Source of the DNA: Hydrogenophaga sp.
GTDB lineage: Bacteria; Pseudomonadota; Gammaproteobacteria; Burkholderiales; Burkholderiaceae_C
Length of the DNA: 64,000 bases
Reading direction: 5' to 3'
NCBI RefSeq assembly: GCF_011772445.1
Contig: NZ_WVZN01000027.1
Span: forward strand, 1-64,000
The stretch's first letter is position 1. The number at the start of each line of letters is the position of its first letter. The notes beneath the pieces were generated by a model that ran no database searches, was not told where the DNA came from, and saw only the letters and a program-made list of their open reading frames with translations. The position numbers and the translations under genes were made by a program. Positions 1 to 64,000 of the stretch are shown here, piece after piece.

Positions 1-127
1 CTCTGTATGCCGCTTTGTGTTCGGCATGGGGTGAACTGTAAAGATTGCGGCCAGGGGAATAAATAACCGCCGCAGCAATGGAAAGTTGCCGATCGGGAAA
101 CAATCCGGGTCCGCTAAGCTGCGCCGC

Positions 128-316
128 ATGCGCCGCGACCCCGATGCCCTGTTCAAGACCGTGCTCCAGGTGGTCGCCATCCTGGGCCTCATGGGGCTGA
201 TGGCCATGGTCTTCCACAAGGCCTTCGCCGACGTTTCCGTGCTGTGGCAGCAGCATTCCGGCGCGGCCTTCTGGTCCGAGCTGGCCCGCTACGTCTTCAA
301 GAACCTCGCCGGCTAA
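128..316 (+). CDS. small single-pass membrane protein, unknown function
   Basis: A 62-residue protein with a basic N-terminus (MRRDPDALFK) followed by one hydrophobic segment at about residues 9-33, so probably an inner-membrane protein with a short periplasmic or cytoplasmic tail. An in-frame TTG at 86 would add 14 residues. The ATG at 128 was preferred because the extra residues are polar and lack a clear Shine-Dalgarno. No family was recognised. The gene stands alone, followed convergently by an ArsR-type regulator 30 bases on. Bases 1-127 hold nothing else that can be supported. Confidence 0.55.
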   Translation: MRRDPDALFKTVLQVVAILGLMGLMAMVFHKAFADVSVLWQQHSGAAFWSELARYVFKNLAG

Positions 317-346
317 GGGCGCGCCGGGCCTGGGCTGAGCGCGGCG

Positions 347-1042
347 TCAGTCCGCTGCGATGTCCCGCAGCCGGGGCAGCAACTGCGTCTGCCCGCGTGG
401 CGTGAGCGCGAGCGCGCGTCCGTCGCCCCGGCGCAGCCAGTCCTGCTCGATGAAGTGCCCCAGCACCTGCTCGGCCAGTTCGCCTGCCAGGTGGTCCACG
501 CCCTCGGACCAGTCGTGGCAGGCATAGGCGTAGCGGCGCCGGCGGCCCGAGGGGGCAGGCGCCGTGAAACCGAATGCCCGCAACGCGCCGTGCCCGGCGG
601 GCGTGAGCGCCAGACCCTCGGGCACGGCGTCGAAGGCGCCCTGGCGCACCAGGCCCGAGAACAGCGCCACGCCCAGTTCGCCCGCCAGGTGCCGGTAGCA
701 GCAGCGAGCGAACTTCAAGCGCGCGCGCGCCGGGTGCCGCCAGGCGGGGCTGGTGGCGTCGCGCTCCGACACGGTGGCCAGCGATTCCAGCAGGCGCCCC
801 ACCGACTCGTCAGCCAGCGCGTAGTAGCGGTGCCGACCGCGCGGCTCCACGCGGATCAGCCGGCCGTCGAGCAGCTTGCCCAGGTGCCCGCTCGCGGTGG
901 CGGCCGACACGTCCGCGACGGCCGCCAGGTCGGAGGCGCTGGCCTTGCGCCCGCCCAGCAGGTGAAGGAGCATGCGCGAGCGCGACGGGTCGGCCAGCAG
1001 ACTGGCCACGGCGGCGACGGTGGGTTCGAACGGGGCGTGCAT
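347..1042 (-). CDS. ArsR-family winged-helix transcriptional regulator
   Basis: A 231-residue regulator. Residues 1-75 form an ArsR-type winged helix with the pattern LADPSRSRMLLHLL, then SAATASGHLGKLL as the recognition helix and RGRHRYYAL as the wing. The remainder is a longer C-terminal domain with its own tail, as in the larger ArsR-like regulators that do not bind metal. There is no cysteine pair of the arsenic-sensing kind. The start ATG at 1042 lies 10 bases after the stop of the upstream NIPSNAP gene, so the two genes form one operon. The ligand is unknown; the neighbouring NIPSNAP protein is its likely target or partner gene. Confidence 0.85.
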   Translation of the reverse strand: MHAPFEPTVAAVASLLADPSRSRMLLHLLGGRKASASDLAAVADVSAATASGHLGKLLDGRLIRVEPRGRHRYYALADESVGRLLESLATVSERDATSPAWRHPARARLKFARCCYRHLAGELGVALFSGLVRQGAFDAVPEGLALTPAGHGALRAFGFTAPAPSGRRRRYAYACHDWSEGVDHLAGELAEQVLGHFIEQDWLRRGDGRALALTPRGQTQLLPRLRDIAAD

Positions 1043-1052
1043 GGGACGTCCA

Positions 1053-1391
1053 TCATGGCACCGCGTGCCGCTCCCGCGCGAAGGTGCCCGGCACGCTGGC
1101 CAGCCAGGTGCGCTCCTCGCGCAGGATGAAGCGCTGCGTGCGCGCGCGCTCGAAGTTGGCGCGACCGGCCTCGTCGGCGCGCAGGCGGGCGCGGTAGCGT
1201 TCGTAGGCGGCAAGGTCGTCGAAGCCGATCAGGCCCCAGGCGATGTCGTTGGTGCCCTCGCTCGGCACGAAGTAGCCGATGAGGTGGCCCCCGCAGCGCG
1301 GAATGATCTCGCCCCAGTGGGCCGCGTACTCGGCGAAGGCGGGGATCTGGAAGGGGTCGAGCTGGTAGCGGATGAAGCAGACGGTGTTCAC
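1053..1391 (-). CDS. NIPSNAP family protein
   Basis: A 112-residue protein starting [13 protein letters not shown]. It shows the ferredoxin-like NIPSNAP pattern: an initial strand, [17 protein letters not shown], a [19 protein letters not shown] strand pair, and a basic tail with an [18 protein letters not shown] element. Family length is usually 100-115 residues, so it looks complete. The biochemical role of bacterial NIPSNAP proteins is not settled. It is the first gene of a two-gene unit with the ArsR-type regulator downstream. Confidence 0.85.
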
Positions 1392-1463
1392 GGGTTCTCC
1401 TGTGTTGACAGGGCCACTGTGGCGCCGATCGGGTGCTCGATGCTTCGGTGTGCGTCGAAACGT

Positions 1464-2210
1464 TCAGTGCCGCTGGCCGCGCAGCAGCCAGCGCCCGGCC
1501 AAGGCCAGCAGCGCGTGGCCCGTGAGCCCGATCAGGCTCAGCAGCACCAGGCAGGCGAAGAGTTCGCTGGCGCGGTAGGCGCGCGAGGCGATCAGGATGG
1601 CCAGGCCCAGGCCGTCCTGCGAGGCCAGCATCTCGCCGAGGGTGCTCACGATGAGCGCCACGGTGAGCGACAGCCGCAGGCCGGCCAGGATGTCCGGCAC
1701 CGCGTTTGGTAGGCCCATCTTCCACAGGAAGGCCGCGCGCGACAGGCGCAGGCAGCGCGCCACGTCGAGGAGGCGCGGCTCGACGGCAGCAACGCCGTGC
1801 ACCGTGGCCAGCAGCGTGGGCCAGAGCGAGCCGAAGGCGACGACGGACAGCACCATGGCCGGCGACAGGCCGTAGAGGGCGATGGCCAGCGGCATGACGG
1901 CCGACGCCGGCAGCGGGCGCAGAAACTCCAGCGTGGGTTGCACCCAGGGGCGCAGCGTGGCCGAGCTGGCGATGGTGGCCCCCAGCGTGATGCCCGCCAC
2001 GGCGGCCAGCAACCAGCCCTGCAGCATGCGCCCGATGGTGGCCAGGCTGGCCTGCAGCAGCTCGCCGCGCAGTCCCTCGGCCAGGCTGGCCGCCGTGGCT
2101 GGTGGCGTGGGCAGAAAGGCGGGGCTGAACCACCCCGTGAGGCTGGCGGCCCACCACAGCGCGATGAGCGCGACGAGCAGGGCCAGGGAGGCCGGCCAGG
2201 CGCTCTTCAC
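1464..2210 (-). CDS. ABC transporter permease (second permease of the pair)
   Basis: A 248-residue inner-membrane permease of the SsuC/TauC/ThiX type. It begins with GTG at 2210, overlapping the stop of the upstream permease by 4 bases (GTGA). Several membrane helices are visible. The cytoplasmic coupling loop reads LLDVARCLRLSRAAFLWKM, the EAA-loop equivalent that contacts the ATPase. It is the last gene of an importer operon running from the binding-protein gene at 4735. Two different permeases imply a heterodimeric channel. The substrate cannot be read from sequence; the fold family carries sulfonates, nitrate-like anions and vitamin precursors. Confidence 0.88.
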   Translation of the reverse strand: MKSAWPASLALLVALIALWWAASLTGWFSPAFLPTPPATAASLAEGLRGELLQASLATIGRMLQGWLLAAVAGITLGATIASSATLRPWVQPTLEFLRPLPASAVMPLAIALYGLSPAMVLSVVAFGSLWPTLLATVHGVAAVEPRLLDVARCLRLSRAAFLWKMGLPNAVPDILAGLRLSLTVALIVSTLGEMLASQDGLGLAILIASRAYRASELFACLVLLSLIGLTGHALLALAGRWLLRGQRH

Positions 2211-2992
2211 GCGACGACTCCCATGCGCCGGTCGATCGCGCGCTGCAGGCGCAGCATGGTGGCGTTGAGCAACACACCGATCACGCCGATCCAGGCCAGC
2301 CAGCCGATCATCATGGCCGGCGCCAGGCTTTGCTGCGCCAGCAGCATGGCGTGGCCCATGCCGTGCGGGTTGCCAGCGAGTTCGACCGTGACGGCGATCA
2401 CCAGCGCGAACCCCATGCCCAGGCGCAGGGCCGTGAACACGCGCGGCGCGATGGCGGGCAGCACGATCTTTCGGATGCGCTGCGCCGTGGACAGCCCCAG
2501 CAGCCGGCCGAGTTCGAGCAGTTGGGGGTCCACCCGCCGCACGGCCGCCTGGATCAGCAGCAGCTGGGGCCAGAAGGTGCCGACGGCCACCAGGCTGGAT
2601 TCCAGGCCGGTACCGAAGCCGAACAGCAGCATGGCCAGCGGCAACAGCGCCACGGACGGCAGCGGCCGCAGCAGCTCGATGCTGAGGAACGTGGCGCGCG
2701 AGGCGCGCGCCGACAGACCGAGCGACAGGCCGGCCAGCGTGCCCAGCCCCGCGCCGAGCGACAGGCCCAGCGCGGCGGCGCCCAGGGTGAAGCCGGTGGC
2801 GGGCCAGAGCGAGCCGTCCAGCGCCGCCTGCGCCAGCGCGCTCAGCGCGGCGCTGGGTGGCGCCAGCACCTCGCTGCCCAGCGCCTGCGCGCGCCGGGCG
2901 GCGGCTTCGAACAGGCCCAGCAGCAGCAAGGGAAAGGCCGTGGCGCGCAGCGTGCGCCACAGCCGCCCCCGGGAACCGCCCGCTTCAGGCAT
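2207..2992 (-). CDS. ABC transporter permease (first permease of the pair)
   Basis: A 261-residue inner-membrane permease, a paralogue of the gene that overlaps its 3' end. The core carries LLRPLPSVALLPLAMLLFG and the coupling-loop pattern LLELGRLLGLSTAQRIRK, typical of binding-protein-dependent importers of the SsuC/TauC class. Its start overlaps the ATPase gene by 8 bases, so translation is coupled. It probably pairs with the downstream permease to form the membrane channel of one importer. Confidence 0.88.
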   Translation of the reverse strand: MPEAGGSRGRLWRTLRATAFPLLLLGLFEAAARRAQALGSEVLAPPSAALSALAQAALDGSLWPATGFTLGAAALGLSLGAGLGTLAGLSLGLSARASRATFLSIELLRPLPSVALLPLAMLLFGFGTGLESSLVAVGTFWPQLLLIQAAVRRVDPQLLELGRLLGLSTAQRIRKIVLPAIAPRVFTALRLGMGFALVIAVTVELAGNPHGMGHAMLLAQQSLAPAMMIGWLAWIGVIGVLLNATMLRLQRAIDRRMGVVA

Positions 2993-3791
2993 GGCCTCGC
3001 TCGATGTGGTCGAACAGCTCGCGGCGCAGCCGCAGGAAGGTCGGGTCCTCGCGGGTGGCCAACTGGTGGCGGGGCCGATCGATCGGCACTTCGATGGCGT
3101 GCGCCAGGCTGGGGCGGTCCGGGCCGGGGTGGGTCCGCATCGCGATCACCCGGTCGCCGAGGTAGATCGCTTCCTCCAGGTCGTGCGTCACGAACAGGAC
3201 GGTGAGGCCTTGCTCGCGCGCCAGGCGGGCCAGTTCGTCCTGCAGGCCCTGCCGCGTGATCGCGTCCAGGGCGCCGAAGGGCTCGTCCATCAGCATGAGC
3301 GTGGGCCGCTGCGCCAGGCAGCGCGCGATCTGCGCGCGCTGCTGCATGCCGCCCGACAACTGCGCTGGGAAGTGCTGGCCATGCGCCTGCAGGCCCACCT
3401 TGCGCAACGCGTCGGCGATGCGGCCGGGCCACTCGCCACGCGGCGTACCGGCGGCTTCCAGCGCCAGCGCCACGTTGCCGTCGACGGTGCGCCACGGCAG
3501 CAGCGCGCGGCCGTAGTCCTGGAACACCATCGCCGTTTCGCGGGAGGGCTCGGTGATCAGGCGGCCGTTGCGGTGCACCTCGCCTTCGTCGGGGCGCAGC
3601 AGCCCGGCGGCCGCGCGCAGCAGCGTGGTCTTGCCGCAGCCGCTGGGGCCGACGATGCAGACGAACTCGCCGCGCGCGACGTCCAGTCGGGCGAGCGAGA
3701 CGACATCCTTGCCGCCGAGGCGGATCGCCACGCGGTCGAACCGGAGAAAGGCCTGGGTCGGTGGACCCGCGACGGGGCCGTGGGCGCTCAC
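2985..3791 (-). CDS. ABC transporter ATP-binding protein
   Basis: A 268-residue nucleotide-binding subunit of the SsuB/TauB type. Visible elements are Walker A (GPSGCGKTT), the Q-loop (MVFQDYGRALLPWRT), the signature LSGGMQQRAQIARCL, Walker B (LMLMDEPFGALD) and the switch histidine in FVTHDLEEAIYLGDR. The GTG start at 3791 overlaps the stop of the binding-protein gene by 4 bases. It powers the importer formed with the two permeases downstream. Confidence 0.92.
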   Translation of the reverse strand: MSAHGPVAGPPTQAFLRFDRVAIRLGGKDVVSLARLDVARGEFVCIVGPSGCGKTTLLRAAAGLLRPDEGEVHRNGRLITEPSRETAMVFQDYGRALLPWRTVDGNVALALEAAGTPRGEWPGRIADALRKVGLQAHGQHFPAQLSGGMQQRAQIARCLAQRPTLMLMDEPFGALDAITRQGLQDELARLAREQGLTVLFVTHDLEEAIYLGDRVIAMRTHPGPDRPSLAHAIEVPIDRPRHQLATREDPTFLRLRRELFDHIERGHA

Positions 3792-4735
3792 CGGACGATG
3801 AGGCGGTCGAGGTCGGGCACAGCATTCAGCATCTTCTGCTCCCGCATCATGTCGACCCAATAGGCCAACTGTTCCTTGTCGATGCTCGCATTCGGCCGAA
3901 CGATGGGGATGTTGTTCAGCACCTCCAGGGGCAGTTTGAGGTACTGCGCCAGAGCCGCGCGAACACGGGCGTCGTTCTGTGGCTGCCGAACGAAGCGGAC
4001 GCCCTCTTGCACCGCTTCGCGAAAGGCGCGCACCGCCTCGGGGTTCTGTCGCACCCAGTCGCGGTGCGCGGCGTGCAGAACGGTGGGCCGGTTGTCGGGC
4101 AGGAAGGTGAGGTAGTAGGACACGACCTGGCCGATGTTGGCGTTGATGATGCGGGCCATCATGGGCTCGCCGGTCAGCACCGCGTCGATGGAGCCGCCGC
4201 GCAGCAGATCGGCGTGCAAGGGGAAGGCCGCCTCGACGAACCGGACCTGCCGGTGGTCCACGCCCTGCTGCTTGAGCCAGGCCCGGAACGTGATGTGCAG
4301 GAAGGCGTCCAGACCCGGCACGCCGATCTTCTTGCCCACACAGTCCGCGGCCGTGCGTATGCCCGAGCCGGCGCCGGCCACCAGCCCGGCGTGGGTGATC
4401 TCCTTGGCGGTGACGGCGCCGCCCGAGACCACCACCAGGTCCAGGCCGCCGTTCACGGCCTGCAGGAAGACCGAGGCGGTGGGCCCGCCGATGTGCAGTG
4501 AACCCGATTGCAGTGCGGCCGGAATCGTGGGGTTCAGGGGAATCAGCCGCAGCTCGACCTCGAGCTTGCGCTTTCGAAAGAAGCCCTCGCTGGCGGCGAC
4601 AAAGACCGAGGCGAAGTCGGTGACGCCGGTGTAGCCGAAGACGATGGGGGCGGCCGACAGGGCGGCGCGCGGCAGGCCCACGCAGGCCGCTGCGGCACCA
4701 GCACCATGAAGCACTGTGCGTCGTGAGAGGGGCAT
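3788..4735 (-). CDS. ABC transporter substrate-binding protein (NMT1/SsuA-like)
   Basis: A 315-residue periplasmic protein. The ATG at 4735 has an AGGAG ribosome site upstream and begins MPLSRRTVLHGAG, a twin-arginine-like signal peptide cleaved around the ALSAAP region. The mature part follows the NMT1/SsuA plan: a PIVFGYTGVTDFASVFVA opening strand, then GVPGLDAFLHITFRAWL and an RGGSIDAVLTGEPMM hinge region. It leads the four-gene importer operon and defines substrate choice. Candidates are sulfonates, taurine-like compounds or pyrimidine/thiamine precursors. None can be chosen from the sequence. Confidence 0.87.
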   Translation of the reverse strand: MPLSRRTVLHGAGAAAACVGLPRAALSAAPIVFGYTGVTDFASVFVAASEGFFRKRKLEVELRLIPLNPTIPAALQSGSLHIGGPTASVFLQAVNGGLDLVVVSGGAVTAKEITHAGLVAGAGSGIRTAADCVGKKIGVPGLDAFLHITFRAWLKQQGVDHRQVRFVEAAFPLHADLLRGGSIDAVLTGEPMMARIINANIGQVVSYYLTFLPDNRPTVLHAAHRDWVRQNPEAVRAFREAVQEGVRFVRQPQNDARVRAALAQYLKLPLEVLNNIPIVRPNASIDKEQLAYWVDMMREQKMLNAVPDLDRLIVR

Positions 4736-4755
4736 GGTCGAAGGCTCCTGAGGGG

Positions 4756-4846
4756 TCCGACAACGGTCACGCCGGCCACGGCGCTTGTCGGAAGATGCGC
4801 CGCAAGGCGTGGCATTCTGATCCTTTTCGCCGACAAGCGGTTGTCG
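4756..4846. promoter_or_regulatory. repeated CGACAA/TTGTCG half-sites upstream of the ABC importer
   Basis: Two inverted repeats lie just upstream of the binding-protein start at 4735. The first is TCCGACAA (4756-4763) facing TTGTCGGA (4785-4792). The second is CGACAA (4831-4836) facing TTGTCG (4841-4846) across four bases. All four half-sites share CGACAA or its complement, as expected for a multi-site operator. The cognate regulator is unknown. Confidence 0.5.
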
Positions 4847-4972
4847 ATTTCCCGTCCCCTGGGCCGTCGAGTCAGTAGCTGGGCGAGCCAAGCCGGCGAC
4901 CGCACTGTCCTCCGCCCGGGAGGGCGGTGTGATCTCAAGAATTCATCACGTCTTCACTGAAAGGAGTCATCC

Positions 4973-5422
4973 ATGCCCACCGGAACCGTCCGCCTTCACC
5001 GTGTCCTCAAGGCCCCGCCGCAGCGCGTCTTCCGCGCCTTCACCGAGCCCGCCGCCATGTGCCGCTGGCTGCCGCCCTACGGCTTCACGGCCGAAGTGCA
5101 GCAGATGGAGGCGCGCCTGGGCGGCAAGCACCGCATGTCTTTCACCAACTTCGGCACCGGCCAGTCGCACGGCTTCGGCGGCGAGTACCTGGAGTTCGTG
5201 CCCGGTGAGCGCCTGCGCTACACCGACACCTTCGATGACCCGAACCTGCCCGGCACCATCACCGTCACGGTCACGTTCAAGGCAGCGCTCTGCGGCACCG
5301 AACTGAACGTCGTCCAGGAGGGCCTGCCCGAGGCGATCCCCACCGAGATGTGCTACCTGGGCTGGCAGGAATCGCTCGAGCAGTTGGCCAAGCTGGTCGA
5401 GCCCGAGATCCCCAGCGAGTGA
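4973..5422 (+). CDS. SRPBCC (AHSA1-like) family protein
   Basis: A 149-residue START/Bet v1-fold protein. The ATG is preceded by AAAGGAG. The family opening RVLKAPPQRVFRAFTEP is followed by a WLPPYGF turn, the LGGKHRMSFTNF strand, a FVPGERLRYTDTF strand and the C-terminal helix with GWQESLEQLAKLVEPE. Length and pattern match the activator-of-Hsp90-like SRPBCC group, which binds hydrophobic ligands; the actual ligand is unknown. It is transcribed away from the ABC importer operon and converges on an SDR gene. Confidence 0.88.
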   Translation: MPTGTVRLHRVLKAPPQRVFRAFTEPAAMCRWLPPYGFTAEVQQMEARLGGKHRMSFTNFGTGQSHGFGGEYLEFVPGERLRYTDTFDDPNLPGTITVTVTFKAALCGTELNVVQEGLPEAIPTEMCYLGWQESLEQLAKLVEPEIPSE

Positions 5423-5443
5423 GGCCCGGGCGCGGGCGGCGGT

Positions 5444-6205
5444 TCACAGGAACATGCCGCCCGACACCTCGATGCGCTGCGCGTTGATCCAGCGGTTCTG
5501 CGGCAGCAGCAGCGTGGAGATGGCATCGCCGATGTCGTCGGGCTGGCCCACGCGGCCCAGCGCCGTCTGCGCGGCAATGAAGTCGTTCACGGCCTGGTTG
5601 TCGCGCACCGTGCCGCCGCCGAAGTCGGTCTCGATCGCGCCCGGCGCCACCACGTTCACCGCGATGCCGCGCGGCCCCAGTTCCTTGGCCAGGTAGCGCG
5701 TCAGCACCTCGACGCCGCCCTTCATGGCCGCGTAGGCCGCGTAGCCCGGCAGCGCGAAGCGCGCCAGCCCGGTGGAGATGTTCACGATGCGCCCGCCATC
5801 GGCGATCAGCGGCAGCAGCGTCTGCGTGAGGAAGAACGTGCCCTTGAGGTGGACGTTCATCAGCTCGTCGAACTGCGCCTCGGTGGTCTCGGCGAAGGGC
5901 ACGTGGACACCGATGCCGGCGTTGTTCACCAGGTAATCGAAACGCTCGCGCTGCCACGTGGCGCGCAGGTGTTCCTGCACGGCCTGCGCGAAGGCGGGGA
6001 AGGTGCGGCTGTCGCCCACGTCCAGCGGCAAGGCCACGGCGCGCGCGCCCAGGCGATGGACCTCCGCCACCACCGCTTGCGCTTCGTCCGCGCGGCTGCG
6101 GTAGGTGAGGAGCACGTCCACGCCGCGCGCGGCGAGCTTGAGGGCGGTGTTGCGGCCCAGGCCGCGGCTGGCGCCCGTGACCAGGGCAATGGGGTTCGTG
6201 TTCAT
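5444..6205 (-). CDS. SDR family NAD(P)-dependent oxidoreductase
   Basis: A 253-residue classical short-chain dehydrogenase/reductase. The dinucleotide motif TGASRGLG is at residues 10-17, NNAG at 94-97, and the catalytic set is Ser144, Tyr158 and Lys162 in the YAAMK pattern. The C-terminal GQPDDIGDAISTLLL followed by an SGGMFL ending is typical. It is cytosolic and should oxidise or reduce a small carbonyl/alcohol, substrate unknown. It is divergent from the LysR regulator at 6320, which is the likely controller. Confidence 0.92.
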   Translation of the reverse strand: MNTNPIALVTGASRGLGRNTALKLAARGVDVLLTYRSRADEAQAVVAEVHRLGARAVALPLDVGDSRTFPAFAQAVQEHLRATWQRERFDYLVNNAGIGVHVPFAETTEAQFDELMNVHLKGTFFLTQTLLPLIADGGRIVNISTGLARFALPGYAAYAAMKGGVEVLTRYLAKELGPRGIAVNVVAPGAIETDFGGGTVRDNQAVNDFIAAQTALGRVGQPDDIGDAISTLLLPQNRWINAQRIEVSGGMFL

Positions 6206-6243
6206 GGAGGTTCCTGAGCAGAAGTGGAGGGTGAAGGCAGCCT

Positions 6244-6256
6244 ATTGATCGACAAT
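6244..6256. promoter_or_regulatory. possible LysR-type operator
   Basis: The short inverted repeat ATTG-N5-CAAT lies in the 114-base region between the divergent SDR and LysR genes. LysR regulators often bind short interrupted palindromes in such positions. The match is weak and could be chance. Confidence 0.25.
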
Positions 6257-6319
6257 CAGCAGATAAATCACCAGAATCCAGTCAATCTGTTCGTCATTTC
6301 CGAACAAAGGAAACCCCCA

Positions 6320-7240
6320 ATGAACACCCTGGACGCCATGCACGTCTTCGCCCGCGTGGCCGAGCTGGGCAGCTTCACGCAGGCGGCCAACAGCCTGGGC
6401 CTGCCCAAGGCCAGCGTGTCGGGCGCCGTGCAGCAACTGGAGGCCATGGTGGGCACGCGGCTGCTGCAACGCACCACTCGCCGCGTGAGCGTCACGCAGG
6501 ACGGCCAGGTCTTCCACGAGCGCTGCCGCGACCTGCTGGACGACGTGGAGGACCTGCGCACCCTGTTCCAGCCCGAGGGCGCCGTGCTCAGGGGACGGCT
6601 GCGAGTGGACATGCCGATCGGCGTGGCGCGCCACCTGGTGCTGCCGCGCCTGCCGGACTTCCTGGCCGCGCACCCGCAACTCGACCTCGAGCTGAGCAGC
6701 ACCGACCGCCGCGTCGACCTGGTGCGCGAGGGCTTCGACTGCGTGCTGCGCATCGGACCGCTGGGCGATTCCAGCCTGGTGGCGCGGCCCATCGGCGGCT
6801 GCGAACTCGTGAACGTCGCCAGCCCCGCCTACGTGCGCGCCCACGGCAAGCCCACGCGGCTGGAGCAGCTCGCCGGGCACCGGCTGGTGCACTACGTCAC
6901 CACGCTGGGCGCGCGCTCGCCGGGTTTCGAATACGTCGACGATGCCGGCCACACGCAGTTCCTGCCCATGGCCGGCGCGCTCACCGTGGACAACTCCGAG
7001 GCCTACATGGGCGCCTGTCTCGCGGGCTTGGGCATCGTTCAGGTGCCGCGCTGGGGTGTGGCCGAGCGGCTGCGCGCGGGCGAGCTGGTGGAACTGCTGC
7101 CGCGCCACAAGGCCGCGCCCATGCCGGTGAACCTGCTGTACGCGCACCGGCGCCACCTGCCGCGGCGCGCGCAGGTGTTCATGCAATGGCTGGCCGAGGT
7201 GGTGCGGCCGATGACGGTGCCGCTGGCGCGCGGGCGCTGA
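6320..7240 (+). CDS. LysR-family transcriptional regulator
   Basis: A 306-residue regulator. The ATG at 6320 follows AAAGGAAA and opens MNTLDAMHVFARVAELGSF. The N-terminal helix-turn-helix continues AANSLGLPKASVSGAVQQLE and RLLQRTTRRVSVTQDG. The effector domain begins around residue 90 (RLRVDMPIGVARHLVLPRL). This matches the large CrgA/DsdC-like branch that often controls a divergent oxidoreductase. In-frame codons back to 6224 were rejected because the added residues do not resemble a LysR N-terminus. The SDR at 6205 is the probable target. Confidence 0.92.
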   Translation: MNTLDAMHVFARVAELGSFTQAANSLGLPKASVSGAVQQLEAMVGTRLLQRTTRRVSVTQDGQVFHERCRDLLDDVEDLRTLFQPEGAVLRGRLRVDMPIGVARHLVLPRLPDFLAAHPQLDLELSSTDRRVDLVREGFDCVLRIGPLGDSSLVARPIGGCELVNVASPAYVRAHGKPTRLEQLAGHRLVHYVTTLGARSPGFEYVDDAGHTQFLPMAGALTVDNSEAYMGACLAGLGIVQVPRWGVAERLRAGELVELLPRHKAAPMPVNLLYAHRRHLPRRAQVFMQWLAEVVRPMTVPLARGR

Positions 7241-7245
7241 GGGCG

Positions 7246-8145
7246 TCAGCCCTGGGGGAACAGCAGCGAGCGGTGCGTGGCCGCGCCCGCCATGGCGCCG
7301 TCGCCCACCGCCAGGGCTACATTGCCGGCCGCGCGCGCCAGGTCGCCGCAGGCGAACACGCCGGGCACGGTGGTGGCCTTCATGGCGTCGGTGCGCACGA
7401 ACTCGCCCATGGGGCTTTGTTCCATCGCGCAGCCCAGTTGCGCGGCGATCGGCGTGGCCGGACGCGTCCAGCTCATCGTGAACAGGCCGTCCATGGGCAG
7501 GCGGCGGCCGTCGTCCAGCTCCACCGTGGCGTGCTCCACGAGGCGGCGCACGGGCGTGCGCTCGATGGCCACGCCTCGTGCGTTCAGTTCGCGCCCTTGC
7601 TCCTCGCTGGGCGTGAAGGCCTCGTCCAGGAACAGCGTCACCTGGCCCCAGTCGGGCAGCATCAGGGCGTGGTGCATGGCGAGCTCGCTGCGCGCGAGCA
7701 CGCCGATGCGTCCCTGCTGCAGCTCGTAGCCGTGGCAGTAGGGGCAGTGGAAGACGGCGCGGCCCCAGCGCTCGGCCAGGCCGTCGATCGGCGGCAGCTG
7801 GTCCTCCACACCGGTGGCCAGCACCAGGCGCGCCGCGCTCAGTGTGTCGCCGCTGCTGGTGCGCAGCTCGAAACCCTTGCCGGTGCGCGCCGCGTTCGTC
7901 ACGCTGGCGTCGACCCAGCGCACCGTGGGGTAGGCGCGCAACTGCGCCTGCGCCTCGGCGGCGATGTCCTGCGGCGGGCGGCCGTCCTGCCCCAGGAAGC
8001 CATGCGAATGCGCCGCGAAGCGGTTGCGGCGCTGGCCGGCGTCGATGACCAGCAGGCGGCGGCGCGCGCGCGCCAGTTGCAGCCCGGCGGACACGCCGGC
8101 GTAGCTGCCGCCCACGATGGCGGCGTCGAAGGCTTCAGTGTTCAT
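7246..8145 (-). CDS. NAD(P)/FAD-dependent oxidoreductase, thioredoxin-reductase-like
   Basis: A 299-residue flavoprotein. The FAD-binding GGSYAG motif is at residues 12-17, a redox-active CPYC pair at Cys134 and Cys137, and the C-terminal FAD motif reads TTVPGVFACGDLARA. The sequence resembles the short thioredoxin-reductase-like enzymes found beside Rrf2 regulators more than bona fide TrxB, and no thioredoxin gene is adjacent. It lies 3' of the Rrf2 gene with an 11-base overlap, so the two are co-translated. Its physiological electron acceptor is unknown. Confidence 0.88.
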   Translation of the reverse strand: MNTEAFDAAIVGGSYAGVSAGLQLARARRRLLVIDAGQRRNRFAAHSHGFLGQDGRPPQDIAAEAQAQLRAYPTVRWVDASVTNAARTGKGFELRTSSGDTLSAARLVLATGVEDQLPPIDGLAERWGRAVFHCPYCHGYELQQGRIGVLARSELAMHHALMLPDWGQVTLFLDEAFTPSEEQGRELNARGVAIERTPVRRLVEHATVELDDGRRLPMDGLFTMSWTRPATPIAAQLGCAMEQSPMGEFVRTDAMKATTVPGVFACGDLARAAGNVALAVGDGAMAGAATHRSLLFPQG

Positions 8146-8587
8146 GGAAGTGCTCCCGGTGGGGGTGGGCGCGAAAGCGCCGGTCGAAGTCGGCCGCGAG
8201 GTCGGCCAGGGTGATAGCCGCGAGGCGCTGGTCGATCAGCGCGCGCGCGGCGGCGAGGGTGTCGTCCAGCGCGGCGTTCACCGCCTGCTCCACCAGGCAG
8301 GCCGGGTTCTCGCTGCGGTGGCCCATGGCGAACACCGTGGGCGCGCCCACGGCCTCGTACACATCGCGCAGCGTCACGCGGCGCAGGTCGACGGCGATGG
8401 CCCAGCCGCCACCGTGGCCCTTGCCGGCCACGACGAAGCCCGCGTCGCGCAGGCCCGCGAGCGTCTTGCGCACCACCACGGGGTTGGTGCCGAGCATGCG
8501 CGCCAGTTCATCGGAGGTCATGGGGCGTCCGCTGTGCGCCATGTGCAGCAGCACGTGCAGGACAGAGGAGAGCTTGCTGTCTTTCAT
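8135..8587 (-). CDS. Rrf2-family transcriptional regulator
   Basis: A 150-residue regulator. The N-terminal winged helix shows MKDSKLSSVLHVLLHMA, MTSDELARMLGTNPVVVRKTLAGLRDAGFV and the wing GKGHGGGWAI. Only one cysteine (NPACLVEQ) is present, so the three-cysteine iron-sulfur site of IscR and NsrR is missing. That places it with the YwnA-like, cluster-free Rrf2 proteins. Its own start codon lies inside a perfect 9-base inverted repeat, which suggests tight autoregulation. The overlapping flavoprotein gene is its likely regulated partner. Confidence 0.9.
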   Translation of the reverse strand: MKDSKLSSVLHVLLHMAHSGRPMTSDELARMLGTNPVVVRKTLAGLRDAGFVVAGKGHGGGWAIAVDLRRVTLRDVYEAVGAPTVFAMGHRSENPACLVEQAVNAALDDTLAAARALIDQRLAAITLADLAADFDRRFRAHPHREHFHEH

Positions 8588-8610
8588 GTAACTTTGAAGA
8601 GTACATGAAA
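8582..8610. promoter_or_regulatory. probable Rrf2 operator over the Rrf2 start codon
   Basis: A perfect inverted repeat, TTTCATGTA (8582-8590) and TACATGAAA (8602-8610), is separated by 11 bases. The core fits the 23-base two-half-site layout of NsrR-type Rrf2 sites. It covers the start codon (8585-8587) and leaves no Shine-Dalgarno, so the transcript may be leaderless or start inside the site. Confidence 0.6.
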
Positions 8611-8614
8611 TGCG

Positions 8615-8637
8615 AAACCCCGCTCCAGGCGGGGTTT
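8615..8637 (-). terminator. intrinsic terminator after the MarR gene
   Basis: A perfect 9-base stem, AAACCCCGC against GCGGGGTTT with loop TCCAG, lies 20 bases past the stop of the MarR gene and just before the Rrf2 promoter region. The stem ends are A/T-rich, giving a short T run in the transcript on the minus strand. Confidence 0.65.
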
Positions 8638-8656
8638 TCGGGGAGGGCGTGGCGAC

Positions 8657-9295
8657 TCAGTCGCCGCGCGGTTCTATGCAGGCCTCGAACAGCCGCAGCG
8701 CCGCTTCCAGCGCGTCGTACCCGCCCGCCACCTGGGCGAAGGGCGCCAGGCGCTCGTTGAAGTCGGCCTGCATGCGCGCCATCACCCTGTCCACGATGGC
8801 CTTGCCGCGCGGCGTGAGCCGCACCAGGTAGCCGCGCCGGTCACGCGGGTCGGGCAGGCGCTCCGCCAGGTCCTGCTTGGCGAGCTGGTCGATGCGGTAG
8901 GTGGCGGTGCCCGAGGTCACGCTGTGCATCTTCAGGATGTCGGTGGGCCGCATGGCGCACGGGTCGCCCAGGCGGCGCAGGGCCATCAGCAGCAGGAAGT
9001 CGGTGTGCTTCACGCCCTCGGCTTCGCTGTGCGCCATGGTCAGTTCGTCCAGCAGCATGCCGATGCGCCGGATGCGGATGCCCATCAGCACGCCCTCGGA
9101 ACCCTCGTCGCCCAGCTCGCGGCGCCACTGGCCGACCAGCACATCCGCATTGCCCCACACCGTATTGAGGTCCGGCGCTTCCTGCGGCACGGGCAGGGCG
9201 TCGGCGTACTTGTCCAGCAGCATTTGCGCGGGGGCGTCGGCGCGCGCGCGAATGGTCTTTGCGCGGGTTCGGGTTTTGGGCGGGTTCTTGCTCAT
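8657..9295 (-). CDS. MarR-family transcriptional regulator
   Basis: A 212-residue regulator with an extended basic N-terminus and a winged helix at about residues 95-180: FLLLMALRRLG, the recognition helix SVTSGTATYRIDQLA, and the wing LPDPRDRRGYLVRLTPRG. It is divergent from the Rieske oxygenase gene. A perfect 19-base palindrome sits between them. In this family such a layout usually means repression relieved by the aromatic substrate of the divergent operon. The substrate itself is unknown. Confidence 0.92.
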   Translation of the reverse strand: MSKNPPKTRTRAKTIRARADAPAQMLLDKYADALPVPQEAPDLNTVWGNADVLVGQWRRELGDEGSEGVLMGIRIRRIGMLLDELTMAHSEAEGVKHTDFLLLMALRRLGDPCAMRPTDILKMHSVTSGTATYRIDQLAKQDLAERLPDPRDRRGYLVRLTPRGKAIVDRVMARMQADFNERLAPFAQVAGGYDALEAALRLFEACIEPRGD

Positions 9296-9346
9296 CGTCG
9301 GACAAGGGCTCTGGTGCTTTGAGGCTCGAGTATCGGGGTTTTCACT

Positions 9347-9365
9347 TATCTTGATTTTCAAGATA
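9347..9365. promoter_or_regulatory. MarR operator palindrome
   Basis: A perfect palindrome, TATCTTGA-TTT-TCAAGATA, lies in the 129-base MarR/oxygenase intergenic region. It has the size and A/T-rich dyad form of MarR-family operators of aromatic-acid pathways. It could sit in the spacer of a TTCACT (9341-9346) / TACTTA (9364-9369) promoter facing the oxygenase gene. Confidence 0.7.
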
Positions 9366-9424
9366 CTTAATATTATTCCAATCCAGAAAGCGACCCCTCC
9401 CACCGACACGCACAGGACCACCCC

Positions 9425-10657
9425 ATGAGCAAGACCATTCCCATCGTCGACGCGGCCCAGCACGCCGGCAGCGCCTACCACCACGTGCCCGGCCACCCCG
9501 ACCCGCAGCTCAGCGCTGTGGCGAAGGGCACGCCCACCGGCGAGTACCTGCGCCGCTACTGGCAGCCCGTGGCGCTGTCGGCCGACGTGACCGATCGCCC
9601 GCAGATGGTGCGCATCCTGGGCGAGGACCTGGTGCTGTTCCGCGACAAGGCCGGCCGCGCCGGCCTGCTGTACCCGCGCTGCATGCACCGCGGCACCTCG
9701 CTCTACTACGGCCACGTGGAAGAGGCGGGCATCCGCTGCTGTTACCACGGCTGGCTGTTCGCGGTGGACGGCACCTGCCTGAACCAGCCCTGCGAGCCCG
9801 AGGGCGGCCTGCGCCGCGAGGCCGCGCGCCAGCCCTGGTACCCGGTGGAAGAGCGCTACGGCCTGGTGTTCGCCTACATGGGCCCGCCCGAGAAGAAGCC
9901 CGTGCTGCCGCGCTACGACATCCTCGAAGACCTGGAAGAGGGGGAGTTCATCGAGGTCCAGGGCGGTGGCTTCGCCGGCTACGCCGACCATGTGCAAGAC
10001 CCGAACGTGCCTTACCACTGGCTGCAGAACTGGGAAAACATCATGGACCCGTACCACGTGTACATCCTGCATTCCACGTTCAGCGGCATCCAGTTCGCCG
10101 AGAACTTCAAGATCCTGCCGCGCGTGGACTTCGAGGCCGTGGACGGCGGCGTGATCTACCACGCCTGGCGCGATCTGGAGGACGGCAGGAAGCTCGAGCG
10201 CATCAACTCCGCGCTGTTCCCCAACATCTCGGCCATTCCCATGATCGACCTCTCGCCCGGCCAGGGCCGCTGGATCGGCTGGCACGTGGCGGTGGACGAC
10301 CAGCACTTCCGCGGCTTCTTCGCCGCGCGCACCAAGACGCCGGGCAACTTCGCGCCCTTCAAGATGCACAACGGCAAATCCTGGACGGAGCTCAGCGAGC
10401 AGGAGAAGCAGGACTTCCCCGGCGACTTCGAGGCCCAGTACGGCCAGGGGCGCGTCACGCTGCATGGCGAGGAGCACCTGGCCACCAGCGACCGCGGCAT
10501 CGCGCTGCTGCGCCGCCAGATGAAGCAGCAGATCGCCATCGTTCAACAGGGGGGAGATCCCGCGGGCGTGCACTTCAACGAGGCCGACGCCCTGGTCCGC
10601 ATCCGCTCGGGCAACTTCTATTCGACCTCGGACACGACCGAAACCGCCACGGCCTGA
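9425..10657 (+). CDS. Rieske non-heme iron oxygenase, large subunit
   Basis: A 410-residue oxygenase. The Rieske [2Fe-2S] ligands are visible as Cys86/His88 (CMHRG) and Cys105/His108 (CCYHGW). The mononuclear iron site is visible as Asp208, His211 and His216 within DPYHVYILH. Length and the RCCYHGWLF / NQPCEPEGG pattern place it with the phthalate-dioxygenase-like and LigX-like O-demethylase group rather than with two-subunit naphthalene-type enzymes. No small subunit or ferredoxin gene is nearby. Its likely electron donor is the reductase at 15250, five transporter genes downstream. The substrate is probably an aromatic acid or aryl methyl ether (inference). Confidence 0.92.
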   Translation: MSKTIPIVDAAQHAGSAYHHVPGHPDPQLSAVAKGTPTGEYLRRYWQPVALSADVTDRPQMVRILGEDLVLFRDKAGRAGLLYPRCMHRGTSLYYGHVEEAGIRCCYHGWLFAVDGTCLNQPCEPEGGLRREAARQPWYPVEERYGLVFAYMGPPEKKPVLPRYDILEDLEEGEFIEVQGGGFAGYADHVQDPNVPYHWLQNWENIMDPYHVYILHSTFSGIQFAENFKILPRVDFEAVDGGVIYHAWRDLEDGRKLERINSALFPNISAIPMIDLSPGQGRWIGWHVAVDDQHFRGFFAARTKTPGNFAPFKMHNGKSWTELSEQEKQDFPGDFEAQYGQGRVTLHGEEHLATSDRGIALLRRQMKQQIAIVQQGGDPAGVHFNEADALVRIRSGNFYSTSDTTETATA

Positions 10658-10703
10658 TCGGCACCGACCGGCCGTTCCCACCCCACGACAAGGAGACATC
10701 CCC

Positions 10704-11879
10704 ATGAAACGCCTCATCCTCGCGGGCGTGCTCGCGCTCGCCTGCGGCGCGTCCGCGCTGGCCCAGACCGTCAAGGTCGGCATCATTGCGCCGCTGTCCG
10801 GCCCGTTCTCGTCGAACGGCAAGATGTGGGAGGCCACCGTCAAGGCCTACCAGAAGATCCACGGGACCAAGGTGGGTGACGCCACCGTCGAGGTGGTGTG
10901 GAAGGACCTGGCGGACATCAACCCCGCCCAGGCCCGCGCGCTCGCGCAGGAACTGATCGTGAAGGAGAAGGTGCAGTACCTCGGCGGCCTGTACTTCACG
11001 CCCGACGCGCTCGCGGTCGGCGCCATCGCGCAGGAAGCCAAGGTGCCCACGGTGATCTTCAACGCGGCCACCTCGTCCATCCTCGACAAATCCGACCACC
11101 TGCTGCGCACCTCGTACACGCTGCCGCAGGTCTCGGTGCCGGCGGCGCGCTACGCGCTGGAGCAGAAGCTGCGCACGGTTGTCACGCTGGTGAGCGACTA
11201 CGGGCCGGGCCTGGACTCCGAGAACGCCTTCGTGAAGACCTTCACCGCTGGCGGTGGCCAGGTGCTGGAGCAGATCCGCGCACCGCTCAAGACCTCCGAC
11301 TTCGGCCCCTTCATGCAGAAGATCAAGACCATCAAGCCCGACGCGGTCTTCGTCTTCGGCCCCGGCGGACCGCCCACCTATGCCATCATCAAGGCCTATT
11401 CGGAGGCCGGCCTCAAGCAGGCGGGCGTGCGCTTCATCGGCACCGGCGAGACGAGCGAGCTCGACCTGCCCGCCATCGGCGACGCCGCGCTGGGCCTGGA
11501 GACCGCGCTGCACTACTCGCCGGCGCACGAGTCGGCCATGAACCAGGCCTTCCTCAAGACGGCGGCCGAGCTCTCGCCGCAGGTGGTGCTCAACGCCGTG
11601 TCGGTGGGTGCCTACGACGGCATGGCGGTCATCTACCGCATGGTCGAGGCCACCAAGGGCCAGCGGGACCCGGCCAAGGCGCTCGCGGCGGCCAAGGGCT
11701 GGCAGTGGGAAAGCCCGCGCGGCCCGGTGAAGATCGACGCGCAATCGCGCGAGCTGGTGCAGAACGTCTACGTGCGCGTGGTCGACAAGGACGCCTCGGG
11801 CCGCCTGCGCAACCGCGAGATCAAGACCTACGAGATGCAGCCCGACCACGGCCGTTCGGCCGCGCTTCAGGCCAAGTGA
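10704..11879 (+). CDS. ABC transporter substrate-binding protein, LivK-like (type 1 fold)
   Basis: A 391-residue periplasmic protein. The ATG follows AAGGAGA. The signal peptide MKRLILAGVLALACG ends at about residue 21 (ALA-QT). The mature protein opens VKVGIIAPLSGPFSSNG, the standard start of branched-chain-amino-acid-type receptors, and has a GTGETSELDLPAIGDAALG hinge segment. It is encoded between an aromatic oxygenase and liv-type permeases. By the known use of this transporter class in aromatic catabolic loci, it probably binds an aromatic acid rather than leucine (inference). Confidence 0.9.
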   Translation: MKRLILAGVLALACGASALAQTVKVGIIAPLSGPFSSNGKMWEATVKAYQKIHGTKVGDATVEVVWKDLADINPAQARALAQELIVKEKVQYLGGLYFTPDALAVGAIAQEAKVPTVIFNAATSSILDKSDHLLRTSYTLPQVSVPAARYALEQKLRTVVTLVSDYGPGLDSENAFVKTFTAGGGQVLEQIRAPLKTSDFGPFMQKIKTIKPDAVFVFGPGGPPTYAIIKAYSEAGLKQAGVRFIGTGETSELDLPAIGDAALGLETALHYSPAHESAMNQAFLKTAAELSPQVVLNAVSVGAYDGMAVIYRMVEATKGQRDPAKALAAAKGWQWESPRGPVKIDAQSRELVQNVYVRVVDKDASGRLRNREIKTYEMQPDHGRSAALQAK

Positions 11880-11901
11880 GCGCGCGAGCACGGAGACCCC
11901 G

Positions 11902-12771
11902 ATGTCCCTCGAACTCGCCGGGAGCATCCTGATGGACGGGGTGGCCTACGCCATGGTCCTGTTCATGATCACGATCGGCCTCTCGATGACCATGGGCCTG
12001 ATGCGCGTGGTCAACCTCGCGCACGGCGCCTTCGCCATGGCCGGCGGCTTCCTGGCCGCCGCGCTGCCGGGCGCGCTCGGCCTGCCGGTGTGGCTGGGCA
12101 TGGTCCTGGCCATCGCCCTGGTGGCGCTCGCGGCACTGCCCATCGAGCGCTGGCTGCTGCGCCGCTTCTACCGCCGCAGCGAACTCGACCAGATGCTGGT
12201 GACCATCGGCATCATGTTCATCTGCATGGCGCTGGCCAACATCGTGTTCGGCTCCTCCATCAAGAGCGTCGCGCTGCCCGAGGCCCTGCAAGGCTCCATC
12301 GACATCGGCTACCGGCTGGTGCAGAAGCACCGCCTGTTCGTGATGCTGCTGGGCATGGCGGTGCTGGTGCTGCTGTGGTTCGCGGTGGAGCGCTCGGACT
12401 TCGGCATCCGTGTGCGCGCGGCGGTGGACAACGCGCCCACCGCGCAGGCCGTGGGCATCGACACCGCGCGCCTCTACGCCGTCGCCTTCGCGGCCGGCGC
12501 GGCGCTCGCCGCGCTCGGCGGCATCGTCGGCGCCGAGCTGCTGCCCATGGAAGCCTCCTACGCGGGCAAGTACCTGGTGACCTTCCTGGCGGTGGTGGCC
12601 GTGGGCGGGCAGGGCACGCTGGCGGGCTCCTTCGTCGCGGCCCTGCTGCTGGGCGGCGTGGAGACCACCATGAAGTACCTGGTGCCCCAGCTCTCGTCCG
12701 TGGCCTTCTTCCTCACCATGTTCCTCGTGCTCCTGCTGCGACCGCAGGGCCTGTTCGGACGCCGCGCATGA
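11902..12771 (+). CDS. branched-chain-type ABC permease, LivH-like
   Basis: A 289-residue inner-membrane permease. It shows the LivH pattern of helices with RVVNLAHGAFAMAGGF near the N-terminus and GIDTARLYAVAFAAGAALAALGG in the coupling region. Its stop overlaps the next permease start (ATGA), so translation is coupled. It forms half of the channel for the receptor at 10704. Confidence 0.93.
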   Translation: MSLELAGSILMDGVAYAMVLFMITIGLSMTMGLMRVVNLAHGAFAMAGGFLAAALPGALGLPVWLGMVLAIALVALAALPIERWLLRRFYRRSELDQMLVTIGIMFICMALANIVFGSSIKSVALPEALQGSIDIGYRLVQKHRLFVMLLGMAVLVLLWFAVERSDFGIRVRAAVDNAPTAQAVGIDTARLYAVAFAAGAALAALGGIVGAELLPMEASYAGKYLVTFLAVVAVGGQGTLAGSFVAALLLGGVETTMKYLVPQLSSVAFFLTMFLVLLLRPQGLFGRRA

Positions 12772-13784
12772 ACACACTCGCTTCTTCCCTCGCGCCCGCC
12801 GCGCCGGCCGCGCGCCGCTGGCGCGTGCCGCTGCTGCCCGAGGCTTTCATCGGCCTCGTCGCTCTGGGCGCCTACTGGCTCTTCACCGACGACGTGGGCC
12901 TGCTCACCAACATGGTGATCATGTCGATGCTGGCGCTCTCGCTCAACCTGGTGCTCGGCCAGGCCGGCATCGCGTCCATGGGTCAGGCCGCGCTGTACGG
13001 CGCGGGTGCCTACGCGGCGGGCCTGCTCGCGCTGCACGTCTCGCCGTCGCCCTTGCTGGGACTGGGCAGCGGGGTGCTGGCCGGTGCGCTGGTGGCCGGG
13101 CTCAGCGGCGCGGTGCTGTTGCGCGCGCACGGCCTCACGCTGGTGATGCTCACCATCGCCACCGCGCAACTGCTGCTCGAACTCGTCAACTGGCGGCGTG
13201 ACCTCACCGGTGGCGACGACGGCCTCTCGGGCTTTTCCATCGACCCGCTGTTCGGTGTGTTCGAGTTCGATTTCATGGGTCACACCGGCTTCTTCTACGC
13301 GCTGGCGGTGCTGCTGCTGGTGCACGCGGCCTTGCGAGCCCTGGTGGACTCACCCTTCGGCCTCACCACGCGCGCCGTGCGGCTGGACGCCGGCCGAGTC
13401 GAGTCGCTGGGCGGGCGCGTGTACGCGCAACGGCTCACGGTGTACGTGGTGGGTGGCGCGGTGGCTGGCGCGGCGGGTGCGCTCTCGGCACAGACCACCA
13501 AGGTCGCGAGCCTGAGCACGCTGGACTTCCACCTGTCAGCCGCCGTGCTGATCATGGTGGTGCTGGGCGGCACGCGCCGCCTGACCGGGGCCTTGCTGGG
13601 CACGGTGGCCTACATGCTGATCCACCACATCGCCTCGGGCCTGAACCCGCACCACTGGCTGCTGGTCATCGGCGTGCTGCTGGTGGGCGTGATGCTGGTG
13701 CTGCCGGGTGGTTTGCTCGATGCCTGGGAACGGCTGGTGGCGCTGGCGCGCCGCGACAAGGAGGCCCGCCATGGCAATCACTGA
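12768..13784 (+). CDS. branched-chain-type ABC permease, LivM-like
   Basis: A 338-residue permease beginning at the ATG that overlaps the LivH-like stop. Helices include LSLNLVLGQAGIASMGQAALYGAGAY, the LivM hallmark, and a C-terminal LGGTRRLTGALLG segment. A short cytosolic tail overlaps the start of the LivG-like gene by 14 bases. It is the second half of the channel. Confidence 0.93.
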   Translation: MNTLASSLAPAAPAARRWRVPLLPEAFIGLVALGAYWLFTDDVGLLTNMVIMSMLALSLNLVLGQAGIASMGQAALYGAGAYAAGLLALHVSPSPLLGLGSGVLAGALVAGLSGAVLLRAHGLTLVMLTIATAQLLLELVNWRRDLTGGDDGLSGFSIDPLFGVFEFDFMGHTGFFYALAVLLLVHAALRALVDSPFGLTTRAVRLDAGRVESLGGRVYAQRLTVYVVGGAVAGAAGALSAQTTKVASLSTLDFHLSAAVLIMVVLGGTRRLTGALLGTVAYMLIHHIASGLNPHHWLLVIGVLLVGVMLVLPGGLLDAWERLVALARRDKEARHGNH

Positions 13785-14550
13785 GGCGACATCCCATCGG
13801 CTGGAGGCCACGGGCCTGTGCAAGGCCTTTGGTGGCCTGCAGGTCACGCGCGACGTGTCGCTCGCGCTGCCGGCGGGCGCGCGCACCGCCCTCATCGGCC
13901 CCAACGGCGCGGGCAAGACCACGCTGGTGAACCTGCTCGGTGGCGTGCTGCGCGCATCGGCCGGCAACGTGCGCCTGGACGGCGAGGACGTGAGCGCGTG
14001 GAACCCTGCGCAGCGCGCGCGCTCGGGCATCGTGCGCACCTTCCAGATCAACCGCGTGTTCAAGGAACTCAGCGTGCACGACAACGTGCGCTGCGCGGTG
14101 CTGCACCGCCACGGCCTGGCGCGGCGCGTGTGGTTGTCGCGCGCCCAGCGCGCGCAGGTGGACGCCGAGGTCGACGAGGCCCTGGGCAGCCTGCGCATCC
14201 AGGGCCAGGCGCGGCGCATCACCGGGCAGATGGCCCTGGGCGAGCAGCGCCTGGTGGAGATCGCGCTGGCCCTGGCCATGAAACCGCGCGTTCTCTTGCT
14301 CGACGAGCCCGCCGCCGGCGTGCCCGAGAGCGAGAGCGGGCGCATCCTCGAAGCGGTGGAGCGCCTGCCCGGCGACCTGGCGGTGCTGCTGATCGAGCAC
14401 GACATGGACCTGGTGTTCCGCTTCGCGCGCGACATCGTGGTGCTGGTGCAGGGCGCCGTGTTCGCGCGCGGCACGCCGGCCGAGATCGCGGTCAACGAGG
14501 CCGTGCGCGAGATCTACTTTGGAAGGAGCGGCCATGCAGCCGGCCACTGA
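13771..14550 (+). CDS. branched-chain-type ABC ATPase, LivG-like
   Basis: A 259-residue ATPase. The ATG at 13771 follows AAGGAGG. Walker A is GPNGAGKTT, the Q-loop region reads GIVRTFQINRVFKELSV, and the Walker B region reads RVLLLDEPAAGVPESE. The signature region reads MALGEQRLVEIALAL, a relaxed form common in LivG proteins. The 3' end overlaps the LivF-like gene by 17 bases. Confidence 0.93.
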   Translation: MAITEATSHRLEATGLCKAFGGLQVTRDVSLALPAGARTALIGPNGAGKTTLVNLLGGVLRASAGNVRLDGEDVSAWNPAQRARSGIVRTFQINRVFKELSVHDNVRCAVLHRHGLARRVWLSRAQRAQVDAEVDEALGSLRIQGQARRITGQMALGEQRLVEIALALAMKPRVLLLDEPAAGVPESESGRILEAVERLPGDLAVLLIEHDMDLVFRFARDIVVLVQGAVFARGTPAEIAVNEAVREIYFGRSGHAAGH

Positions 14551-15253
14551 ACTGCGCTTCGAGCGGGTGAGCGCGGGCTACGCCGGCGCGCGCGTGCTGC
14601 ACGGCGTCGACTTCACCCTGCGCCAGGGCCGCAAGCTGGGCCTCATCGGCCGCAACGGCGCGGGCAAGACCACCACCCTGGCCAGCGCCGTGGGCCACGC
14701 GCAACTGCAGGGCGGGCGTGTGCTGCTGGACGGGCGCGATGCCAGCGCCTGGCCCACGCACGTGCGCGCCCGCGCCGGCCTGGGTTACGTGCCGCAGGGG
14801 CGCGAGATCTTTCCCTCGCTCAGCGTGGAGGAGAACCTCATCGCCGCGTTGCAGGGCCACCCGCGCGGTCCGGCGCTGGACAGGGTCTACGGTCTGTTCC
14901 CGCGCCTGCGCGAGCGCCGCCGCAACGGCGGCACGCAGCTCTCGGGCGGCGAGCAGCAGATGCTCTCGGTGGCGCGCGCGCTCATGGCCGGGCCCAGCCT
15001 GCTGCTGCTCGATGAGCCGCTGGAGGGCCTGGCGCCCAAGGTGCGCGACGAGCTGATGGATGCGATCTCGGCGCTGGTGGCGAGCACCGGCGTGGGCTGC
15101 CTGCTGGTGGAGCAGCACGTGGACGTGGTGCTGGATTTCGCCGACGAGGTGATCGTGCTCGAGCGCGGTGTGCCGGTCTTCCACGGGCCCGTCGAGGAAC
15201 TGCGCCGCGATGGTGCCATCCTGGACCGCGCGATCGGGCTGGAGAAGGTGTGA
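14534..15253 (+). CDS. branched-chain-type ABC ATPase, LivF-like
   Basis: A 239-residue ATPase. The ATG at 14534 has GGAAGGAG eight bases upstream and was chosen over an ATG 15 bases earlier. Walker A is GRNGAGKTT, the signature LSGGEQQMLSVARAL, and Walker B LLLLDEPLEGLAP. It completes the five-component importer. Its stop overlaps the reductase start by 4 bases, tying transport and electron-transfer genes into one transcript. Confidence 0.93.
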   Translation: MQPATELRFERVSAGYAGARVLHGVDFTLRQGRKLGLIGRNGAGKTTTLASAVGHAQLQGGRVLLDGRDASAWPTHVRARAGLGYVPQGREIFPSLSVEENLIAALQGHPRGPALDRVYGLFPRLRERRRNGGTQLSGGEQQMLSVARALMAGPSLLLLDEPLEGLAPKVRDELMDAISALVASTGVGCLLVEQHVDVVLDFADEVIVLERGVPVFHGPVEELRRDGAILDRAIGLEKV

Positions 15254-16209
15254 GCGCCACCGCGACCATGGCCCCCGTGTCCCTTCGCATCCATGCCATC
15301 GCCTACGGCGCCGAGGACGTGCTCCTGTTCGACCTGCGCGCGCCCGCGCGCGATGGGCTGGCGCCTTTCGACGCCGGCGCCCACATCGACCTGCGCCTGC
15401 CCCGCGGCATCACCCGAAGCTACTCCCTGCTCAACGACCCGGCCGAGCGCCACCGCTACGTGATCGGCGTCAAGCGCGAGCCCGACAGCCGGGGCGGCTC
15501 GGCCTGGCTGCACGCCGACGCGCGCGTCGGCGCGCTCATTGAAGTGGATGGCCCGAGCAACCACTTCGCCCTCGACGAGTCCGCCCCGCACGCGGTCTTC
15601 ATAGCGGGCGGCATCGGCATCACGCCGCTGTGGAGCATGGTCCAGCGCCTGGAGCGCCTGGGCACACCCTGGACGCTGCACTACCGTGCGCGCAGCCGCC
15701 GTGGCGCGGCCCTGCTGGACGAACTGGCCGGCCACGCCGGGCGCGTGCACCTGAGCTTCAGCGACGAAGGCGCGCCATCGCTGGACCTCGCCGCCATCGT
15801 GGCGGCGGCGCCGGCCGGCGCGCATTTCTACTGCTGCGGGCCGGTGCCCATGCTGGAGGCCTTCGAGGCCGCCTGCGCCGGCCTGGACGCGGCGCGCGTG
15901 CACCTGGAGTACTTCGCGGCCAAGGAAGCGCCCGCCACCGAGGGCGGCTTCGTCGTGCATCTGGCGCGCAGCGGGCGCACCATTCCCATCGCGCCCGGCT
16001 GCACCATCCTGGACGCGCTGCAGGCCGAGGGCGTGGCCGTGCCCTCGTCGTGCCAGCAGGGCGTGTGCGGCATCTGCGAAACGGCCGTGCTGGGCGGCGT
16101 GCCAGACCACCGCGACCTCGTGCTCTCGGAACAGGAGCGTGCGGCGGGCCGGACGATGATGATCTGCTGCTCGGGCTCGCAGTCGGCGGAGCTGACGCTG
16201 GACCTCTAG
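15250..16209 (+). CDS. PDR/VanB-family oxygenase reductase
   Basis: A 319-residue reductase of the phthalate dioxygenase reductase / VanB plan. An FMN-binding barrel (RSYSLLNDP) comes first, then a nucleotide domain (GGIGITPL), then a C-terminal plant-type [2Fe-2S] ferredoxin with SCQQGVCGICE plus a distal cysteine in MMICCSG. It begins with GTG at 15250, coupled to the LivF-like stop; an ATG at 15268 is an alternative. It should pass electrons from NAD(P)H to the Rieske oxygenase at 9425, the only oxygenase in the locus. The last 4 bases overlap the convergent LytTR gene. Confidence 0.92.
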   Translation: MSATATMAPVSLRIHAIAYGAEDVLLFDLRAPARDGLAPFDAGAHIDLRLPRGITRSYSLLNDPAERHRYVIGVKREPDSRGGSAWLHADARVGALIEVDGPSNHFALDESAPHAVFIAGGIGITPLWSMVQRLERLGTPWTLHYRARSRRGAALLDELAGHAGRVHLSFSDEGAPSLDLAAIVAAAPAGAHFYCCGPVPMLEAFEAACAGLDAARVHLEYFAAKEAPATEGGFVVHLARSGRTIPIAPGCTILDALQAEGVAVPSSCQQGVCGICETAVLGGVPDHRDLVLSEQERAAGRTMMICCSGSQSAELTLDL

Positions 16210-17135
16210 GGTCCGGTGATCGCGGCGTCCAGCGCCGCGCGGTACCGCCGGCTGCAAGGCACCACCCCGCCGTCGCGCAGCCGCAGGCGCGCGTCGCCGC
16301 TGTCCAGCGGCTCGATCGCCACGATGCGCTCCAGGTTCACCAGGTAGCTGCGGTGCACCTGCACGAATCGCGCCGGGTTCAGTTGGCGCGCGAACTCGGC
16401 CAGGGTGGAACGCAGCAGGTAGTCGTGCCCGTTCACGCGCAATCCCACGTAGTTGGCCTGGGCCTGCACCCAGTCGATGTCGTTCGCGGCGATGAGGAAT
16501 TCCTTGCGCAACTGGCGCACGAGGAAGCGCTCGGGGCGGCTGGGGGGTGGGGGCTCGACCGGGGCGGGGGGCGCGGGCGGCGCATCCACCGGCAGCGGCG
16601 CTGGGGCCGGCATGGGCGGCTCTGGCGCGTCCAGCACCCGCGCCTCGCCCTGCAGGCGCAGCAGCAGCACGCGGTAGACGGTGAGCGCGCCCACGATGGC
16701 GGCGTAGGCGCGCACGTCCTTCAGGTATTCGTAGCCCCACTCCGACCACCAGGGCCCGAATGCATAGGCCTGCCCCGCCGCCGCATGCAAGGCGTGGCGC
16801 AGCGCCACCATGCCCGCCACGTGCGCCAGGCTGAACAGCACGCTGCCCAGCAGGTGCCAGGGCAGGTGGCGGGCCAGGGTGTCCCAGTGCAAGGGGAAGC
16901 GCCGGTTCCACCAGGCGATGGCGGGGATCAGCGCCAGCAACACCGCGTGGCTGGTGCCTTCCCACACCGCCGCTTCCCACCAGCCCCAGGGCAGGCCGGC
17001 CTCGCGCATGTCGGCGCGTGCCACGGCGGTGTTCAGCAGGGCGTGCAGGCCGATGACCGCGACCCAGAACGCCACCTCCGCGGTGCGGTGCCAGCGCGGG
17101 TGCCGACGGAGCCAGGCGATGGGGTTCTGGGACAT
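16206..17135 (-). CDS. membrane-anchored LytTR transcriptional regulator
   Basis: A 309-residue protein. Roughly residues 20-165 hold four membrane helices, then comes a proline-rich linker (about residues 170-200). The C-terminal LytTR DNA-binding domain has FLIAANDIDWVQAQANYVGL and the FVQVHRSYLVNLERI core. The fusion of a membrane sensor with LytTR suggests a one-component regulator acting from the membrane. No receiver domain and no adjacent histidine kinase are present. Targets are unknown. Confidence 0.88.
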   Translation of the reverse strand: MSQNPIAWLRRHPRWHRTAEVAFWVAVIGLHALLNTAVARADMREAGLPWGWWEAAVWEGTSHAVLLALIPAIAWWNRRFPLHWDTLARHLPWHLLGSVLFSLAHVAGMVALRHALHAAAGQAYAFGPWWSEWGYEYLKDVRAYAAIVGALTVYRVLLLRLQGEARVLDAPEPPMPAPAPLPVDAPPAPPAPVEPPPPSRPERFLVRQLRKEFLIAANDIDWVQAQANYVGLRVNGHDYLLRSTLAEFARQLNPARFVQVHRSYLVNLERIVAIEPLDSGDARLRLRDGGVVPCSRRYRAALDAAITGP

Positions 17136-17250
17136 GGCCGCGAGTCTAGCCAGGGCCGTTCCGCGATCCGTTCCCCGTCGCCGATGAAGGTCGTGGCCTT
17201 CAGGGCGCCCGCGTCAGGGCAGGCGCACCGATACTGCGGCGATCCGCGCC

Positions 17251-19737
17251 ATGCCGTCCTCGAAGTCGACCTCGACGTCCACCACCGCCGCCACCGCCGC
17301 TCTCATGCGCTGGTTCGCCGACCAGGGCTGGACGCCCGCGCCCTTCCAACGCGAGCTGTGGCGGCACTGGGCGCGTGGCACATCGGGTCTGCTGGTGACG
17401 CCCACGGGCAGCGGCAAGACGCTGGCCGCGTTCGGTGGGCTGCTGATCGAGGGCCTGCGCGAGCGCACACCCGCGCCCGTGCCAGCAGCGGACCCTCGGG
17501 CGCCGCGCCTGCGCCTGCTGTGGGTGACGCCGCTGCGTGCGCTCGCCACTGACACGGCGCAGGCCTTGCAGCGCCCCATCGACGCCCTGGGCCTGGGCTG
17601 GACGGTGGCCAGGCGCACCGGCGATGCGGGCTCGCGCGAACGCCGCCTCGCGCGCGAGGGCCTGGCCGAGGTGCTGGTGATCACGCCCGAATCGCTCGCG
17701 CTGCTGCTGTCCTACCCCGACACCGCCGCCCGTTTCGCGGGCCTGCGCGGCGTGGTGGTGGACGAATGGCACGAGCTGCTCGGCAACAAGCGCGGCGTGT
17801 TGCTCCAGCTCGGGCTCGCCCGGCTGCGCGCGCTGGCGCCCGCGGCCGTCACCTGGGGCCTGTCGGCCACGCTGGGCAATCTCGACGAAGCGCGCGACGT
17901 GCTGCTGCCCCACCGGCCCGGCGCGCCCATCGTGCGCAGCGCGCGCCAGCGCCCCATCGCGCTCAAGACCCTGTTGCCCGAGGCCGGCGAGCGCTTTCCC
18001 TGGGCGGGGCACCTCGGCCTGTCGCAACTGGGCCGCGTGGTGGCGCTCATCGCGCAGGCGCGCAGCGCCATCGTGTTCACCAACACGCGCGCGCAGGCCG
18101 AACTGTGGCACCGCGCGCTGGCGTCGATCTGGCTGGAAGCGCCGCAGACGCTCGCGCTGCACCACGGCTCGCTGGACGTCGGCCTGCGCGCGGCGGCGGA
18201 GCAGGGCCTGCGCGACGGCAGCGTGCGCTGCGTGGTGGCCACGTCCAGCCTGGACCTGGGCGTGGACTTCCCGAGCGTGGACCTGGTGCTGCAGATCGGC
18301 AGCCCCAAGGGCATGGCGCGCCTGCTGCAGCGCGCGGGCCGCGCCAACCACCGCCCGGGCGCGCCGGGCACCGTGCACTGCGTGCCCACGCACGTGCTCG
18401 AACTCGCCGAGTACGCGGCGGCGCGCCAGGCCATCGCCGAGGGTCGCATCGAGCCGCGCCGTCCGCCGCGGCTGTCGCTCGACGTGCTCGCGCAGCATTG
18501 CGTCACGCTCGCGCTCGGCGGCGGCTTCCGCGCCGACGAGCTGCTGGCCGAGGTGCGCGGCACGCACGCCTTCGCGGGCCTGAGCGCCGTGCAATGGGAG
18601 GCCGTGCTGGCCTTCATCGAACGCGGTGGCCAGGCGCTGGAGAACTACCCCGATTTCCACCGGGTGGTGGTGGACGGGCAGGGCCTCTACGGCGTCAGCG
18701 ACCGGCGCGTGGCGCTGCGGCACCGGCTCTCCATCGGCACCATCACGGCCGACGGCGCGGTGGAGGTGCGCTACCTGCGCGGCGCGGCGCTGGGCTCGGT
18801 GGAGGAGGGCTTCATCAGCCGGCTGCGCCCGCGCGATCGCTTCCAGTTCGCGGGCCGCACGCTGGAGCTCGTGGCGGTCGACGGCATGACGGCCTACGTG
18901 CGCAAGGCGGCCTCGCCCAGCGCCAGCGTGCCGCGCTGGCAGGGCGGGCGCATGCCCTTGTCCACCGAACTGGGCATGGCCGTGGAGGCCGCGCTCGCCG
19001 GCCCGCGCGACGCCCCCGAAATGCGCGCGCTGGCCCCGCTGCTCGACCTGCAGGCGCGCGCGTCGGCCCTGCCCACGGCCGGGACGCTGCTGGTGGAGTC
19101 CGTGCCGGCGCGCGGCGGCGGAGGCCTGTTGTTCATCTACCCGTTCGCGGGCCGCTCGGTGCACGAGGGCATGGCCGCGCTGTGCGCGCTGCGCTGGGGC
19201 CGCGCTTCGCCCAACACCTTCCTGTACGCGGTCAACGACTACGGTTTCGTGCTCGATGCGCAGCGGCGCGCCCCCGTGGACGAGGCCCTGCTGCGCCAAC
19301 TGCTCACGCCCGAGGCGCTCATGGACGACTTGCGCGAGGCCCTGAACCTGAGCGAGATGGCGCGCCGCCAGTTCCGCGAGATCGCGCGCGTGGCCGGCCT
19401 GCTCACGCCCTCGCTGCCCGGCGGCACGCCGCGCAGCCTGCGGCAGTTGCAGGCCTCCAGCGGCCTGCTGTTCGATGTGCTGCGCCGCCACGACCCCGGC
19501 CACGTGCTGCTGGCCCAGGCCGAGCGCGAGGTGTTCGAGGCGCAGATGGACGTGCAGGCGCTGGCCGCCGCCCTGCAACGTGGCGCCGCGCGCCGGCTGG
19601 TGTTGCAAGCGCCGCGCACACTCACGCCGCTGTCGTTCCCGCTGTGGGCCGAAACCACGCGCGGCGAACTCAGCACCGAAGACTGGTCGGCGCGCGTGCG
19701 GCGCGCGGCCGAACAACTTCAGAAGCGCCATGGGTGA
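17251..19737 (+). CDS. ligase-associated DEXH-box helicase (Lhr-like)
   Basis: An 828-residue superfamily-2 helicase. Motif I is TPTGSGKT, motif II VVVDEWHE (DEWH), motif III GLSATLG, and motif VI the QRAGRANHRPG region. The long C-terminal half matches the Lhr-core type seen in the bacterial ligase-associated DNA repair module, where helicase, PdeM nuclease, exonuclease and ATP-dependent ligase genes are often clustered. Only PdeM is adjacent here, overlapping by 8 bases. No ligase or exonuclease gene lies on either side within the window. Confidence 0.92.
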   Translation: MPSSKSTSTSTTAATAALMRWFADQGWTPAPFQRELWRHWARGTSGLLVTPTGSGKTLAAFGGLLIEGLRERTPAPVPAADPRAPRLRLLWVTPLRALATDTAQALQRPIDALGLGWTVARRTGDAGSRERRLAREGLAEVLVITPESLALLLSYPDTAARFAGLRGVVVDEWHELLGNKRGVLLQLGLARLRALAPAAVTWGLSATLGNLDEARDVLLPHRPGAPIVRSARQRPIALKTLLPEAGERFPWAGHLGLSQLGRVVALIAQARSAIVFTNTRAQAELWHRALASIWLEAPQTLALHHGSLDVGLRAAAEQGLRDGSVRCVVATSSLDLGVDFPSVDLVLQIGSPKGMARLLQRAGRANHRPGAPGTVHCVPTHVLELAEYAAARQAIAEGRIEPRRPPRLSLDVLAQHCVTLALGGGFRADELLAEVRGTHAFAGLSAVQWEAVLAFIERGGQALENYPDFHRVVVDGQGLYGVSDRRVALRHRLSIGTITADGAVEVRYLRGAALGSVEEGFISRLRPRDRFQFAGRTLELVAVDGMTAYVRKAASPSASVPRWQGGRMPLSTELGMAVEAALAGPRDAPEMRALAPLLDLQARASALPTAGTLLVESVPARGGGGLLFIYPFAGRSVHEGMAALCALRWGRASPNTFLYAVNDYGFVLDAQRRAPVDEALLRQLLTPEALMDDLREALNLSEMARRQFREIARVAGLLTPSLPGGTPRSLRQLQASSGLLFDVLRRHDPGHVLLAQAEREVFEAQMDVQALAAALQRGAARRLVLQAPRTLTPLSFPLWAETTRGELSTEDWSARVRRAAEQLQKRHG

Positions 19738-20395
19738 GACGCAGGACATCGCACTTGGCGGCGAGGCCTTGCGGCTGCACGCCGACCGCGCGCTGCACTG
19801 GCCCGCGCGCCAGCGCCTGCTGGTGGCCGATGTGCACCTGGGCAAGGACGACGCCTTCCGCGCCGCCGGCATCGCGCTGCCCACGGGCGGCGCGCGCCAC
19901 GACCTCGACCGCCTGGCCGCGCTCATCGCCACCACCGCCGCGCAGGAACTCTGGGTGCTCGGCGACCTGCTGCACGGCGCCCGGCCCGACGCGCCCTGGC
20001 GCGACGAATGGCGGCGGTTCCGGACACGGCACGCGCAACTGCAGATCGTGCTGGTGGAGGGCAATCACGACCGCTCGGCCGCGCGCGCCGACCTGGGCAT
20101 CGCGCGGCTGCAGGGGCGCGTGGTGGACGGCCCCCTGGCTTTTGCCCACGCGCCGTCCTCGGCGCCAGCCACCGGGCCCGCCGGCGGCGCACCCCACCCG
20201 ACGGTGTGCGGCCACGTGCACCCCGTGGTTCGCGTGCCCGGCCTGCGCGGCCGCTTTCCGGCGTTCGTGCAGGTCGATCACCAACTGGTGCTGCCGGCGT
20301 TCTCGGCCTTCACGGGTGGCTGGCTGATCGACCGCGCGCAGGCGCGCCACGCCTGCCTGAACGGCCACCTGCTCGACCTGGGCCCGGTGGGCTGA
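19730..20395 (+). CDS. pdeM: ligase-associated DNA damage response endonuclease PdeM
   Basis: A 221-residue calcineurin-like metallophosphoesterase. Metal-site motifs are VADVHLGKDDAFR, LGDLLHG, VEGNHDR and the C-terminal CGHVHPV. The start ATG at 19730 lies inside the last codons of the helicase gene, so the two are co-translated. In described systems PdeM is a nuclease partner of the Lhr-type helicase in damage repair. Confidence 0.9.
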   Translation: MGETQDIALGGEALRLHADRALHWPARQRLLVADVHLGKDDAFRAAGIALPTGGARHDLDRLAALIATTAAQELWVLGDLLHGARPDAPWRDEWRRFRTRHAQLQIVLVEGNHDRSAARADLGIARLQGRVVDGPLAFAHAPSSAPATGPAGGAPHPTVCGHVHPVVRVPGLRGRFPAFVQVDHQLVLPAFSAFTGGWLIDRAQARHACLNGHLLDLGPVG

Positions 20396-20398
20396 GCG

Positions 20399-20462
20399 CG
20401 CCGGCCGTCCCCGGCCGTTCCCGGTTCGTCCCGGCCCGCCCCCGGTCCGTCCCTGTGCCTTT
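20399..20462. repeat. C-rich imperfect repeat between pdeM and the acyltransferase
   Basis: The 100-base gap contains several degenerate copies of a CCGGYCCGTCCC-like unit in tandem. It is low-complexity sequence with no stem or promoter that can be supported. Confidence 0.3.
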
Positions 20463-20495
20463 CGTCCGTCCCGCCGTGCACCGCAACATGCCGGC

Positions 20496-21656
20496 ATGAA
20501 CCGCCGACACGACATCGACACCCTGCGTTTCCTGGCCTTCGCGCTGGTGATGGTCTACCACCTGGGCATGGCCTACGTGGCCGACTGGCCCTGGCACCTG
20601 AAAAGCGCGCACGCGGCCGAGTGGCTGCAGTGGCCCATGCGCGCGCTCAACCTGTGGCGACTGGACCTGGTGTTCCTGGTCTCGGGGCTGGCACTGGGCT
20701 TGCTGATGCGCCGCGAGACGCCGGCGCCGGCGCTGTGGCGCCAGCGCAGCGCACGCCTGCTGCTGCCGCTGGCCTTCGGCATGGCGGTGGTGGTGCCCTA
20801 CCAGGCCTATGCGCAGGCGCTGGCGGGGGGCTTCATCGAGCCCGGGTTCGGCGCCTTCCTGTGGCGCTACGCACAGGGCGGCCCCTGGCCGGCCCAGGCC
20901 TTCGACGGCGCGCACGTCGGCGTCACCTGGAACCACCTGTGGTTCCTGCCTTACCTGTGGGCCTACACCTCGGTGCTGCTGCTGGCGCGGCGTGCGCTGG
21001 CCCCACTGGCCCCGCGCTTCCAGGCGTTGCGCGGCGCGTGGCTCATGCTGCTGCCCCTGCTGCCGCTCATGATGGGGTCGCTGCTGCTGCGCCGCCATTT
21101 CCCGCCCACGCACGACCTGGTCAACGACTGGTGGATGCACGCCGTGTACTTCACCGTCTTCCTCTACGGCTGGTGGATCGGCACCGACGCCGCGCTGTGG
21201 CGCGAGCTCACGCGCCTGCGCTGGTGGGCGCTGGGCGGGGCGGTGCTGGCCTTCGCCGCGCACCTGGGTTTTCGCCTGGGGCTGACGACGCCCTGGCCCT
21301 GGGCGCGGCTGGCGGCCGACGCCGTGTCCTGGTGGGCCATCGTGGCGGCGCTGGGCTTCGCGCACCGCCACCTGAACCGCCCCTGGCCCTGGCTGGGCTG
21401 GGCGCGCGAGTCGGTCTATCCCTGGTACGTGCTGCACCAGACCCTGATCATCGTGGCGCTGGCCTGGCTGATGCCGCTGGGTCTCGGGCCGGTGGCCGAG
21501 CCACTGGGCGTGCTCACGCTCACGGTGCTGGGCTGCTGGGCGCTCAACGACGGCCTGATCCGCCGCGTGGGGTGGTTGCGCGCGTGCTTCGGGCTGGCGC
21601 CCCTGCGCCGGATCTCAGCGCCCTTGCAGGCGCAGCTGCCCCGGCAGGGGCAATGA
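20496..21656 (+). CDS. acyltransferase family protein (Acyltransferase_3/OpgC-like)
   Basis: A 386-residue integral membrane protein with about ten hydrophobic segments. The N-terminus reads RRHDIDTLRFLAFALVMVYHL, the conserved arginine/histidine opening of the acyltransferase-3 family, and further segments include FLVSGLALGLL and HLWFLPYLWAY. Such enzymes move acyl groups to surface glycans or glucans. The acceptor is unknown and no glycan genes are adjacent. Its last 42 bases overlap the convergent dehydratase gene. Confidence 0.88.
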   Translation: MNRRHDIDTLRFLAFALVMVYHLGMAYVADWPWHLKSAHAAEWLQWPMRALNLWRLDLVFLVSGLALGLLMRRETPAPALWRQRSARLLLPLAFGMAVVVPYQAYAQALAGGFIEPGFGAFLWRYAQGGPWPAQAFDGAHVGVTWNHLWFLPYLWAYTSVLLLARRALAPLAPRFQALRGAWLMLLPLLPLMMGSLLLRRHFPPTHDLVNDWWMHAVYFTVFLYGWWIGTDAALWRELTRLRWWALGGAVLAFAAHLGFRLGLTTPWPWARLAADAVSWWAIVAALGFAHRHLNRPWPWLGWARESVYPWYVLHQTLIIVALAWLMPLGLGPVAEPLGVLTLTVLGCWALNDGLIRRVGWLRACFGLAPLRRISAPLQAQLPRQGQ

Positions 21657-22520
21657 GCGCCGCAGCACGTCCTCGGCCAGCCACAGGGCGCTGCGGCGCG
21701 CGCGCTCGGCCACCATGGGCAGGGGCATCTGCTGGTAGTCGTCGTTGAAGACCTCGAAGCTGTAGTCGCCGCTGTAGCCCATGGCGTCCAGTGTCTGCAC
21801 CATCTCGATGAGCTGCGGCGTGTGAACGCCCTCGCCCGGAAAGACGCGCCAGGTGCGCGCCGTGGTCATGCGCTCCTCGAAGGTGCGCGTCTCCTGCCAC
21901 AGGAAGTCGGAGAGCTGCACCAGGAAGACCTTGCCGGGCTCGATGTCGGCCAGCGCGTCCAGCGGCGTTTTCGCGGCCAGGATGTGGAAGCTGTCCAGGC
22001 AGACGCCCAGGTTGGGGCAGTCGGCGCGGCTCACCACGTCCCAGGCGCTGGTGTATTCGTTGATGGTGCGGCCCCAGGACAGGCCCTCGTAGGCGATGCG
22101 GATGCCCAGTGGCAGCGCCAGCATGGCGAGCTTGCGCAGGTCGCGCGCGAGGTGATCGGGGTCCTGCGAGGCGTGGGCCGAGGTGGACGAACAGGCCAGC
22201 AGCACCTGGCTGTCCAGCGCGGCGCACATGCGCAGCATGGTCTTGGCGATGTCGAGCTTGTAGTCGTGCAGGTGGCCCGAGAGGCCTTCGAAGTCGCGCA
22301 GCACCTGAAAGCCGGTGGCGCGCAGGCCGCTGGCCTTTACCTCGGCCACCGCGGCCTGCCAGCCGGCGGGGTGGCCCACGAGGTCGTTGGCCTTGAGCAT
22401 GACCTGGCCGAAACCGGCCTCGCGCATGGCGCGCAGCTTGGCGTCCAGCGGGCCGGCCAGGGTGATGGTGTCCATGCCGACGTCGCGCATGGCCTCGCGG
22501 GCGCTGCGTGGGTCGTTCAT
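21615..22520 (-). CDS. 3-dehydroshikimate dehydratase, TIM-barrel domain as a stand-alone protein
   Basis: A 301-residue AP-endonuclease-2/xylose-isomerase-like TIM barrel. Metal-site residues match the QuiC/AsbF dehydroshikimate dehydratases in order and spacing: Glu145 (AYEGLSWG), Asp176 with His179 (CLDSFH), Gln202 (FLVQLSDF) and Glu256 (SFEVFND). The reaction would be 3-dehydroshikimate to protocatechuate plus water. In QuiC1 proteins this domain is N-terminal and fused to an HPPD-like VOC domain. Here the VOC partner is a separate gene placed upstream, overlapping by 4 bases. It is the last gene of the shikimate/quinate operon. Confidence 0.85.
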   Translation of the reverse strand: MNDPRSAREAMRDVGMDTITLAGPLDAKLRAMREAGFGQVMLKANDLVGHPAGWQAAVAEVKASGLRATGFQVLRDFEGLSGHLHDYKLDIAKTMLRMCAALDSQVLLACSSTSAHASQDPDHLARDLRKLAMLALPLGIRIAYEGLSWGRTINEYTSAWDVVSRADCPNLGVCLDSFHILAAKTPLDALADIEPGKVFLVQLSDFLWQETRTFEERMTTARTWRVFPGEGVHTPQLIEMVQTLDAMGYSGDYSFEVFNDDYQQMPLPMVAERARRSALWLAEDVLRRSLPLPGQLRLQGR

Positions 22521-23443
22521 GGTGCCGTCCTGGCCTGCGGGTCCTGCACCAGCTCGAACACCACGCCGCCCAGGTAGGCCCTGGTGATGGCGCCGCGCCG
22601 CTCGGCATGCACCGCCTCCGACTCGACGAATTCCACGCCGCGATCGCGCAGCGCGCGCACGGCGGCCAGCACGTCGCTCACGCCGATGCCGATGCGCTGC
22701 CACTGCTCGCGATCATCCAGGGCGTCCACGGGCGGCTCCACGAGCTGCAGCAGGAAACCTTGCCCGGGCCGCCGCCCCGGCACGCGCAGCAGGTGGCCCG
22801 CGGGCATGATGCCGAAGCGCTCCTCGTCGGGGATGGGCGTGGCACCGAGCAGGGTCTCGTAGAAGGCGGTCCAGTCGCCGCTGCGGCCCAGGCCGATGTA
22901 CTGCACCAGGCCGAACAGGCGCATGTCGAACAGCGCGGGCGGGTGCGGGTCCACGCCGGGGATCGGGACGAAGTCCACGTCGTAGATCGAGAAGTCGCGG
23001 TAGCGGTCGATCAGGTAGAGGCGGCTGCCGCCCACGCCGTGGATGGCGGGGATGTTGAGCTCCATGGCCTCGGGGTGCGTGGGCACCTCCCAGCCGCCGC
23101 GCGAGAGCACGTACTCGCGCGCGGCGCGGGCGTCGCGCACGCGCAGGCCCACGGCACCGATCACCGGCCGCGCATCGCCGTGCGCCGCGCCGAGCGCGTC
23201 GATGGGGTGCGCGTTCACCACCAGGTTGAGCGCGCCCTGGCGGTACAGCAGCACCTCGCGCGAGCGGTGCCGCGCCACCGGGCGAAAGCCCATCATCTCC
23301 AGCACCTGGCCCAGGGCCTGCGGCTGCAAGGTGGCGTACTCGACGAACTCGATGCCGTCGAGGCCGAGCGGGTTGTCGGTGTCGCTGGTGGACGCCTGCA
23401 GCGGCTCGCGCGCGGGCAAGGCGTCGATCGACGCTTCGTTCAT
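22517..23443 (-). CDS. HPPD-like VOC protein, stand-alone QuiC C-terminal domain homologue
   Basis: A 308-residue protein with two VOC modules. The first carries GLDGIEFVEYAT and RHRSREVLLYRQGALNLVVN; the second starts near LFGLVQYIGLGR. It resembles 4-hydroxyphenylpyruvate dioxygenase and the C-terminal half of QuiC1. At the positions where HPPD has its first two metal histidines this protein appears to have Gly (LFGLVQ) and Arg (QRIGIG), while the final glutamate (VFELVQ) remains. It is therefore probably not a dioxygenase, and may stabilise or modulate the dehydratase encoded next to it (inference). Both ends overlap neighbours by ATGA. Confidence 0.8.
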   Translation of the reverse strand: MNEASIDALPAREPLQASTSDTDNPLGLDGIEFVEYATLQPQALGQVLEMMGFRPVARHRSREVLLYRQGALNLVVNAHPIDALGAAHGDARPVIGAVGLRVRDARAAREYVLSRGGWEVPTHPEAMELNIPAIHGVGGSRLYLIDRYRDFSIYDVDFVPIPGVDPHPPALFDMRLFGLVQYIGLGRSGDWTAFYETLLGATPIPDEERFGIMPAGHLLRVPGRRPGQGFLLQLVEPPVDALDDREQWQRIGIGVSDVLAAVRALRDRGVEFVESEAVHAERRGAITRAYLGGVVFELVQDPQARTAP

Positions 23444-24315
23444 GGTTTCGCCTCCTGAGGGGCCGGTGGCGGCGTGTCGAGCTGCGCGAGTTCGCGCAGG
23501 CGCTCGGGCGTGGCCACCGGCAGGCCGAAGAACTCGAGGTAGGCGGGGATCTGCTCGAACAGCATGTCGGTGCCCACCTGCACGCGGCAGCCGCGCGCCT
23601 GCGCGGCCGACAGGAAGGCGGTGAAGCGCTCGCGCATGACCACCTCGCCCACGAAGCTGCGGGCGTCCAGGCGGTCCACGTCCAGCGGCAGCGGGTCGCC
23701 GGGCGCCATGCCCAGCGGCGTGGCGTTGACCACGAGGTCGACGCCGGCCGGGTCGCGTTCGCCGGTGCTGATCTGAAGCAAGGGATAGGCCGCGCGCAGG
23801 CGCCCGCTCAAGGCCTCGCTGGCCGCGCCGTTCGTGTCGAACAGCGACAGATGCGCCACGCCCGCCGCCGCCAGCGAGGCCGCGATGGCCGAGCCCACAC
23901 CGCCGCTGCCCACGACGAGGGCGCTGGCACCTTTCAGCGCCAGGCCCTTGCGCTGCACGCCGCGCACGAAGCCCTCGCCATCGAACATGTCGCCGATCAG
24001 GCGGCCGTTGGGCGCGCGCTTCACCGCGTTGCAGGCGCCGGCCACCTGCGCGGTGCGCGAAACCTCGTCGAGCAGCGCCACCACGCCCACTTTGTGCGGC
24101 ATGGTGATGAGAGCGCCGATCACATTGGGCGCGGCCATCAGCGGCGGCAGCAGCGATTCGAGCGCGCCGGCCGGGCAGTCGATGGGCACCACCACCGCGG
24201 GGGTGCCGCTGGCCGCGAACCAGGGGTTGTAGATCAGCGGCGCCTTGAAGCTGTGCGTGGGATGGCCCAGGTGGACGATCACCCGGGTGTGGCCGTCGAT
24301 GCGGGGCGTGTTCAT
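23440..24315 (-). CDS. aroE: shikimate dehydrogenase, catabolic context
   Basis: A 291-residue AroE-family enzyme. The substrate domain opens with LGHPTHSFKAPLIYN. Catalytic Lys75 (MPHK) pairs with Asp112 (MFDGEGF), and the nucleotide-binding loop is GSGGVGSA. It would interconvert shikimate and 3-dehydroshikimate. Placed between a TRAP transporter and the dehydratase genes, it most likely works in the oxidative, catabolic direction. A biosynthetic aroE is expected elsewhere. The gene symbol is used for family membership only. Confidence 0.87.
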   Translation of the reverse strand: MNTPRIDGHTRVIVHLGHPTHSFKAPLIYNPWFAASGTPAVVVPIDCPAGALESLLPPLMAAPNVIGALITMPHKVGVVALLDEVSRTAQVAGACNAVKRAPNGRLIGDMFDGEGFVRGVQRKGLALKGASALVVGSGGVGSAIAASLAAAGVAHLSLFDTNGAASEALSGRLRAAYPLLQISTGERDPAGVDLVVNATPLGMAPGDPLPLDVDRLDARSFVGEVVMRERFTAFLSAAQARGCRVQVGTDMLFEQIPAYLEFFGLPVATPERLRELAQLDTPPPAPQEAKP

Positions 24316-24334
24316 GTCGCGGCGCCCCGTTCGG

Positions 24335-25636
24335 TCAGCCGGTGTAGCCGGCCAGGCGCGGCAGGAACAGCACGAAGTCGGGCCAGAAGGTGGTGATGGC
24401 CAGCGCGATCAGCATCACGCCCAGGAAGGGCAGGGTGGCGCGCACCAGATCGCCGAGGGAGACGTTGGCGATCCTGGTCATCATGAACAGCAGCAGGCCA
24501 TAAGGCGGTGTGACCAGGCCGATCATGATGTTGAGCACCGCCATCACGCCGAAGTGCACCGGGTCCACGCCCAGGGCCACGGCCGTGGGCAGCAGCACGG
24601 GCAGGATCACCAGGATGATGGTGGAGCCTTCGAGGAAGGCGCCCAGCACCAGCAGCAGCAGGTTGGCCAGCAGCAGGAAGGTGAAGGGCGAGAGCTCGAG
24701 TCCCTTCATCACCGCGCTCAGCGAGGCGGGGATGTTCTCCGAGGTGATGACGAAGTTGAACACCGTGGCGCCCGCGATCAGGATGCCGATGGACACGCTG
24801 GTGCGCGCGCTCTGCTGCAGCGACTCGTAGACGTCGCGCAGGCGCAGGCTGCGGTAGTAGAAGGCCGCGATCAGCAGCGCATAGGCGGCGGCCACGCCGG
24901 CGGCCTCGGTGGGCGTGGTGATGCCGCTGTAGAGGCAGCCCAGCAGCAGCAGCGGCATCATCAGCGCGGGCAGGGCCTCGCGCGTGATGCGCGGCAGCTC
25001 GCGCAGCGGCACCGCGTCTTCCACCGGGAAGCGGTGGCGCTTGGCCAGGTAGTGGATCAGCGCCATCTGCACCGCGCCCAACAGCAGCCCGGGCAGCACG
25101 CCGGCCAGGAAGAGGTAGCCGATGGAGGTGCCCGAGACCAGCGCGTACAGCACCAGCGGAATCGATGGCGGCAGGATCGGCCCGATGACGGCCGACACCG
25201 CGGTGAGCGCGGCCGCGAAGGAGGCCGGGTAGCGGCCGTCGCGCGTCATCATGGCCTGCATGAGCTTGCCCGAGCCGGCCGCGTCGGCCAGGGCCGAGCC
25301 CGACATGCTGGCAAACACCACGCTCTGCAGCACGTTCACCTGCGCCAGGCCGCCGGGAAAGCGGCCCACCAGCGCGTTGCACCAGCGCAGCAGGCGGTCG
25401 AGCACGCTGCCCGAGCTCATGAAGCTGGCGGCCAGGATGAACAGCGGAATGGCCAGCAGCAGGTAGCTGGAATAGGTGCTGTTGAGCAGTTGCTCGGCCG
25501 CGCTGCCCATGTCCATGCCCTTGAGCCACAGGTAAAGGATGGACGCGCCGATCATGGCCTGCCCGATCGGCACGCCCAGCAGGCTCAGCAGCACGATGGC
25601 CGCGACGGCCAGCGAGAAGGGACTCGTCGGGTTCAC
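24335..25636 (-). CDS. TRAP transporter large permease (DctM-like)
   Basis: A 433-residue inner-membrane protein with at least twelve hydrophobic segments. Typical DctM segments include LLGVPIGQAMIGAS, AAGSGKLMQAMMTRDGRYP and LPPSIPLVLYALVSG. The C-terminal half has ITPPYGLLLFMMTRIANVS-like residues (VTPPYG). It carries the transport pathway of a sodium-driven uptake system. It overlaps the small-subunit gene by 4 bases. Confidence 0.93.
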   Translation of the reverse strand: MNPTSPFSLAVAAIVLLSLLGVPIGQAMIGASILYLWLKGMDMGSAAEQLLNSTYSSYLLLAIPLFILAASFMSSGSVLDRLLRWCNALVGRFPGGLAQVNVLQSVVFASMSGSALADAAGSGKLMQAMMTRDGRYPASFAAALTAVSAVIGPILPPSIPLVLYALVSGTSIGYLFLAGVLPGLLLGAVQMALIHYLAKRHRFPVEDAVPLRELPRITREALPALMMPLLLLGCLYSGITTPTEAAGVAAAYALLIAAFYYRSLRLRDVYESLQQSARTSVSIGILIAGATVFNFVITSENIPASLSAVMKGLELSPFTFLLLANLLLLVLGAFLEGSTIILVILPVLLPTAVALGVDPVHFGVMAVLNIMIGLVTPPYGLLLFMMTRIANVSLGDLVRATLPFLGVMLIALAITTFWPDFVLFLPRLAGYTG

Positions 25637-26205
25637 AGGGAGCCTATGTGGGTGGATTCGGTCTGCTCACGCCCACGGATGGCGTTCACGATCAGCCACA
25701 GGTGACGCGCGATGACGGCCACGGTGAACACGAGGTAGATCGAGTAGAGCCAGTCGAAGCGGATCTTCAGGTACGAGCTGCTCTCCACCTTCATGAACGT
25801 CACGTAGTCCCAGGTGGCGGGCAGGGCCAGCGCGAACAGCAGCACGATGGCGATGGAGCCCAGCGAGGAGAGCACGCGCCGCCCGCGCGGGCCGAACATG
25901 GACAGCAGCAGATCGATGCGGATCTCCTCCTCGTCGCGCAGCACGAAGGCCGAGCCCCACAGGATCAGCCAGAGCCAGGCGACGAGCGAAATCTCCGCCG
26001 TCCAGCCCACCGGCAGATCGAACAGGTAGCGCAACGCGATCTGCAGGATGAAGGCGAGGAAGATCACACCCAGAAGGACGGCGGCCACAGCCTCGGCTGC
26101 ACGCGCGAGGAGGCCGAACCCAGAGGCACCGAGGAACCGGCTTTGCCGGGCCTCAGGTGCCGCCCCCTCGAGGGGGTCGCGCGAAGCGCGGCGGGGGTGA
26201 TTCAT
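25633..26205 (-). CDS. TRAP transporter small permease (DctQ-like)
   Basis: A 190-residue membrane protein with four helices. The core begins near residue 32 (LLARAAEAVAAVLLG) and includes the family motif LRYLFDLPVGWTAEISLVAWLW. The ATG at 26205 shares a base with the stop of the binding-protein gene; a GTG one codon earlier is possible. Residues 4-30 are an unusual basic and polar extension. Residues 5-23 of it are encoded by a palindrome-rich repeat, so the N-terminus looks like repeat DNA absorbed into the reading frame. Confidence 0.9.
   Translation of the reverse strand: MNHPRRASRDPLEGAAPEARQSRFLGASGFGLLARAAEAVAAVLLGVIFLAFILQIALRYLFDLPVGWTAEISLVAWLWLILWGSAFVLRDEEEIRIDLLLSMFGPRGRRVLSSLGSIAIVLLFALALPATWDYVTFMKVESSSYLKIRFDWLYSIYLVFTVAVIARHLWLIVNAIRGREQTESTHIGSL
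26137..26190. repeat. REP-like triple palindrome inside the 5' end of the DctQ-like gene
   Basis: Three perfect dyads lie in a row: CCGGC-TTT-GCCGG (26137-26149), CCCCCTCGAGGGGG (26163-26176) and CGCGC-GAA-GCGCG (26178-26190). The arrangement resembles dispersed extragenic palindromic repeats of high-GC betaproteobacteria, but here it is translated. Confidence 0.5.
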
Positions 26206-27194
26206 CACTTGACCGCGGCGATCTTGTCGATGATTCCGGGCGCCCAGGCCTTCGCTTCGTCCGACGCCAGGTAGATCTTCTGCGCGTGCTCGCGGAAGGC
26301 GTTGATGTTGGGCACGTACACGTCCAGCCCCTGGCGCTTGAAGCCCTCGGCCAGTTCGGCCTCGCGCTTGACGTGCTCGTTCGCGCTCCAGGTGATGGCC
26401 TTGTCCACCGCCGCCTGGAAGGCCTTCTGCTTGTCGGCCGACATCGCCTGCCAGGCCTTGAGGTTCATGGTGAGCAGGTCGAAGGCCACCAGGTGCGAGG
26501 TGAGCACGACCTGGCCCATCACCTCGTAGAACTTCATGTTCTGCACGTTGGGCAGCGGGTTGTCCTGGCCGTCCACGGTGCCGGTCTGCAGGGCCGTGTA
26601 GGTCTCGGCGTAGGCCAGCGGCGTGGGGTTGGCGCCCAGCGAGCGGCCCAGCAGCTGCCAGGCGTCGCCCGCGGGCATGCGCAGCTTCACCCCGGCCAGG
26701 TCGGCCGGCACGTTGACCTTCTTCTTGCCGCGCAGGCCCACGTGGCGCGTGCCGAAGAAGGTGGGGCCCAGGATCTTCACCTTCAGCTGGTCCTCCACCT
26801 GCTTCTTCATCTGCGCGCCCAGGTCGCTGGCGAAGAAGGCGTTGAGGTGGTTGGCGTCGCGGAACAGGTAGGCCGAGGTCAGCACCGACCAGGCCGGCAC
26901 CTGCTTGGAGATGTCCTGCGGCGCGATGTTGCCCATCTCCAGGTTGTCGCGCTGCAGGGCCACGAGTTCGGTCCCCTGGCGGAACAGCGTGGAGTTCAGG
27001 TGCGCCTCGATGCTGTGGTCGGGTGCGATGTCGGCGCTCAGGCGCCTGATCATCTCGGCGCGGATGTCGGTGTCCGAGAACACCGCGGCGAAGCGCAGCT
27101 TGCTTTGCGCGCGGGCGCGGCCCGGCAGCAGGGCCCCGGCGGCCAGGCCGGCGCCGGCGCAGAGGAGGGAACGGCGGTCGATGGTGCGGTTCAT
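26205..27194 (-). CDS. TRAP transporter substrate-binding protein (DctP-like)
   Basis: A 329-residue periplasmic receptor. MNRTIDRRSLLCAGAG is a twin-arginine-like signal with cleavage near RARAQS. The mature protein has LAGVKLRMPAG with the substrate-gripping arginine and the LAYAETYTALQTGTVDGQDNP-type segment (YTALQTGTVDG) of the DctP family. Surrounding genes imply a hydroaromatic acid such as shikimate, quinate or dehydroshikimate as ligand (inference). Confidence 0.92.
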   Translation of the reverse strand: MNRTIDRRSLLCAGAGLAAGALLPGRARAQSKLRFAAVFSDTDIRAEMIRRLSADIAPDHSIEAHLNSTLFRQGTELVALQRDNLEMGNIAPQDISKQVPAWSVLTSAYLFRDANHLNAFFASDLGAQMKKQVEDQLKVKILGPTFFGTRHVGLRGKKKVNVPADLAGVKLRMPAGDAWQLLGRSLGANPTPLAYAETYTALQTGTVDGQDNPLPNVQNMKFYEVMGQVVLTSHLVAFDLLTMNLKAWQAMSADKQKAFQAAVDKAITWSANEHVKREAELAEGFKRQGLDVYVPNINAFREHAQKIYLASDEAKAWAPGIIDKIAAVK

Positions 27195-27239
27195 GGTGCT
27201 TGTCTCCGTTGGTGTGACGGTTGTTGTGAGGAAAACGGC

Positions 27240-27692
27240 TCAGGCGGTGGCGGCCTCGCGCAGCCGCTGCGCCACCGCGTGCAGCGCGAGCTCGTAACCC
27301 ATGGGGCCGAGTCCGCAGATCACGCCGGTGCTGGCCAGGGAGGTGAGCGAGTCCTTGTAGGGCGCTTCGCGGCGGTGGATGTTGGTGATGTGGACCTCGA
27401 TCACCGGCAGGTCCAGCATCTTCAGCGCGTCCAGCAGAGGGATCGAGCGGAAGGACAGGCCAGCCGGGTTGATGATCACCGCCGCGCCGGCGGCGCGCGC
27501 TTCCTGCACCCAGTCCACCAGCACGCCTTCGTGGTTGGACTGGCGGAACACGCAGTTCAGCCCGAGTTCGGCGGACAGCGTGAGGCAGCGCGCCTGCACC
27601 TGCGCCAGGGTGGTGTGGCCGTACAGGTGCGGCTCGCGCACCCCCAGCAGGTTCAGGTTGGGGCCGTTGAGGATGTGTACGGTGGCGCTCAT
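27240..27692 (-). CDS. aroQ: type II 3-dehydroquinate dehydratase, divergent active site
   Basis: A 150-residue type II dehydroquinase with NGPNLNLLG, Arg19, Tyr24, QSNHEG, Asn75 (INPAG), Asp88, His101 and Arg108 all in register with the family. Two residues differ from the usual enzyme: Phe81 replaces the expected His of the THTS loop, and Tyr112 replaces an Arg. It should convert 3-dehydroquinate to 3-dehydroshikimate. The first position in the operon and the altered loop suggest a catabolic paralogue, possibly with shifted specificity. Upstream in-frame codons were rejected because they run into the operator region. Confidence 0.88.
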   Translation of the reverse strand: MSATVHILNGPNLNLLGVREPHLYGHTTLAQVQARCLTLSAELGLNCVFRQSNHEGVLVDWVQEARAAGAAVIINPAGLSFRSIPLLDALKMLDLPVIEVHITNIHRREAPYKDSLTSLASTGVICGLGPMGYELALHAVAQRLREAATA

Positions 27693-27795
27693 CGTGGGGG
27701 TGGGAGTGCGGCGGCGGGCTTGGCCGGAAGGGGCGCGTGGCCTACAGTCGTCTCCTGCTGTCGTGTGGCTGGAAGGCGATTCTTGGGCCGCCACA

Positions 27796-27826
27796 GGAAA
27801 CACTTTCCGCATTGGAAACAGCTTCC
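27796..27826. promoter_or_regulatory. tandem IclR-type operators
   Basis: Two near-identical palindromes, GGAAACACTTTCC (27796-27808) and GGAAACAGCTTCC (27814-27826), are each followed by GCAT and lie 18 bases apart. They match the GGAAA-N3-TTTCC core known for IclR-family sites. They lie between the divergent aroQ operon and the IclR gene and could control both. Confidence 0.75.
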
Positions 27827-27847
27827 GCATCACAAAAATTCAGAGAC

Positions 27848-28642
27848 ATGAACCTCGCTCTTGACCGCGGCCTCTCGCTGCTCGAACACCTCTCGCGCCA
27901 CCCCGACGGCCTGCCGCTGGCCCTGATGGCCGAGGAACTGGACATCCCCCTGAGCGCCTGCCACCGCCTGCTGGGCGACCTGCAGCAGCGCGGTTACGTG
28001 CGCCAGAAGCGCAAACAGGGCGACTACCAGCTGACCACCAAGGTGGTGGCCATCGGCCTGGGCTACCTCAGCCACGGCGGCATCGTCGACATCGCGGGGC
28101 CCTTGCTGGAGCGGCTCGCGCAGCTCTCGGGCGAACTGGTGCGCCTGTCCCTGGTGGACGACGACCGCCTCACCTTCGTGGCCAAGGCCCAGGGGGCGCG
28201 CCAGCAGGGCGTGCGCTACGACCCCGACATGGGCGCCGACGTCTGGCTGTCGTGCTCGGCCTCGGGGCACGCCTGGCTGCACACGCTCAGCGACGAGCGC
28301 GCGCTGGAACTGGTGACGCGCCAGGGATTCGGCACGCCCAGGGACTACGGCCCCAAGGCGCCGACGACGGTGAAGGCCATGCTGGGCTTTCTGCACGCGG
28401 CACGCGTGCGCGGGTACGCCATGATCGATGAGGTCTTCGCGCCCGGCATGAGCGCCATGGCAGCGCCGGTGATGCGCCGCCACGAGGCCATCGGCGTGAT
28501 CAGCATTGCCGGACCGCGCACGCGGCTGAGCGTGGCGCGCATGCAGGAACTCGCGCCCGCGCTGCTGGCGGCGGCGGCGGAGTTGGGGCCGATCAGCAAC
28601 GCGTCCAGCCTGTTCGGTCGGCCACCCCTGGGCAAAGGGTGA
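27848..28642 (+). CDS. IclR-family transcriptional regulator
   Basis: A 264-residue regulator. The winged helix at residues 1-65 reads LDRGLSLLEHLSRHPDG, IPLSACHRLLGDLQQRGYV and GDYQLTTKV. The effector domain has the family's MIDEVFAPGMSAMAAPV region. The ATG at 27848 directly follows the tandem operators. Earlier in-frame codons run through the operators and were rejected. It probably senses a hydroaromatic or protocatechuate-type effector and controls the divergent shikimate/quinate operon, as PcaR/PobR relatives do in aromatic pathways. Confidence 0.92.
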   Translation: MNLALDRGLSLLEHLSRHPDGLPLALMAEELDIPLSACHRLLGDLQQRGYVRQKRKQGDYQLTTKVVAIGLGYLSHGGIVDIAGPLLERLAQLSGELVRLSLVDDDRLTFVAKAQGARQQGVRYDPDMGADVWLSCSASGHAWLHTLSDERALELVTRQGFGTPRDYGPKAPTTVKAMLGFLHAARVRGYAMIDEVFAPGMSAMAAPVMRRHEAIGVISIAGPRTRLSVARMQELAPALLAAAAELGPISNASSLFGRPPLGKG

Positions 28643-28714
28643 GCCCGCGGCGCTCAGGGATTTCACGCGGCGCCGGGCCGCTGGCCACGGGTAGCATGGG
28701 ACAGGAGGAACCCG

Positions 28715-29437
28715 ATGGACCTGTTCGACATGCCCGATCACGAGACCCTGGCCCTGTACAAGGAAATCGCGCGGCACCTGCTCTTCGCCATGGTGGCCGG
28801 CGGCCTCATCGGCCTGGAGCGCAGCTACCACGGCCGACCGGCCGGCTTTCGCACGCACACACTGGTGTGCCTCGCCTCCAGCCTGCTGATGCTGGTGACG
28901 CTGTACCAGGGCGTCTGGTTCGAGCAGGACAACAGCAAGGGCACCGTGACCATGGACCCCACGCGCATGGCCCAGGGCATCATGACCGGCATCGGCTTCC
29001 TCGGCGCGGGCGTGATCTTCAAGGAAGGCCTCACGGTGCGGGGCCTCACCACGGCGGCCTCGATCTGGATCACCGCCTCCATCGGCGTGCTCATGGGCAT
29101 CGGCTTCTACTTTCCGGCCGTGCTGGCCACGGTGCTCACGCTGGTGGCGCTGGTGGTGTTGCACCGGGTGGAGCGCTTCGTTCCAACGCACACCTACGCC
29201 CAGCTCAACGTGCGCTTCGACCGCCTCAAGGCCATGCCCGAGGCCGATCTGCGCCAACTGCTCAAGGAGCACGGCTTCACCATCGCCAACCTGAGCTACC
29301 GGCTGGAAGAGGGCGACGCCTTCGAGTACCGCATGATGCTGCGCACCATGCGGCCGAAGAACCTGGCGGTGCTGGCCCGCTCGCTGGGCACGCTCAAGGT
29401 GGTGGAGCAGTTCCGACTCTCGCCCACGGGCGACTGA
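28715..29437 (+). CDS. MgtC/SapB family membrane protein
   Basis: A 240-residue protein. The ATG follows ACAGGAGGA. The N-terminal part has four to five helices with the MgtC hallmark GGLIGLERSYHGRPAGFRTHTLVC and GIGFLGAGVIFKEG. The C-terminal about 85 residues form a soluble ACT-like domain. MgtC relatives modulate membrane energetics and growth under low magnesium; a direct transport role is not established. It stands as a single gene. Confidence 0.92.
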   Translation: MDLFDMPDHETLALYKEIARHLLFAMVAGGLIGLERSYHGRPAGFRTHTLVCLASSLLMLVTLYQGVWFEQDNSKGTVTMDPTRMAQGIMTGIGFLGAGVIFKEGLTVRGLTTAASIWITASIGVLMGIGFYFPAVLATVLTLVALVVLHRVERFVPTHTYAQLNVRFDRLKAMPEADLRQLLKEHGFTIANLSYRLEEGDAFEYRMMLRTMRPKNLAVLARSLGTLKVVEQFRLSPTGD

Positions 29438-29440
29438 GCT

Positions 29441-29863
29441 TCAGACCATGTAGCGGTCCCAGTAGCCGGCCTGCGGCTCGATCTGCTCCACCACGTCCAC
29501 CCACAGGCCCGACGGGTCGCGGAAGCCGAAGCGGCGCTGGCCGAAGGCCTCGTCGGTGAGCGGCAGGCCCACGTGGCCGCCGCGCGCCTCGAAGTCCGCG
29601 TGCGCCGCCCGCGCGTCGGCCACCTGCAGCTCGAAGCACAGGCCCAGGCCGCTGAAGGTCTCGGGGCCGGGCGGGGCCGAGGGGTGGTCGGGCGACATGA
29701 AGGCCAGTGAGGCGCTGCCGTCTTCGCTGCACAGCCAGACGAACCAGCTGCTGGCGAAGCCGCATGACCAGCCCAGGCGCTGCTCCCAGAAGGCCTGGCA
29801 GGCGCGGATGTCGGGTGTCACCACGATGGGGTAGTGGTCCTGATAGCGGGGTTTGCTGTCCAT
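29441..29863 (-). CDS. VOC family protein (glyoxalase/bleomycin-resistance-like)
   Basis: A 140-residue vicinal-oxygen-chelate protein. The ATG at 29863 follows AAGGAGTTT. It has an N-terminal strand PIVVTPDIRACQAFWEQRLGW and a C-terminal RRFGFRDPSGLWVDVVEQ strand with the usual DPSG turn. Single-module proteins of this size act as dimers, and function varies widely. It is divergent from a TetR regulator, and two palindromes lie between the genes, so it is probably the repressed gene of that pair. Confidence 0.87.
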   Translation of the reverse strand: MDSKPRYQDHYPIVVTPDIRACQAFWEQRLGWSCGFASSWFVWLCSEDGSASLAFMSPDHPSAPPGPETFSGLGLCFELQVADARAAHADFEARGGHVGLPLTDEAFGQRRFGFRDPSGLWVDVVEQIEPQAGYWDRYMV

Positions 29864-29885
29864 GGGAAACTCCTTGTTTGAAATA

Positions 29886-29937
29886 AACAGACTGTCGGTC
29901 TGTTTGTTCAATGTAGGATACCGACAGACTGTCTGTC
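29886..29937. promoter_or_regulatory. two TetR operators in the VOC/TetR intergenic region
   Basis: AACAGAC-N5-GTCTGTT (29886-29904) and the perfect palindrome GACAGAC-T-GTCTGTC (29923-29937) share ACAGAC/GTCTGT arms. On the minus strand TTGACA (29939-29934) with TACATT 18 bases on could be the VOC promoter. The second palindrome overlaps its -35 hexamer. Confidence 0.7.
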
Positions 29938-29966
29938 AATGACGTTCCTGGTCAAGGAGAACGAGG

Positions 29967-30557
29967 ATGAAGAACGTTGAACGCGCCCATGCCACTCGCG
30001 CGCGCCTGGTTGGGGTGGCGCGCCGCATGTTCGGCGAACTGGGCTACGCCGGCACCGCCACCGAGGCGGTGCTGCAGGAGGCCGGTGTGGCGCGCGGCGC
30101 GCTGTACCACCACTTCGCCGACAAGGCCGCGCTGTTTGAGGCCGTGTGCCTGGCGGTGTGCGAGGACATCGTGCCGGCGGTGGACGAGGCCGCCGGTGCG
30201 CGGCGCGATCCGCTGGACGCGCTGGTGCAGGGCTCCATCCGCTGGATCGAAAAGACCTCGGAGCCCGAGGCGCGGCGCATCCTCATGATCGACGCGCCCA
30301 CGGTGCTGGGCTGGGAACGCTGGCAGGCGCTGGACGACCGGCTGAGCCAGGCCTCGCTGGCGGCGGGCATGAAGGCGGCGATCGCCGCCGGCGCCATCCG
30401 CTTCGACTGCCGGCTGGAGCTGGCGGTGGCCATGATGAACGGCGCGCTCAATGCGCTGGCGCTGCGCGTGAACGCGCCCGAGGCGCCGGTGCCGCCGCGC
30501 GAATGGCGGCGCGCGGTGCGCGCGCTGTGGGCGGCGCATGCGGTCGATCGGGGGTGA
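29967..30557 (+). CDS. TetR-family transcriptional regulator (VOC-linked)
   Basis: A 196-residue regulator. The helix-turn-helix at about residues 10-55 reads RARLVGVARRMFGELGYAGT then EAGVARGALYHHFADKAALFEAV. The C-terminal ligand domain carries a tryptophan-rich stretch typical of this AcrR-like branch. It is divergent from the VOC gene at 29863, with two strong palindromes between. It probably represses both genes; the effector is unknown. Confidence 0.92.
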   Translation: MKNVERAHATRARLVGVARRMFGELGYAGTATEAVLQEAGVARGALYHHFADKAALFEAVCLAVCEDIVPAVDEAAGARRDPLDALVQGSIRWIEKTSEPEARRILMIDAPTVLGWERWQALDDRLSQASLAAGMKAAIAAGAIRFDCRLELAVAMMNGALNALALRVNAPEAPVPPREWRRAVRALWAAHAVDRG

Positions 30558-30602
30558 GCGCGTTTGGCCCCGCACCGTTTGCCGATCGTCACATCTGCCG
30601 GC

Positions 30603-30632
30603 TTGACGAACATACCAACTGGTCGGTAATCT
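30603..30632 (+). promoter_or_regulatory. promoter with TetR-type operator in its spacer
   Basis: TTGACG (30603-30608) and TAATCT (30627-30632) are separated by 18 bases and face the TetR gene at 30667. The spacer holds the imperfect dyad TACCAACTGGTCGGTA (30613-30628, 6 of 8 pairs). This is a standard place for autorepression by TetR proteins. Confidence 0.6.
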
Positions 30633-30666
30633 CCGCTCCCTTGCCGAATCCGCCCGGAGAACACCC

Positions 30667-31290
30667 ATGGACGCCCCGACCCTCAGCTCCCGCGACCGGC
30701 TGCTCCAGGCGGCCATGACGCTGGTGCGCACCAAGGGCTACACCGCCACCACGGTGGACGACCTGTGCGCCGCCACCGGCCTCACCAAGGGCGCGTTCTT
30801 CTATCACTTCAAAACCAAGGAAGACATCTTTGCCGCCGCCGCGCAGCGCTTCGGTGAAGAGGCCGACGCGCTGTTCCGCCGAGCCGGCTACATGGACAAG
30901 GCCGACCCCCTTCAGCGCCTGCTCGGCTATGTCGACCTTCGCATCGAGCTGCTGCAGGGCGAGATCGCGGAGATCACCTGCGTGCTGGGCACCCTGGTGC
31001 AGGAGGTGCACATCACCCACCCCGCCATCCGCGAGGTGTGCGACCGCCACATCACGGCCAACGCGGACCTGGTGACCGAGATGGTCACGGCCGCCAAGCG
31101 CCAGCACGTCCCCCGCGCGCGTTGGAGCGCCGAGGCCCTGGGCCTGTACGTGCAGGCCGTCATTCAAGGATCGCTGCTGCTGGTGAAGGCCCGGCAGTCG
31201 ATCGAGCCCGCGGTCGAGTGCCTGCGCGTGCTGCGCCGCCACCTCGAACTGCAATTCCTTCCCACCCCCGCCAAGGAGACAGTGAAATGA
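30667..31290 (+). CDS. TetR-family transcriptional regulator (efflux-linked)
   Basis: A 207-residue regulator. The DNA-binding domain has RDRLLQAAMTLVRTKGYTAT, LCAATGLTKGAFFYHFKTKEDIF. The C-terminal part contains ITCVLGTLVQEVHITHPAIR, as in the TetR_C_6-like, AcuR-related branch. It is the first gene of an operon that continues through a 29-codon reading frame into a drug-type exporter. The operator-like dyad in its promoter spacer indicates autoregulation. Confidence 0.92.
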   Translation: MDAPTLSSRDRLLQAAMTLVRTKGYTATTVDDLCAATGLTKGAFFYHFKTKEDIFAAAAQRFGEEADALFRRAGYMDKADPLQRLLGYVDLRIELLQGEIAEITCVLGTLVQEVHITHPAIREVCDRHITANADLVTEMVTAAKRQHVPRARWSAEALGLYVQAVIQGSLLLVKARQSIEPAVECLRVLRRHLELQFLPTPAKETVK

Positions 31291-31376
31291 GCTCTGTCGA
31301 TGGCTTCATGGCCCCCGTGCCATTCGATGCCGAACGCATGATCCATGGCGGCTTCAACGTGATCCTCGATGTCTGA
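31287..31376 (+). CDS. 29-codon coupled reading frame between TetR and exporter genes
   Basis: The frame starts at an ATG overlapping the TetR stop (ATGA) and ends in a TGA eight bases into the exporter gene, so all three frames are chained. The peptide starts MSSVDGFMAPVPFDAERM. It has no recognisable domain. It may be a translational bridge that carries ribosomes to the exporter start, which lacks a clear Shine-Dalgarno, or a relic of a longer gene. Confidence 0.4.
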   Translation: MSSVDGFMAPVPFDAERMIHGGFNVILDV

Positions 31377-32904
31377 ACACACCTCTCCCGCGCCCGCCCG
31401 GGCCACCGGCCGCGACTGGCTGGGCCTGGCGGTGATCGCACTGCCCTGCATGGTCTATGCGATGGACATGACCGTGCTCAACCTCGCGCTGCCCGTGCTC
31501 AGCGCCGAGCTGCGGCCCAGCGCCGCGCAACTGCTGTGGATGGTCGACATCTACAGCTTCCTGGTGGCGGGCTTTCTCATCACCATGGGCAACCTCGGCG
31601 ACCGCATCGGCCGGCGCAAGCTGCTGTTGATCGGCGGCGCGGCCTTCGGCCTGGCCTCGCTCATCGCGGCCTTCTCCACCAGCGCCGAGATGCTGATCGC
31701 CATGCGCGCGCTGCTGGGCGTGGCCGGTGCCACGCTCGCGCCGTCCACCATGTCCCTCATCCGCAACATGTTCCACGACGAGGAGCAGCGCCGCTTCGCC
31801 ATCGGCGTGTGGATCGCGAGCTTTTCCATGGGCGCGGCCATCGGCCCGCTGGTGGGTGGTGCGCTGCTGCAGTGGTTCCACTGGGGCTCGGTGTTCCTCG
31901 TGGCGGTGCCGGTGATGGCGCTGCTGCTGGTGCTGGGGCCGCTCGTGCTGCCCGAGTTCAAGGACCCTGACGCGGGGCCGATCGATCTCGCGAGCGCGCT
32001 GCTCTCGCTGGCCTCGGTGCTGGCGGCGGTCTACGGCATCAAGACCATCGCCACCCATGGCCTGGTGCTGGCGGGCCTGCTGCCGCTGGCGGCGGGCGTG
32101 GCCCTGGGCTGGGTGTTCGTGCGGCGCCAGTCGCGTCTGGCGCACCCGCTGCTGGACATCGCGCTGTTTCGCCAGCCGCGCTTCGCGGCGGCGCTGGCGG
32201 CCTACGCGCTGTCCTGCCTGGCCATGTTCGGCGTGTACATCTTCATCACGCAGTACCTGCAGGTGGTGCGCTCACTGGACCCGCTGAGCGCGGGCCTGGT
32301 GACGCTGCCCTGGGCGCTGGCCTTCGTGTTCGGCTCACTGGGTGCCCCGCGTTTGGCGAGCTGGTTCGCGCCGGTGCGCATCCTCATCGGCGGCCAGGTG
32401 GCGGCGGTGATCGGCTTCCTGATGCTGCTGATGGTGGACACCGGCACGGGCCTGCCCTGGCTGGTGGCGGGCACGGTGGTCATGAGCCTGGGCATGGCAC
32501 CGGTGTTCACGTTGGGCAACGAGATCATCATCACCTCGGCCCCGCCCGAGCGCGCCGGTGCGGCTTCGGCGCTGTCGGAGACGGCGTCCGAGTTGAGCGG
32601 TGCCCTGGGCGTGGCCCTGCTGGGCAGCCTGGGCGTGGCCTGGTACCAGGCGCGCGTGGGGGCGGGCATGCCGGCGGCGCTGCCCGAGCACGCCGCCGAC
32701 GCGGCGCGCGACACACTGGCGGGTGCGCTGCACGCGGCAGGTTCACTGGGCGGCGCGGACGGCCCGCTGTTCGCCGCGCTGGCGCGTGGGGCCTTCGTCG
32801 AATCGCTGCACCTGGTCACGCTGGCCGGCGCGGCGGTGATCGCGGCGGCTTGCGTGATGACGGCGCTGTTGTTGATGCGACGGCCGGCGGCGGCCGCTGC
32901 CTGA
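31369..32904 (+). CDS. MFS drug:H+ antiporter, 14-helix DHA2 family
   Basis: A 511-residue exporter. Fourteen hydrophobic segments are visible. Motif D1-like residues appear in AMDMTVLNLALPVL, motif A in GNLGDRIGRRKLLLIGG, and motif C-like glycines in FSMGAAIGPLVGGAL. The overall pattern is closest to SmvA/QacA-type multidrug exporters. It follows a TetR regulator in the same transcript, the usual arrangement for inducible drug export. Translation probably depends on coupling to the short frame upstream. Confidence 0.92.
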   Translation: MSEHTSPAPARATGRDWLGLAVIALPCMVYAMDMTVLNLALPVLSAELRPSAAQLLWMVDIYSFLVAGFLITMGNLGDRIGRRKLLLIGGAAFGLASLIAAFSTSAEMLIAMRALLGVAGATLAPSTMSLIRNMFHDEEQRRFAIGVWIASFSMGAAIGPLVGGALLQWFHWGSVFLVAVPVMALLLVLGPLVLPEFKDPDAGPIDLASALLSLASVLAAVYGIKTIATHGLVLAGLLPLAAGVALGWVFVRRQSRLAHPLLDIALFRQPRFAAALAAYALSCLAMFGVYIFITQYLQVVRSLDPLSAGLVTLPWALAFVFGSLGAPRLASWFAPVRILIGGQVAAVIGFLMLLMVDTGTGLPWLVAGTVVMSLGMAPVFTLGNEIIITSAPPERAGAASALSETASELSGALGVALLGSLGVAWYQARVGAGMPAALPEHAADAARDTLAGALHAAGSLGGADGPLFAALARGAFVESLHLVTLAGAAVIAAACVMTALLLMRRPAAAAA

Positions 32905-32947
32905 GGGGTCCGCCATGACCTTGCGGGGGTGACTCACATCAGATCAT

Positions 32948-32974
32948 TTGAGCGATAATCTAAGCTCAAAGGAG
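32948..32974 (+). promoter_or_regulatory. promoter/operator of the toxin-antitoxin pair
   Basis: The perfect inverted repeat TTGAGC (32948-32953) / GCTCAA (32964-32969) encloses GATAAT (32954-32959), a near-consensus -10. The right arm runs into the ribosome site AAAGGAG (32968-32974). A protein bound here would block both transcription and translation, as expected for antitoxin autoregulation. Confidence 0.6.
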
Positions 32975-32981
32975 CAGATTC

Positions 32982-33509
32982 ATGCCGGGTCCCGCATCAT
33001 CCCGTCGAAGCGCGCCCGCACGGCCCAAGGCGCGCAAACCACCCATGCCGGTGCCCGCTGCCAGGAACACCACCGGCTTTGTCACGAGTTTCCTGAAGGT
33101 TTACGAGACGGATGCGATGGAGCGCGTTCGCATCGTCAAGCTCGGCGTCCCGGCAAGCGCCGTTGATGCGATCGCGCGCCGCATGGCCATCCCCAAGGAG
33201 AAGCTCGTCGGCACACTCGGCCTGGCGCGCGCTACCGTCGATCGCAAGGCACGTGAGAACAAGCCCTTGTCATCGGACGAGAGTTCACGCGTGCTGGGCA
33301 TGGCGCGCCTCGTCGGCCAGGTCCAGGCCATGGTCGAGGAGTCCGGTCAGGCGGAGGGTTTCAACGCGGCAGAGTGGGTGGCTCATTGGTTGGAGAAGCC
33401 GCTGCCGGCCCTGGATGGCCAACGCCCCGCCGACCTGATGGACACGCCGGAAGGACAGAGCATCGTGTCGCAGTTGGTGTCCCGCATGCAGAGTGGGGCT
33501 TACGCGTGA
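32982..33509 (+). CDS. antitoxin, Xre/MbcA/ParS family (DUF2384)
   Basis: A 175-residue protein. A basic, proline-rich N-terminus of about 30 residues is followed by an Xre-like helical domain (LGVPASAVDAIARRMAIPKEKLVGTLGL). The C-terminal toxin-binding segment reads FNAAEWVAHWLEKPLPALDGQRPADLM, where the PLPALDGQRP signature defines the antitoxins of RES toxins. It overlaps the toxin gene by 4 bases. The protein should neutralise the RES toxin and repress the operon. Confidence 0.93.
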   Translation: MPGPASSRRSAPARPKARKPPMPVPAARNTTGFVTSFLKVYETDAMERVRIVKLGVPASAVDAIARRMAIPKEKLVGTLGLARATVDRKARENKPLSSDESSRVLGMARLVGQVQAMVEESGQAEGFNAAEWVAHWLEKPLPALDGQRPADLMDTPEGQSIVSQLVSRMQSGAYA

Positions 33510-33982
33510 GTGTGGTGTTGTGGCGCATCGCCACGGACGCGCGGGAGTACAAGGCCGACGATCTGGACGGCAAGGGCGCTGAAAGAACCGGCGGTCGGTG
33601 GAACCGACCCGGCCGCCCCGTGGTTTACACCGCTTCTTCGGTGGCCTTGGCATGCCTGGAGACCGTGGTCCATCTCAATGCGGGCGACTTGCCGCTGAAC
33701 CGGTTTCTCGTGCGAATCGTGGTGCCGGATGATGTGTGGGCAGCCCGCAAGGTAGAGGCTGCAGCGGATCTGCCTTCGGGTTGGAACGCCATTCCCGAGA
33801 GCCGGGTATCGCTGGACATCGGTGACCGCTGGTTGCGAAACGCATCAAGCGCACTGATGGCCGTGCCCTCCGTCGTCGTGCCCGAAGAGTTCAATGTGCT
33901 CATCAATCCCATGCATGCGCACGCCGCAGGGATCCGGGCTGGCAAGGTGCGGTCATGGTTCTACGACCACCGACTGGTTTGA
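33506..33982 (+). CDS. RES-domain toxin
   Basis: A 158-residue protein starting with GTG at 33506 inside the antitoxin stop. RES elements are Arg31 in GGRWNRPG, Tyr41 in VVYTASS, Glu52 in ACLETVVH, and the late SLD and N-(V)-LINPMH segment. RES toxins such as MbcT degrade NAD+. Length is typical, and no frameshift or missing catalytic residue was noticed, so the pair looks functional. Confidence 0.92.
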   Translation: MSVVLWRIATDAREYKADDLDGKGAERTGGRWNRPGRPVVYTASSVALACLETVVHLNAGDLPLNRFLVRIVVPDDVWAARKVEAAADLPSGWNAIPESRVSLDIGDRWLRNASSALMAVPSVVVPEEFNVLINPMHAHAAGIRAGKVRSWFYDHRLV

Positions 33983-34005
33983 GGCATTCCCGTCGGCGCC
34001 CGGCC

Positions 34006-37000
34006 TCAATGGAAATCCCGGCTCTCCGTCGCCAGCCGCCCCAGCAAGGGCGTCAGGTCCTCCAGCCGTCCCGCGATCAGGTTGCACAGCGGCCCCTCGC
34101 GCTGCCACACGCCGTGCACCGCCAGCAGCCGCGCGTGCAGCAGCGCGGCGCGCTGGCGTTCGCGCACGTGGCGCCAGACGATCACCTGCACTGCACCGGT
34201 CTCGTCCTCCAGTGAGACGAAGACGGTGCCGTTGGCCGTGCCCGGCTGCTGGCGCACGGTGACGATGCCGCAGGCGCGCGCGAAGCGTTTGTCGGGCAGG
34301 GCCTTGAGCTCTTCGGCCGTCATCAGGCGCCGCGCCTGCAATTGCGGGCGCAGCAGGGCCAGCGGGTGGCGGCGCAGCGTCAGGCGCGTGGCCGCGTAGT
34401 CCCACACGATGGCTTCGCCCTCGGGCGCGGGCGGCAGTTCGATGGGCGCCTCGTGCACAGGCGCGTGGCGCAGCAGCGCGGGCGGCGTGCGCAGGCCCGC
34501 CGCGTCCCACATCTGCTGACGCCGGTGGCCCGAGAGACCGATCAACGCGTCGGCCGCGGCCAGCAGTTGCAGCTCGCGCGGGTCCAGGCCCGCGCGCTGC
34601 GCGAGGTCTTCGGCGTCGCTGAAGGGCGCGTCGCGGCGCGCGGCGGCGATGCGGTCGGCCGCCCCGCTCGACAGGCCGCTCACGCGGTTGAGGCCCAGGC
34701 GCACCGCGGGTGCCTGCGGCGGGCCTTCCAGCGTGCAGTCGCGCTCGCTGTGGCAGACGTCCACCGCGCGCACCACCACGCCGTGGCGCTGCGCGTCCTG
34801 CACCAGCTGGCTGGGCGTGTAGAAGCCCAGCGGCTGGCTGTTGAGCATGGCGGCGAGGAAGGCGGCCGGGTGGTGGCGCTTGATCCAGCACGAGTCGTAG
34901 ACCAGCAGCGCGAAGCTGGCGGCGTGGCTTTCGGGAAAGCCGTAGTCGGAGAAGCCGTGGATCTGCTGGTAGATGCGTTCGGCGAACTCGGCCGAGTAGC
35001 CGTTGGCGGTCATGCCCGTGACGATCTTCTCGTGGTACTTGTGCAAGCCGCCCTTGCGCTTCCACGCGGCCATGGCGCGGCGCAGTTCGTCGGCCTCGCC
35101 TGCGGTGAAGCTGGCGGCGATCATGGCCAGTTGCATCACCTGTTCCTGGAACACGGGCACGCCCAGGGTGCGTTCCAAAGCAGGCTTGAGTTCGTCCTTT
35201 TCATAGGTCACCGGCTCCTTGCCCTGGCGCCGGTTCAGGTAGGGGTGGACCATGTCGCCCTGGATGGGGCCGGGCCGCACGATGGCGACCTCGATCACCA
35301 GGTCGTAGAAGCAGCGGGGCCGCAGGCGCGGCAGCATGCTCTGCTGCGCGCGACTTTCGATCTGGAACACACCCACGGTGTCGGCCTCGCAGATCATGCC
35401 GTAGGTGGGGTCATCGCCGTCGGGGATGTCCTGCAAGTCGAACGGCCGGCCCAGGCACTGGCCGATGAAGACCAGCGCCTTGCGCAGCGCGGTGAGCATG
35501 CCCAGCGCGAGCACGTCGACCTTGAGCAGGCCCAGGGCCTCGAGGTCGTCCTTGTCCCACTCGATCACGGTGCGGCCTTCCATGGCCGCGTTCTCCACCG
35601 GCACGATGCGCGTGAGCCGGTCCTGCGTGAGGACGAAGCCGCCCACGTGCTGCGAGAGGTGGCGCGGAAAACCCGACAGCTCGCCGATGGCCTCGCCCGT
35701 GAGCACGCCGACGAGGTCGATGAGCTGGCGCACGGCCAGGTCATCGGGCCGCAGGCCCACGGCCAGCAGGCGCTCGGCCGATGGCGTTCGGCCATCGAAC
35801 CACTGCTGCTCTTTCGCGAGGCGGTCGATCACCTCGGCGTCGAAGCCGAGGGCCTTGCCCACGTCGCGGATGGCGCTGCGGCGCTGGTAGGTGATGACGG
35901 TGGCGGCCAGCGCGGCGCGCTCGCGGCCGTACTTGCCGTAGATGTACTGGATCACCTCCTCGCGGCGCTCGTGCTCGAAGTCGATGTCGATGTCGGGCGG
36001 CTCGTTGCGCTCCTTGCTGACGAAGCGCTCGAACAGCACGGTCTGGCGCGCCGGGTCCACCTCGGTCACGCCCAGGCAGTAGCAGACCACCGAGTTGGCC
36101 GCGCTGCCGCGGCCCTGGCACAGGATCTTCCTGTCGTCGCGCGCGAAGCGAACGATGTCGGCCACGGTGAGGAAGTAGTGCTCGTAGCGCAGCTCGGCGA
36201 TGAGTGCGAGTTCGTGTTCGATCTGCGCGCGCACCTTGTCGGGGGTGCCGCCGGGCCAGCGCCGCGCCGCGCCCTGTTCGGTGAGCTCGCGCAGGTGCTG
36301 CGTGGGCGTGCGGCCCTCGGGCACCACCTCGGCCGGGTACTGGTAGCGCAGTTCGTCGAGCGAGAAGTCACAGAGCCCGGCCACGCGCAGGGTTTCGGCC
36401 AGCAGGTCGGCCGGGTAGGTGGTGGACAGGCGCAGGCGCGAGCGCAGGTGGCGCTCGGCATTGGGCTGCAATTGCCGGCCGCAGGCGGTGAGCGGCTGGC
36501 CCAGGCGCGTGGCGCTGAGCACGTCCTGCAAGGCCTGGCGCGAGCGAACGTGCATCAGCGCATCGCCCGTGGCCACGAGGGGAATGGCGCTGAGTTCGCC
36601 AGCCTCGCGCAGGCGCGCGAGCCAGGCCTCGTCGTCGATCTGGCGCAGCAGCGTCACCGCGAACCAGCAGCGCCCGCTGAAGCCGGTGAGCAGCCAGCGC
36701 GCGACGTCGAGCAGGCGCGGCAGCGGCGTGCCGCGATCGGGCGCGGCGAGCAGCAGGCAATCGCCCAGCGCGCCCGGTTCGATGTCGGCCAGGTGCAGGC
36801 GGTACTCGCCCTTCTTCGGGCTGGCGCGGCGCAGGCGCGTGATGAGTTCGCACAGGTTGCCGTAGCCCGCGCGGTTCTGCGCCAGCGCCACCAGCGTGAA
36901 CGGCGCGTCGTGCACGCGGAACTGCGCGCCGACGATCAGCGGCAGGCCGCACGCCTTGGCCTCCACGTGCGCGCGCACCACGCCGGCCATCGAGCATTCG

Positions 37001-37140
37001 TCGGCGAGGGCGAGCGCCGTGTAGCCCAGTTGTGCGGCGCGGCGCACCAGCTCCTGCGGGTGGCTGGCGCCGCGCAGGAAGGAAAAGTTGCTGAGGCAGT
37101 GCAGCTCGGCGTAGGCGGGGAGGGTGGGGGGCGTGTTCAT
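34006..37140 (-). CDS. dnaE2: error-prone DNA polymerase DnaE2
   Basis: A 1044-residue C-family polymerase. The N-terminal PHP domain begins YAELHCLSNFSFLRGAS. The palm carries CQGRGSAANSVVCYCLGV and the catalytic aspartates in PPDIDIDFEHERR. The helix-hairpin-helix and OB-fold regions lie at the C-terminus, and the beta-clamp-dependent tail of DnaE1 is absent. GGAGG precedes the ATG. It performs translesion synthesis in the ImuA-ImuB-DnaE2 mutasome. It is the last gene of that SOS operon, 18 bases after imuB. Confidence 0.96.
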   Translation of the reverse strand: MNTPPTLPAYAELHCLSNFSFLRGASHPQELVRRAAQLGYTALALADECSMAGVVRAHVEAKACGLPLIVGAQFRVHDAPFTLVALAQNRAGYGNLCELITRLRRASPKKGEYRLHLADIEPGALGDCLLLAAPDRGTPLPRLLDVARWLLTGFSGRCWFAVTLLRQIDDEAWLARLREAGELSAIPLVATGDALMHVRSRQALQDVLSATRLGQPLTACGRQLQPNAERHLRSRLRLSTTYPADLLAETLRVAGLCDFSLDELRYQYPAEVVPEGRTPTQHLRELTEQGAARRWPGGTPDKVRAQIEHELALIAELRYEHYFLTVADIVRFARDDRKILCQGRGSAANSVVCYCLGVTEVDPARQTVLFERFVSKERNEPPDIDIDFEHERREEVIQYIYGKYGRERAALAATVITYQRRSAIRDVGKALGFDAEVIDRLAKEQQWFDGRTPSAERLLAVGLRPDDLAVRQLIDLVGVLTGEAIGELSGFPRHLSQHVGGFVLTQDRLTRIVPVENAAMEGRTVIEWDKDDLEALGLLKVDVLALGMLTALRKALVFIGQCLGRPFDLQDIPDGDDPTYGMICEADTVGVFQIESRAQQSMLPRLRPRCFYDLVIEVAIVRPGPIQGDMVHPYLNRRQGKEPVTYEKDELKPALERTLGVPVFQEQVMQLAMIAASFTAGEADELRRAMAAWKRKGGLHKYHEKIVTGMTANGYSAEFAERIYQQIHGFSDYGFPESHAASFALLVYDSCWIKRHHPAAFLAAMLNSQPLGFYTPSQLVQDAQRHGVVVRAVDVCHSERDCTLEGPPQAPAVRLGLNRVSGLSSGAADRIAAARRDAPFSDAEDLAQRAGLDPRELQLLAAADALIGLSGHRRQQMWDAAGLRTPPALLRHAPVHEAPIELPPAPEGEAIVWDYAATRLTLRRHPLALLRPQLQARRLMTAEELKALPDKRFARACGIVTVRQQPGTANGTVFVSLEDETGAVQVIVWRHVRERQRAALLHARLLAVHGVWQREGPLCNLIAGRLEDLTPLLGRLATESRDFH

Positions 37141-37158
37141 TCGGAAACCTCCGGGCCT

Positions 37159-38478
37159 TCAGAAGACCCCGTGCAGGTACCAGGCGCCGCCTTCGTCGGC
37201 CAGGCGTTCCTGGAACACCCACAGCACGCCGGCCTGCTCGTCGAGCGCGACGAAGTAGTCGCGCTGCGCGTGGCGGTGGGCCGCGCCATCGGCCGCGCGG
37301 TCCCACCAGCCACCTTCCACGCGGTGCGGTCCGGCGATGAGTTGCAACACGCCGCGGTACACGGGCCGGTGCCCGCGCACCGGCAGGCGCAGCGGCCGGG
37401 GCAGCACCCAGCTCGGCTGCGGCGTGTGATCGGGCGCGGGGATCGCGGGCCGGGCGCGCGGCAGGGGCTCGCCCACGGGCTGCCAGCGCTGCATGTGTTC
37501 GAGCCGGTGGTCGTCCAGGGGCACGGGGCGCAGCACGCGCTGCGGGCCCAGCCGCGCCGCGATCCGCTCCAGCGTCTCGTCCAGCGCCACGTCGGCCGTG
37601 CCGTCGTCGGGCAGCAGCGAGCCGCTCGGTGGCGCCAGCGCTTGCGTGCCCAAAGCCTCCAGTTCCAGGTCGCCCGCGGGGGCCAGCAGTTCGGTGCGCG
37701 CCAGGTGCTCGGCGAGCAGGCGCGCCAGGTGCTCGATGCGCCGCGTGGGCGTGCGCGTGCGGATGACCAGTTCGCCGCCTTCGCCCGCGGCGCGCGAGCG
37801 CATGGCGTCGTGCGCCCAGCGCAGCGCGAAGGCCGTGACGCCCCGGTGCCGCGCGGCCAGCCAGCCGCACAGGCGCAGCAGCAGGCGGTGCGCGCCATGC
37901 ATGAGCGCGGGGGCGTCCTCCACGCGCGACATCAGCTCCAGCCGCGCGAGGAAGGTTTCGGGCGGGGCGAGCCAGTGCTGCGGCTCGGGGCACTGGCCAT
38001 AGGCCTGGTCGAAGGCCGCCAGCAGCGCGGTGTCGAAGCGCCGGCCCAGGCCCGCGCGCGGCAGGCGGCGCACGTCGCCCAGGGTGCGGCAGCCCAGGCG
38101 CGCCAGCGTGCCGCGGTGCGGCGCCACGGCGCCGAGCGTGTCCATGGGCAGGCGGTCCAGGGCCCGGGAAAGCGAGGCCTCGGGGTCGACGCCCTCGGCA
38201 CCCGCGCGCGCGAAGGCCAGCGCGGCCAGGCCGGTGGGCGCCCAGCCGATGCGCTGCACGCCGAATTCGGCCGCCGCCGATTCGCGCACGCGCTCGCGCA
38301 GCGCGGCCCGGCCGCCGAACAGGCGCAGGCTGGCTTCCAGCTCCATCAGCACGGCGCCCTCGACCTCGGCCACGCGGGGCGTGAACTGCAGGGCCCAGGT
38401 GCCCAGCGCAGCCACCGCCTCAGGCGCGCTGGTGTTGTCGCCGTTCGTGTCGGGCAGGAGCAATGCGGCCCACCACAT
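37159..38478 (-). CDS. imuB: Y-family polymerase-like protein ImuB
   Basis: A 439-residue protein beginning MWWAALLLPD. The start at 38478 was chosen because AGGAGG lies seven bases upstream; an ATG 21 bases earlier is possible. It resembles DinB-type polymerases in overall plan (VEGAVLMELEASLRLFGG, LRRL-like thumb), but the catalytic acidic pair of active Y-family enzymes is not visible, as known for ImuB. ImuB is the hub that tethers DnaE2 and ImuA to the sliding clamp. The gene overlaps imuA by about 59 bases. Confidence 0.93.
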   Translation of the reverse strand: MWWAALLLPDTNGDNTSAPEAVAALGTWALQFTPRVAEVEGAVLMELEASLRLFGGRAALRERVRESAAAEFGVQRIGWAPTGLAALAFARAGAEGVDPEASLSRALDRLPMDTLGAVAPHRGTLARLGCRTLGDVRRLPRAGLGRRFDTALLAAFDQAYGQCPEPQHWLAPPETFLARLELMSRVEDAPALMHGAHRLLLRLCGWLAARHRGVTAFALRWAHDAMRSRAAGEGGELVIRTRTPTRRIEHLARLLAEHLARTELLAPAGDLELEALGTQALAPPSGSLLPDDGTADVALDETLERIAARLGPQRVLRPVPLDDHRLEHMQRWQPVGEPLPRARPAIPAPDHTPQPSWVLPRPLRLPVRGHRPVYRGVLQLIAGPHRVEGGWWDRAADGAAHRHAQRDYFVALDEQAGVLWVFQERLADEGGAWYLHGVF

Positions 38479-39205
38479 CGGCGGCCTCCTCGTGATCATG
38501 GGGCCCGTGACCGAGCGCGCGCATGCGCGGCGTGAGCACGGCGTGCAGCCCGCCGGGCACCGAGGGCAGGTGCAGCTCGCCCTCGTGCGGAGGGCCTTTG
38601 CGCTTGAACACGCGCACGCGCAGGGCCCAGTCGTTGCCGTGTCGCACCAGCAGGCGCAGCGGCGCGGGCGAGGCCTGGCCTTGCGCGGCCTGCGGGCGGA
38701 ACAGCAGCACCAGGCCGTCGTTGCCCTGCGCGCTCACCTGCAGGCGGCGCAGGGCGTCGGGGCGGGCCTGGGGCAGCCAGGCCAGCAGCGCGCCGCAGGC
38801 GTTGGCGCGGATGAGCTGTTCGCTCGCCCACAGGCGCTCGGCCTCGCTGTCGGCCTGCACCCAGATCAGCTGGCGCGCGGGCAGCCCCAGCTGTTGCAGG
38901 CCGGGGCCGTGCGGCGTCCAGGGCGGGCCCACCAGCGCCAGGCAGCGGCCGGCCAGTTGCGACAGGCTGGGCGCGAGCAGGCGCCATTCGTGGGCGCCGG
39001 GCCGGGTCTGCAGCACCTCGGTGAGCGAGCGGCAGGGCCAGCCGCCGCCGGGCAGTTCACGGTCCAGCAAATCCCAACCCGAAGTGAGCACTCGCGAAAC
39101 CGGTGCGCCAATCTCATGGCCACGCCAGAGGGCGTCGGCCACGCGGCGCGGCCAGGGCGCCGCGGGCGGGGTGGGGGCCGAGGGCTCGGCCGAAGGGAAG
39201 GACAT
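38420..39205 (-). CDS. imuA: translesion synthesis-associated protein ImuA
   Basis: A 261-residue RecA/SulA-like protein with RVLTSGWDLLDRELPGGGWPCRSLTEVLQ at the N-terminal half, LALVGPPWTPHGPGLQQLGL in the middle, and LIWVQADSEAERLWASEQLI. No intact Walker A lysine is seen, as usual for ImuA. It heads the mutasome operon, 12 bases after a LexA box. The unusual feature is the long C-terminal overlap with imuB. Confidence 0.92.
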   Translation of the reverse strand: MSFPSAEPSAPTPPAAPWPRRVADALWRGHEIGAPVSRVLTSGWDLLDRELPGGGWPCRSLTEVLQTRPGAHEWRLLAPSLSQLAGRCLALVGPPWTPHGPGLQQLGLPARQLIWVQADSEAERLWASEQLIRANACGALLAWLPQARPDALRRLQVSAQGNDGLVLLFRPQAAQGQASPAPLRLLVRHGNDWALRVRVFKRKGPPHEGELHLPSVPGGLHAVLTPRMRALGHGPHDHEEAADVVGRIAPARHERRQHQRA

Positions 39206-39217
39206 GGCATCGTGAAA

Positions 39218-39233
39218 CTGTATGCACGTACAG
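39218..39233. promoter_or_regulatory. LexA (SOS) box upstream of imuA
   Basis: CTGTATGCACGTACAG fits the CTGT-N8-ACAG LexA consensus, with ACTGTA/TACAGT arms forming a 6-base dyad. It is 12 bases before the imuA start, so LexA would block this operon until DNA damage. Confidence 0.9.
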
Positions 39234-39354
39234 TATCACAGATGATTTTTCCGTGATGAATGGAGGCGACGGGCTGTAGGCAGGCAACCCGAAGGGGTGG
39301 ACCGCGACCCAGGGCCGCCTTGTGGCCTGTCAGTCCTTACCCATCCATCCAAGC

Positions 39355-40452
39355 ATGATTTCTCGCTCCCATTCCTTGCCTCGGCTGCCTTCTTCCGTCC
39401 CGCCGTCCCCCCAGCGGCTGGTACGCAGCCATTCCTTCAGCGGCGCGATCCATGGTTCTCCTGTCCAGCCTTCGGTGCCGACCGACGCCGGTGTGGCGGA
39501 GCAGGCGGCCGTTGTGCCCGCCCATCCCCAGCAGCCGGTGGTGGTTTTTGATCTGGGGCGCCTTCCCCCTGAACTGCAGCAACTGGTTGCCGCCGCCTTC
39601 GGCAATCCCCACGAAACCTGCACCCTGGAACAGCTTCAGGTGGCTTTGAAAGCGTTCAAGGCGGTGAGCGAGGTGAACCAGTCCTTTCATCGAAACACCC
39701 TGCCCCTGTTGCACGCCACCTTCCTGCGCCTGTTCGGAGCGGGCCGCATCAAGGGCGCCTCCCTCGACAGCCTGCCTCAGAACCTGCCCCAGATCCTCGA
39801 AGGCATCGTGGCCCGCTCGGGCCTGTGTGGTCTGCAGTGTCTGAGCGACCTGGTCAATGGCAGTCTGGGAATGGACCCGAACCTTGCTCGCAAGGCCTTC
39901 AACCGTTGGGTCCATCTGGCCAGAACGGCCATGGCGACCACTGCCTTGCCGTACAAGGCCTTGCCTACCTTGATCGCCATGCGCTTGGGGGAGATGCTGC
40001 GGCGGCCTGGTGTGCCACCGACGCATGCCCTGGTGCTGATGAAGCAGTTGGTTCGCATGGCCAAGACCGGTGGCTTGTCCCCCGATATCGCCGAGCCGGT
40101 CCTGATCGAAGTGGCCCTGGTGGCCCTGGCGCAGGAGCTCGCCTGGAATGCCTCATTCCGTGCGCCTCCCCAATTGGGCTTGGGTCTGCAGTGGGTGGAG
40201 CTCGGTTCGGCCGATGTCCTGGACGCGATGAATGTGAATGGGCTGAAGCACCTTTTCGTGGGCATCCAGACACCCTTGCTCGCCGTGGCCCGGGTGCTGG
40301 CCACACGACGGAGATCCGGGGGGGAGCCGCTCACCAAGGACACGGTATTGACCGCGCTGACATTCTTGGCTGACCGCCCCTGCCCTCCGATCGGTGGTCT
40401 GGCCGAGGCGCTGGACATCATTCAGCGCATGGACCTGGACCGGCCCCAATAA
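39355..40452 (+). CDS. hypothetical protein with F-box-like segment
   Basis: A 365-residue protein of unrecognised family. Residues 1-60 are rich in Ser, Pro and His and look disordered. Residues about 67-122 read DLGRLPPELQQLV, then LKAFKAVSEVNQSFHRNTLPLL, a spacing reminiscent of the F-box (LPxEL, then a V/SxxNxxFxxLxLPLL helix). The rest is helical with many leucines and no clear enzyme motif. The start is uncertain: ATG at 39355 or GTG at 39322, neither with a good ribosome site. Codon use looks less GC-rich than in neighbours. A secreted effector is possible but unproven. Confidence 0.6.
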   Translation: MISRSHSLPRLPSSVPPSPQRLVRSHSFSGAIHGSPVQPSVPTDAGVAEQAAVVPAHPQQPVVVFDLGRLPPELQQLVAAAFGNPHETCTLEQLQVALKAFKAVSEVNQSFHRNTLPLLHATFLRLFGAGRIKGASLDSLPQNLPQILEGIVARSGLCGLQCLSDLVNGSLGMDPNLARKAFNRWVHLARTAMATTALPYKALPTLIAMRLGEMLRRPGVPPTHALVLMKQLVRMAKTGGLSPDIAEPVLIEVALVALAQELAWNASFRAPPQLGLGLQWVELGSADVLDAMNVNGLKHLFVGIQTPLLAVARVLATRRRSGGEPLTKDTVLTALTFLADRPCPPIGGLAEALDIIQRMDLDRPQ

Positions 40453-40458
40453 GGCCGG

Positions 40459-40899
40459 TCAACGCCGGGTCTTCTCCTGCTGCGCCGCCACCTGCTCACG
40501 CAGCCGGTCCTCCATCTCACGCAGCTCCGGCGTGAACGCCTCGCCGAAGTCCTCGGCCTCGTAGATGCGGCGGATTTCGATTTCCGAGTCGCCGCGCATG
40601 GGGTTGGGGCAGCGCTTGGCCCAGTCGATGGCCTCCTGCAGCGAGGCGCACTGCCAGATCCAGAAGCCGGCGACCAGCTCCTTGGTTTCGGCGAAGGGGC
40701 CGTCGGTCACGCGGCGCTTGTCGCCCGAAAAATGCACGCGCGCGCCCTTGGAACTCGGGTGCAGGCCCTCGCCCGAGACCATCACGCCGGCCTTGACGAG
40801 CTCTTCATTGAAGCGGCCCATTTCGGCGAATTCTTCCTCGGTGGGCATCACGCCCGCTTCGCTGTCGGCGGTGGCCTTGATCATCACGATGAATCGCAT
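40459..40899 (-). CDS. YciI family protein (DGPFxETKE type)
   Basis: A 146-residue protein beginning MRFIVMIKATADSEAG, with AGGAGAA before the ATG. It has the DGPFAETKELVAGFWIW signature of the YCII-related DGPF group and a charged C-terminal helix. Members often lie near ECF sigma factors, but none is adjacent here. Function is unknown. It sits downstream of the TonB receptor gene on the same strand, with a strong hairpin between them, so it probably has its own promoter. Confidence 0.88.
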   Translation of the reverse strand: MRFIVMIKATADSEAGVMPTEEEFAEMGRFNEELVKAGVMVSGEGLHPSSKGARVHFSGDKRRVTDGPFAETKELVAGFWIWQCASLQEAIDWAKRCPNPMRGDSEIEIRRIYEAEDFGEAFTPELREMEDRLREQVAAQQEKTRR

Positions 40900-40955
40900 G
40901 GGGTTCTCCTGGTGTGGGTCGGTTGGTGCAACAAGGTGATTGCAACGGTACGACG

Positions 40956-40995
40956 GGCCAGGCCGGTCAGTCTCGACAGATCCACCGGCCTGGCC
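40956..40995 (-). terminator. GC-rich hairpin after the TonB receptor gene
   Basis: A perfect 12-base inverted repeat, GGCCAGGCCGGT (40956-40967) and ACCGGCCTGGCC (40984-40995), with a 16-base loop lies 38 bases past the receptor stop. No T-run follows, so it may be a transcript-end stabiliser rather than a classical terminator. Confidence 0.5.
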
Positions 40996-41033
40996 TTGCG
41001 GACGGCGACGAACGGCAGTGCCGCGCCCGCGCC

Positions 41034-43085
41034 TCAGAACTTCAGCCGCGCCCCCACCACCAGCGAACGCGGCGCGCCGGGCGTGAGGATGGCGTCGTTG
41101 GCCCCGGCGATGTCGCGCACGCTGAACATCGACACGTATTGTTTGTCGCCCAGGTTGCGCGCCTCGGCGAACACCTCCCAGTCCTTGGCCGTGTAGCCCG
41201 CGCGCAAGCCCCACAGGGTGTACGAGTCCACCTTGTAGGTGTTGGCGAAGTCGGCCCAGCGGCTGCTCACCACATCCAGCGTGGGGCCGGCGAAGAAGCC
41301 GCTGCTGTGGCGGTAGATGGCTTCGGCGCGCAACGCCAGCCTGGGCGCGGCGGGCAGCGTGTTGTTGCCGTAGAGCGCGTCCTTGCGGAAGCGGAAGTGG
41401 TTGATGGTGAGGTTCACCAGGGGCTCCAGGCGGTGACGACCGCCCTCGCCGATGGCGAAGCTGCCGCCCACCAGGGCTTCCACGCCCGCGTGCACCGTGT
41501 CGTCGGCGTTGATCGACAGGCTGGTGCCGGGCGCGCCGGGGTCGTCGCGCGAGAGGATCTCGTTGCGCAGCCGGGTGTAGTACGCCGCCACGTCCCAGTG
41601 CCACCGGTTGCCGCCACCCAGGGCCTGCTGGCCGCGCGCACCCACCTCGACCACCGTGCCGCTCATGGCGTCGAGCAGGGTGTTGGGCGGGCCACCGGGG
41701 GTTTCGTCTTCCAGCTCGTACAGCGTGGGCGCTTCGTACACGCGGCTGATGTTGGCGAACAGCTGCGCGTCGGGTGTGAGCTGGCGGATCAGGCCCACGC
41801 GCGGGTTGAGGCTGTCGTAGTCGCCCTTGAGCCGGGACGTGGCGACCTCGCGGCTGGTGGTCACCGCCTGGGCACCGTAGACCAGGGTCCAGTTCGGCGC
41901 GAACCGCCAGCGGTCCATCACGAACAGCTCCAGGTTGTCGGCCTTGTTGTCGACCACGGCGAAGCGCGTGCGCGCACCGCCGGGCGTGTAGCTGAAGTTG
42001 CCGCCATCGACGGTGGTCTGGGCCCAGTTCAGGCCGACCAGCAGGTCGTGCGCGCCCAGGCGGCGCTGGTAACGCACCGTGCTGCCCAGGGTGCGCTGCT
42101 CGGTGTCGATCAGCAGCGAGAAGAAGGGCGGCGCATAGACGATGGGGTGGAAGAGCCGCTGGTTCTCGACCGACAGGCCCACGCTGAGCTGGCTGTCGGC
42201 GTCGATGTCCCACACGGTCTTGTTGGCCAGGCGCCAGGTCTTGACGTTGTACTGGTAGTCGCCGGCGATGGCCTCGGGCGAGCCCTGGCGCGGCTGGTCC
42301 AGCCACTGCTGGCGCGTCAGGCCGCCGGGCAGTTGCTGGTCGTTGTCGATGGCGCTGAGGTAGACGCGTGTGCTCACGCGGTCGCCGAGCTGCCAGCCGC
42401 CGTTGGCGTAGAGGCTGGTGCGTTCCTGTTGCTGGTGTCCGCGAAAACCGTCGTAGCGGCGCGTCTCGGCGGTGACCAGGCCGTCGAAGCTGCCGCTGAC
42501 GGTGCCCAGGGTGATCCGCCCCTGGCGCTCGCCGAAGCTGCCGGCGCTGAACAGCGCTTCATTGGGCGCGCCGTCGCGCGCGGTGGGCGTGATGAAGTCG
42601 ATGGCGCCGCCCAGCGTGCTGGCGCCGTAGGTGAGCGCGTTGGCGCCGCGCGCCACGATGGCGTGGCGCGCCGACAGCGGGTCGATGTCGCGGTTGTGGT
42701 TGTTGCCGTCGGCCGCGCTCACGGGCAGGCCGTCCTGCAGCATGCGCACGCCGTTGCCGTCGTAGTTGGTGGCGTCCAGGTTGGAGCCGCGGCTGGAGAG
42801 GAAGACGGAGTCGCCGGTGGAGCCGCCCGCGGCCCACAGGCCGGGCGTGTAGCGCAGCATGTCGGCGAGGTTGCTGACGCCGCGCTGGCGCAGGCTTTCG
42901 CCGTCGATCAGCGAGACGCCGCCGGGGGTGAGGGCCTGTTCGGCCTGCAGCGCTTCGCGCGTGGGGTCGATGGACTTGTCGGCCTTGATGGTGATGGTGG
43001 GCAACTGGGCCGCGGGCTGGCTCTGGGCCAGGGCAGCGGGGACCAGCACGGCCGCGCACAGCGCGGCGCATGACGGACGGTTCAT
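41034..43085 (-). CDS. TonB-dependent outer-membrane receptor
   Basis: A 683-residue receptor. MNRPSCAALCAAVLVPAALAQ is the signal peptide. A TonB-box-like LPTITIKAD follows, then a plug domain (SLRQRGVSNLADMLRYTPGL, RGANALTYGASTLGGAIDF), and a barrel ending in the typical aromatic C-terminus ARLKF. The plug is close to siderophore-type receptors. The DUF2946-like gene upstream on the same strand hints at copper or another metal chelate, but the ligand cannot be fixed. No TonB/ExbBD genes are nearby. Confidence 0.92.
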   Translation of the reverse strand: MNRPSCAALCAAVLVPAALAQSQPAAQLPTITIKADKSIDPTREALQAEQALTPGGVSLIDGESLRQRGVSNLADMLRYTPGLWAAGGSTGDSVFLSSRGSNLDATNYDGNGVRMLQDGLPVSAADGNNHNRDIDPLSARHAIVARGANALTYGASTLGGAIDFITPTARDGAPNEALFSAGSFGERQGRITLGTVSGSFDGLVTAETRRYDGFRGHQQQERTSLYANGGWQLGDRVSTRVYLSAIDNDQQLPGGLTRQQWLDQPRQGSPEAIAGDYQYNVKTWRLANKTVWDIDADSQLSVGLSVENQRLFHPIVYAPPFFSLLIDTEQRTLGSTVRYQRRLGAHDLLVGLNWAQTTVDGGNFSYTPGGARTRFAVVDNKADNLELFVMDRWRFAPNWTLVYGAQAVTTSREVATSRLKGDYDSLNPRVGLIRQLTPDAQLFANISRVYEAPTLYELEDETPGGPPNTLLDAMSGTVVEVGARGQQALGGGNRWHWDVAAYYTRLRNEILSRDDPGAPGTSLSINADDTVHAGVEALVGGSFAIGEGGRHRLEPLVNLTINHFRFRKDALYGNNTLPAAPRLALRAEAIYRHSSGFFAGPTLDVVSSRWADFANTYKVDSYTLWGLRAGYTAKDWEVFAEARNLGDKQYVSMFSVRDIAGANDAILTPGAPRSLVVGARLKF

Positions 43086-43159
43086 GGTGTTTCTTTCGGT
43101 GGCGAGACAGGGCACGGTCGGCCTGCCACGGGGGCGGCCGTCCTGACGGGGAAGAAGCG

Positions 43160-43567
43160 TCAGGCCCGCTGGGGCGGGCCGTGCGAGGGCGGCGGCAGGG
43201 CGTGCCGCCGCGCCACCACCGTGGCTGGCCTGGCGGGCGCCAGGGGTGCGCCGTCAGGTGCCGCAAAGGAAAGCGCGCCCGGGACGGGCAGTGGGGCCGG
43301 CGTGGCGCCGACCGCGCACAGGTCGGCGCAATGGGCCAGTGCGTCGGCACCGGTGGCGTCTAGCGCGAGCGCCTCGCGGATCTCGGCCGGCAGCGCGGCG
43401 GAGGCTTCACGCGCGTTCGCGGGGTCGCCGCACCAGGCGGCCATCGTCCCGGGGGCCTGCGCCATCAGGGCGGCGTGCGCCACCGGCAGGCACAACTGCG
43501 CGAACCAGGCCAGCAGGGCCAGGGTCCAGGTCAGGCGCAGTCGATGGCGAAAAGAAGGGGGCCGCAC
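43160..43567 (-). CDS. DUF2946-like secreted protein
   Basis: A 135-residue protein. The N-terminus RLRLTWTLALLAWFAQLCLPVAHA is a signal peptide or membrane anchor. Cysteines follow in AAWCGDP and AHCADLCAV, and the tail is proline-rich with histidines. This resembles DUF2946 proteins, which commonly neighbour TonB receptors of the copper type. It lies 74 bases upstream of the receptor gene on the same strand and may be co-transcribed. A metal-chaperone role is only inferred. Confidence 0.6.
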   Translation of the reverse strand: MRPPSFRHRLRLTWTLALLAWFAQLCLPVAHAALMAQAPGTMAAWCGDPANAREASAALPAEIREALALDATGADALAHCADLCAVGATPAPLPVPGALSFAAPDGAPLAPARPATVVARRHALPPPSHGPPQRA

Positions 43568-43610
43568 GGGCGCGCATTGTAGGCAGCGCGCCCGGCGGAG
43601 ACGGGCCGGA

Positions 43611-45110
43611 TCAGCCCACGCGCAGCGGCACGAACAGCGTGGCGCCGTCGCGCATGAGCTGCAGCGCGATGGACTGCTTCGCCTCGCGCGCCTCGGCCTT
43701 TACCTGGTCCACCGTGGTCACCGGCTTGCCGTTGATGCCGATGAGCAGGTCGCCGGCCTGCACGCCCGCCAGTTCGGCGGCGCCCGTCACGTCCTCGATC
43801 AGCAGGCCCTGGCGCGCGCCGCTGGCGCGGCGCTCGGGCTCGCTCAAGGGCCGCAGCATCAGGCCGAGCTTGTGCTCGCTGCCGGCGGCCCCGTCGCCCT
43901 TGGCGGATGCCGTGCGCTGGTCGGCCGCGCTGGCGAGTTCGACGGAGGTTTTCGCCTCGCGCCCGTCGCGCCAGTAGCCGATCTCCACCCGCTCGCCGGG
44001 CGCCGCCTGACCCACCAGCAGCGGCAGGTCGGCGATGCGCTCCACCGGCTCCTGGCCCACGCGCAGGATCACGTCGCCCGAGCGCAGGCCGGCCTTGTCG
44101 GCGGGGCTGCCGGGCTCCACCTGCGCCACCAGCGCGCCGCGCGGCGCGTCCAGGCCGAAGGACTCGGCCAGCGGCTGGTTCACGTCCTGCGCCGCCACGC
44201 CCAGGCGGGCGTGCTGCGCCTGGCCGGTCTTCACGATCTGGTCCTTCACTTTCAGGGCGACGTCGATCGGGATGGAGAAGGCCAGGCCCTGGTAGCCGCC
44301 GGTGTGGCTGAAGATCTGCGAGTTGATGCCCACGACCTGCCCCCTGGCGTTGAACAGCGGCCCGCCGGAGTTGCCGGGGTTGATGGCCGCGTCGGTCTGG
44401 ATGAAGGGCACGTAGCTCTCGTCGGGCAAGGACCGGCCCTTGGCGCTGACGACGCCCACGGTGGCGGTGTTCTCGAAGCCGTAGGGCGAGCCGATGGCCA
44501 GCACCCAGTCGCCCACGCGCAGGTCCTTCTCGGAACCCAGCGGCACGGTGGGCAGGTCCTTGGCCTCGATCTTGAGCACGGCCACGTCGGTCATCGGGTC
44601 GGTTCCGAGCACGCGGGCCTGGAACTCGCGCCGGTCGGGCAGCTTCACCGTCACGCGCGAGGCACCGTCGACCACGTGCGCGTTGGTCAGGATCACGCCG
44701 TCCTTGTCGACGATGAACCCCGAGCCCTGGCCGCGCACGATGTCCCGGCGGGGCGCGTCGCCGCCGTCGGGGAACGGGAAGGGGAAGGGAAAGCCGAAGG
44801 GGCTGGCGCCCTGGCGGGGGCCATCGCCCTGCAGGCCCACGCGGCGCGTGCCGCTGACGGAGATGTTGACCACCGCCGCGCCATTGGCCTGGGCGATGGC
44901 GGCGAAGTCGACCTGGCCGGCGCCGGGCGCCGCGACCGGGGCCGCGGTGCGCACGAAGGCGGTGGGGGTGGCGGTGGCGGGCGCCACGGCCGGTTCGTTG
45001 TGACGCGACAGGCCCCAGCCCACGGTCAGGCCGCCCACGGCGCCCGACACGAGCATGGCCGCCACCAGGGGCAGCAGGCGGTGGCGCAGATAACGGGTGT
45101 TCGTGGCCAT
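43611..45110 (-). CDS. Do-family (DegP/DegQ-like) periplasmic serine protease
   Basis: A 499-residue protease with one N-terminal membrane anchor (LLPLVAAMLVSGAVGG). The catalytic triad is visible as His145 (LTNAHVV), Asp175 (TDVAVLKI) and Ser248 (GNSGGPL). Two PDZ domains follow at about residues 285-370 and 400-490. A Phe/Pro-rich loop (residues 105-115) lies in the LA-loop region. It handles misfolded envelope proteins. It begins with ATG at 45110, two bases after the small hypothetical gene, which suggests an operon. Confidence 0.94.
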   Translation of the reverse strand: MATNTRYLRHRLLPLVAAMLVSGAVGGLTVGWGLSRHNEPAVAPATATPTAFVRTAAPVAAPGAGQVDFAAIAQANGAAVVNISVSGTRRVGLQGDGPRQGASPFGFPFPFPFPDGGDAPRRDIVRGQGSGFIVDKDGVILTNAHVVDGASRVTVKLPDRREFQARVLGTDPMTDVAVLKIEAKDLPTVPLGSEKDLRVGDWVLAIGSPYGFENTATVGVVSAKGRSLPDESYVPFIQTDAAINPGNSGGPLFNARGQVVGINSQIFSHTGGYQGLAFSIPIDVALKVKDQIVKTGQAQHARLGVAAQDVNQPLAESFGLDAPRGALVAQVEPGSPADKAGLRSGDVILRVGQEPVERIADLPLLVGQAAPGERVEIGYWRDGREAKTSVELASAADQRTASAKGDGAAGSEHKLGLMLRPLSEPERRASGARQGLLIEDVTGAAELAGVQAGDLLIGINGKPVTTVDQVKAEAREAKQSIALQLMRDGATLFVPLRVG

Positions 45111-45112
45111 GT

Positions 45113-45469
45113 TCAAGCACTCCCTCCATCGAGCCGCACCATCAGCAGCGCGTCACCGGCCTGGCGCAGCGCCGACAGCGCCGACCACGGGTGGTGCAGC
45201 CGCAGGTGAAAGGCCGCTTCCTCCAGCAGGGACCAGGCCGCCATCGATGAGCCCGCCTGGTCGCGCAGCAAGGAGCGCGCGTGCTCGATGCGGTGCGCGG
45301 CCTGCATGTCGTGGTCGCAGTAGATGGCGACCATGGCGTCGCGCACGTCGTCGAGCAGCGGCGCGAGGTCGGTGGCGGGCAGGCCCGGCGCGAGCGGGCG
45401 GTGGTGGCCGGCCGCATGGATCAGGGAATCGATGCCGGTGACCGACGAGGGCAGAGGGTTCTGTTGCAT
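45113..45469 (-). CDS. hypothetical protein upstream of the Do protease
   Basis: A 118-residue, mostly helical cytosolic protein beginning MQQNPLPSSVTGIDSLIHAAG. It has a His/Asp-rich middle (YCDHDMQAAHRIEHARSLL) and a C-terminal LHHPWSALSALRQAGDALL. No signal peptide and no known family. It is 2 bases from the protease gene and therefore likely co-expressed. It could be a regulator or a small adaptor, but there is no direct support. Confidence 0.6.
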   Translation of the reverse strand: MQQNPLPSSVTGIDSLIHAAGHHRPLAPGLPATDLAPLLDDVRDAMVAIYCDHDMQAAHRIEHARSLLRDQAGSSMAAWSLLEEAAFHLRLHHPWSALSALRQAGDALLMVRLDGGSA

Positions 45470-45619
45470 GACAACTCCAGTCGCTGGGGCCGGTGCGGTG
45501 GCGGGATTGCCACGGTGCCGGCGTGCGATGAAGCATCGGCGCGCCGGGTTGCCCCCCGGCTACCGCGCGCGGGCGCCATGTTTCAGATGCAATGAAGCGG
45601 CGAACGGCGTGAAGGCGTG

Positions 45620-48148
45620 TCAGCGCGGCGGGTGCAGCAGGCGCTGCAGCACGGCGTCCAGTTCGGCCCAGTTCAGCGGCTTGGCCAGCACCGCCTGAAC
45701 ACCGGCGGCACTGGCGCGCGCGCCGAAGTCGGTGCCACCGTAGGCCGTGGCGATGATCGCCACCACGCCGGGCGACAGGCGCCGGCAGCGCTCGATCAGA
45801 TCCAGCCCGCTCAGGCGCGGCATGGCCTGGTCGCTCAGCACGGCGGCGAAGAGCGCCGGCTCGGCCTCGAAGGCCCGCCAGGCCCGCTCGGCGTCGCTGA
45901 AGCCGCGTGGTTCGAAGCCGCGCTCGGCCAGGTGCTCCTCCAGCAGCGCCACCAGCGCGGGCTCGTCGTCCACCACCATCACCACCTCGCCCTGGCCCGA
46001 CCAGGCGCCGGCCTCGCCACCGGTCACCGGGTGCACGGGTTCGGGCAGCGGCAGGTGCAGGGTGATGGCCGTGCCCTCGCCGGGGGCGGTGCGCAGCTCG
46101 ATCGCGCCGTGCGCATCGCGTACCGCGGCGTGCACCACGGCCAGGCCCAGGCCGGTGCCGCCCTGCGCGCCACGCGTGCTGTAGAAGGGCTCCAGCAGGC
46201 GCGGCAGGTGCGCCGGCTCGATGCCGGGGCCGTCGTCCTCGACCAGCAGGCCCAGCCAGCGGCCCGGGCGCAGGCTGCCCTGCCACAGCACGCGCGGGTG
46301 CTCCACGGTTTCGGTGAACAGGCGCGCGCGCAAGCTGCCGCGTTCGCCCACGGCCTGCACCGCGTTGCGCATGAGGTTGAGCGCGGCCTCGAAGAAGGCC
46401 ACGCCGTCGCCCACCAGCTCCGGGTCGTCGGCGTCGAGATCGAGCCGCGCGTCCACGCCCTCGGGCACGTCCTGCACGGCCAGGGTCCAGGCCTCCTGCA
46501 CCAGGGCGCGCGGGCGGTAGGGCTGGCGCAGGCCCTGCCCGGTGCGGCCGAAGGCCATCATGCGCGCCACCAGGGTCTTGCCGCGCTCGCCCGCGCTGAG
46601 CATGTGCTGCACGTGGCCGGCCAGGGCGCTGCCTTCGGGCGCCAGCGCCCGCGCGCGTTCGCCGAACCCCAGGATGGCCGCGAGCACGTTGTTGAAATCG
46701 TGCGCCACGCCACCGGCCAGCGCGCCCAGGGCCTCGAACTGGCGCGCGCGCTGCAACTGCTCGTCGAGCCGGCGCGCGGCCTCCGACACCGCGACCTCGT
46801 CCGACACGTCGTAGGCCGTGCCGGCCAGCAGCAGCAAAGCCCCTTGCGCGTCGCGCAGGCCCTGGCCGCGCAGGCGCACGTGGCGCGGCGGCTCGCCCGG
46901 CGGCGTCACGCGCAGGGTGACGGAGAAGTCGCGCGTGCGCTCGCGCACGTGGGCGTCGATGGCTTCACGCAGGCGCAGGCGGTCGTCCTCGCTCAGGCGC
47001 TCGGGCCAGGACAGGGCGTGCGTGGCCGGCGGTGCGCTGGCGCTGGCGTCGAAGCCCAGCAGCTCGCGCATGCGCGGCGAGAGGTAGTGGCGCTCGCTCG
47101 CCGGATCCCATTCCCACAGGCCTTCTCGCGCGGCGGCGAAGGCACGCGCGGCGCGCTCGCGCTGGCGCTGCAGGTCGCGCTGGCTGTGCTCGCGCCAGCG
47201 CTGCTCGCGCGCGTGGCGCAGGCTCAGCACGGTGGTGACCAGCAGCGCGGCCAGCGCGAAACCGCCCACCAGCCAGGCCTGCAGGCGCCAGTCGGCCAGC
47301 ACCACGTGCGTGTCGCGCGAGAGCACCACCGCCAGCGGCGCGCGCTGCATCGTGTGGCCGGCCAGCAGCAGGCCGTGCGTCTGGCCGTCGTCGCCGGGCG
47401 CGTCCACGATCTGCGTCCACGCGGCCACCCCGACCGGCGGGCGCAGCGTGCCGGCGCGCTCGGGCCAGCCGCTCGAGGGTTCGGACTCGAGCAGCGGCGT
47501 GCCGTCGGTGCGCAGCACACGCAGGCGCGCGTCGGGCGCGGGCCGTCGCCGGTCGAAGCCGCCCAGCAGCAGGGCGGTGTCGGCCGCGACCACGATGACG
47601 CCGTGGTAGCGGCCATCGGGCGAGTACCAGGGCATGGACAGCGGGATCCAGGGCGTGTGGTGCCCGGGCCAGGTGGCGGGCGCGCCGATGTGGGCCGAGC
47701 CCGGGGCGGCGCCCGCCGCGCTGTGGAAGTAGTCGGCGCGGCCATGCGCGGGCTCGACCAGCAGCATCTGGCGCGCCGCGGGCAGCGCGGCGGCGCGCGC
47801 GCGCAGCACCGCGGCGGCCACCGCGGTATCGGGGGCCCAGGCGCCGCCCGCGATCTCCTCGGCCGTGGCCTGCATGGCGGTCTGCGCCGCGGCCAGCGCG
47901 CTGTCGGCCTGGTCGGCCAGGGCGCTGGAGAGGGCCGCGAGCATGCGCTCTTCGCTGTCCAGCAACTGCTGGCGCAGCGTGGCCAGGCCCACGCCCAGGC
48001 CGGCCACCAGGCAGGCCGCGATCAGCAGGGGAAGGATCACCGCGCGGTCGAGCAGCAGCTCGCGCCAGTGCGGTGCGCGCGCGGCGGCGGCGCCGCCGTC
48101 GTCGAGCGAGAGTTCGCTGATCGGGGTGGGGGTGGGTTCGAGGGCCAT
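45620..48148 (-). CDS. hybrid sensor histidine kinase with C-terminal receiver
   Basis: An 842-residue membrane kinase. A TM helix near residues 35-57 and another near 290-310 bracket a periplasmic sensor of about 230 residues. A PAS-like domain follows (GLWEWDPASERHYLSPRMRELLGFD). The kinase core has His483 in GVAHDFNNVLAAILGFG, the N box NLMRNAVQAVG, and [10 protein letters not shown]. The C-terminal receiver has VVDDEPA and Asp773. The HDFNN-type dimerisation box is common in kinases of this kind. The divergent OmpR-type gene at 48228 is the natural output partner. Confidence 0.92.
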   Translation of the reverse strand: MALEPTPTPISELSLDDGGAAAARAPHWRELLLDRAVILPLLIAACLVAGLGVGLATLRQQLLDSEERMLAALSSALADQADSALAAAQTAMQATAEEIAGGAWAPDTAVAAAVLRARAAALPAARQMLLVEPAHGRADYFHSAAGAAPGSAHIGAPATWPGHHTPWIPLSMPWYSPDGRYHGVIVVAADTALLLGGFDRRRPAPDARLRVLRTDGTPLLESEPSSGWPERAGTLRPPVGVAAWTQIVDAPGDDGQTHGLLLAGHTMQRAPLAVVLSRDTHVVLADWRLQAWLVGGFALAALLVTTVLSLRHAREQRWREHSQRDLQRQRERAARAFAAAREGLWEWDPASERHYLSPRMRELLGFDASASAPPATHALSWPERLSEDDRLRLREAIDAHVRERTRDFSVTLRVTPPGEPPRHVRLRGQGLRDAQGALLLLAGTAYDVSDEVAVSEAARRLDEQLQRARQFEALGALAGGVAHDFNNVLAAILGFGERARALAPEGSALAGHVQHMLSAGERGKTLVARMMAFGRTGQGLRQPYRPRALVQEAWTLAVQDVPEGVDARLDLDADDPELVGDGVAFFEAALNLMRNAVQAVGERGSLRARLFTETVEHPRVLWQGSLRPGRWLGLLVEDDGPGIEPAHLPRLLEPFYSTRGAQGGTGLGLAVVHAAVRDAHGAIELRTAPGEGTAITLHLPLPEPVHPVTGGEAGAWSGQGEVVMVVDDEPALVALLEEHLAERGFEPRGFSDAERAWRAFEAEPALFAAVLSDQAMPRLSGLDLIERCRRLSPGVVAIIATAYGGTDFGARASAAGVQAVLAKPLNWAELDAVLQRLLHPPR

Positions 48149-48227
48149 GCTGACAGGCGGGCGCTACCATCGACCATAGCGGATGCCGGCACGCGCCGCA
48201 CCCCAGGCCCCACACCACCCCTTGCCG

Positions 48228-48948
<721 letters not shown>

Positions 48949-48977
<29 letters not shown>

Positions 48978-49524
48978 GCGCGCGGCTTTGGGCCGGGTGT
49001 GCGTCAAGTACCTGCAGCACGTGCGCTGCCCGTTGCGCAGCGGGATGGTGAGGCACTTCGTGCAGCCGGTATCCGCAAGCGGTGTACCAGCGCACGACCC
49101 TGTCGTGCACAGCGACGGCTTGCTCGAACGATTGGTCTCGCTCCGAGTCGGTGGTGTAGATGTCCTGCCATGGCGGAAGAACGAACACCAGCGGATGGAA
49201 CGGATAGCGGTCCAGCAAGGCTTGCAGTTCGCTCGGCGGCAACGGGCTGGCTTCGTGGAGCATGCCAATGGCCTCAATGGCGCTGCGATCGAAGAAGACC
49301 CGGTGCGCTGCGCCGCAATGGCGTTGGTACTTCTCAAGGTCCCTATCGAGAATGGCGCGTGCGAACTCCAGTGGGGCCGGTCGTGGGCTCAACCCCCTGG
49401 CTAGCCGCTCGGCAATGATGGCGCGAGCGGATTCTTCGACGGTGGGTTGGCCGATGCCGGACAGGTGCTCAATCAGCGCCGTCTTGCCGGCACCCGGTCC
49501 GCCCGTGAGAACGATGCAGGGCAT
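48949..49524 (-). CDS. AAA-type nucleoside-triphosphatase (AAA_28-like)
   Basis: A 191-residue ATP-binding protein. Walker A is GGPGAGKT at residues 8-15. A Walker B-like AHRVFFDRSAIE follows, with a lid-like DSERDQSFEQAVAVHDRVVRWY region. It resembles the small kinase-like P-loop ATPases often annotated as AAA_28 or 'ATP/GTP-binding protein', function unknown. It lies 45 bases after the truncated HicB gene. The gap would be only 12 bases if the HicB frame were intact. Confidence 0.85.
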
Positions 49525-49569
49525 TCAGTTCGCGCTTCATTGCACCGCGTGCTGCAGCACCTCGGTGGC

Positions 49570-49863
49570 TCACTGATTGAGGCTCTTGCCTGCGGACCGG
49601 GCGGCCACCAATGCCCGCCCATGAACCTCGGGCGGCACGCGCCGCAGCTTGCCCGACGCCGGTTTCTCCGGGCTCAGGCCTTCCTTCTTGCAGTCATCGA
49701 GGTAGTCCTTGATGGCGTGCTCGAAGGCCTTGCGCAGACCGGACACGGTTTTTCCATGACAGCTGATGATGCTGCGGATGCCCAGGATGCGCCCCACGAA
49801 GAGGTTGTCTCGTTCGTCGTACTCGACGTGGGCCGTGTAGCCCTTATGGGTCATGGTGTTCAT
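49570..49863 (-). CDS. HicB-family antitoxin, C-terminus lost to an in-frame stop
   Basis: A 97-residue protein. The N-terminal HicB fold reads YTAHVEYDERDNLFVGRILGI, and a HicB-like ribbon-helix-helix begins at RRVPPEVHGRALVAARSAGKSLNQ. The family normally continues SLNQW with a second helix. Here the codon after SLNQ is TGA, and the frame beyond it reads ATEVLQHAVQ to a stop at 49537, just what the missing helix should look like. A single TGG-to-TGA change would explain this. No full hicA lies upstream: only 110 bases separate it from arsC. The system is probably decaying. Confidence 0.75.
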   Translation of the reverse strand: MNTMTHKGYTAHVEYDERDNLFVGRILGIRSIISCHGKTVSGLRKAFEHAIKDYLDDCKKEGLSPEKPASGKLRRVPPEVHGRALVAARSAGKSLNQ

Positions 49864-49973
49864 GGTGTCCCTCTTGCACGTGCCAGCAGCTCGCGGGCTT
49901 CTTCCACCTGATAGCGCTTGGCTTCCTTCCCGGGGTGTGGGCGATGGCGGCGCTACTGTTCGCCTTCAATCTA

Positions 49974-50423
49974 TCAACCGCTACCTGCAGAAGCGCTTGG
50001 GGGTACCCTCCGGCCCTGCTCGTCCAGCACCATTTCCCCATCCGACTTGACGAAGGCCTTCTTCGGTGGCTCGGGCAGCAGGTCCAGCACCAGTTCCGAA
50101 GGCCGGCACAGCCGCGTGCCCTGGGGCGTGACCACGATGGGGCGGTTCATCAGGATGGGATGCGCTCCGATGAAGTCGAGCAGTTGCTCGTCGCTCCAGT
50201 GCGGCTGGTCCAGGCCCAGTTCGGCGTACGGCGTGCCGCGTTCGCGCAGGACCTCGCGCACGCTGAGGTTCATGGCGGACAGCAGGCCGCGCAGCTCGTC
50301 GCGCGAGGGCGGCGTTTTCAGGTACTCGATGACGCGCGGCTCGACGCCGCAGTGGCGCATCAGCGCCAGCACGTTGCGCGAGGTGCCGCAGGCGGGGTTG
50401 TGGTAGATGGTGTATTCGCTCAT
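49974..50423 (-). CDS. arsC: arsenate reductase, glutaredoxin-dependent
   Basis: A 149-residue ArsC of the glutaredoxin type. Catalytic Cys12 lies in NPACGTSRN, followed by [14 protein letters not shown], the buried arginines in [11 protein letters not shown], and the family C-terminal [12 protein letters not shown]. About 25 extra residues follow the usual end ([15 protein letters not shown]). It reduces As(V) to As(III) for export by the Acr3 pump. The start overlaps acr3 by 4 bases. Confidence 0.94.
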
Positions 50424-51475
50424 GGGGTCTGTCCTTCGGCGGCGGGTCGAGTGGAAGCGGTGCTGGTGTGGCTGGGCCGCCAGCGGTTGACCATCGCCAC
50501 CAGCGTCAGCATCACCGGCACTTCCACCAGCACGCCCACCACCGTGGCCAGGGCCGCGCCGGAGTGCAGGCCGAACAGCGAAATGGCCACGGCCACGGCC
50601 AGCTCGAAGAAGTTGGAAGTGCCGATCAGGCAGGCCGGGCCGGCCACGTCGTGCGGCAGTTTCAGCCAGCGTGCGCCCCACCAGCCCAGGAAGAAGATGC
50701 CGTAGGTCTGGATCAGCAGCGGCACCGCGATCAGCGCGATGACCAGGGGCTGCGCGAGGATGGTGTCGGCCTGGAAGCCGAACAGCAGCACCACCGTGCC
50801 CAGCAGCCCGGCGATGGACCAGGGCTTGAGCCGCGCCACCAGCGCGGCCAGCGCCGCCGGCCCGCGGCGCAGCAGGCGCGCGCGGGTGAACACGCCCGCC
50901 GCCAGCGGCAGCACCACGTACAGCACGGTGGACAGCAGCAGCGTGGACCAGGGCACCGTCACGTCGGTCACGCCCAACAGGAAAGCCGCGATGGGCGCGA
51001 AGGCCACGACCATGATCAGGTCGTTCACCGAGACCTGAACCAGCGTGTAGTTCGGGTCGCCGCGCACCAGCTGGCTCCACACGAACACCATGGCCGTGCA
51101 CGGCGCCACGCCGAGCAGGATCATGCCGGCGATGTACTCGCTGGCCGAGGCCGGGTCCACCCAGGGCGCGAACAGGTGCTGGAAGAACAGCACGCCCAGC
51201 GCGGCCATGGTGAAGGGCTTGACCAGCCAGTTGATGACCAGGGTGAGCGCCAGGCCCTGCGGGCGGCGGCGCACCTCATGCACCGCGCCCCAGTCCACCT
51301 GCACCATCATCGGGTAGATCATCACCCAGATGAGCGCGGCCACCACCAGGTTGACGTGAGCGACTTCCAGCGCCGCCACCTGCGCGAAGGCCGATGGCAC
51401 GGCGCTGCCCAGCGCCACGCCGGCACCGATGGCCAGCGCCACCCACAGGCTGAGCCAGCGTTCGAACAGACCCAT
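50420..51475 (-). CDS. acr3: arsenite efflux permease Acr3
   Basis: A 351-residue ten-helix exporter. The start at 51475 follows AAAGGAAG. Acr3 hallmarks are the conserved cysteine in [15 protein letters not shown], the [18 protein letters not shown] helix, and the [18 protein letters not shown] segment with the essential glutamate. It exports As(III), driven by proton motive force. It lies between arsR and arsC in one transcript. Confidence 0.95.
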
Positions 51476-51486
51476 GGGGCTTCCTT

Positions 51487-51813
51487 TCAGCACGTGGTGC
51501 AGGGTTCGGGCGAGGTGAGCTCGCAGGGCTGGCCTTCGCAGCAGTGCTCGCTGAGGTAGGCCAGCAGGCCGTTCATTCGGGCGAAGTCCGCGCGGTAGAT
51601 GAGGTGGCGGCCGTCGCGCTCCTGCGAGATGAGGCCGGCGCGGTGCAGCTCCTTCAGGTGGAAGGACAGCGTGGTCGCGCTCGCCTCGAGTTGCTCGGCG
51701 AGGCCGGTGGGCGTCAGGCCCCCGGGCCCGGCCTGCACCAGCGCGCGAAAGGCGCGCAGGCGCGTGGCCTGCGCCAGGGCGGCCAGGGCGGCAATGGCAT
51801 CGGGTTCGTCCAT
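51487..51813 (-). CDS. arsR: arsenic-responsive repressor ArsR
   Basis: A 108-residue ArsR/SmtB repressor. The winged helix has [33 protein letters not shown] and DGRHLIYRA. Cysteines Cys91, Cys92 and Cys97 near the C-terminus form the CC-N4-C As(III) site of the Acidithiobacillus-like type, with two more cysteines (105, 108) at the end. It represses the ars operon until arsenite binds. Confidence 0.95.
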
Positions 51814-51834
51814 GGTGGGCTCCGGGCTGTGTTC

Positions 51835-51852
51835 GATATTTCAACGAATATC
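51835..51852. promoter_or_regulatory. ArsR operator
   Basis: The perfect dyad GATATT-N6-AATATC lies 22 bases upstream of the arsR start in an A/T-rich stretch unlike the surrounding DNA. The position fits repression of the ars operon by ArsR. Confidence 0.65.
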
Positions 51853-51990
51853 AAATTATAGAAGTGTGAATGTGACGAACACAAGACAAGCCCTGCGCCC
51901 GGGCCGTCACGGTGCCGTCGTCCGAGCGTCATGCCTCCGTCGCGAGGCGTTCATAGCCTGTTCGCGTCGCCACCACCCCAGGGCAGGCCC

Positions 51991-53151
51991 ATGACCCAGG
52001 TCGATCTCATCTACTTCAACGCCGGCGGCGGCCACCGCGCTTCCGCCCTGGCCCTGCAGGGCGTGCTGAACGAACTGCAGCTCCCGTGGAACGTTCGCCT
52101 GGTCAATCTGTTCGAGGTGATCGACCCCTCGCAGAACTTCCGCCGCCTCACCGGCAGCGCGCCGGAGGACTGGTACAACCGCCGCCTCGCGCGCGGCTGG
52201 ACCCTGGGCATGTCGCAGGAGCTCAAACTGCTGCAGGCGCTCATCCGCCTGACGCACCCCACGCTGGTGCGCAAGCTGCACGCGCACTGGCGCGCCACCC
52301 GGCCCGACCTGGTGGTCTCGCTCATCCCCAACTTCAACCGCGCCCTCTACCAGAGCCTGGCGCAGGCACGCCCCGGCGTGCCCTACGCCACCGTGCTCAC
52401 CGACCTGGCGGACCACCCGCCGCGCTTCTGGATCGAGCGCGGCCAGCCGCAGCACTTCATCTGCGGCACGCCGCGCGCGCGGGCGCAGGCCCTGGCGGCC
52501 GGCCACGCGCCTCAGCGCGTGCACAGCACCAGCGGCATGATCCTGCGGCCCGATTTCTACCGGCCGCCCGTGGCCGACCGCGCGGCCGAGCGCGCGCGCC
52601 TGGGACTGGACCCGCAGCAGCCCGCCGGCCTGGTGCTGTTCGGCGGCCACGGCTCGCGCGCCATGCTGGGCATCGCCCGGCGCCTGCCCGACGTGCCGCT
52701 CATCCTCATGTGCGGGCACAACCAGGCGCTGGCGCGCGCCCTGGCCCAGGTGCCCGCGCGCGCGCCACGCCACATCGTGGGCTTCACGTCCGACGTGCCG
52801 CGCTACATGGACCTGGCCGATTTCTTCATCGGCAAGCCGGGCCCCGGCAGCGTGAGCGAGGCCCTGCAGCGCGGCCTGCCGGTGGTGGTGTCCGACAACG
52901 CCTGGACCATGCCGCAGGAGCGCTACAACGCCACCTGGATCCGCGAGCGCGGCGTGGGCCTGGCCTACCGCAGCGCCACCGGCCTGGCGCCGGCCGTGGC
53001 CGAGCTGCTGGGCGACCTGCCGGCCTGGCGCGAGCGCGCGCGCGCACACCACAACCGCGCGCTGTACGAAGTGCCGCAGATCCTGGCGGGCATCCTGCGG
53101 GGGGCCACGCAAGGCTCGGGACAGCCACTGGCGGACGAGCTGGTGTGCTGA
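51991..53151 (+). CDS. GT28-type glycosyltransferase, diacylglycerol-glycosyltransferase-like
   Basis: A 386-residue protein. The N-terminal Rossmann half has the MGDG-synthase opening FNAGGGHRASALALQGVL. The C-terminal nucleotide-sugar half has LVLFGGHGSRAMLG, LILMCGHNQ and FFIGKPGPGSVSEALQRGLPVVV. This combination is typical of UDP-sugar diacylglycerol glycosyltransferases and MurG relatives, so it probably makes a glycolipid at the inner membrane. The ATG at 51991 was chosen for its place just before the family start. No partner genes are adjacent. Confidence 0.85.
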   Translation: MTQVDLIYFNAGGGHRASALALQGVLNELQLPWNVRLVNLFEVIDPSQNFRRLTGSAPEDWYNRRLARGWTLGMSQELKLLQALIRLTHPTLVRKLHAHWRATRPDLVVSLIPNFNRALYQSLAQARPGVPYATVLTDLADHPPRFWIERGQPQHFICGTPRARAQALAAGHAPQRVHSTSGMILRPDFYRPPVADRAAERARLGLDPQQPAGLVLFGGHGSRAMLGIARRLPDVPLILMCGHNQALARALAQVPARAPRHIVGFTSDVPRYMDLADFFIGKPGPGSVSEALQRGLPVVVSDNAWTMPQERYNATWIRERGVGLAYRSATGLAPAVAELLGDLPAWRERARAHHNRALYEVPQILAGILRGATQGSGQPLADELVC

Positions 53152-53306
53152 AAAAGTGTGCGTCGGTCTGACCGGCGGTCAGATCGGTGGAGTCGGCGTG
53201 GGGCGGAACGCACGCGGCCGGGGCTTTCCTGCGGGCGGGGTTTGTGCGTGCACTGACGCGGCGCTTACAGTTGCGTCTGTTTCACCTTACTGCCCCCGGA
53301 GATCCG

Positions 53307-53693
53307 ATGCCCCGCCGCGTGATGATGGTCGACGACAGCGACAGCGACTTGCTGTTCACCCGGCTGGCGCTGCAGCGTTGCGGCGTGCCCTGCGAGGTGC
53401 TGGGCTTCGAGCGCGCCGAAGAGGCGCTGGCCCACCTGGCCGCCTCGCCCGACCATGGCGTGGACCTGATCCTGCTCGACATCAACATGCCGGTGATGGA
53501 CGGCTTTGCCTTTCTGGAGGCCTTCGAGTCGCTGCCATTGGCGCACCGGGGCAGCGCCGTGGTGGCCATGCTGTCGTCCTCCGCCGACCCGGCCGACCGC
53601 ACGCGGGCGGGCAGTTTCAGCAGTGTCAAGGGCTACCTGACCAAGCCGCTGGGCAAGGCCGAAGCCGCCGCCGTGCTCCAGGACGTGAGCTGA
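53307..53693 (+). CDS. single-domain response regulator
   Basis: A 128-residue stand-alone receiver. Acidic VDDSDSD at the N-terminus, Asp58 ([13 protein letters not shown]), the SSS switch region and the conserved Lys in [11 protein letters not shown]. The Rcp1-like shape fits phospho-relay partners of large hybrid kinases, and such a kinase begins 160 bases downstream. GGAG lies just before the ATG; longer in-frame codons were rejected. Confidence 0.9.
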
Positions 53694-53853
53694 CGGGTTC
53701 CTGCGCTGGTCGAAAAACCCCGGGCAATCCCTTCATTTCCCCGGCCGCGCGCCGACATCCCTCGTTAGCATGCCCTGCGTGCGCCGCCGCTGCGGTGCGC
53801 GTGGGTCAAACATCGCCGCTCAACGGGGCCTGAAGGCCCGAAGGACATCGGTT

Positions 53854-60131
<6,278 letters not shown>

Positions 60132-60135
<4 letters not shown>

Positions 60136-61325
60136 CGGGCCATGACCTGATCGACGCCGTGCTGCCCGACATCCTGATCGTCGACGACGACCCGGGCATG
60201 GTGCAGGTGCTGGCCAAGGCGCTGCGGCCCCTGGGCCGGCTGCGCTTTGCCATGCACGGCCAGGACGCGCTGGAGCGCATCGCCAGTGCCGTGCCCGACA
60301 TCGTGCTGCTGGACGCGCAGATGCCCGGCCTCTCCGGCTTCGACGTGCTCGACGCCATCAAGGCCAACCCCGACCTGGCCGACCTGCCGGTGATCATGGT
60401 CACCAGCCACGCCGAGGCCGATTTCGAACAGGCCGGCCTGGAACGCGGCGCGGCCGACTTCATCGCCAAGCCCATCCACCCGCCGGTGGTTCAGGCGCGC
60501 GTGCGCACCCAGCTTCGGCTGAAGCAGGCCAACGACCAGCTCAAGCAGATGTCGGCCACCGACCGCCAGAACCTCGCCGTGGCGCAGGAGGACCTGAGCG
60601 ACAGCCACGCCCGCCTGCAGCGCACCGCCGACGAGTTGCGCCTGGCCAACGACAGCCTGGTGCAGTTCGTGCGCATCGCCTCGCACGACCTGCGCGAGCC
60701 GCTCAACACCATCGCCCAGTTCGTGGGCCTGATCGACGAGGACCACGGCGCGCAACTGCCGCCGGAGGCGCAGCGCTACATGCGCCTGGTGCTGCGCGCC
60801 AGCGCGCGCATGCGCACCCTGCTCGATGACGTCGTGCGTTACGCGCGGCTGCAGGCCGGCGAGACCGACGAACCCACGCCGGTGCCGCTGGACCGCGTGA
60901 TGGCCGAACTGCGCGACGCGCTGGCCGCGCGCATCCACGAGACCGGGGCCGAGCTGCGCATCGACCCGCTGCCGGTGGTGCGGGGCCAGGCCAGCCTGCT
61001 CTCGCTGCTGTTCCAGAACCTGCTCACCAACGCGCTGAAGTTCGTGCCGCGCAACCGCACGCCCCAGGTGCGCGTGAGCGCCTGTGTGCAGGACGGCCGG
61101 GTCAAGGTCTCCGTCAGCGACAACGGCATCGGCATCGCGCCCGAGCACGTGAGCCGCCTGTTCCAGCCCTTCCAGCGCCTGAACCTCAAGAGCGAGTACG
61201 AAGGCACCGGCCTGGGCCTGGCGGTGGCGCGCCAGATCGCCGAAGCACACGGCGGCACGATCGGCGTGCGCTCGAACCCGGAGCAGGGCGTGGTGTTCGA
61301 GGTGACGCTGCCGCTGGATGGCTGA
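60132..61325 (+). CDS. REC-histidine kinase fusion
   Basis: A 397-residue cytosolic protein. The receiver has IVDDDPGM and Asp61 ([12 protein letters not shown]). A coiled-coil linker (about 125-170) leads to a histidine kinase with His185 ([11 protein letters not shown]), an N box [13 protein letters not shown] and [10 protein letters not shown]. The receiver is thus upstream of a kinase, as in relay kinases that take phosphate from another hybrid kinase. The overlapping giant kinase, which ends in an Hpt domain, is the obvious donor (inference). Confidence 0.9.
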
Positions 61326-61384
61326 TGGCTGTTTCGGAAAGTGAGCCATTCGGCCGACAATCCGCGCACACACGGAACCGGGGC

Positions 61385-62395
61385 ATGAACGAACAGGGTG
61401 GTCGACTTGCAGGAACCTGGCCGGCGCGCTGGTGGCGCGCCGGTTGCTTCGTGCTGCTCATGGCGCTACTGGGTTGCGCCGAGGTGCCGCAACCACCGCT
61501 GGCCGTGGGCATGAGCGCCTGGGTCGGCTTCGATCCCCTCGTCCTCGCGCGCGACCGGCGCCTGGTGGCGCCCAGCCAGGTGAAGGTCGTGGAGCTGGCT
61601 TCGGGTACCGAGGTCCAGCGCGCGCTCAACAACGGCCTGCTCGACGCGGCGGCGGTCTCGCTGGACGAGACCCTGCGCCTCGTGGACGCCGGTCTTGACC
61701 TGCGCATCGTGGCCCTGCTGGCCGCCTCGCACGGCGCCGACGTGGTGGTGGCGCGGCCCGACATCCGCTCGCCGCGGGACCTGCGCGGCGAATTCGTGGC
61801 GGTGGAGGACAGCTCGGGCGGCGCGTTCATGTTGCAACGCCTGCTGGGCAAGACGGGGCTGACGCGTGCCGACATCCGCGTGGTGAACCTGGAGGTCGGT
61901 GGCCACCTCGACGCCTTGCGCGATGGCCGTGTGGCCGCAGCGGTGAGCTACGCGCCCGTCTCCGCGCCCCTCATCGCCGCGGGTTTCCAGCCCATCTTCA
62001 GCAGCCGTGGCATACCGGGCGAGGTGGTCGACGTGCTGGTGGTGCGCACCGCGGTGCTGCGCGAACGGCCCGAGGCGGTGGACGAGTTGCTGCGGACCTG
62101 GGACGCCGGCCTCCAGGCCTTGCGCACCGACACCTCGCAAGCGGCTTCCACGCTCGCGCGCGGCACCGAGTTGAGCACCATCGATTACGTGGGCGTGTTC
62201 AAGGACGTGGAATTCGTGGGCCTGCAGACCTCGTTGCGCCAGCTCACCGGGCCCTCGGTCGAGCTCGAGGCCAAGGCGCGCGCCGTCGGTGGCGCGCTCA
62301 TGGAAGCCGGCCTGTTGCGGCGCATGCCCCTTCTGGTGGAGCTGGTGGAGACCTCGGCCCTCAAGCGCGTGCTCGGCGCGCCGGGGCATTCATGA
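61385..62395 (+). CDS. NMT1/SsuA-like substrate-binding lipoprotein, no transporter
   Basis: A 336-residue binding protein. The signal segment GCFVLLMALLGC ends in a lipobox (LLGC), so it should be a lipoprotein. The mature part reads LAVGMSAWVGFDPLVLARDRRL, FVAVEDSSGGAFMLQRLLGKTGL and VSYAPVSAPLIAAGF, the NMT1-like two-domain plan. No permease or ATPase is encoded nearby. The next gene, a membrane PAS sensor, overlaps by 4 bases. The pair therefore probably forms a ligand-sensing unit rather than an importer. Confidence 0.87.
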   Translation: MNEQGGRLAGTWPARWWRAGCFVLLMALLGCAEVPQPPLAVGMSAWVGFDPLVLARDRRLVAPSQVKVVELASGTEVQRALNNGLLDAAAVSLDETLRLVDAGLDLRIVALLAASHGADVVVARPDIRSPRDLRGEFVAVEDSSGGAFMLQRLLGKTGLTRADIRVVNLEVGGHLDALRDGRVAAAVSYAPVSAPLIAAGFQPIFSSRGIPGEVVDVLVVRTAVLRERPEAVDELLRTWDAGLQALRTDTSQAASTLARGTELSTIDYVGVFKDVEFVGLQTSLRQLTGPSVELEAKARAVGGALMEAGLLRRMPLLVELVETSALKRVLGAPGHS

Positions 62396-64000
62396 TCGGG
62401 CCGGCCGGCCGCTGGATGCCCCCGGGCCGCTGGCTCGTGCCGCTGCTGCTGGCGCTGTTCGCGCTGTTGACGGCGGGCACCAAGTACGTCATGGGCGTGC
62501 GTCAGCTCGACGCCGAAGTGACGCAGGCCGAGACGCGCCGCCTGCGCGAGCGCCTCACCGTCGAGCAGAGCCGCCTGAACCTGCAGGCCGATCCGTCCAG
62601 CCTGTCCTTCGCACGCGGCGTCATCGGTGGCATGGGCCTGTACAAGGGCATGCGCGCGGCCTTCCTGCTCCAGCCCGGGGGGCGGGTGCAGGCCTCGCTC
62701 ACACGCTCGGACGTCGGCCGCGACTTCGCCGAGGTGGTGGCGGGGCGCCCCGAGTTCGCCTACCTCGACACGCTGCCCCGGGGGGCGCTGGACCCGCTGG
62801 CCATCGTGCCGCGCCACCGAGGCGACAGCCACGAACTCTTGGGCGCGGTGCCCCTGAGCAACGGCCGCCGGCTGGTGGTGCTGGTCGACACCACCGTGCC
62901 GCTGGCGCAGCGCCACGCGCAACTGCGCCAGGAGATGCTGCGCGAGACGGCGCTGCTGCTGGCGCTGGCTGGCTTGCTGGGGCTGGTGCTGCACTTCGTG
63001 TGGTTCCGCCGCGCCGAGCGCCTCGCCCGCGCGCTCACCGACATGGGCGAGGGCCGGCTGCAGGTGCGAACCGGCTTGCAGGGTTTCGACGAACTGGCCC
63101 TCATCGGCCGCGCGGCCGACCGCATGGCCGAGCGCCTGCAGCAGAACCAGCGGCGCCTGCAGCACCTGGGCGCGCTGGTCGACCGCTCGCCTGCCGTGGT
63201 GATCGAATGGGCCAACGCGCCGGGCTGGCCCATGACCTACCTCAGTCCCACGGTGGCGCAGTGGGGCCACGAGGCCGATGCACTGCTGCGCGGCGACATC
63301 GACTGGGACGAGCTCGTGCACCCCGACGACCTGCAGCGCATGAACGCCGAGATCGACACGCACCTGGCCGCCGGCATCACCGAGTACCGGCAGGAATACC
63401 GGCTGCGACGCGCCGACGGGCGCTGGGTCTGGATCGAGGACCGCACCTCGATCACACTGCGCCCCGACGGCAGCATGGACACCATGAGTGGCATCCTGCT
63501 CGACATCACGGCGCAGAAAGAGGCGCAACTGGCGCTGCGCGAACAGAAAGGCCTGCTGGAGCAGGCCGAGGGCCTGGCCGGCCTGGGCAGCTGGCGCTTC
63601 GACATGGCCGATGGGCGCGTCTGGTGGTCCGGGCAGATGTTTCGCAACATCGGGCGCGACCCGGCGCTGGGCCCGCCGCCCACGCTGGCGGGCTACCTCG
63701 ATTGCCTGCACCCGGAGGACCGCGGCAGGGTCCACGGCTTCATGCGCTTTTCGGCTGGCGGAGAGGGCGTGGCGCACGCCGAGTTCCGCCGCCACCCGGA
63801 TCTGGGCGAGGAGCGCTGGTTCCGCGCCAGCGTGGAGCGCCACCTCGGACCTGATGGCGCCTGGCGCTACGCCGGCACGCTGCTCGACATCACGGCGCTC
63901 AAGGAGGCCCAACTGGCCCTGCAGCGCACCAACGCCGACCTGGAGCACCGCGTGCGCGAGCGCACCGAGCAGCTCAGCGCCGCCAACCGCGAACTGGAGG
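62392..64000 (+). CDS. membrane PAS sensor protein, partial at window end
   Basis: At least 536 residues with no stop before the window end. TM1 (about 14-31) and TM2 (about 181-203) flank a periplasmic domain of about 150 residues. A HAMP-like segment (RAERLARALTDMGEGRL) and two PAS/PAC units follow, each ending in a LLDITAxKEAQLAL linker. The final coiled coil (RVRERTEQLSAANRELE) usually leads into a histidine kinase or cyclase domain, which lies outside. It is co-translated with the upstream binding lipoprotein, which likely supplies its periplasmic ligand. Confidence 0.88.
   Translation, partial: MIGPAGRWMPPGRWLVPLLLALFALLTAGTKYVMGVRQLDAEVTQAETRRLRERLTVEQSRLNLQADPSSLSFARGVIGGMGLYKGMRAAFLLQPGGRVQASLTRSDVGRDFAEVVAGRPEFAYLDTLPRGALDPLAIVPRHRGDSHELLGAVPLSNGRRLVVLVDTTVPLAQRHAQLRQEMLRETALLLALAGLLGLVLHFVWFRRAERLARALTDMGEGRLQVRTGLQGFDELALIGRAADRMAERLQQNQRRLQHLGALVDRSPAVVIEWANAPGWPMTYLSPTVAQWGHEADALLRGDIDWDELVHPDDLQRMNAEIDTHLAAGITEYRQEYRLRRADGRWVWIEDRTSITLRPDGSMDTMSGILLDITAQKEAQLALREQKGLLEQAEGLAGLGSWRFDMADGRVWWSGQMFRNIGRDPALGPPPTLAGYLDCLHPEDRGRVHGFMRFSAGGEGVAHAEFRRHPDLGEERWFRASVERHLGPDGAWRYAGTLLDITALKEAQLALQRTNADLEHRVRERTEQLSAANRELE

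What the first reader, a model, noticed from the sequence alone, without database searches (positions are those of the whole stretch)
21615..23443. QuiC split into two genes in reversed order, with an apparently metal-dead VOC partner
The dehydroshikimate dehydratase TIM barrel (metal residues Glu145, Asp176, Gln202 and Glu256 in QuiC spacing) and its HPPD-like VOC partner are separate, overlapping genes. In known QuiC1 proteins they are one chain with the barrel first; here the VOC gene comes first. The VOC protein appears to have Gly and Arg where HPPD has its two metal histidines, keeping only the glutamate. Co-translation suggests a complex in which the VOC protein is structural or regulatory.
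Basis: partly seen in the sequence, partly recalled or inferred. Interest (0 to 1): 0.72.

Follow-up and report, generated by a model that had tools for sequence, protein, structure and literature searches.

The report
Metal-dead partner of dehydroshikimate dehydratase
A bacterium related to Hydrogenophaga makes a plant-acid-degrading enzyme next to a protein that looks like an iron enzyme but has lost its iron site; the pair is conserved in many related bacteria, so the dead protein probably serves as a partner of the enzyme rather than as an enzyme.

Summary
A dehydroshikimate-dehydratase-type TIM barrel and an HPPD-like VOC protein are separate genes, VOC first, overlapping by 4 bp, in an apparent quinate/shikimate operon. 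The HPPD metal triad His-His-Glu reads Gly178-Arg250-Glu297. This is a fixed signature: 126 of 126 orthologue rows and 17 of 17 rows (15 new genomes) have it. As controls, 32 of 35 fused QuiC1 C-domains and 25 of 26 HPPDs keep HHE. The barrel follows the VOC in 78 of 80 named loci; the other two reach contig ends. 'QuiC split into two' is not quite right: sampled fused QuiC1s form one clade for both parts, with the two-gene form outside; whether sister or separate recruitment is undecided. The VOC keeps its HPPD N-domain (48% identity to HPPD) but its former catalytic C-domain is remodelled (23%). A second lineage lost the whole triad, with a near-frozen N-domain and a drifting C-domain. Most likely the VOC is a non-catalytic subunit of the dehydratase; a ligand-binding helper is the main rival. 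Six genomes whose barrel also lost metal ligands do not fit simply. No complex or activity was tested. Nine literature searches listed no such pair.

The parts
22517..23443 (-). voc: HPPD-like VOC protein, 308 aa, metal-dead (G178 at 22910-22912, R250 at 22694-22696, E297 at 22553-22555)
21615..22520 (-). barrel: single-domain dehydroshikimate-dehydratase-type TIM barrel, 301 aa (E145, D176, Q202, E256)
22517..22520 (-). 4-bp ATGA overlap of voc stop and barrel start
23440..24315 (-). aroE-like quinate/shikimate dehydrogenase, overlapping voc by 4 bp (23440-23443)
   Evidence: Pfam Shikimate_dh_N over its cut-off; NCBIfam AroE models match but below their cut-offs
24335..25636 (-). TRAP transporter large permease (DctM)
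25633..26208 (-). TRAP transporter small permease (DctQ)
26205..27194 (-). TRAP transporter substrate-binding protein (DctP)
27240..27692 (-). aroQ, type II 3-dehydroquinate dehydratase (ORF 27240-27833; start taken at the Met just before the Pfam match)
27848..28642 (+). divergent IclR-family regulator, possibly of this operon (inferred; ORF 27737-28642, start taken at an internal Met)

Best explanation
The operon takes up quinate or shikimate-like acids (TRAP transporter) and converts them through 3-dehydroquinate and 3-dehydroshikimate to protocatechuate; the genome also encodes protocatechuate 4,5-dioxygenase. The barrel is the metal-dependent dehydroshikimate dehydratase. The VOC protein is a former HPPD that no longer binds iron: one metal histidine became Gly and the other an invariant Arg that probably pairs with the kept Glu. 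It is made in step with the barrel and most likely binds it as a non-catalytic subunit, through the HPPD N-terminal domain. There it would assemble, stabilise or tune the dehydratase, as the HPPD-like C-domain is proposed to do in fused QuiC1/QsuB. Shown: gene order, overlap, substitutions, conservation and selection pattern. Inferred: substrate and dehydratase activity, the physical complex, the Arg-Glu pair, the structural role.
For: G178/R250/E297 in 126 of 126 rows aligned (46 from the relatives and the window, 80 named loci; the sets overlap in species), in 17 of 17 rows (15 from genomes not counted before) and 2 of 2 plasmid copies. Of the 47 of 197 relatives with the VOC, 46 have it upstream of the barrel on one strand; the 47th, G060, has the two genes on different contigs. 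Barrel follows on the same strand in 78 of 80 named loci, the other 2 at contig ends. Seven dehydratase residues kept in 132 of 141 barrel rows; of the 9 exceptions 3 are incomplete rows. N-domain vs HPPD 47.9% mean identity, C-domain 22.7%; HPPD vs HPPD 62.9/63.4%. Median dN/dS N 0.23, C 0.36, barrel 0.28 over 721 usable pairs of 903. Second lineage (L316/L317): triad fully lost, N 140/150 identical, C 67/126, barrel 285/297. LigAB in the own genome. 60 of 64 pair-bearing genomes show no full-length fused QuiC1 match. QsuB without its HPPD-like domain is mostly monomeric, has about a third of the kcat and another product-inhibition type, and gave three times less product in E. coli (PMC7442255, abstract and passages).
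Against: Lone barrels with intact residues and no VOC neighbour exist (L080, L081). Single-domain Qa-4 and AsbF are active alone (PMC9324987 passages), and so is the QsuB N-domain, which also has half the Km and was slightly more active at physiological pH than the whole protein; QsuB oligomerisation by itself did not raise activity. Six genomes keep the pair although the barrel lost metal ligands, which a pure helper-of-dehydratase role does not explain. The C-domain too is under purifying selection in the main lineage, so it is not mere ballast; N is more constrained than C in 626 of 721 pairs, not in all. No complex was modelled or measured. The VOC/barrel distance correlation (r 0.92, 44 proteins) is not corrected for shared ancestry.
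Confidence: 0.55

Rival explanations
1. The VOC is a ligand-binding helper: its remodelled aromatic pocket binds protocatechuate or dehydroshikimate and relieves product inhibition or acts as an allosteric sensor.
For: Precedent: DnrV, a VOC-family protein encoded directly upstream of doxA and likened by its authors to a non-metal VOC protein, binds the product and prevents product inhibition (PMC12979805, abstract and passages). QsuB is inhibited by protocatechuate (Ki about 0.38 mM), and its HPPD-like domain changes the inhibition type (PMC7442255). An invariant Arg at the old metal site could bind a carboxylate (inference). The C-domain is under purifying selection in the main lineage.
Against: In the L316/L317 lineage the C-domain drifts (67/126 identical, dN/dS about 0.46) while the N-domain and barrel are nearly frozen. 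No binding data.
Confidence: 0.22
2. The VOC is an enzyme with a metal-free or re-sited activity on a pathway intermediate.
For: Both domains under purifying selection; many invariant residues spread over both domains.
Against: The C-domain, where HPPD chemistry sits, is the less conserved half; I see no unassigned step in the inferred pathway (recalled pathway); the L316/L317 form lost the Glu too.
Confidence: 0.12
3. The pair has turned, at least in some lineages, into a non-catalytic sensor or regulator built from two dead enzymes.
For: Barrels with lost metal ligands beside a GRE VOC in six genomes (G088, G083, G832, G875, G800, G646). Five of the six show no full-length fused QuiC1 match. 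G875 and G800 share the same replacements, with dN/dS about 0.28 (VOC) and 0.38 (barrel). IclR-family genes lie next to or near the pair in L318, L325 and L324.
Against: The window's own barrel keeps all seven residues, as do 132 of 141 rows. Other dehydratase classes in those genomes were not sought.
Confidence: 0.08
4. The VOC is a functioning 4-hydroxyphenylpyruvate dioxygenase, as databases annotate it, or merely a decaying pseudogene.
For: Two of two plasmid records found call it 4-hydroxyphenylpyruvate dioxygenase.
Against: Two of the three metal ligands absent in all rows read; the genome has a separate HPPD with HHE (G000:C10); TIGR01263 score 69.7 against a cut-off of 277; dN/dS well under 1.
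Confidence: 0.02

Closest known systems
QuiC1 / QsuB two-domain dehydroshikimate dehydratases (PDB 5hmq, NCBIfam NF042435)
   Same: Same two folds; barrel active-site residues shared (R75, L108, E145, L147, D176, H179, Q202, R225, E256; QsuB positions mapped by alignment pattern); likely the same pathway.
   Different: Here two genes with the VOC first; VOC triad GRE instead of HHE (32 of 35 fused keep HHE); barrel and VOC lie outside the fused clades.
4-hydroxyphenylpyruvate dioxygenase (Pseudomonas type, 1cjx)
   Different: Both metal histidines lost; a segment of about 30 residues before the last strands and the C-terminal tail are missing in the alignment; C-domain only about 23% identical.
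DnrV, VOC protein helping the P450 DoxA (PMC12979805)
   Same: VOC-family protein encoded directly upstream of the enzyme it helps.
   Different: Relation to HPPD not tested; ligand binding by the window protein unknown.
Single-domain dehydroshikimate dehydratases (Qa-4, AsbF)
   Same: Single-domain TIM barrels, metal-dependent (PMC9324987 passages).
   Different: No VOC partner mentioned for them in the passages read; sequence relation not tested here.

Membership tests
QuiC1 two-domain dehydroshikimate dehydratase (NF042435) | one chain of about 635 aa, barrel then VOC | tested here: not met
   two genes, VOC first
QuiC1 two-domain dehydroshikimate dehydratase (NF042435) | score over the curated cut-off of 1200 bits | tested here: not met
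   barrel 156.9, VOC 63.9 bits; most fused relatives also miss it (7 of 299 genomes over it)
QuiC1 two-domain dehydroshikimate dehydratase (NF042435) | dehydratase active-site residues of the barrel | tested here: met
   9 of 10 listed positions kept; the Ser is Ala, as in 2 of the 5 fused proteins compared (list of residues from PMC7442255)
QuiC1 two-domain dehydroshikimate dehydratase (NF042435) | HPPD-like triad in the VOC part (usual, not universal) | tested here: not met
   GRE here; HHE in 32 and HQE in 3 of 35 fused
QuiC1 two-domain dehydroshikimate dehydratase (NF042435) | 3-dehydroshikimate to protocatechuate activity | not testable with these tools
   needs an assay
HPPD (TIGR01263) | His-His-Glu iron site | tested here: not met
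   G178, R250, E297
HPPD (TIGR01263) | score over cut-off of 277 bits | tested here: not met
   69.7 bits
VOC superfamily, HPPD fold | two-domain VOC fold of HPPD | tested here: met
Xylose-isomerase-like TIM barrels (PF01261) | Pfam gathering score | tested here: met
   84.8 bits against 31.1
Product-binding VOC helpers (DnrV-like) | binds the partner enzyme's product | not testable with these tools
   needs binding data

The most novel reading that the evidence does not exclude
The HPPD N-terminal domain has become a dedicated partner module for dehydroshikimate dehydratases in Burkholderiales, with the old iron domain first locked (Arg-Glu in place of metal) and, in one lineage, left to drift. 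In some genomes both partners have lost their metal sites, leaving a pair of dead enzymes kept by selection, perhaps as a sensor of quinate-pathway metabolites.
Probability: 0.2. Interest if true: 0.72.

Novelty: new variant of a known kind. Interest (0 to 1): 0.55.

Why it matters
The role of the HPPD-like half of two-domain dehydroshikimate dehydratases is open: no activity of it was found in QsuB, and a stabilising role was proposed (PMC7442255). Here nature has separated the two halves and removed the metal site, so the partner can be added, omitted or deleted without cutting a protein. It also corrects an annotation: both annotated copies found are labelled 4-hydroxyphenylpyruvate dioxygenase.

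Tried and rejected
Recent fission of QuiC1: rejected for the sampled proteins, because fused forms are monophyletic for both parts. Two independent recruitments of HPPD: my first reading. With two outgroup HPPDs the dead VOC and the QuiC1 domain group together (97/96), but the AU tests do not reject the alternatives, and both branches are long, so I leave it open. Pseudogene: rejected by dN/dS and by invariance. Chance neighbours: rejected by the 46 of 47 and 78 of 80 counts. A two-protein complex prediction could not be run (the tool folds one protein). VOC-barrel residue covariation was not tried: too few and too related sequences. None of the papers listed in nine searches names a two-gene VOC-barrel dehydratase in title or abstract start; I read passages of three papers only, and the library lacks most subscription papers. 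One HPPD row read HHR; probably alignment, not checked. Rows dropped: L111 (a fused QuiC1) from the pair set; L079, a partial VOC, was kept in the residue counts but left out of the distance and dN/dS work, as were L072 (both) and L065 (dN/dS). Trees used subsets: one search took 18 of 46 two-gene barrels and 19 of 35 fused; one search took 23 dead VOCs, 2 of the second lineage, 11 of 35 fused, 15 HPPDs and 2 outgroup HPPDs. Gaps between the genes depend on my choice of start codon.
Full report
OBSERVATION. On the minus strand the window holds two overlapping genes, voc (22517-23443, 308 aa) and barrel (21615-22520, 301 aa), sharing the four bases ATGA. Upstream on the same strand lie an aroE-like gene (4-bp overlap with voc), dctM, dctQ and dctP of a TRAP transporter (4-bp overlaps between dctM/dctQ and dctQ/dctP) and aroQ; an IclR regulator diverges. 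The barrel matches PF01261 and, in the PDB, QuiC1 best (E 1e-40). The VOC matches PF14696 and Pseudomonas HPPD best (E 1.5e-35), then the QuiC1 C-domain (E 1.1e-15). Neither reaches the curated cut-off of the QuiC or HPPD model.

METAL SITES. Aligned with the genome's own HPPD and five fused QuiC1 C-domains, the HPPD triad His-His-Glu corresponds to Gly178, Arg250 and Glu297 of the VOC. It is also fixed: 46 of 46 rows from the relatives and the window, 80 of 80 named loci (the two sets overlap in species), 17 of 17 rows of the order-wide set (15 from genomes not counted before) and 2 of 2 plasmid copies. As a control, 25 of 26 HPPDs and 32 of 35 fused QuiC1 C-domains read HHE; 3 of 35 read HQE and 1 HPPD HHR. 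The window barrel keeps R75, L108, E145, L147, D176, H179, Q202, R225 and E256; the QsuB Ser is Ala (residue list from passages of PMC7442255).

DISTRIBUTION. Among 197 relatives 47 hold the orthologue (51% identity or more), clearly apart from true HPPD (listed rows 36-46%). In 46 of the 47 the VOC is upstream of the barrel on the same strand: 45 with gaps between -4 and +105 bases (by my start choice), and one (G124) with an aroE-like gene in between. In the 47th (G060) the genes are on different contigs. In 78 of these the barrel follows on the same strand; four of these barrels are incomplete or in two pieces (L129, L144, L157, L158). The other two loci stop at a contig end. Genera named include Hydrogenophaga, Ramlibacter, Curvibacter, Polaromonas, Malikia, Tepidimonas, Variovorax, Pseudorhodoferax and Limnohabitans. 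In 398 genomes spread over the phylum 5 have it, the next hit being HPPD at half the score; in 399 of the order 19 do (the sets overlap). Of 64 pair-bearing genomes, 4 also show a full-length fused QuiC1 (G110, G088, G684, G847); so does a Massilia putida plasmid, about 5 kb from the pair. So in 60 of 64 the pair is the only sign of this dehydratase family; a fused gene broken over contigs could be missed, and other dehydratase classes were not searched.

ORIGIN. Barrels: 19 fused QuiC1 barrels form one clade (SH-aLRT 100); 18 two-gene barrels (87) and two lone barrels lie outside it, three of these rows on long branches. VOC: with two divergent HPPDs as outgroup, the dead VOCs (100/100) and the QuiC1 C-domains (100/100) are each one clade and group together (97/96) inside HPPD. 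The AU test does not reject dead VOC with HPPD (p 0.275) or QuiC1 with HPPD (p 0.21). Long branches are in play. The safe statement: the two-gene form is not a fission of any sampled QuiC1; it is an old sister or a separate recruitment.

WHICH PART IS KEPT. Against HPPD the VOC is on average 47.9% identical in the N-domain and 22.7% in the C-domain, whereas HPPDs among themselves are 62.9 and 63.4%. Median dN/dS over 721 usable pairs of 903 is 0.23 (N), 0.36 (C) and 0.28 (barrel); C exceeds N in 626 of the 721 (pairs not independent). A second lineage (G684, G847) has a short HPPD-like VOC that lost all three ligands, again before a barrel with intact residues, behind an aroE-like gene and divergent from a fused QuiC1. 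Between these two genomes the N-domain is 140/150 identical, the barrel 285/297, the C-domain 67/126; dN/dS, on slightly shorter stretches, is about 0.06, 0.05 and 0.46. This points to the N-domain as the part that matters to the barrel.

AGAINST THE SIMPLE READING. Of 141 barrel rows 132 keep seven key residues and 3 are incomplete; in six genomes the barrel has lost metal ligands while the VOC keeps GRE (G088, G083, G832, G875, G800, G646). Five of them show no full-length fused QuiC1. G875 and G800 share the same replacements, with dN/dS below 0.4 for both genes. Lone barrels without VOC also exist. So the VOC is not strictly needed for the barrel, and the pair may have a second role.

FUNCTION. 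AroQ, an AroE-like dehydrogenase, a TRAP transporter and a dehydroshikimate-dehydratase-type barrel in one operon, with LigAB (protocatechuate 4,5-dioxygenase subunits, over their cut-offs) elsewhere in the genome, fit quinate/shikimate breakdown to protocatechuate. In QsuB the HPPD-like domain showed no activity on protocatechuate. The protein without it was mostly monomeric, had about a third of the kcat and half the Km, another inhibition type, and gave three times less product in cells; yet it was slightly more active at physiological pH, and oligomerisation by itself did not raise activity. The authors proposed a stabilising role (abstract and passages of PMC7442255; repeated in PMC9324987, passages). 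A VOC protein relieving product inhibition of the enzyme encoded next to it is known (DnrV; PMC12979805, abstract and passages). I favour a non-catalytic subunit acting through the N-domain (0.55), with a ligand-binding helper as main rival (0.22). The Arg250-Glu297 contact is my inference.

LITERATURE. Nine searches of the open-licence library listed no paper that names this two-gene form in its title or abstract start. The original QuiC1 paper (Peek et al. 2017) did not come up in them except as a reference; what I know of it is from citing papers and recall.

Noticed in passing
L316 3280-4927 and L317 6925-8620 (G684, G847): A second, shorter HPPD-like VOC that lost all three metal ligands, before an intact dehydratase-type barrel and divergent from a fused QuiC1; N-domain and barrel nearly frozen, C-domain drifting.
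   Followed up: partly
L072 9361-10230; barrels of L065, L318, L324, L293, L325: Barrels beside a GRE VOC that have lost metal ligands (for example E145K with E256D or E256L).
   Followed up: partly
L072 6440-8329 next to 8390-10230 (G088): Fused QuiC1 with intact residues directly upstream of a dead-VOC / degenerate-barrel pair.
   Followed up: partly
L291 134-2056 and 6977-8748 (Massilia putida plasmid NZ_CP019037.1): Fused QuiC1 and the two-gene pair in one plasmid cluster; the VOC is annotated as 4-hydroxyphenylpyruvate dioxygenase, also on Vitreoscilla filiformis pVF1 (L290).
   Followed up: partly
L075, L320, L321, L322: Order VOC, aroE-like gene, barrel, with a dehydrogenase gene between the two partners.
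   Followed up: no
L066 4020-5918, L238, L239: Fused QuiC1 proteins whose C-domain has Gln for the second metal histidine (HQE).
   Followed up: no
L080 6637-7506: Lone dehydratase-type barrel with intact residues and no VOC partner beside it, in an aroE / transporter / aroQ cluster.
   Followed up: partly
window 20496-21656: Acyltransferase-3 family membrane protein gene, convergent with and slightly overlapping the end of the barrel gene.
   Followed up: no
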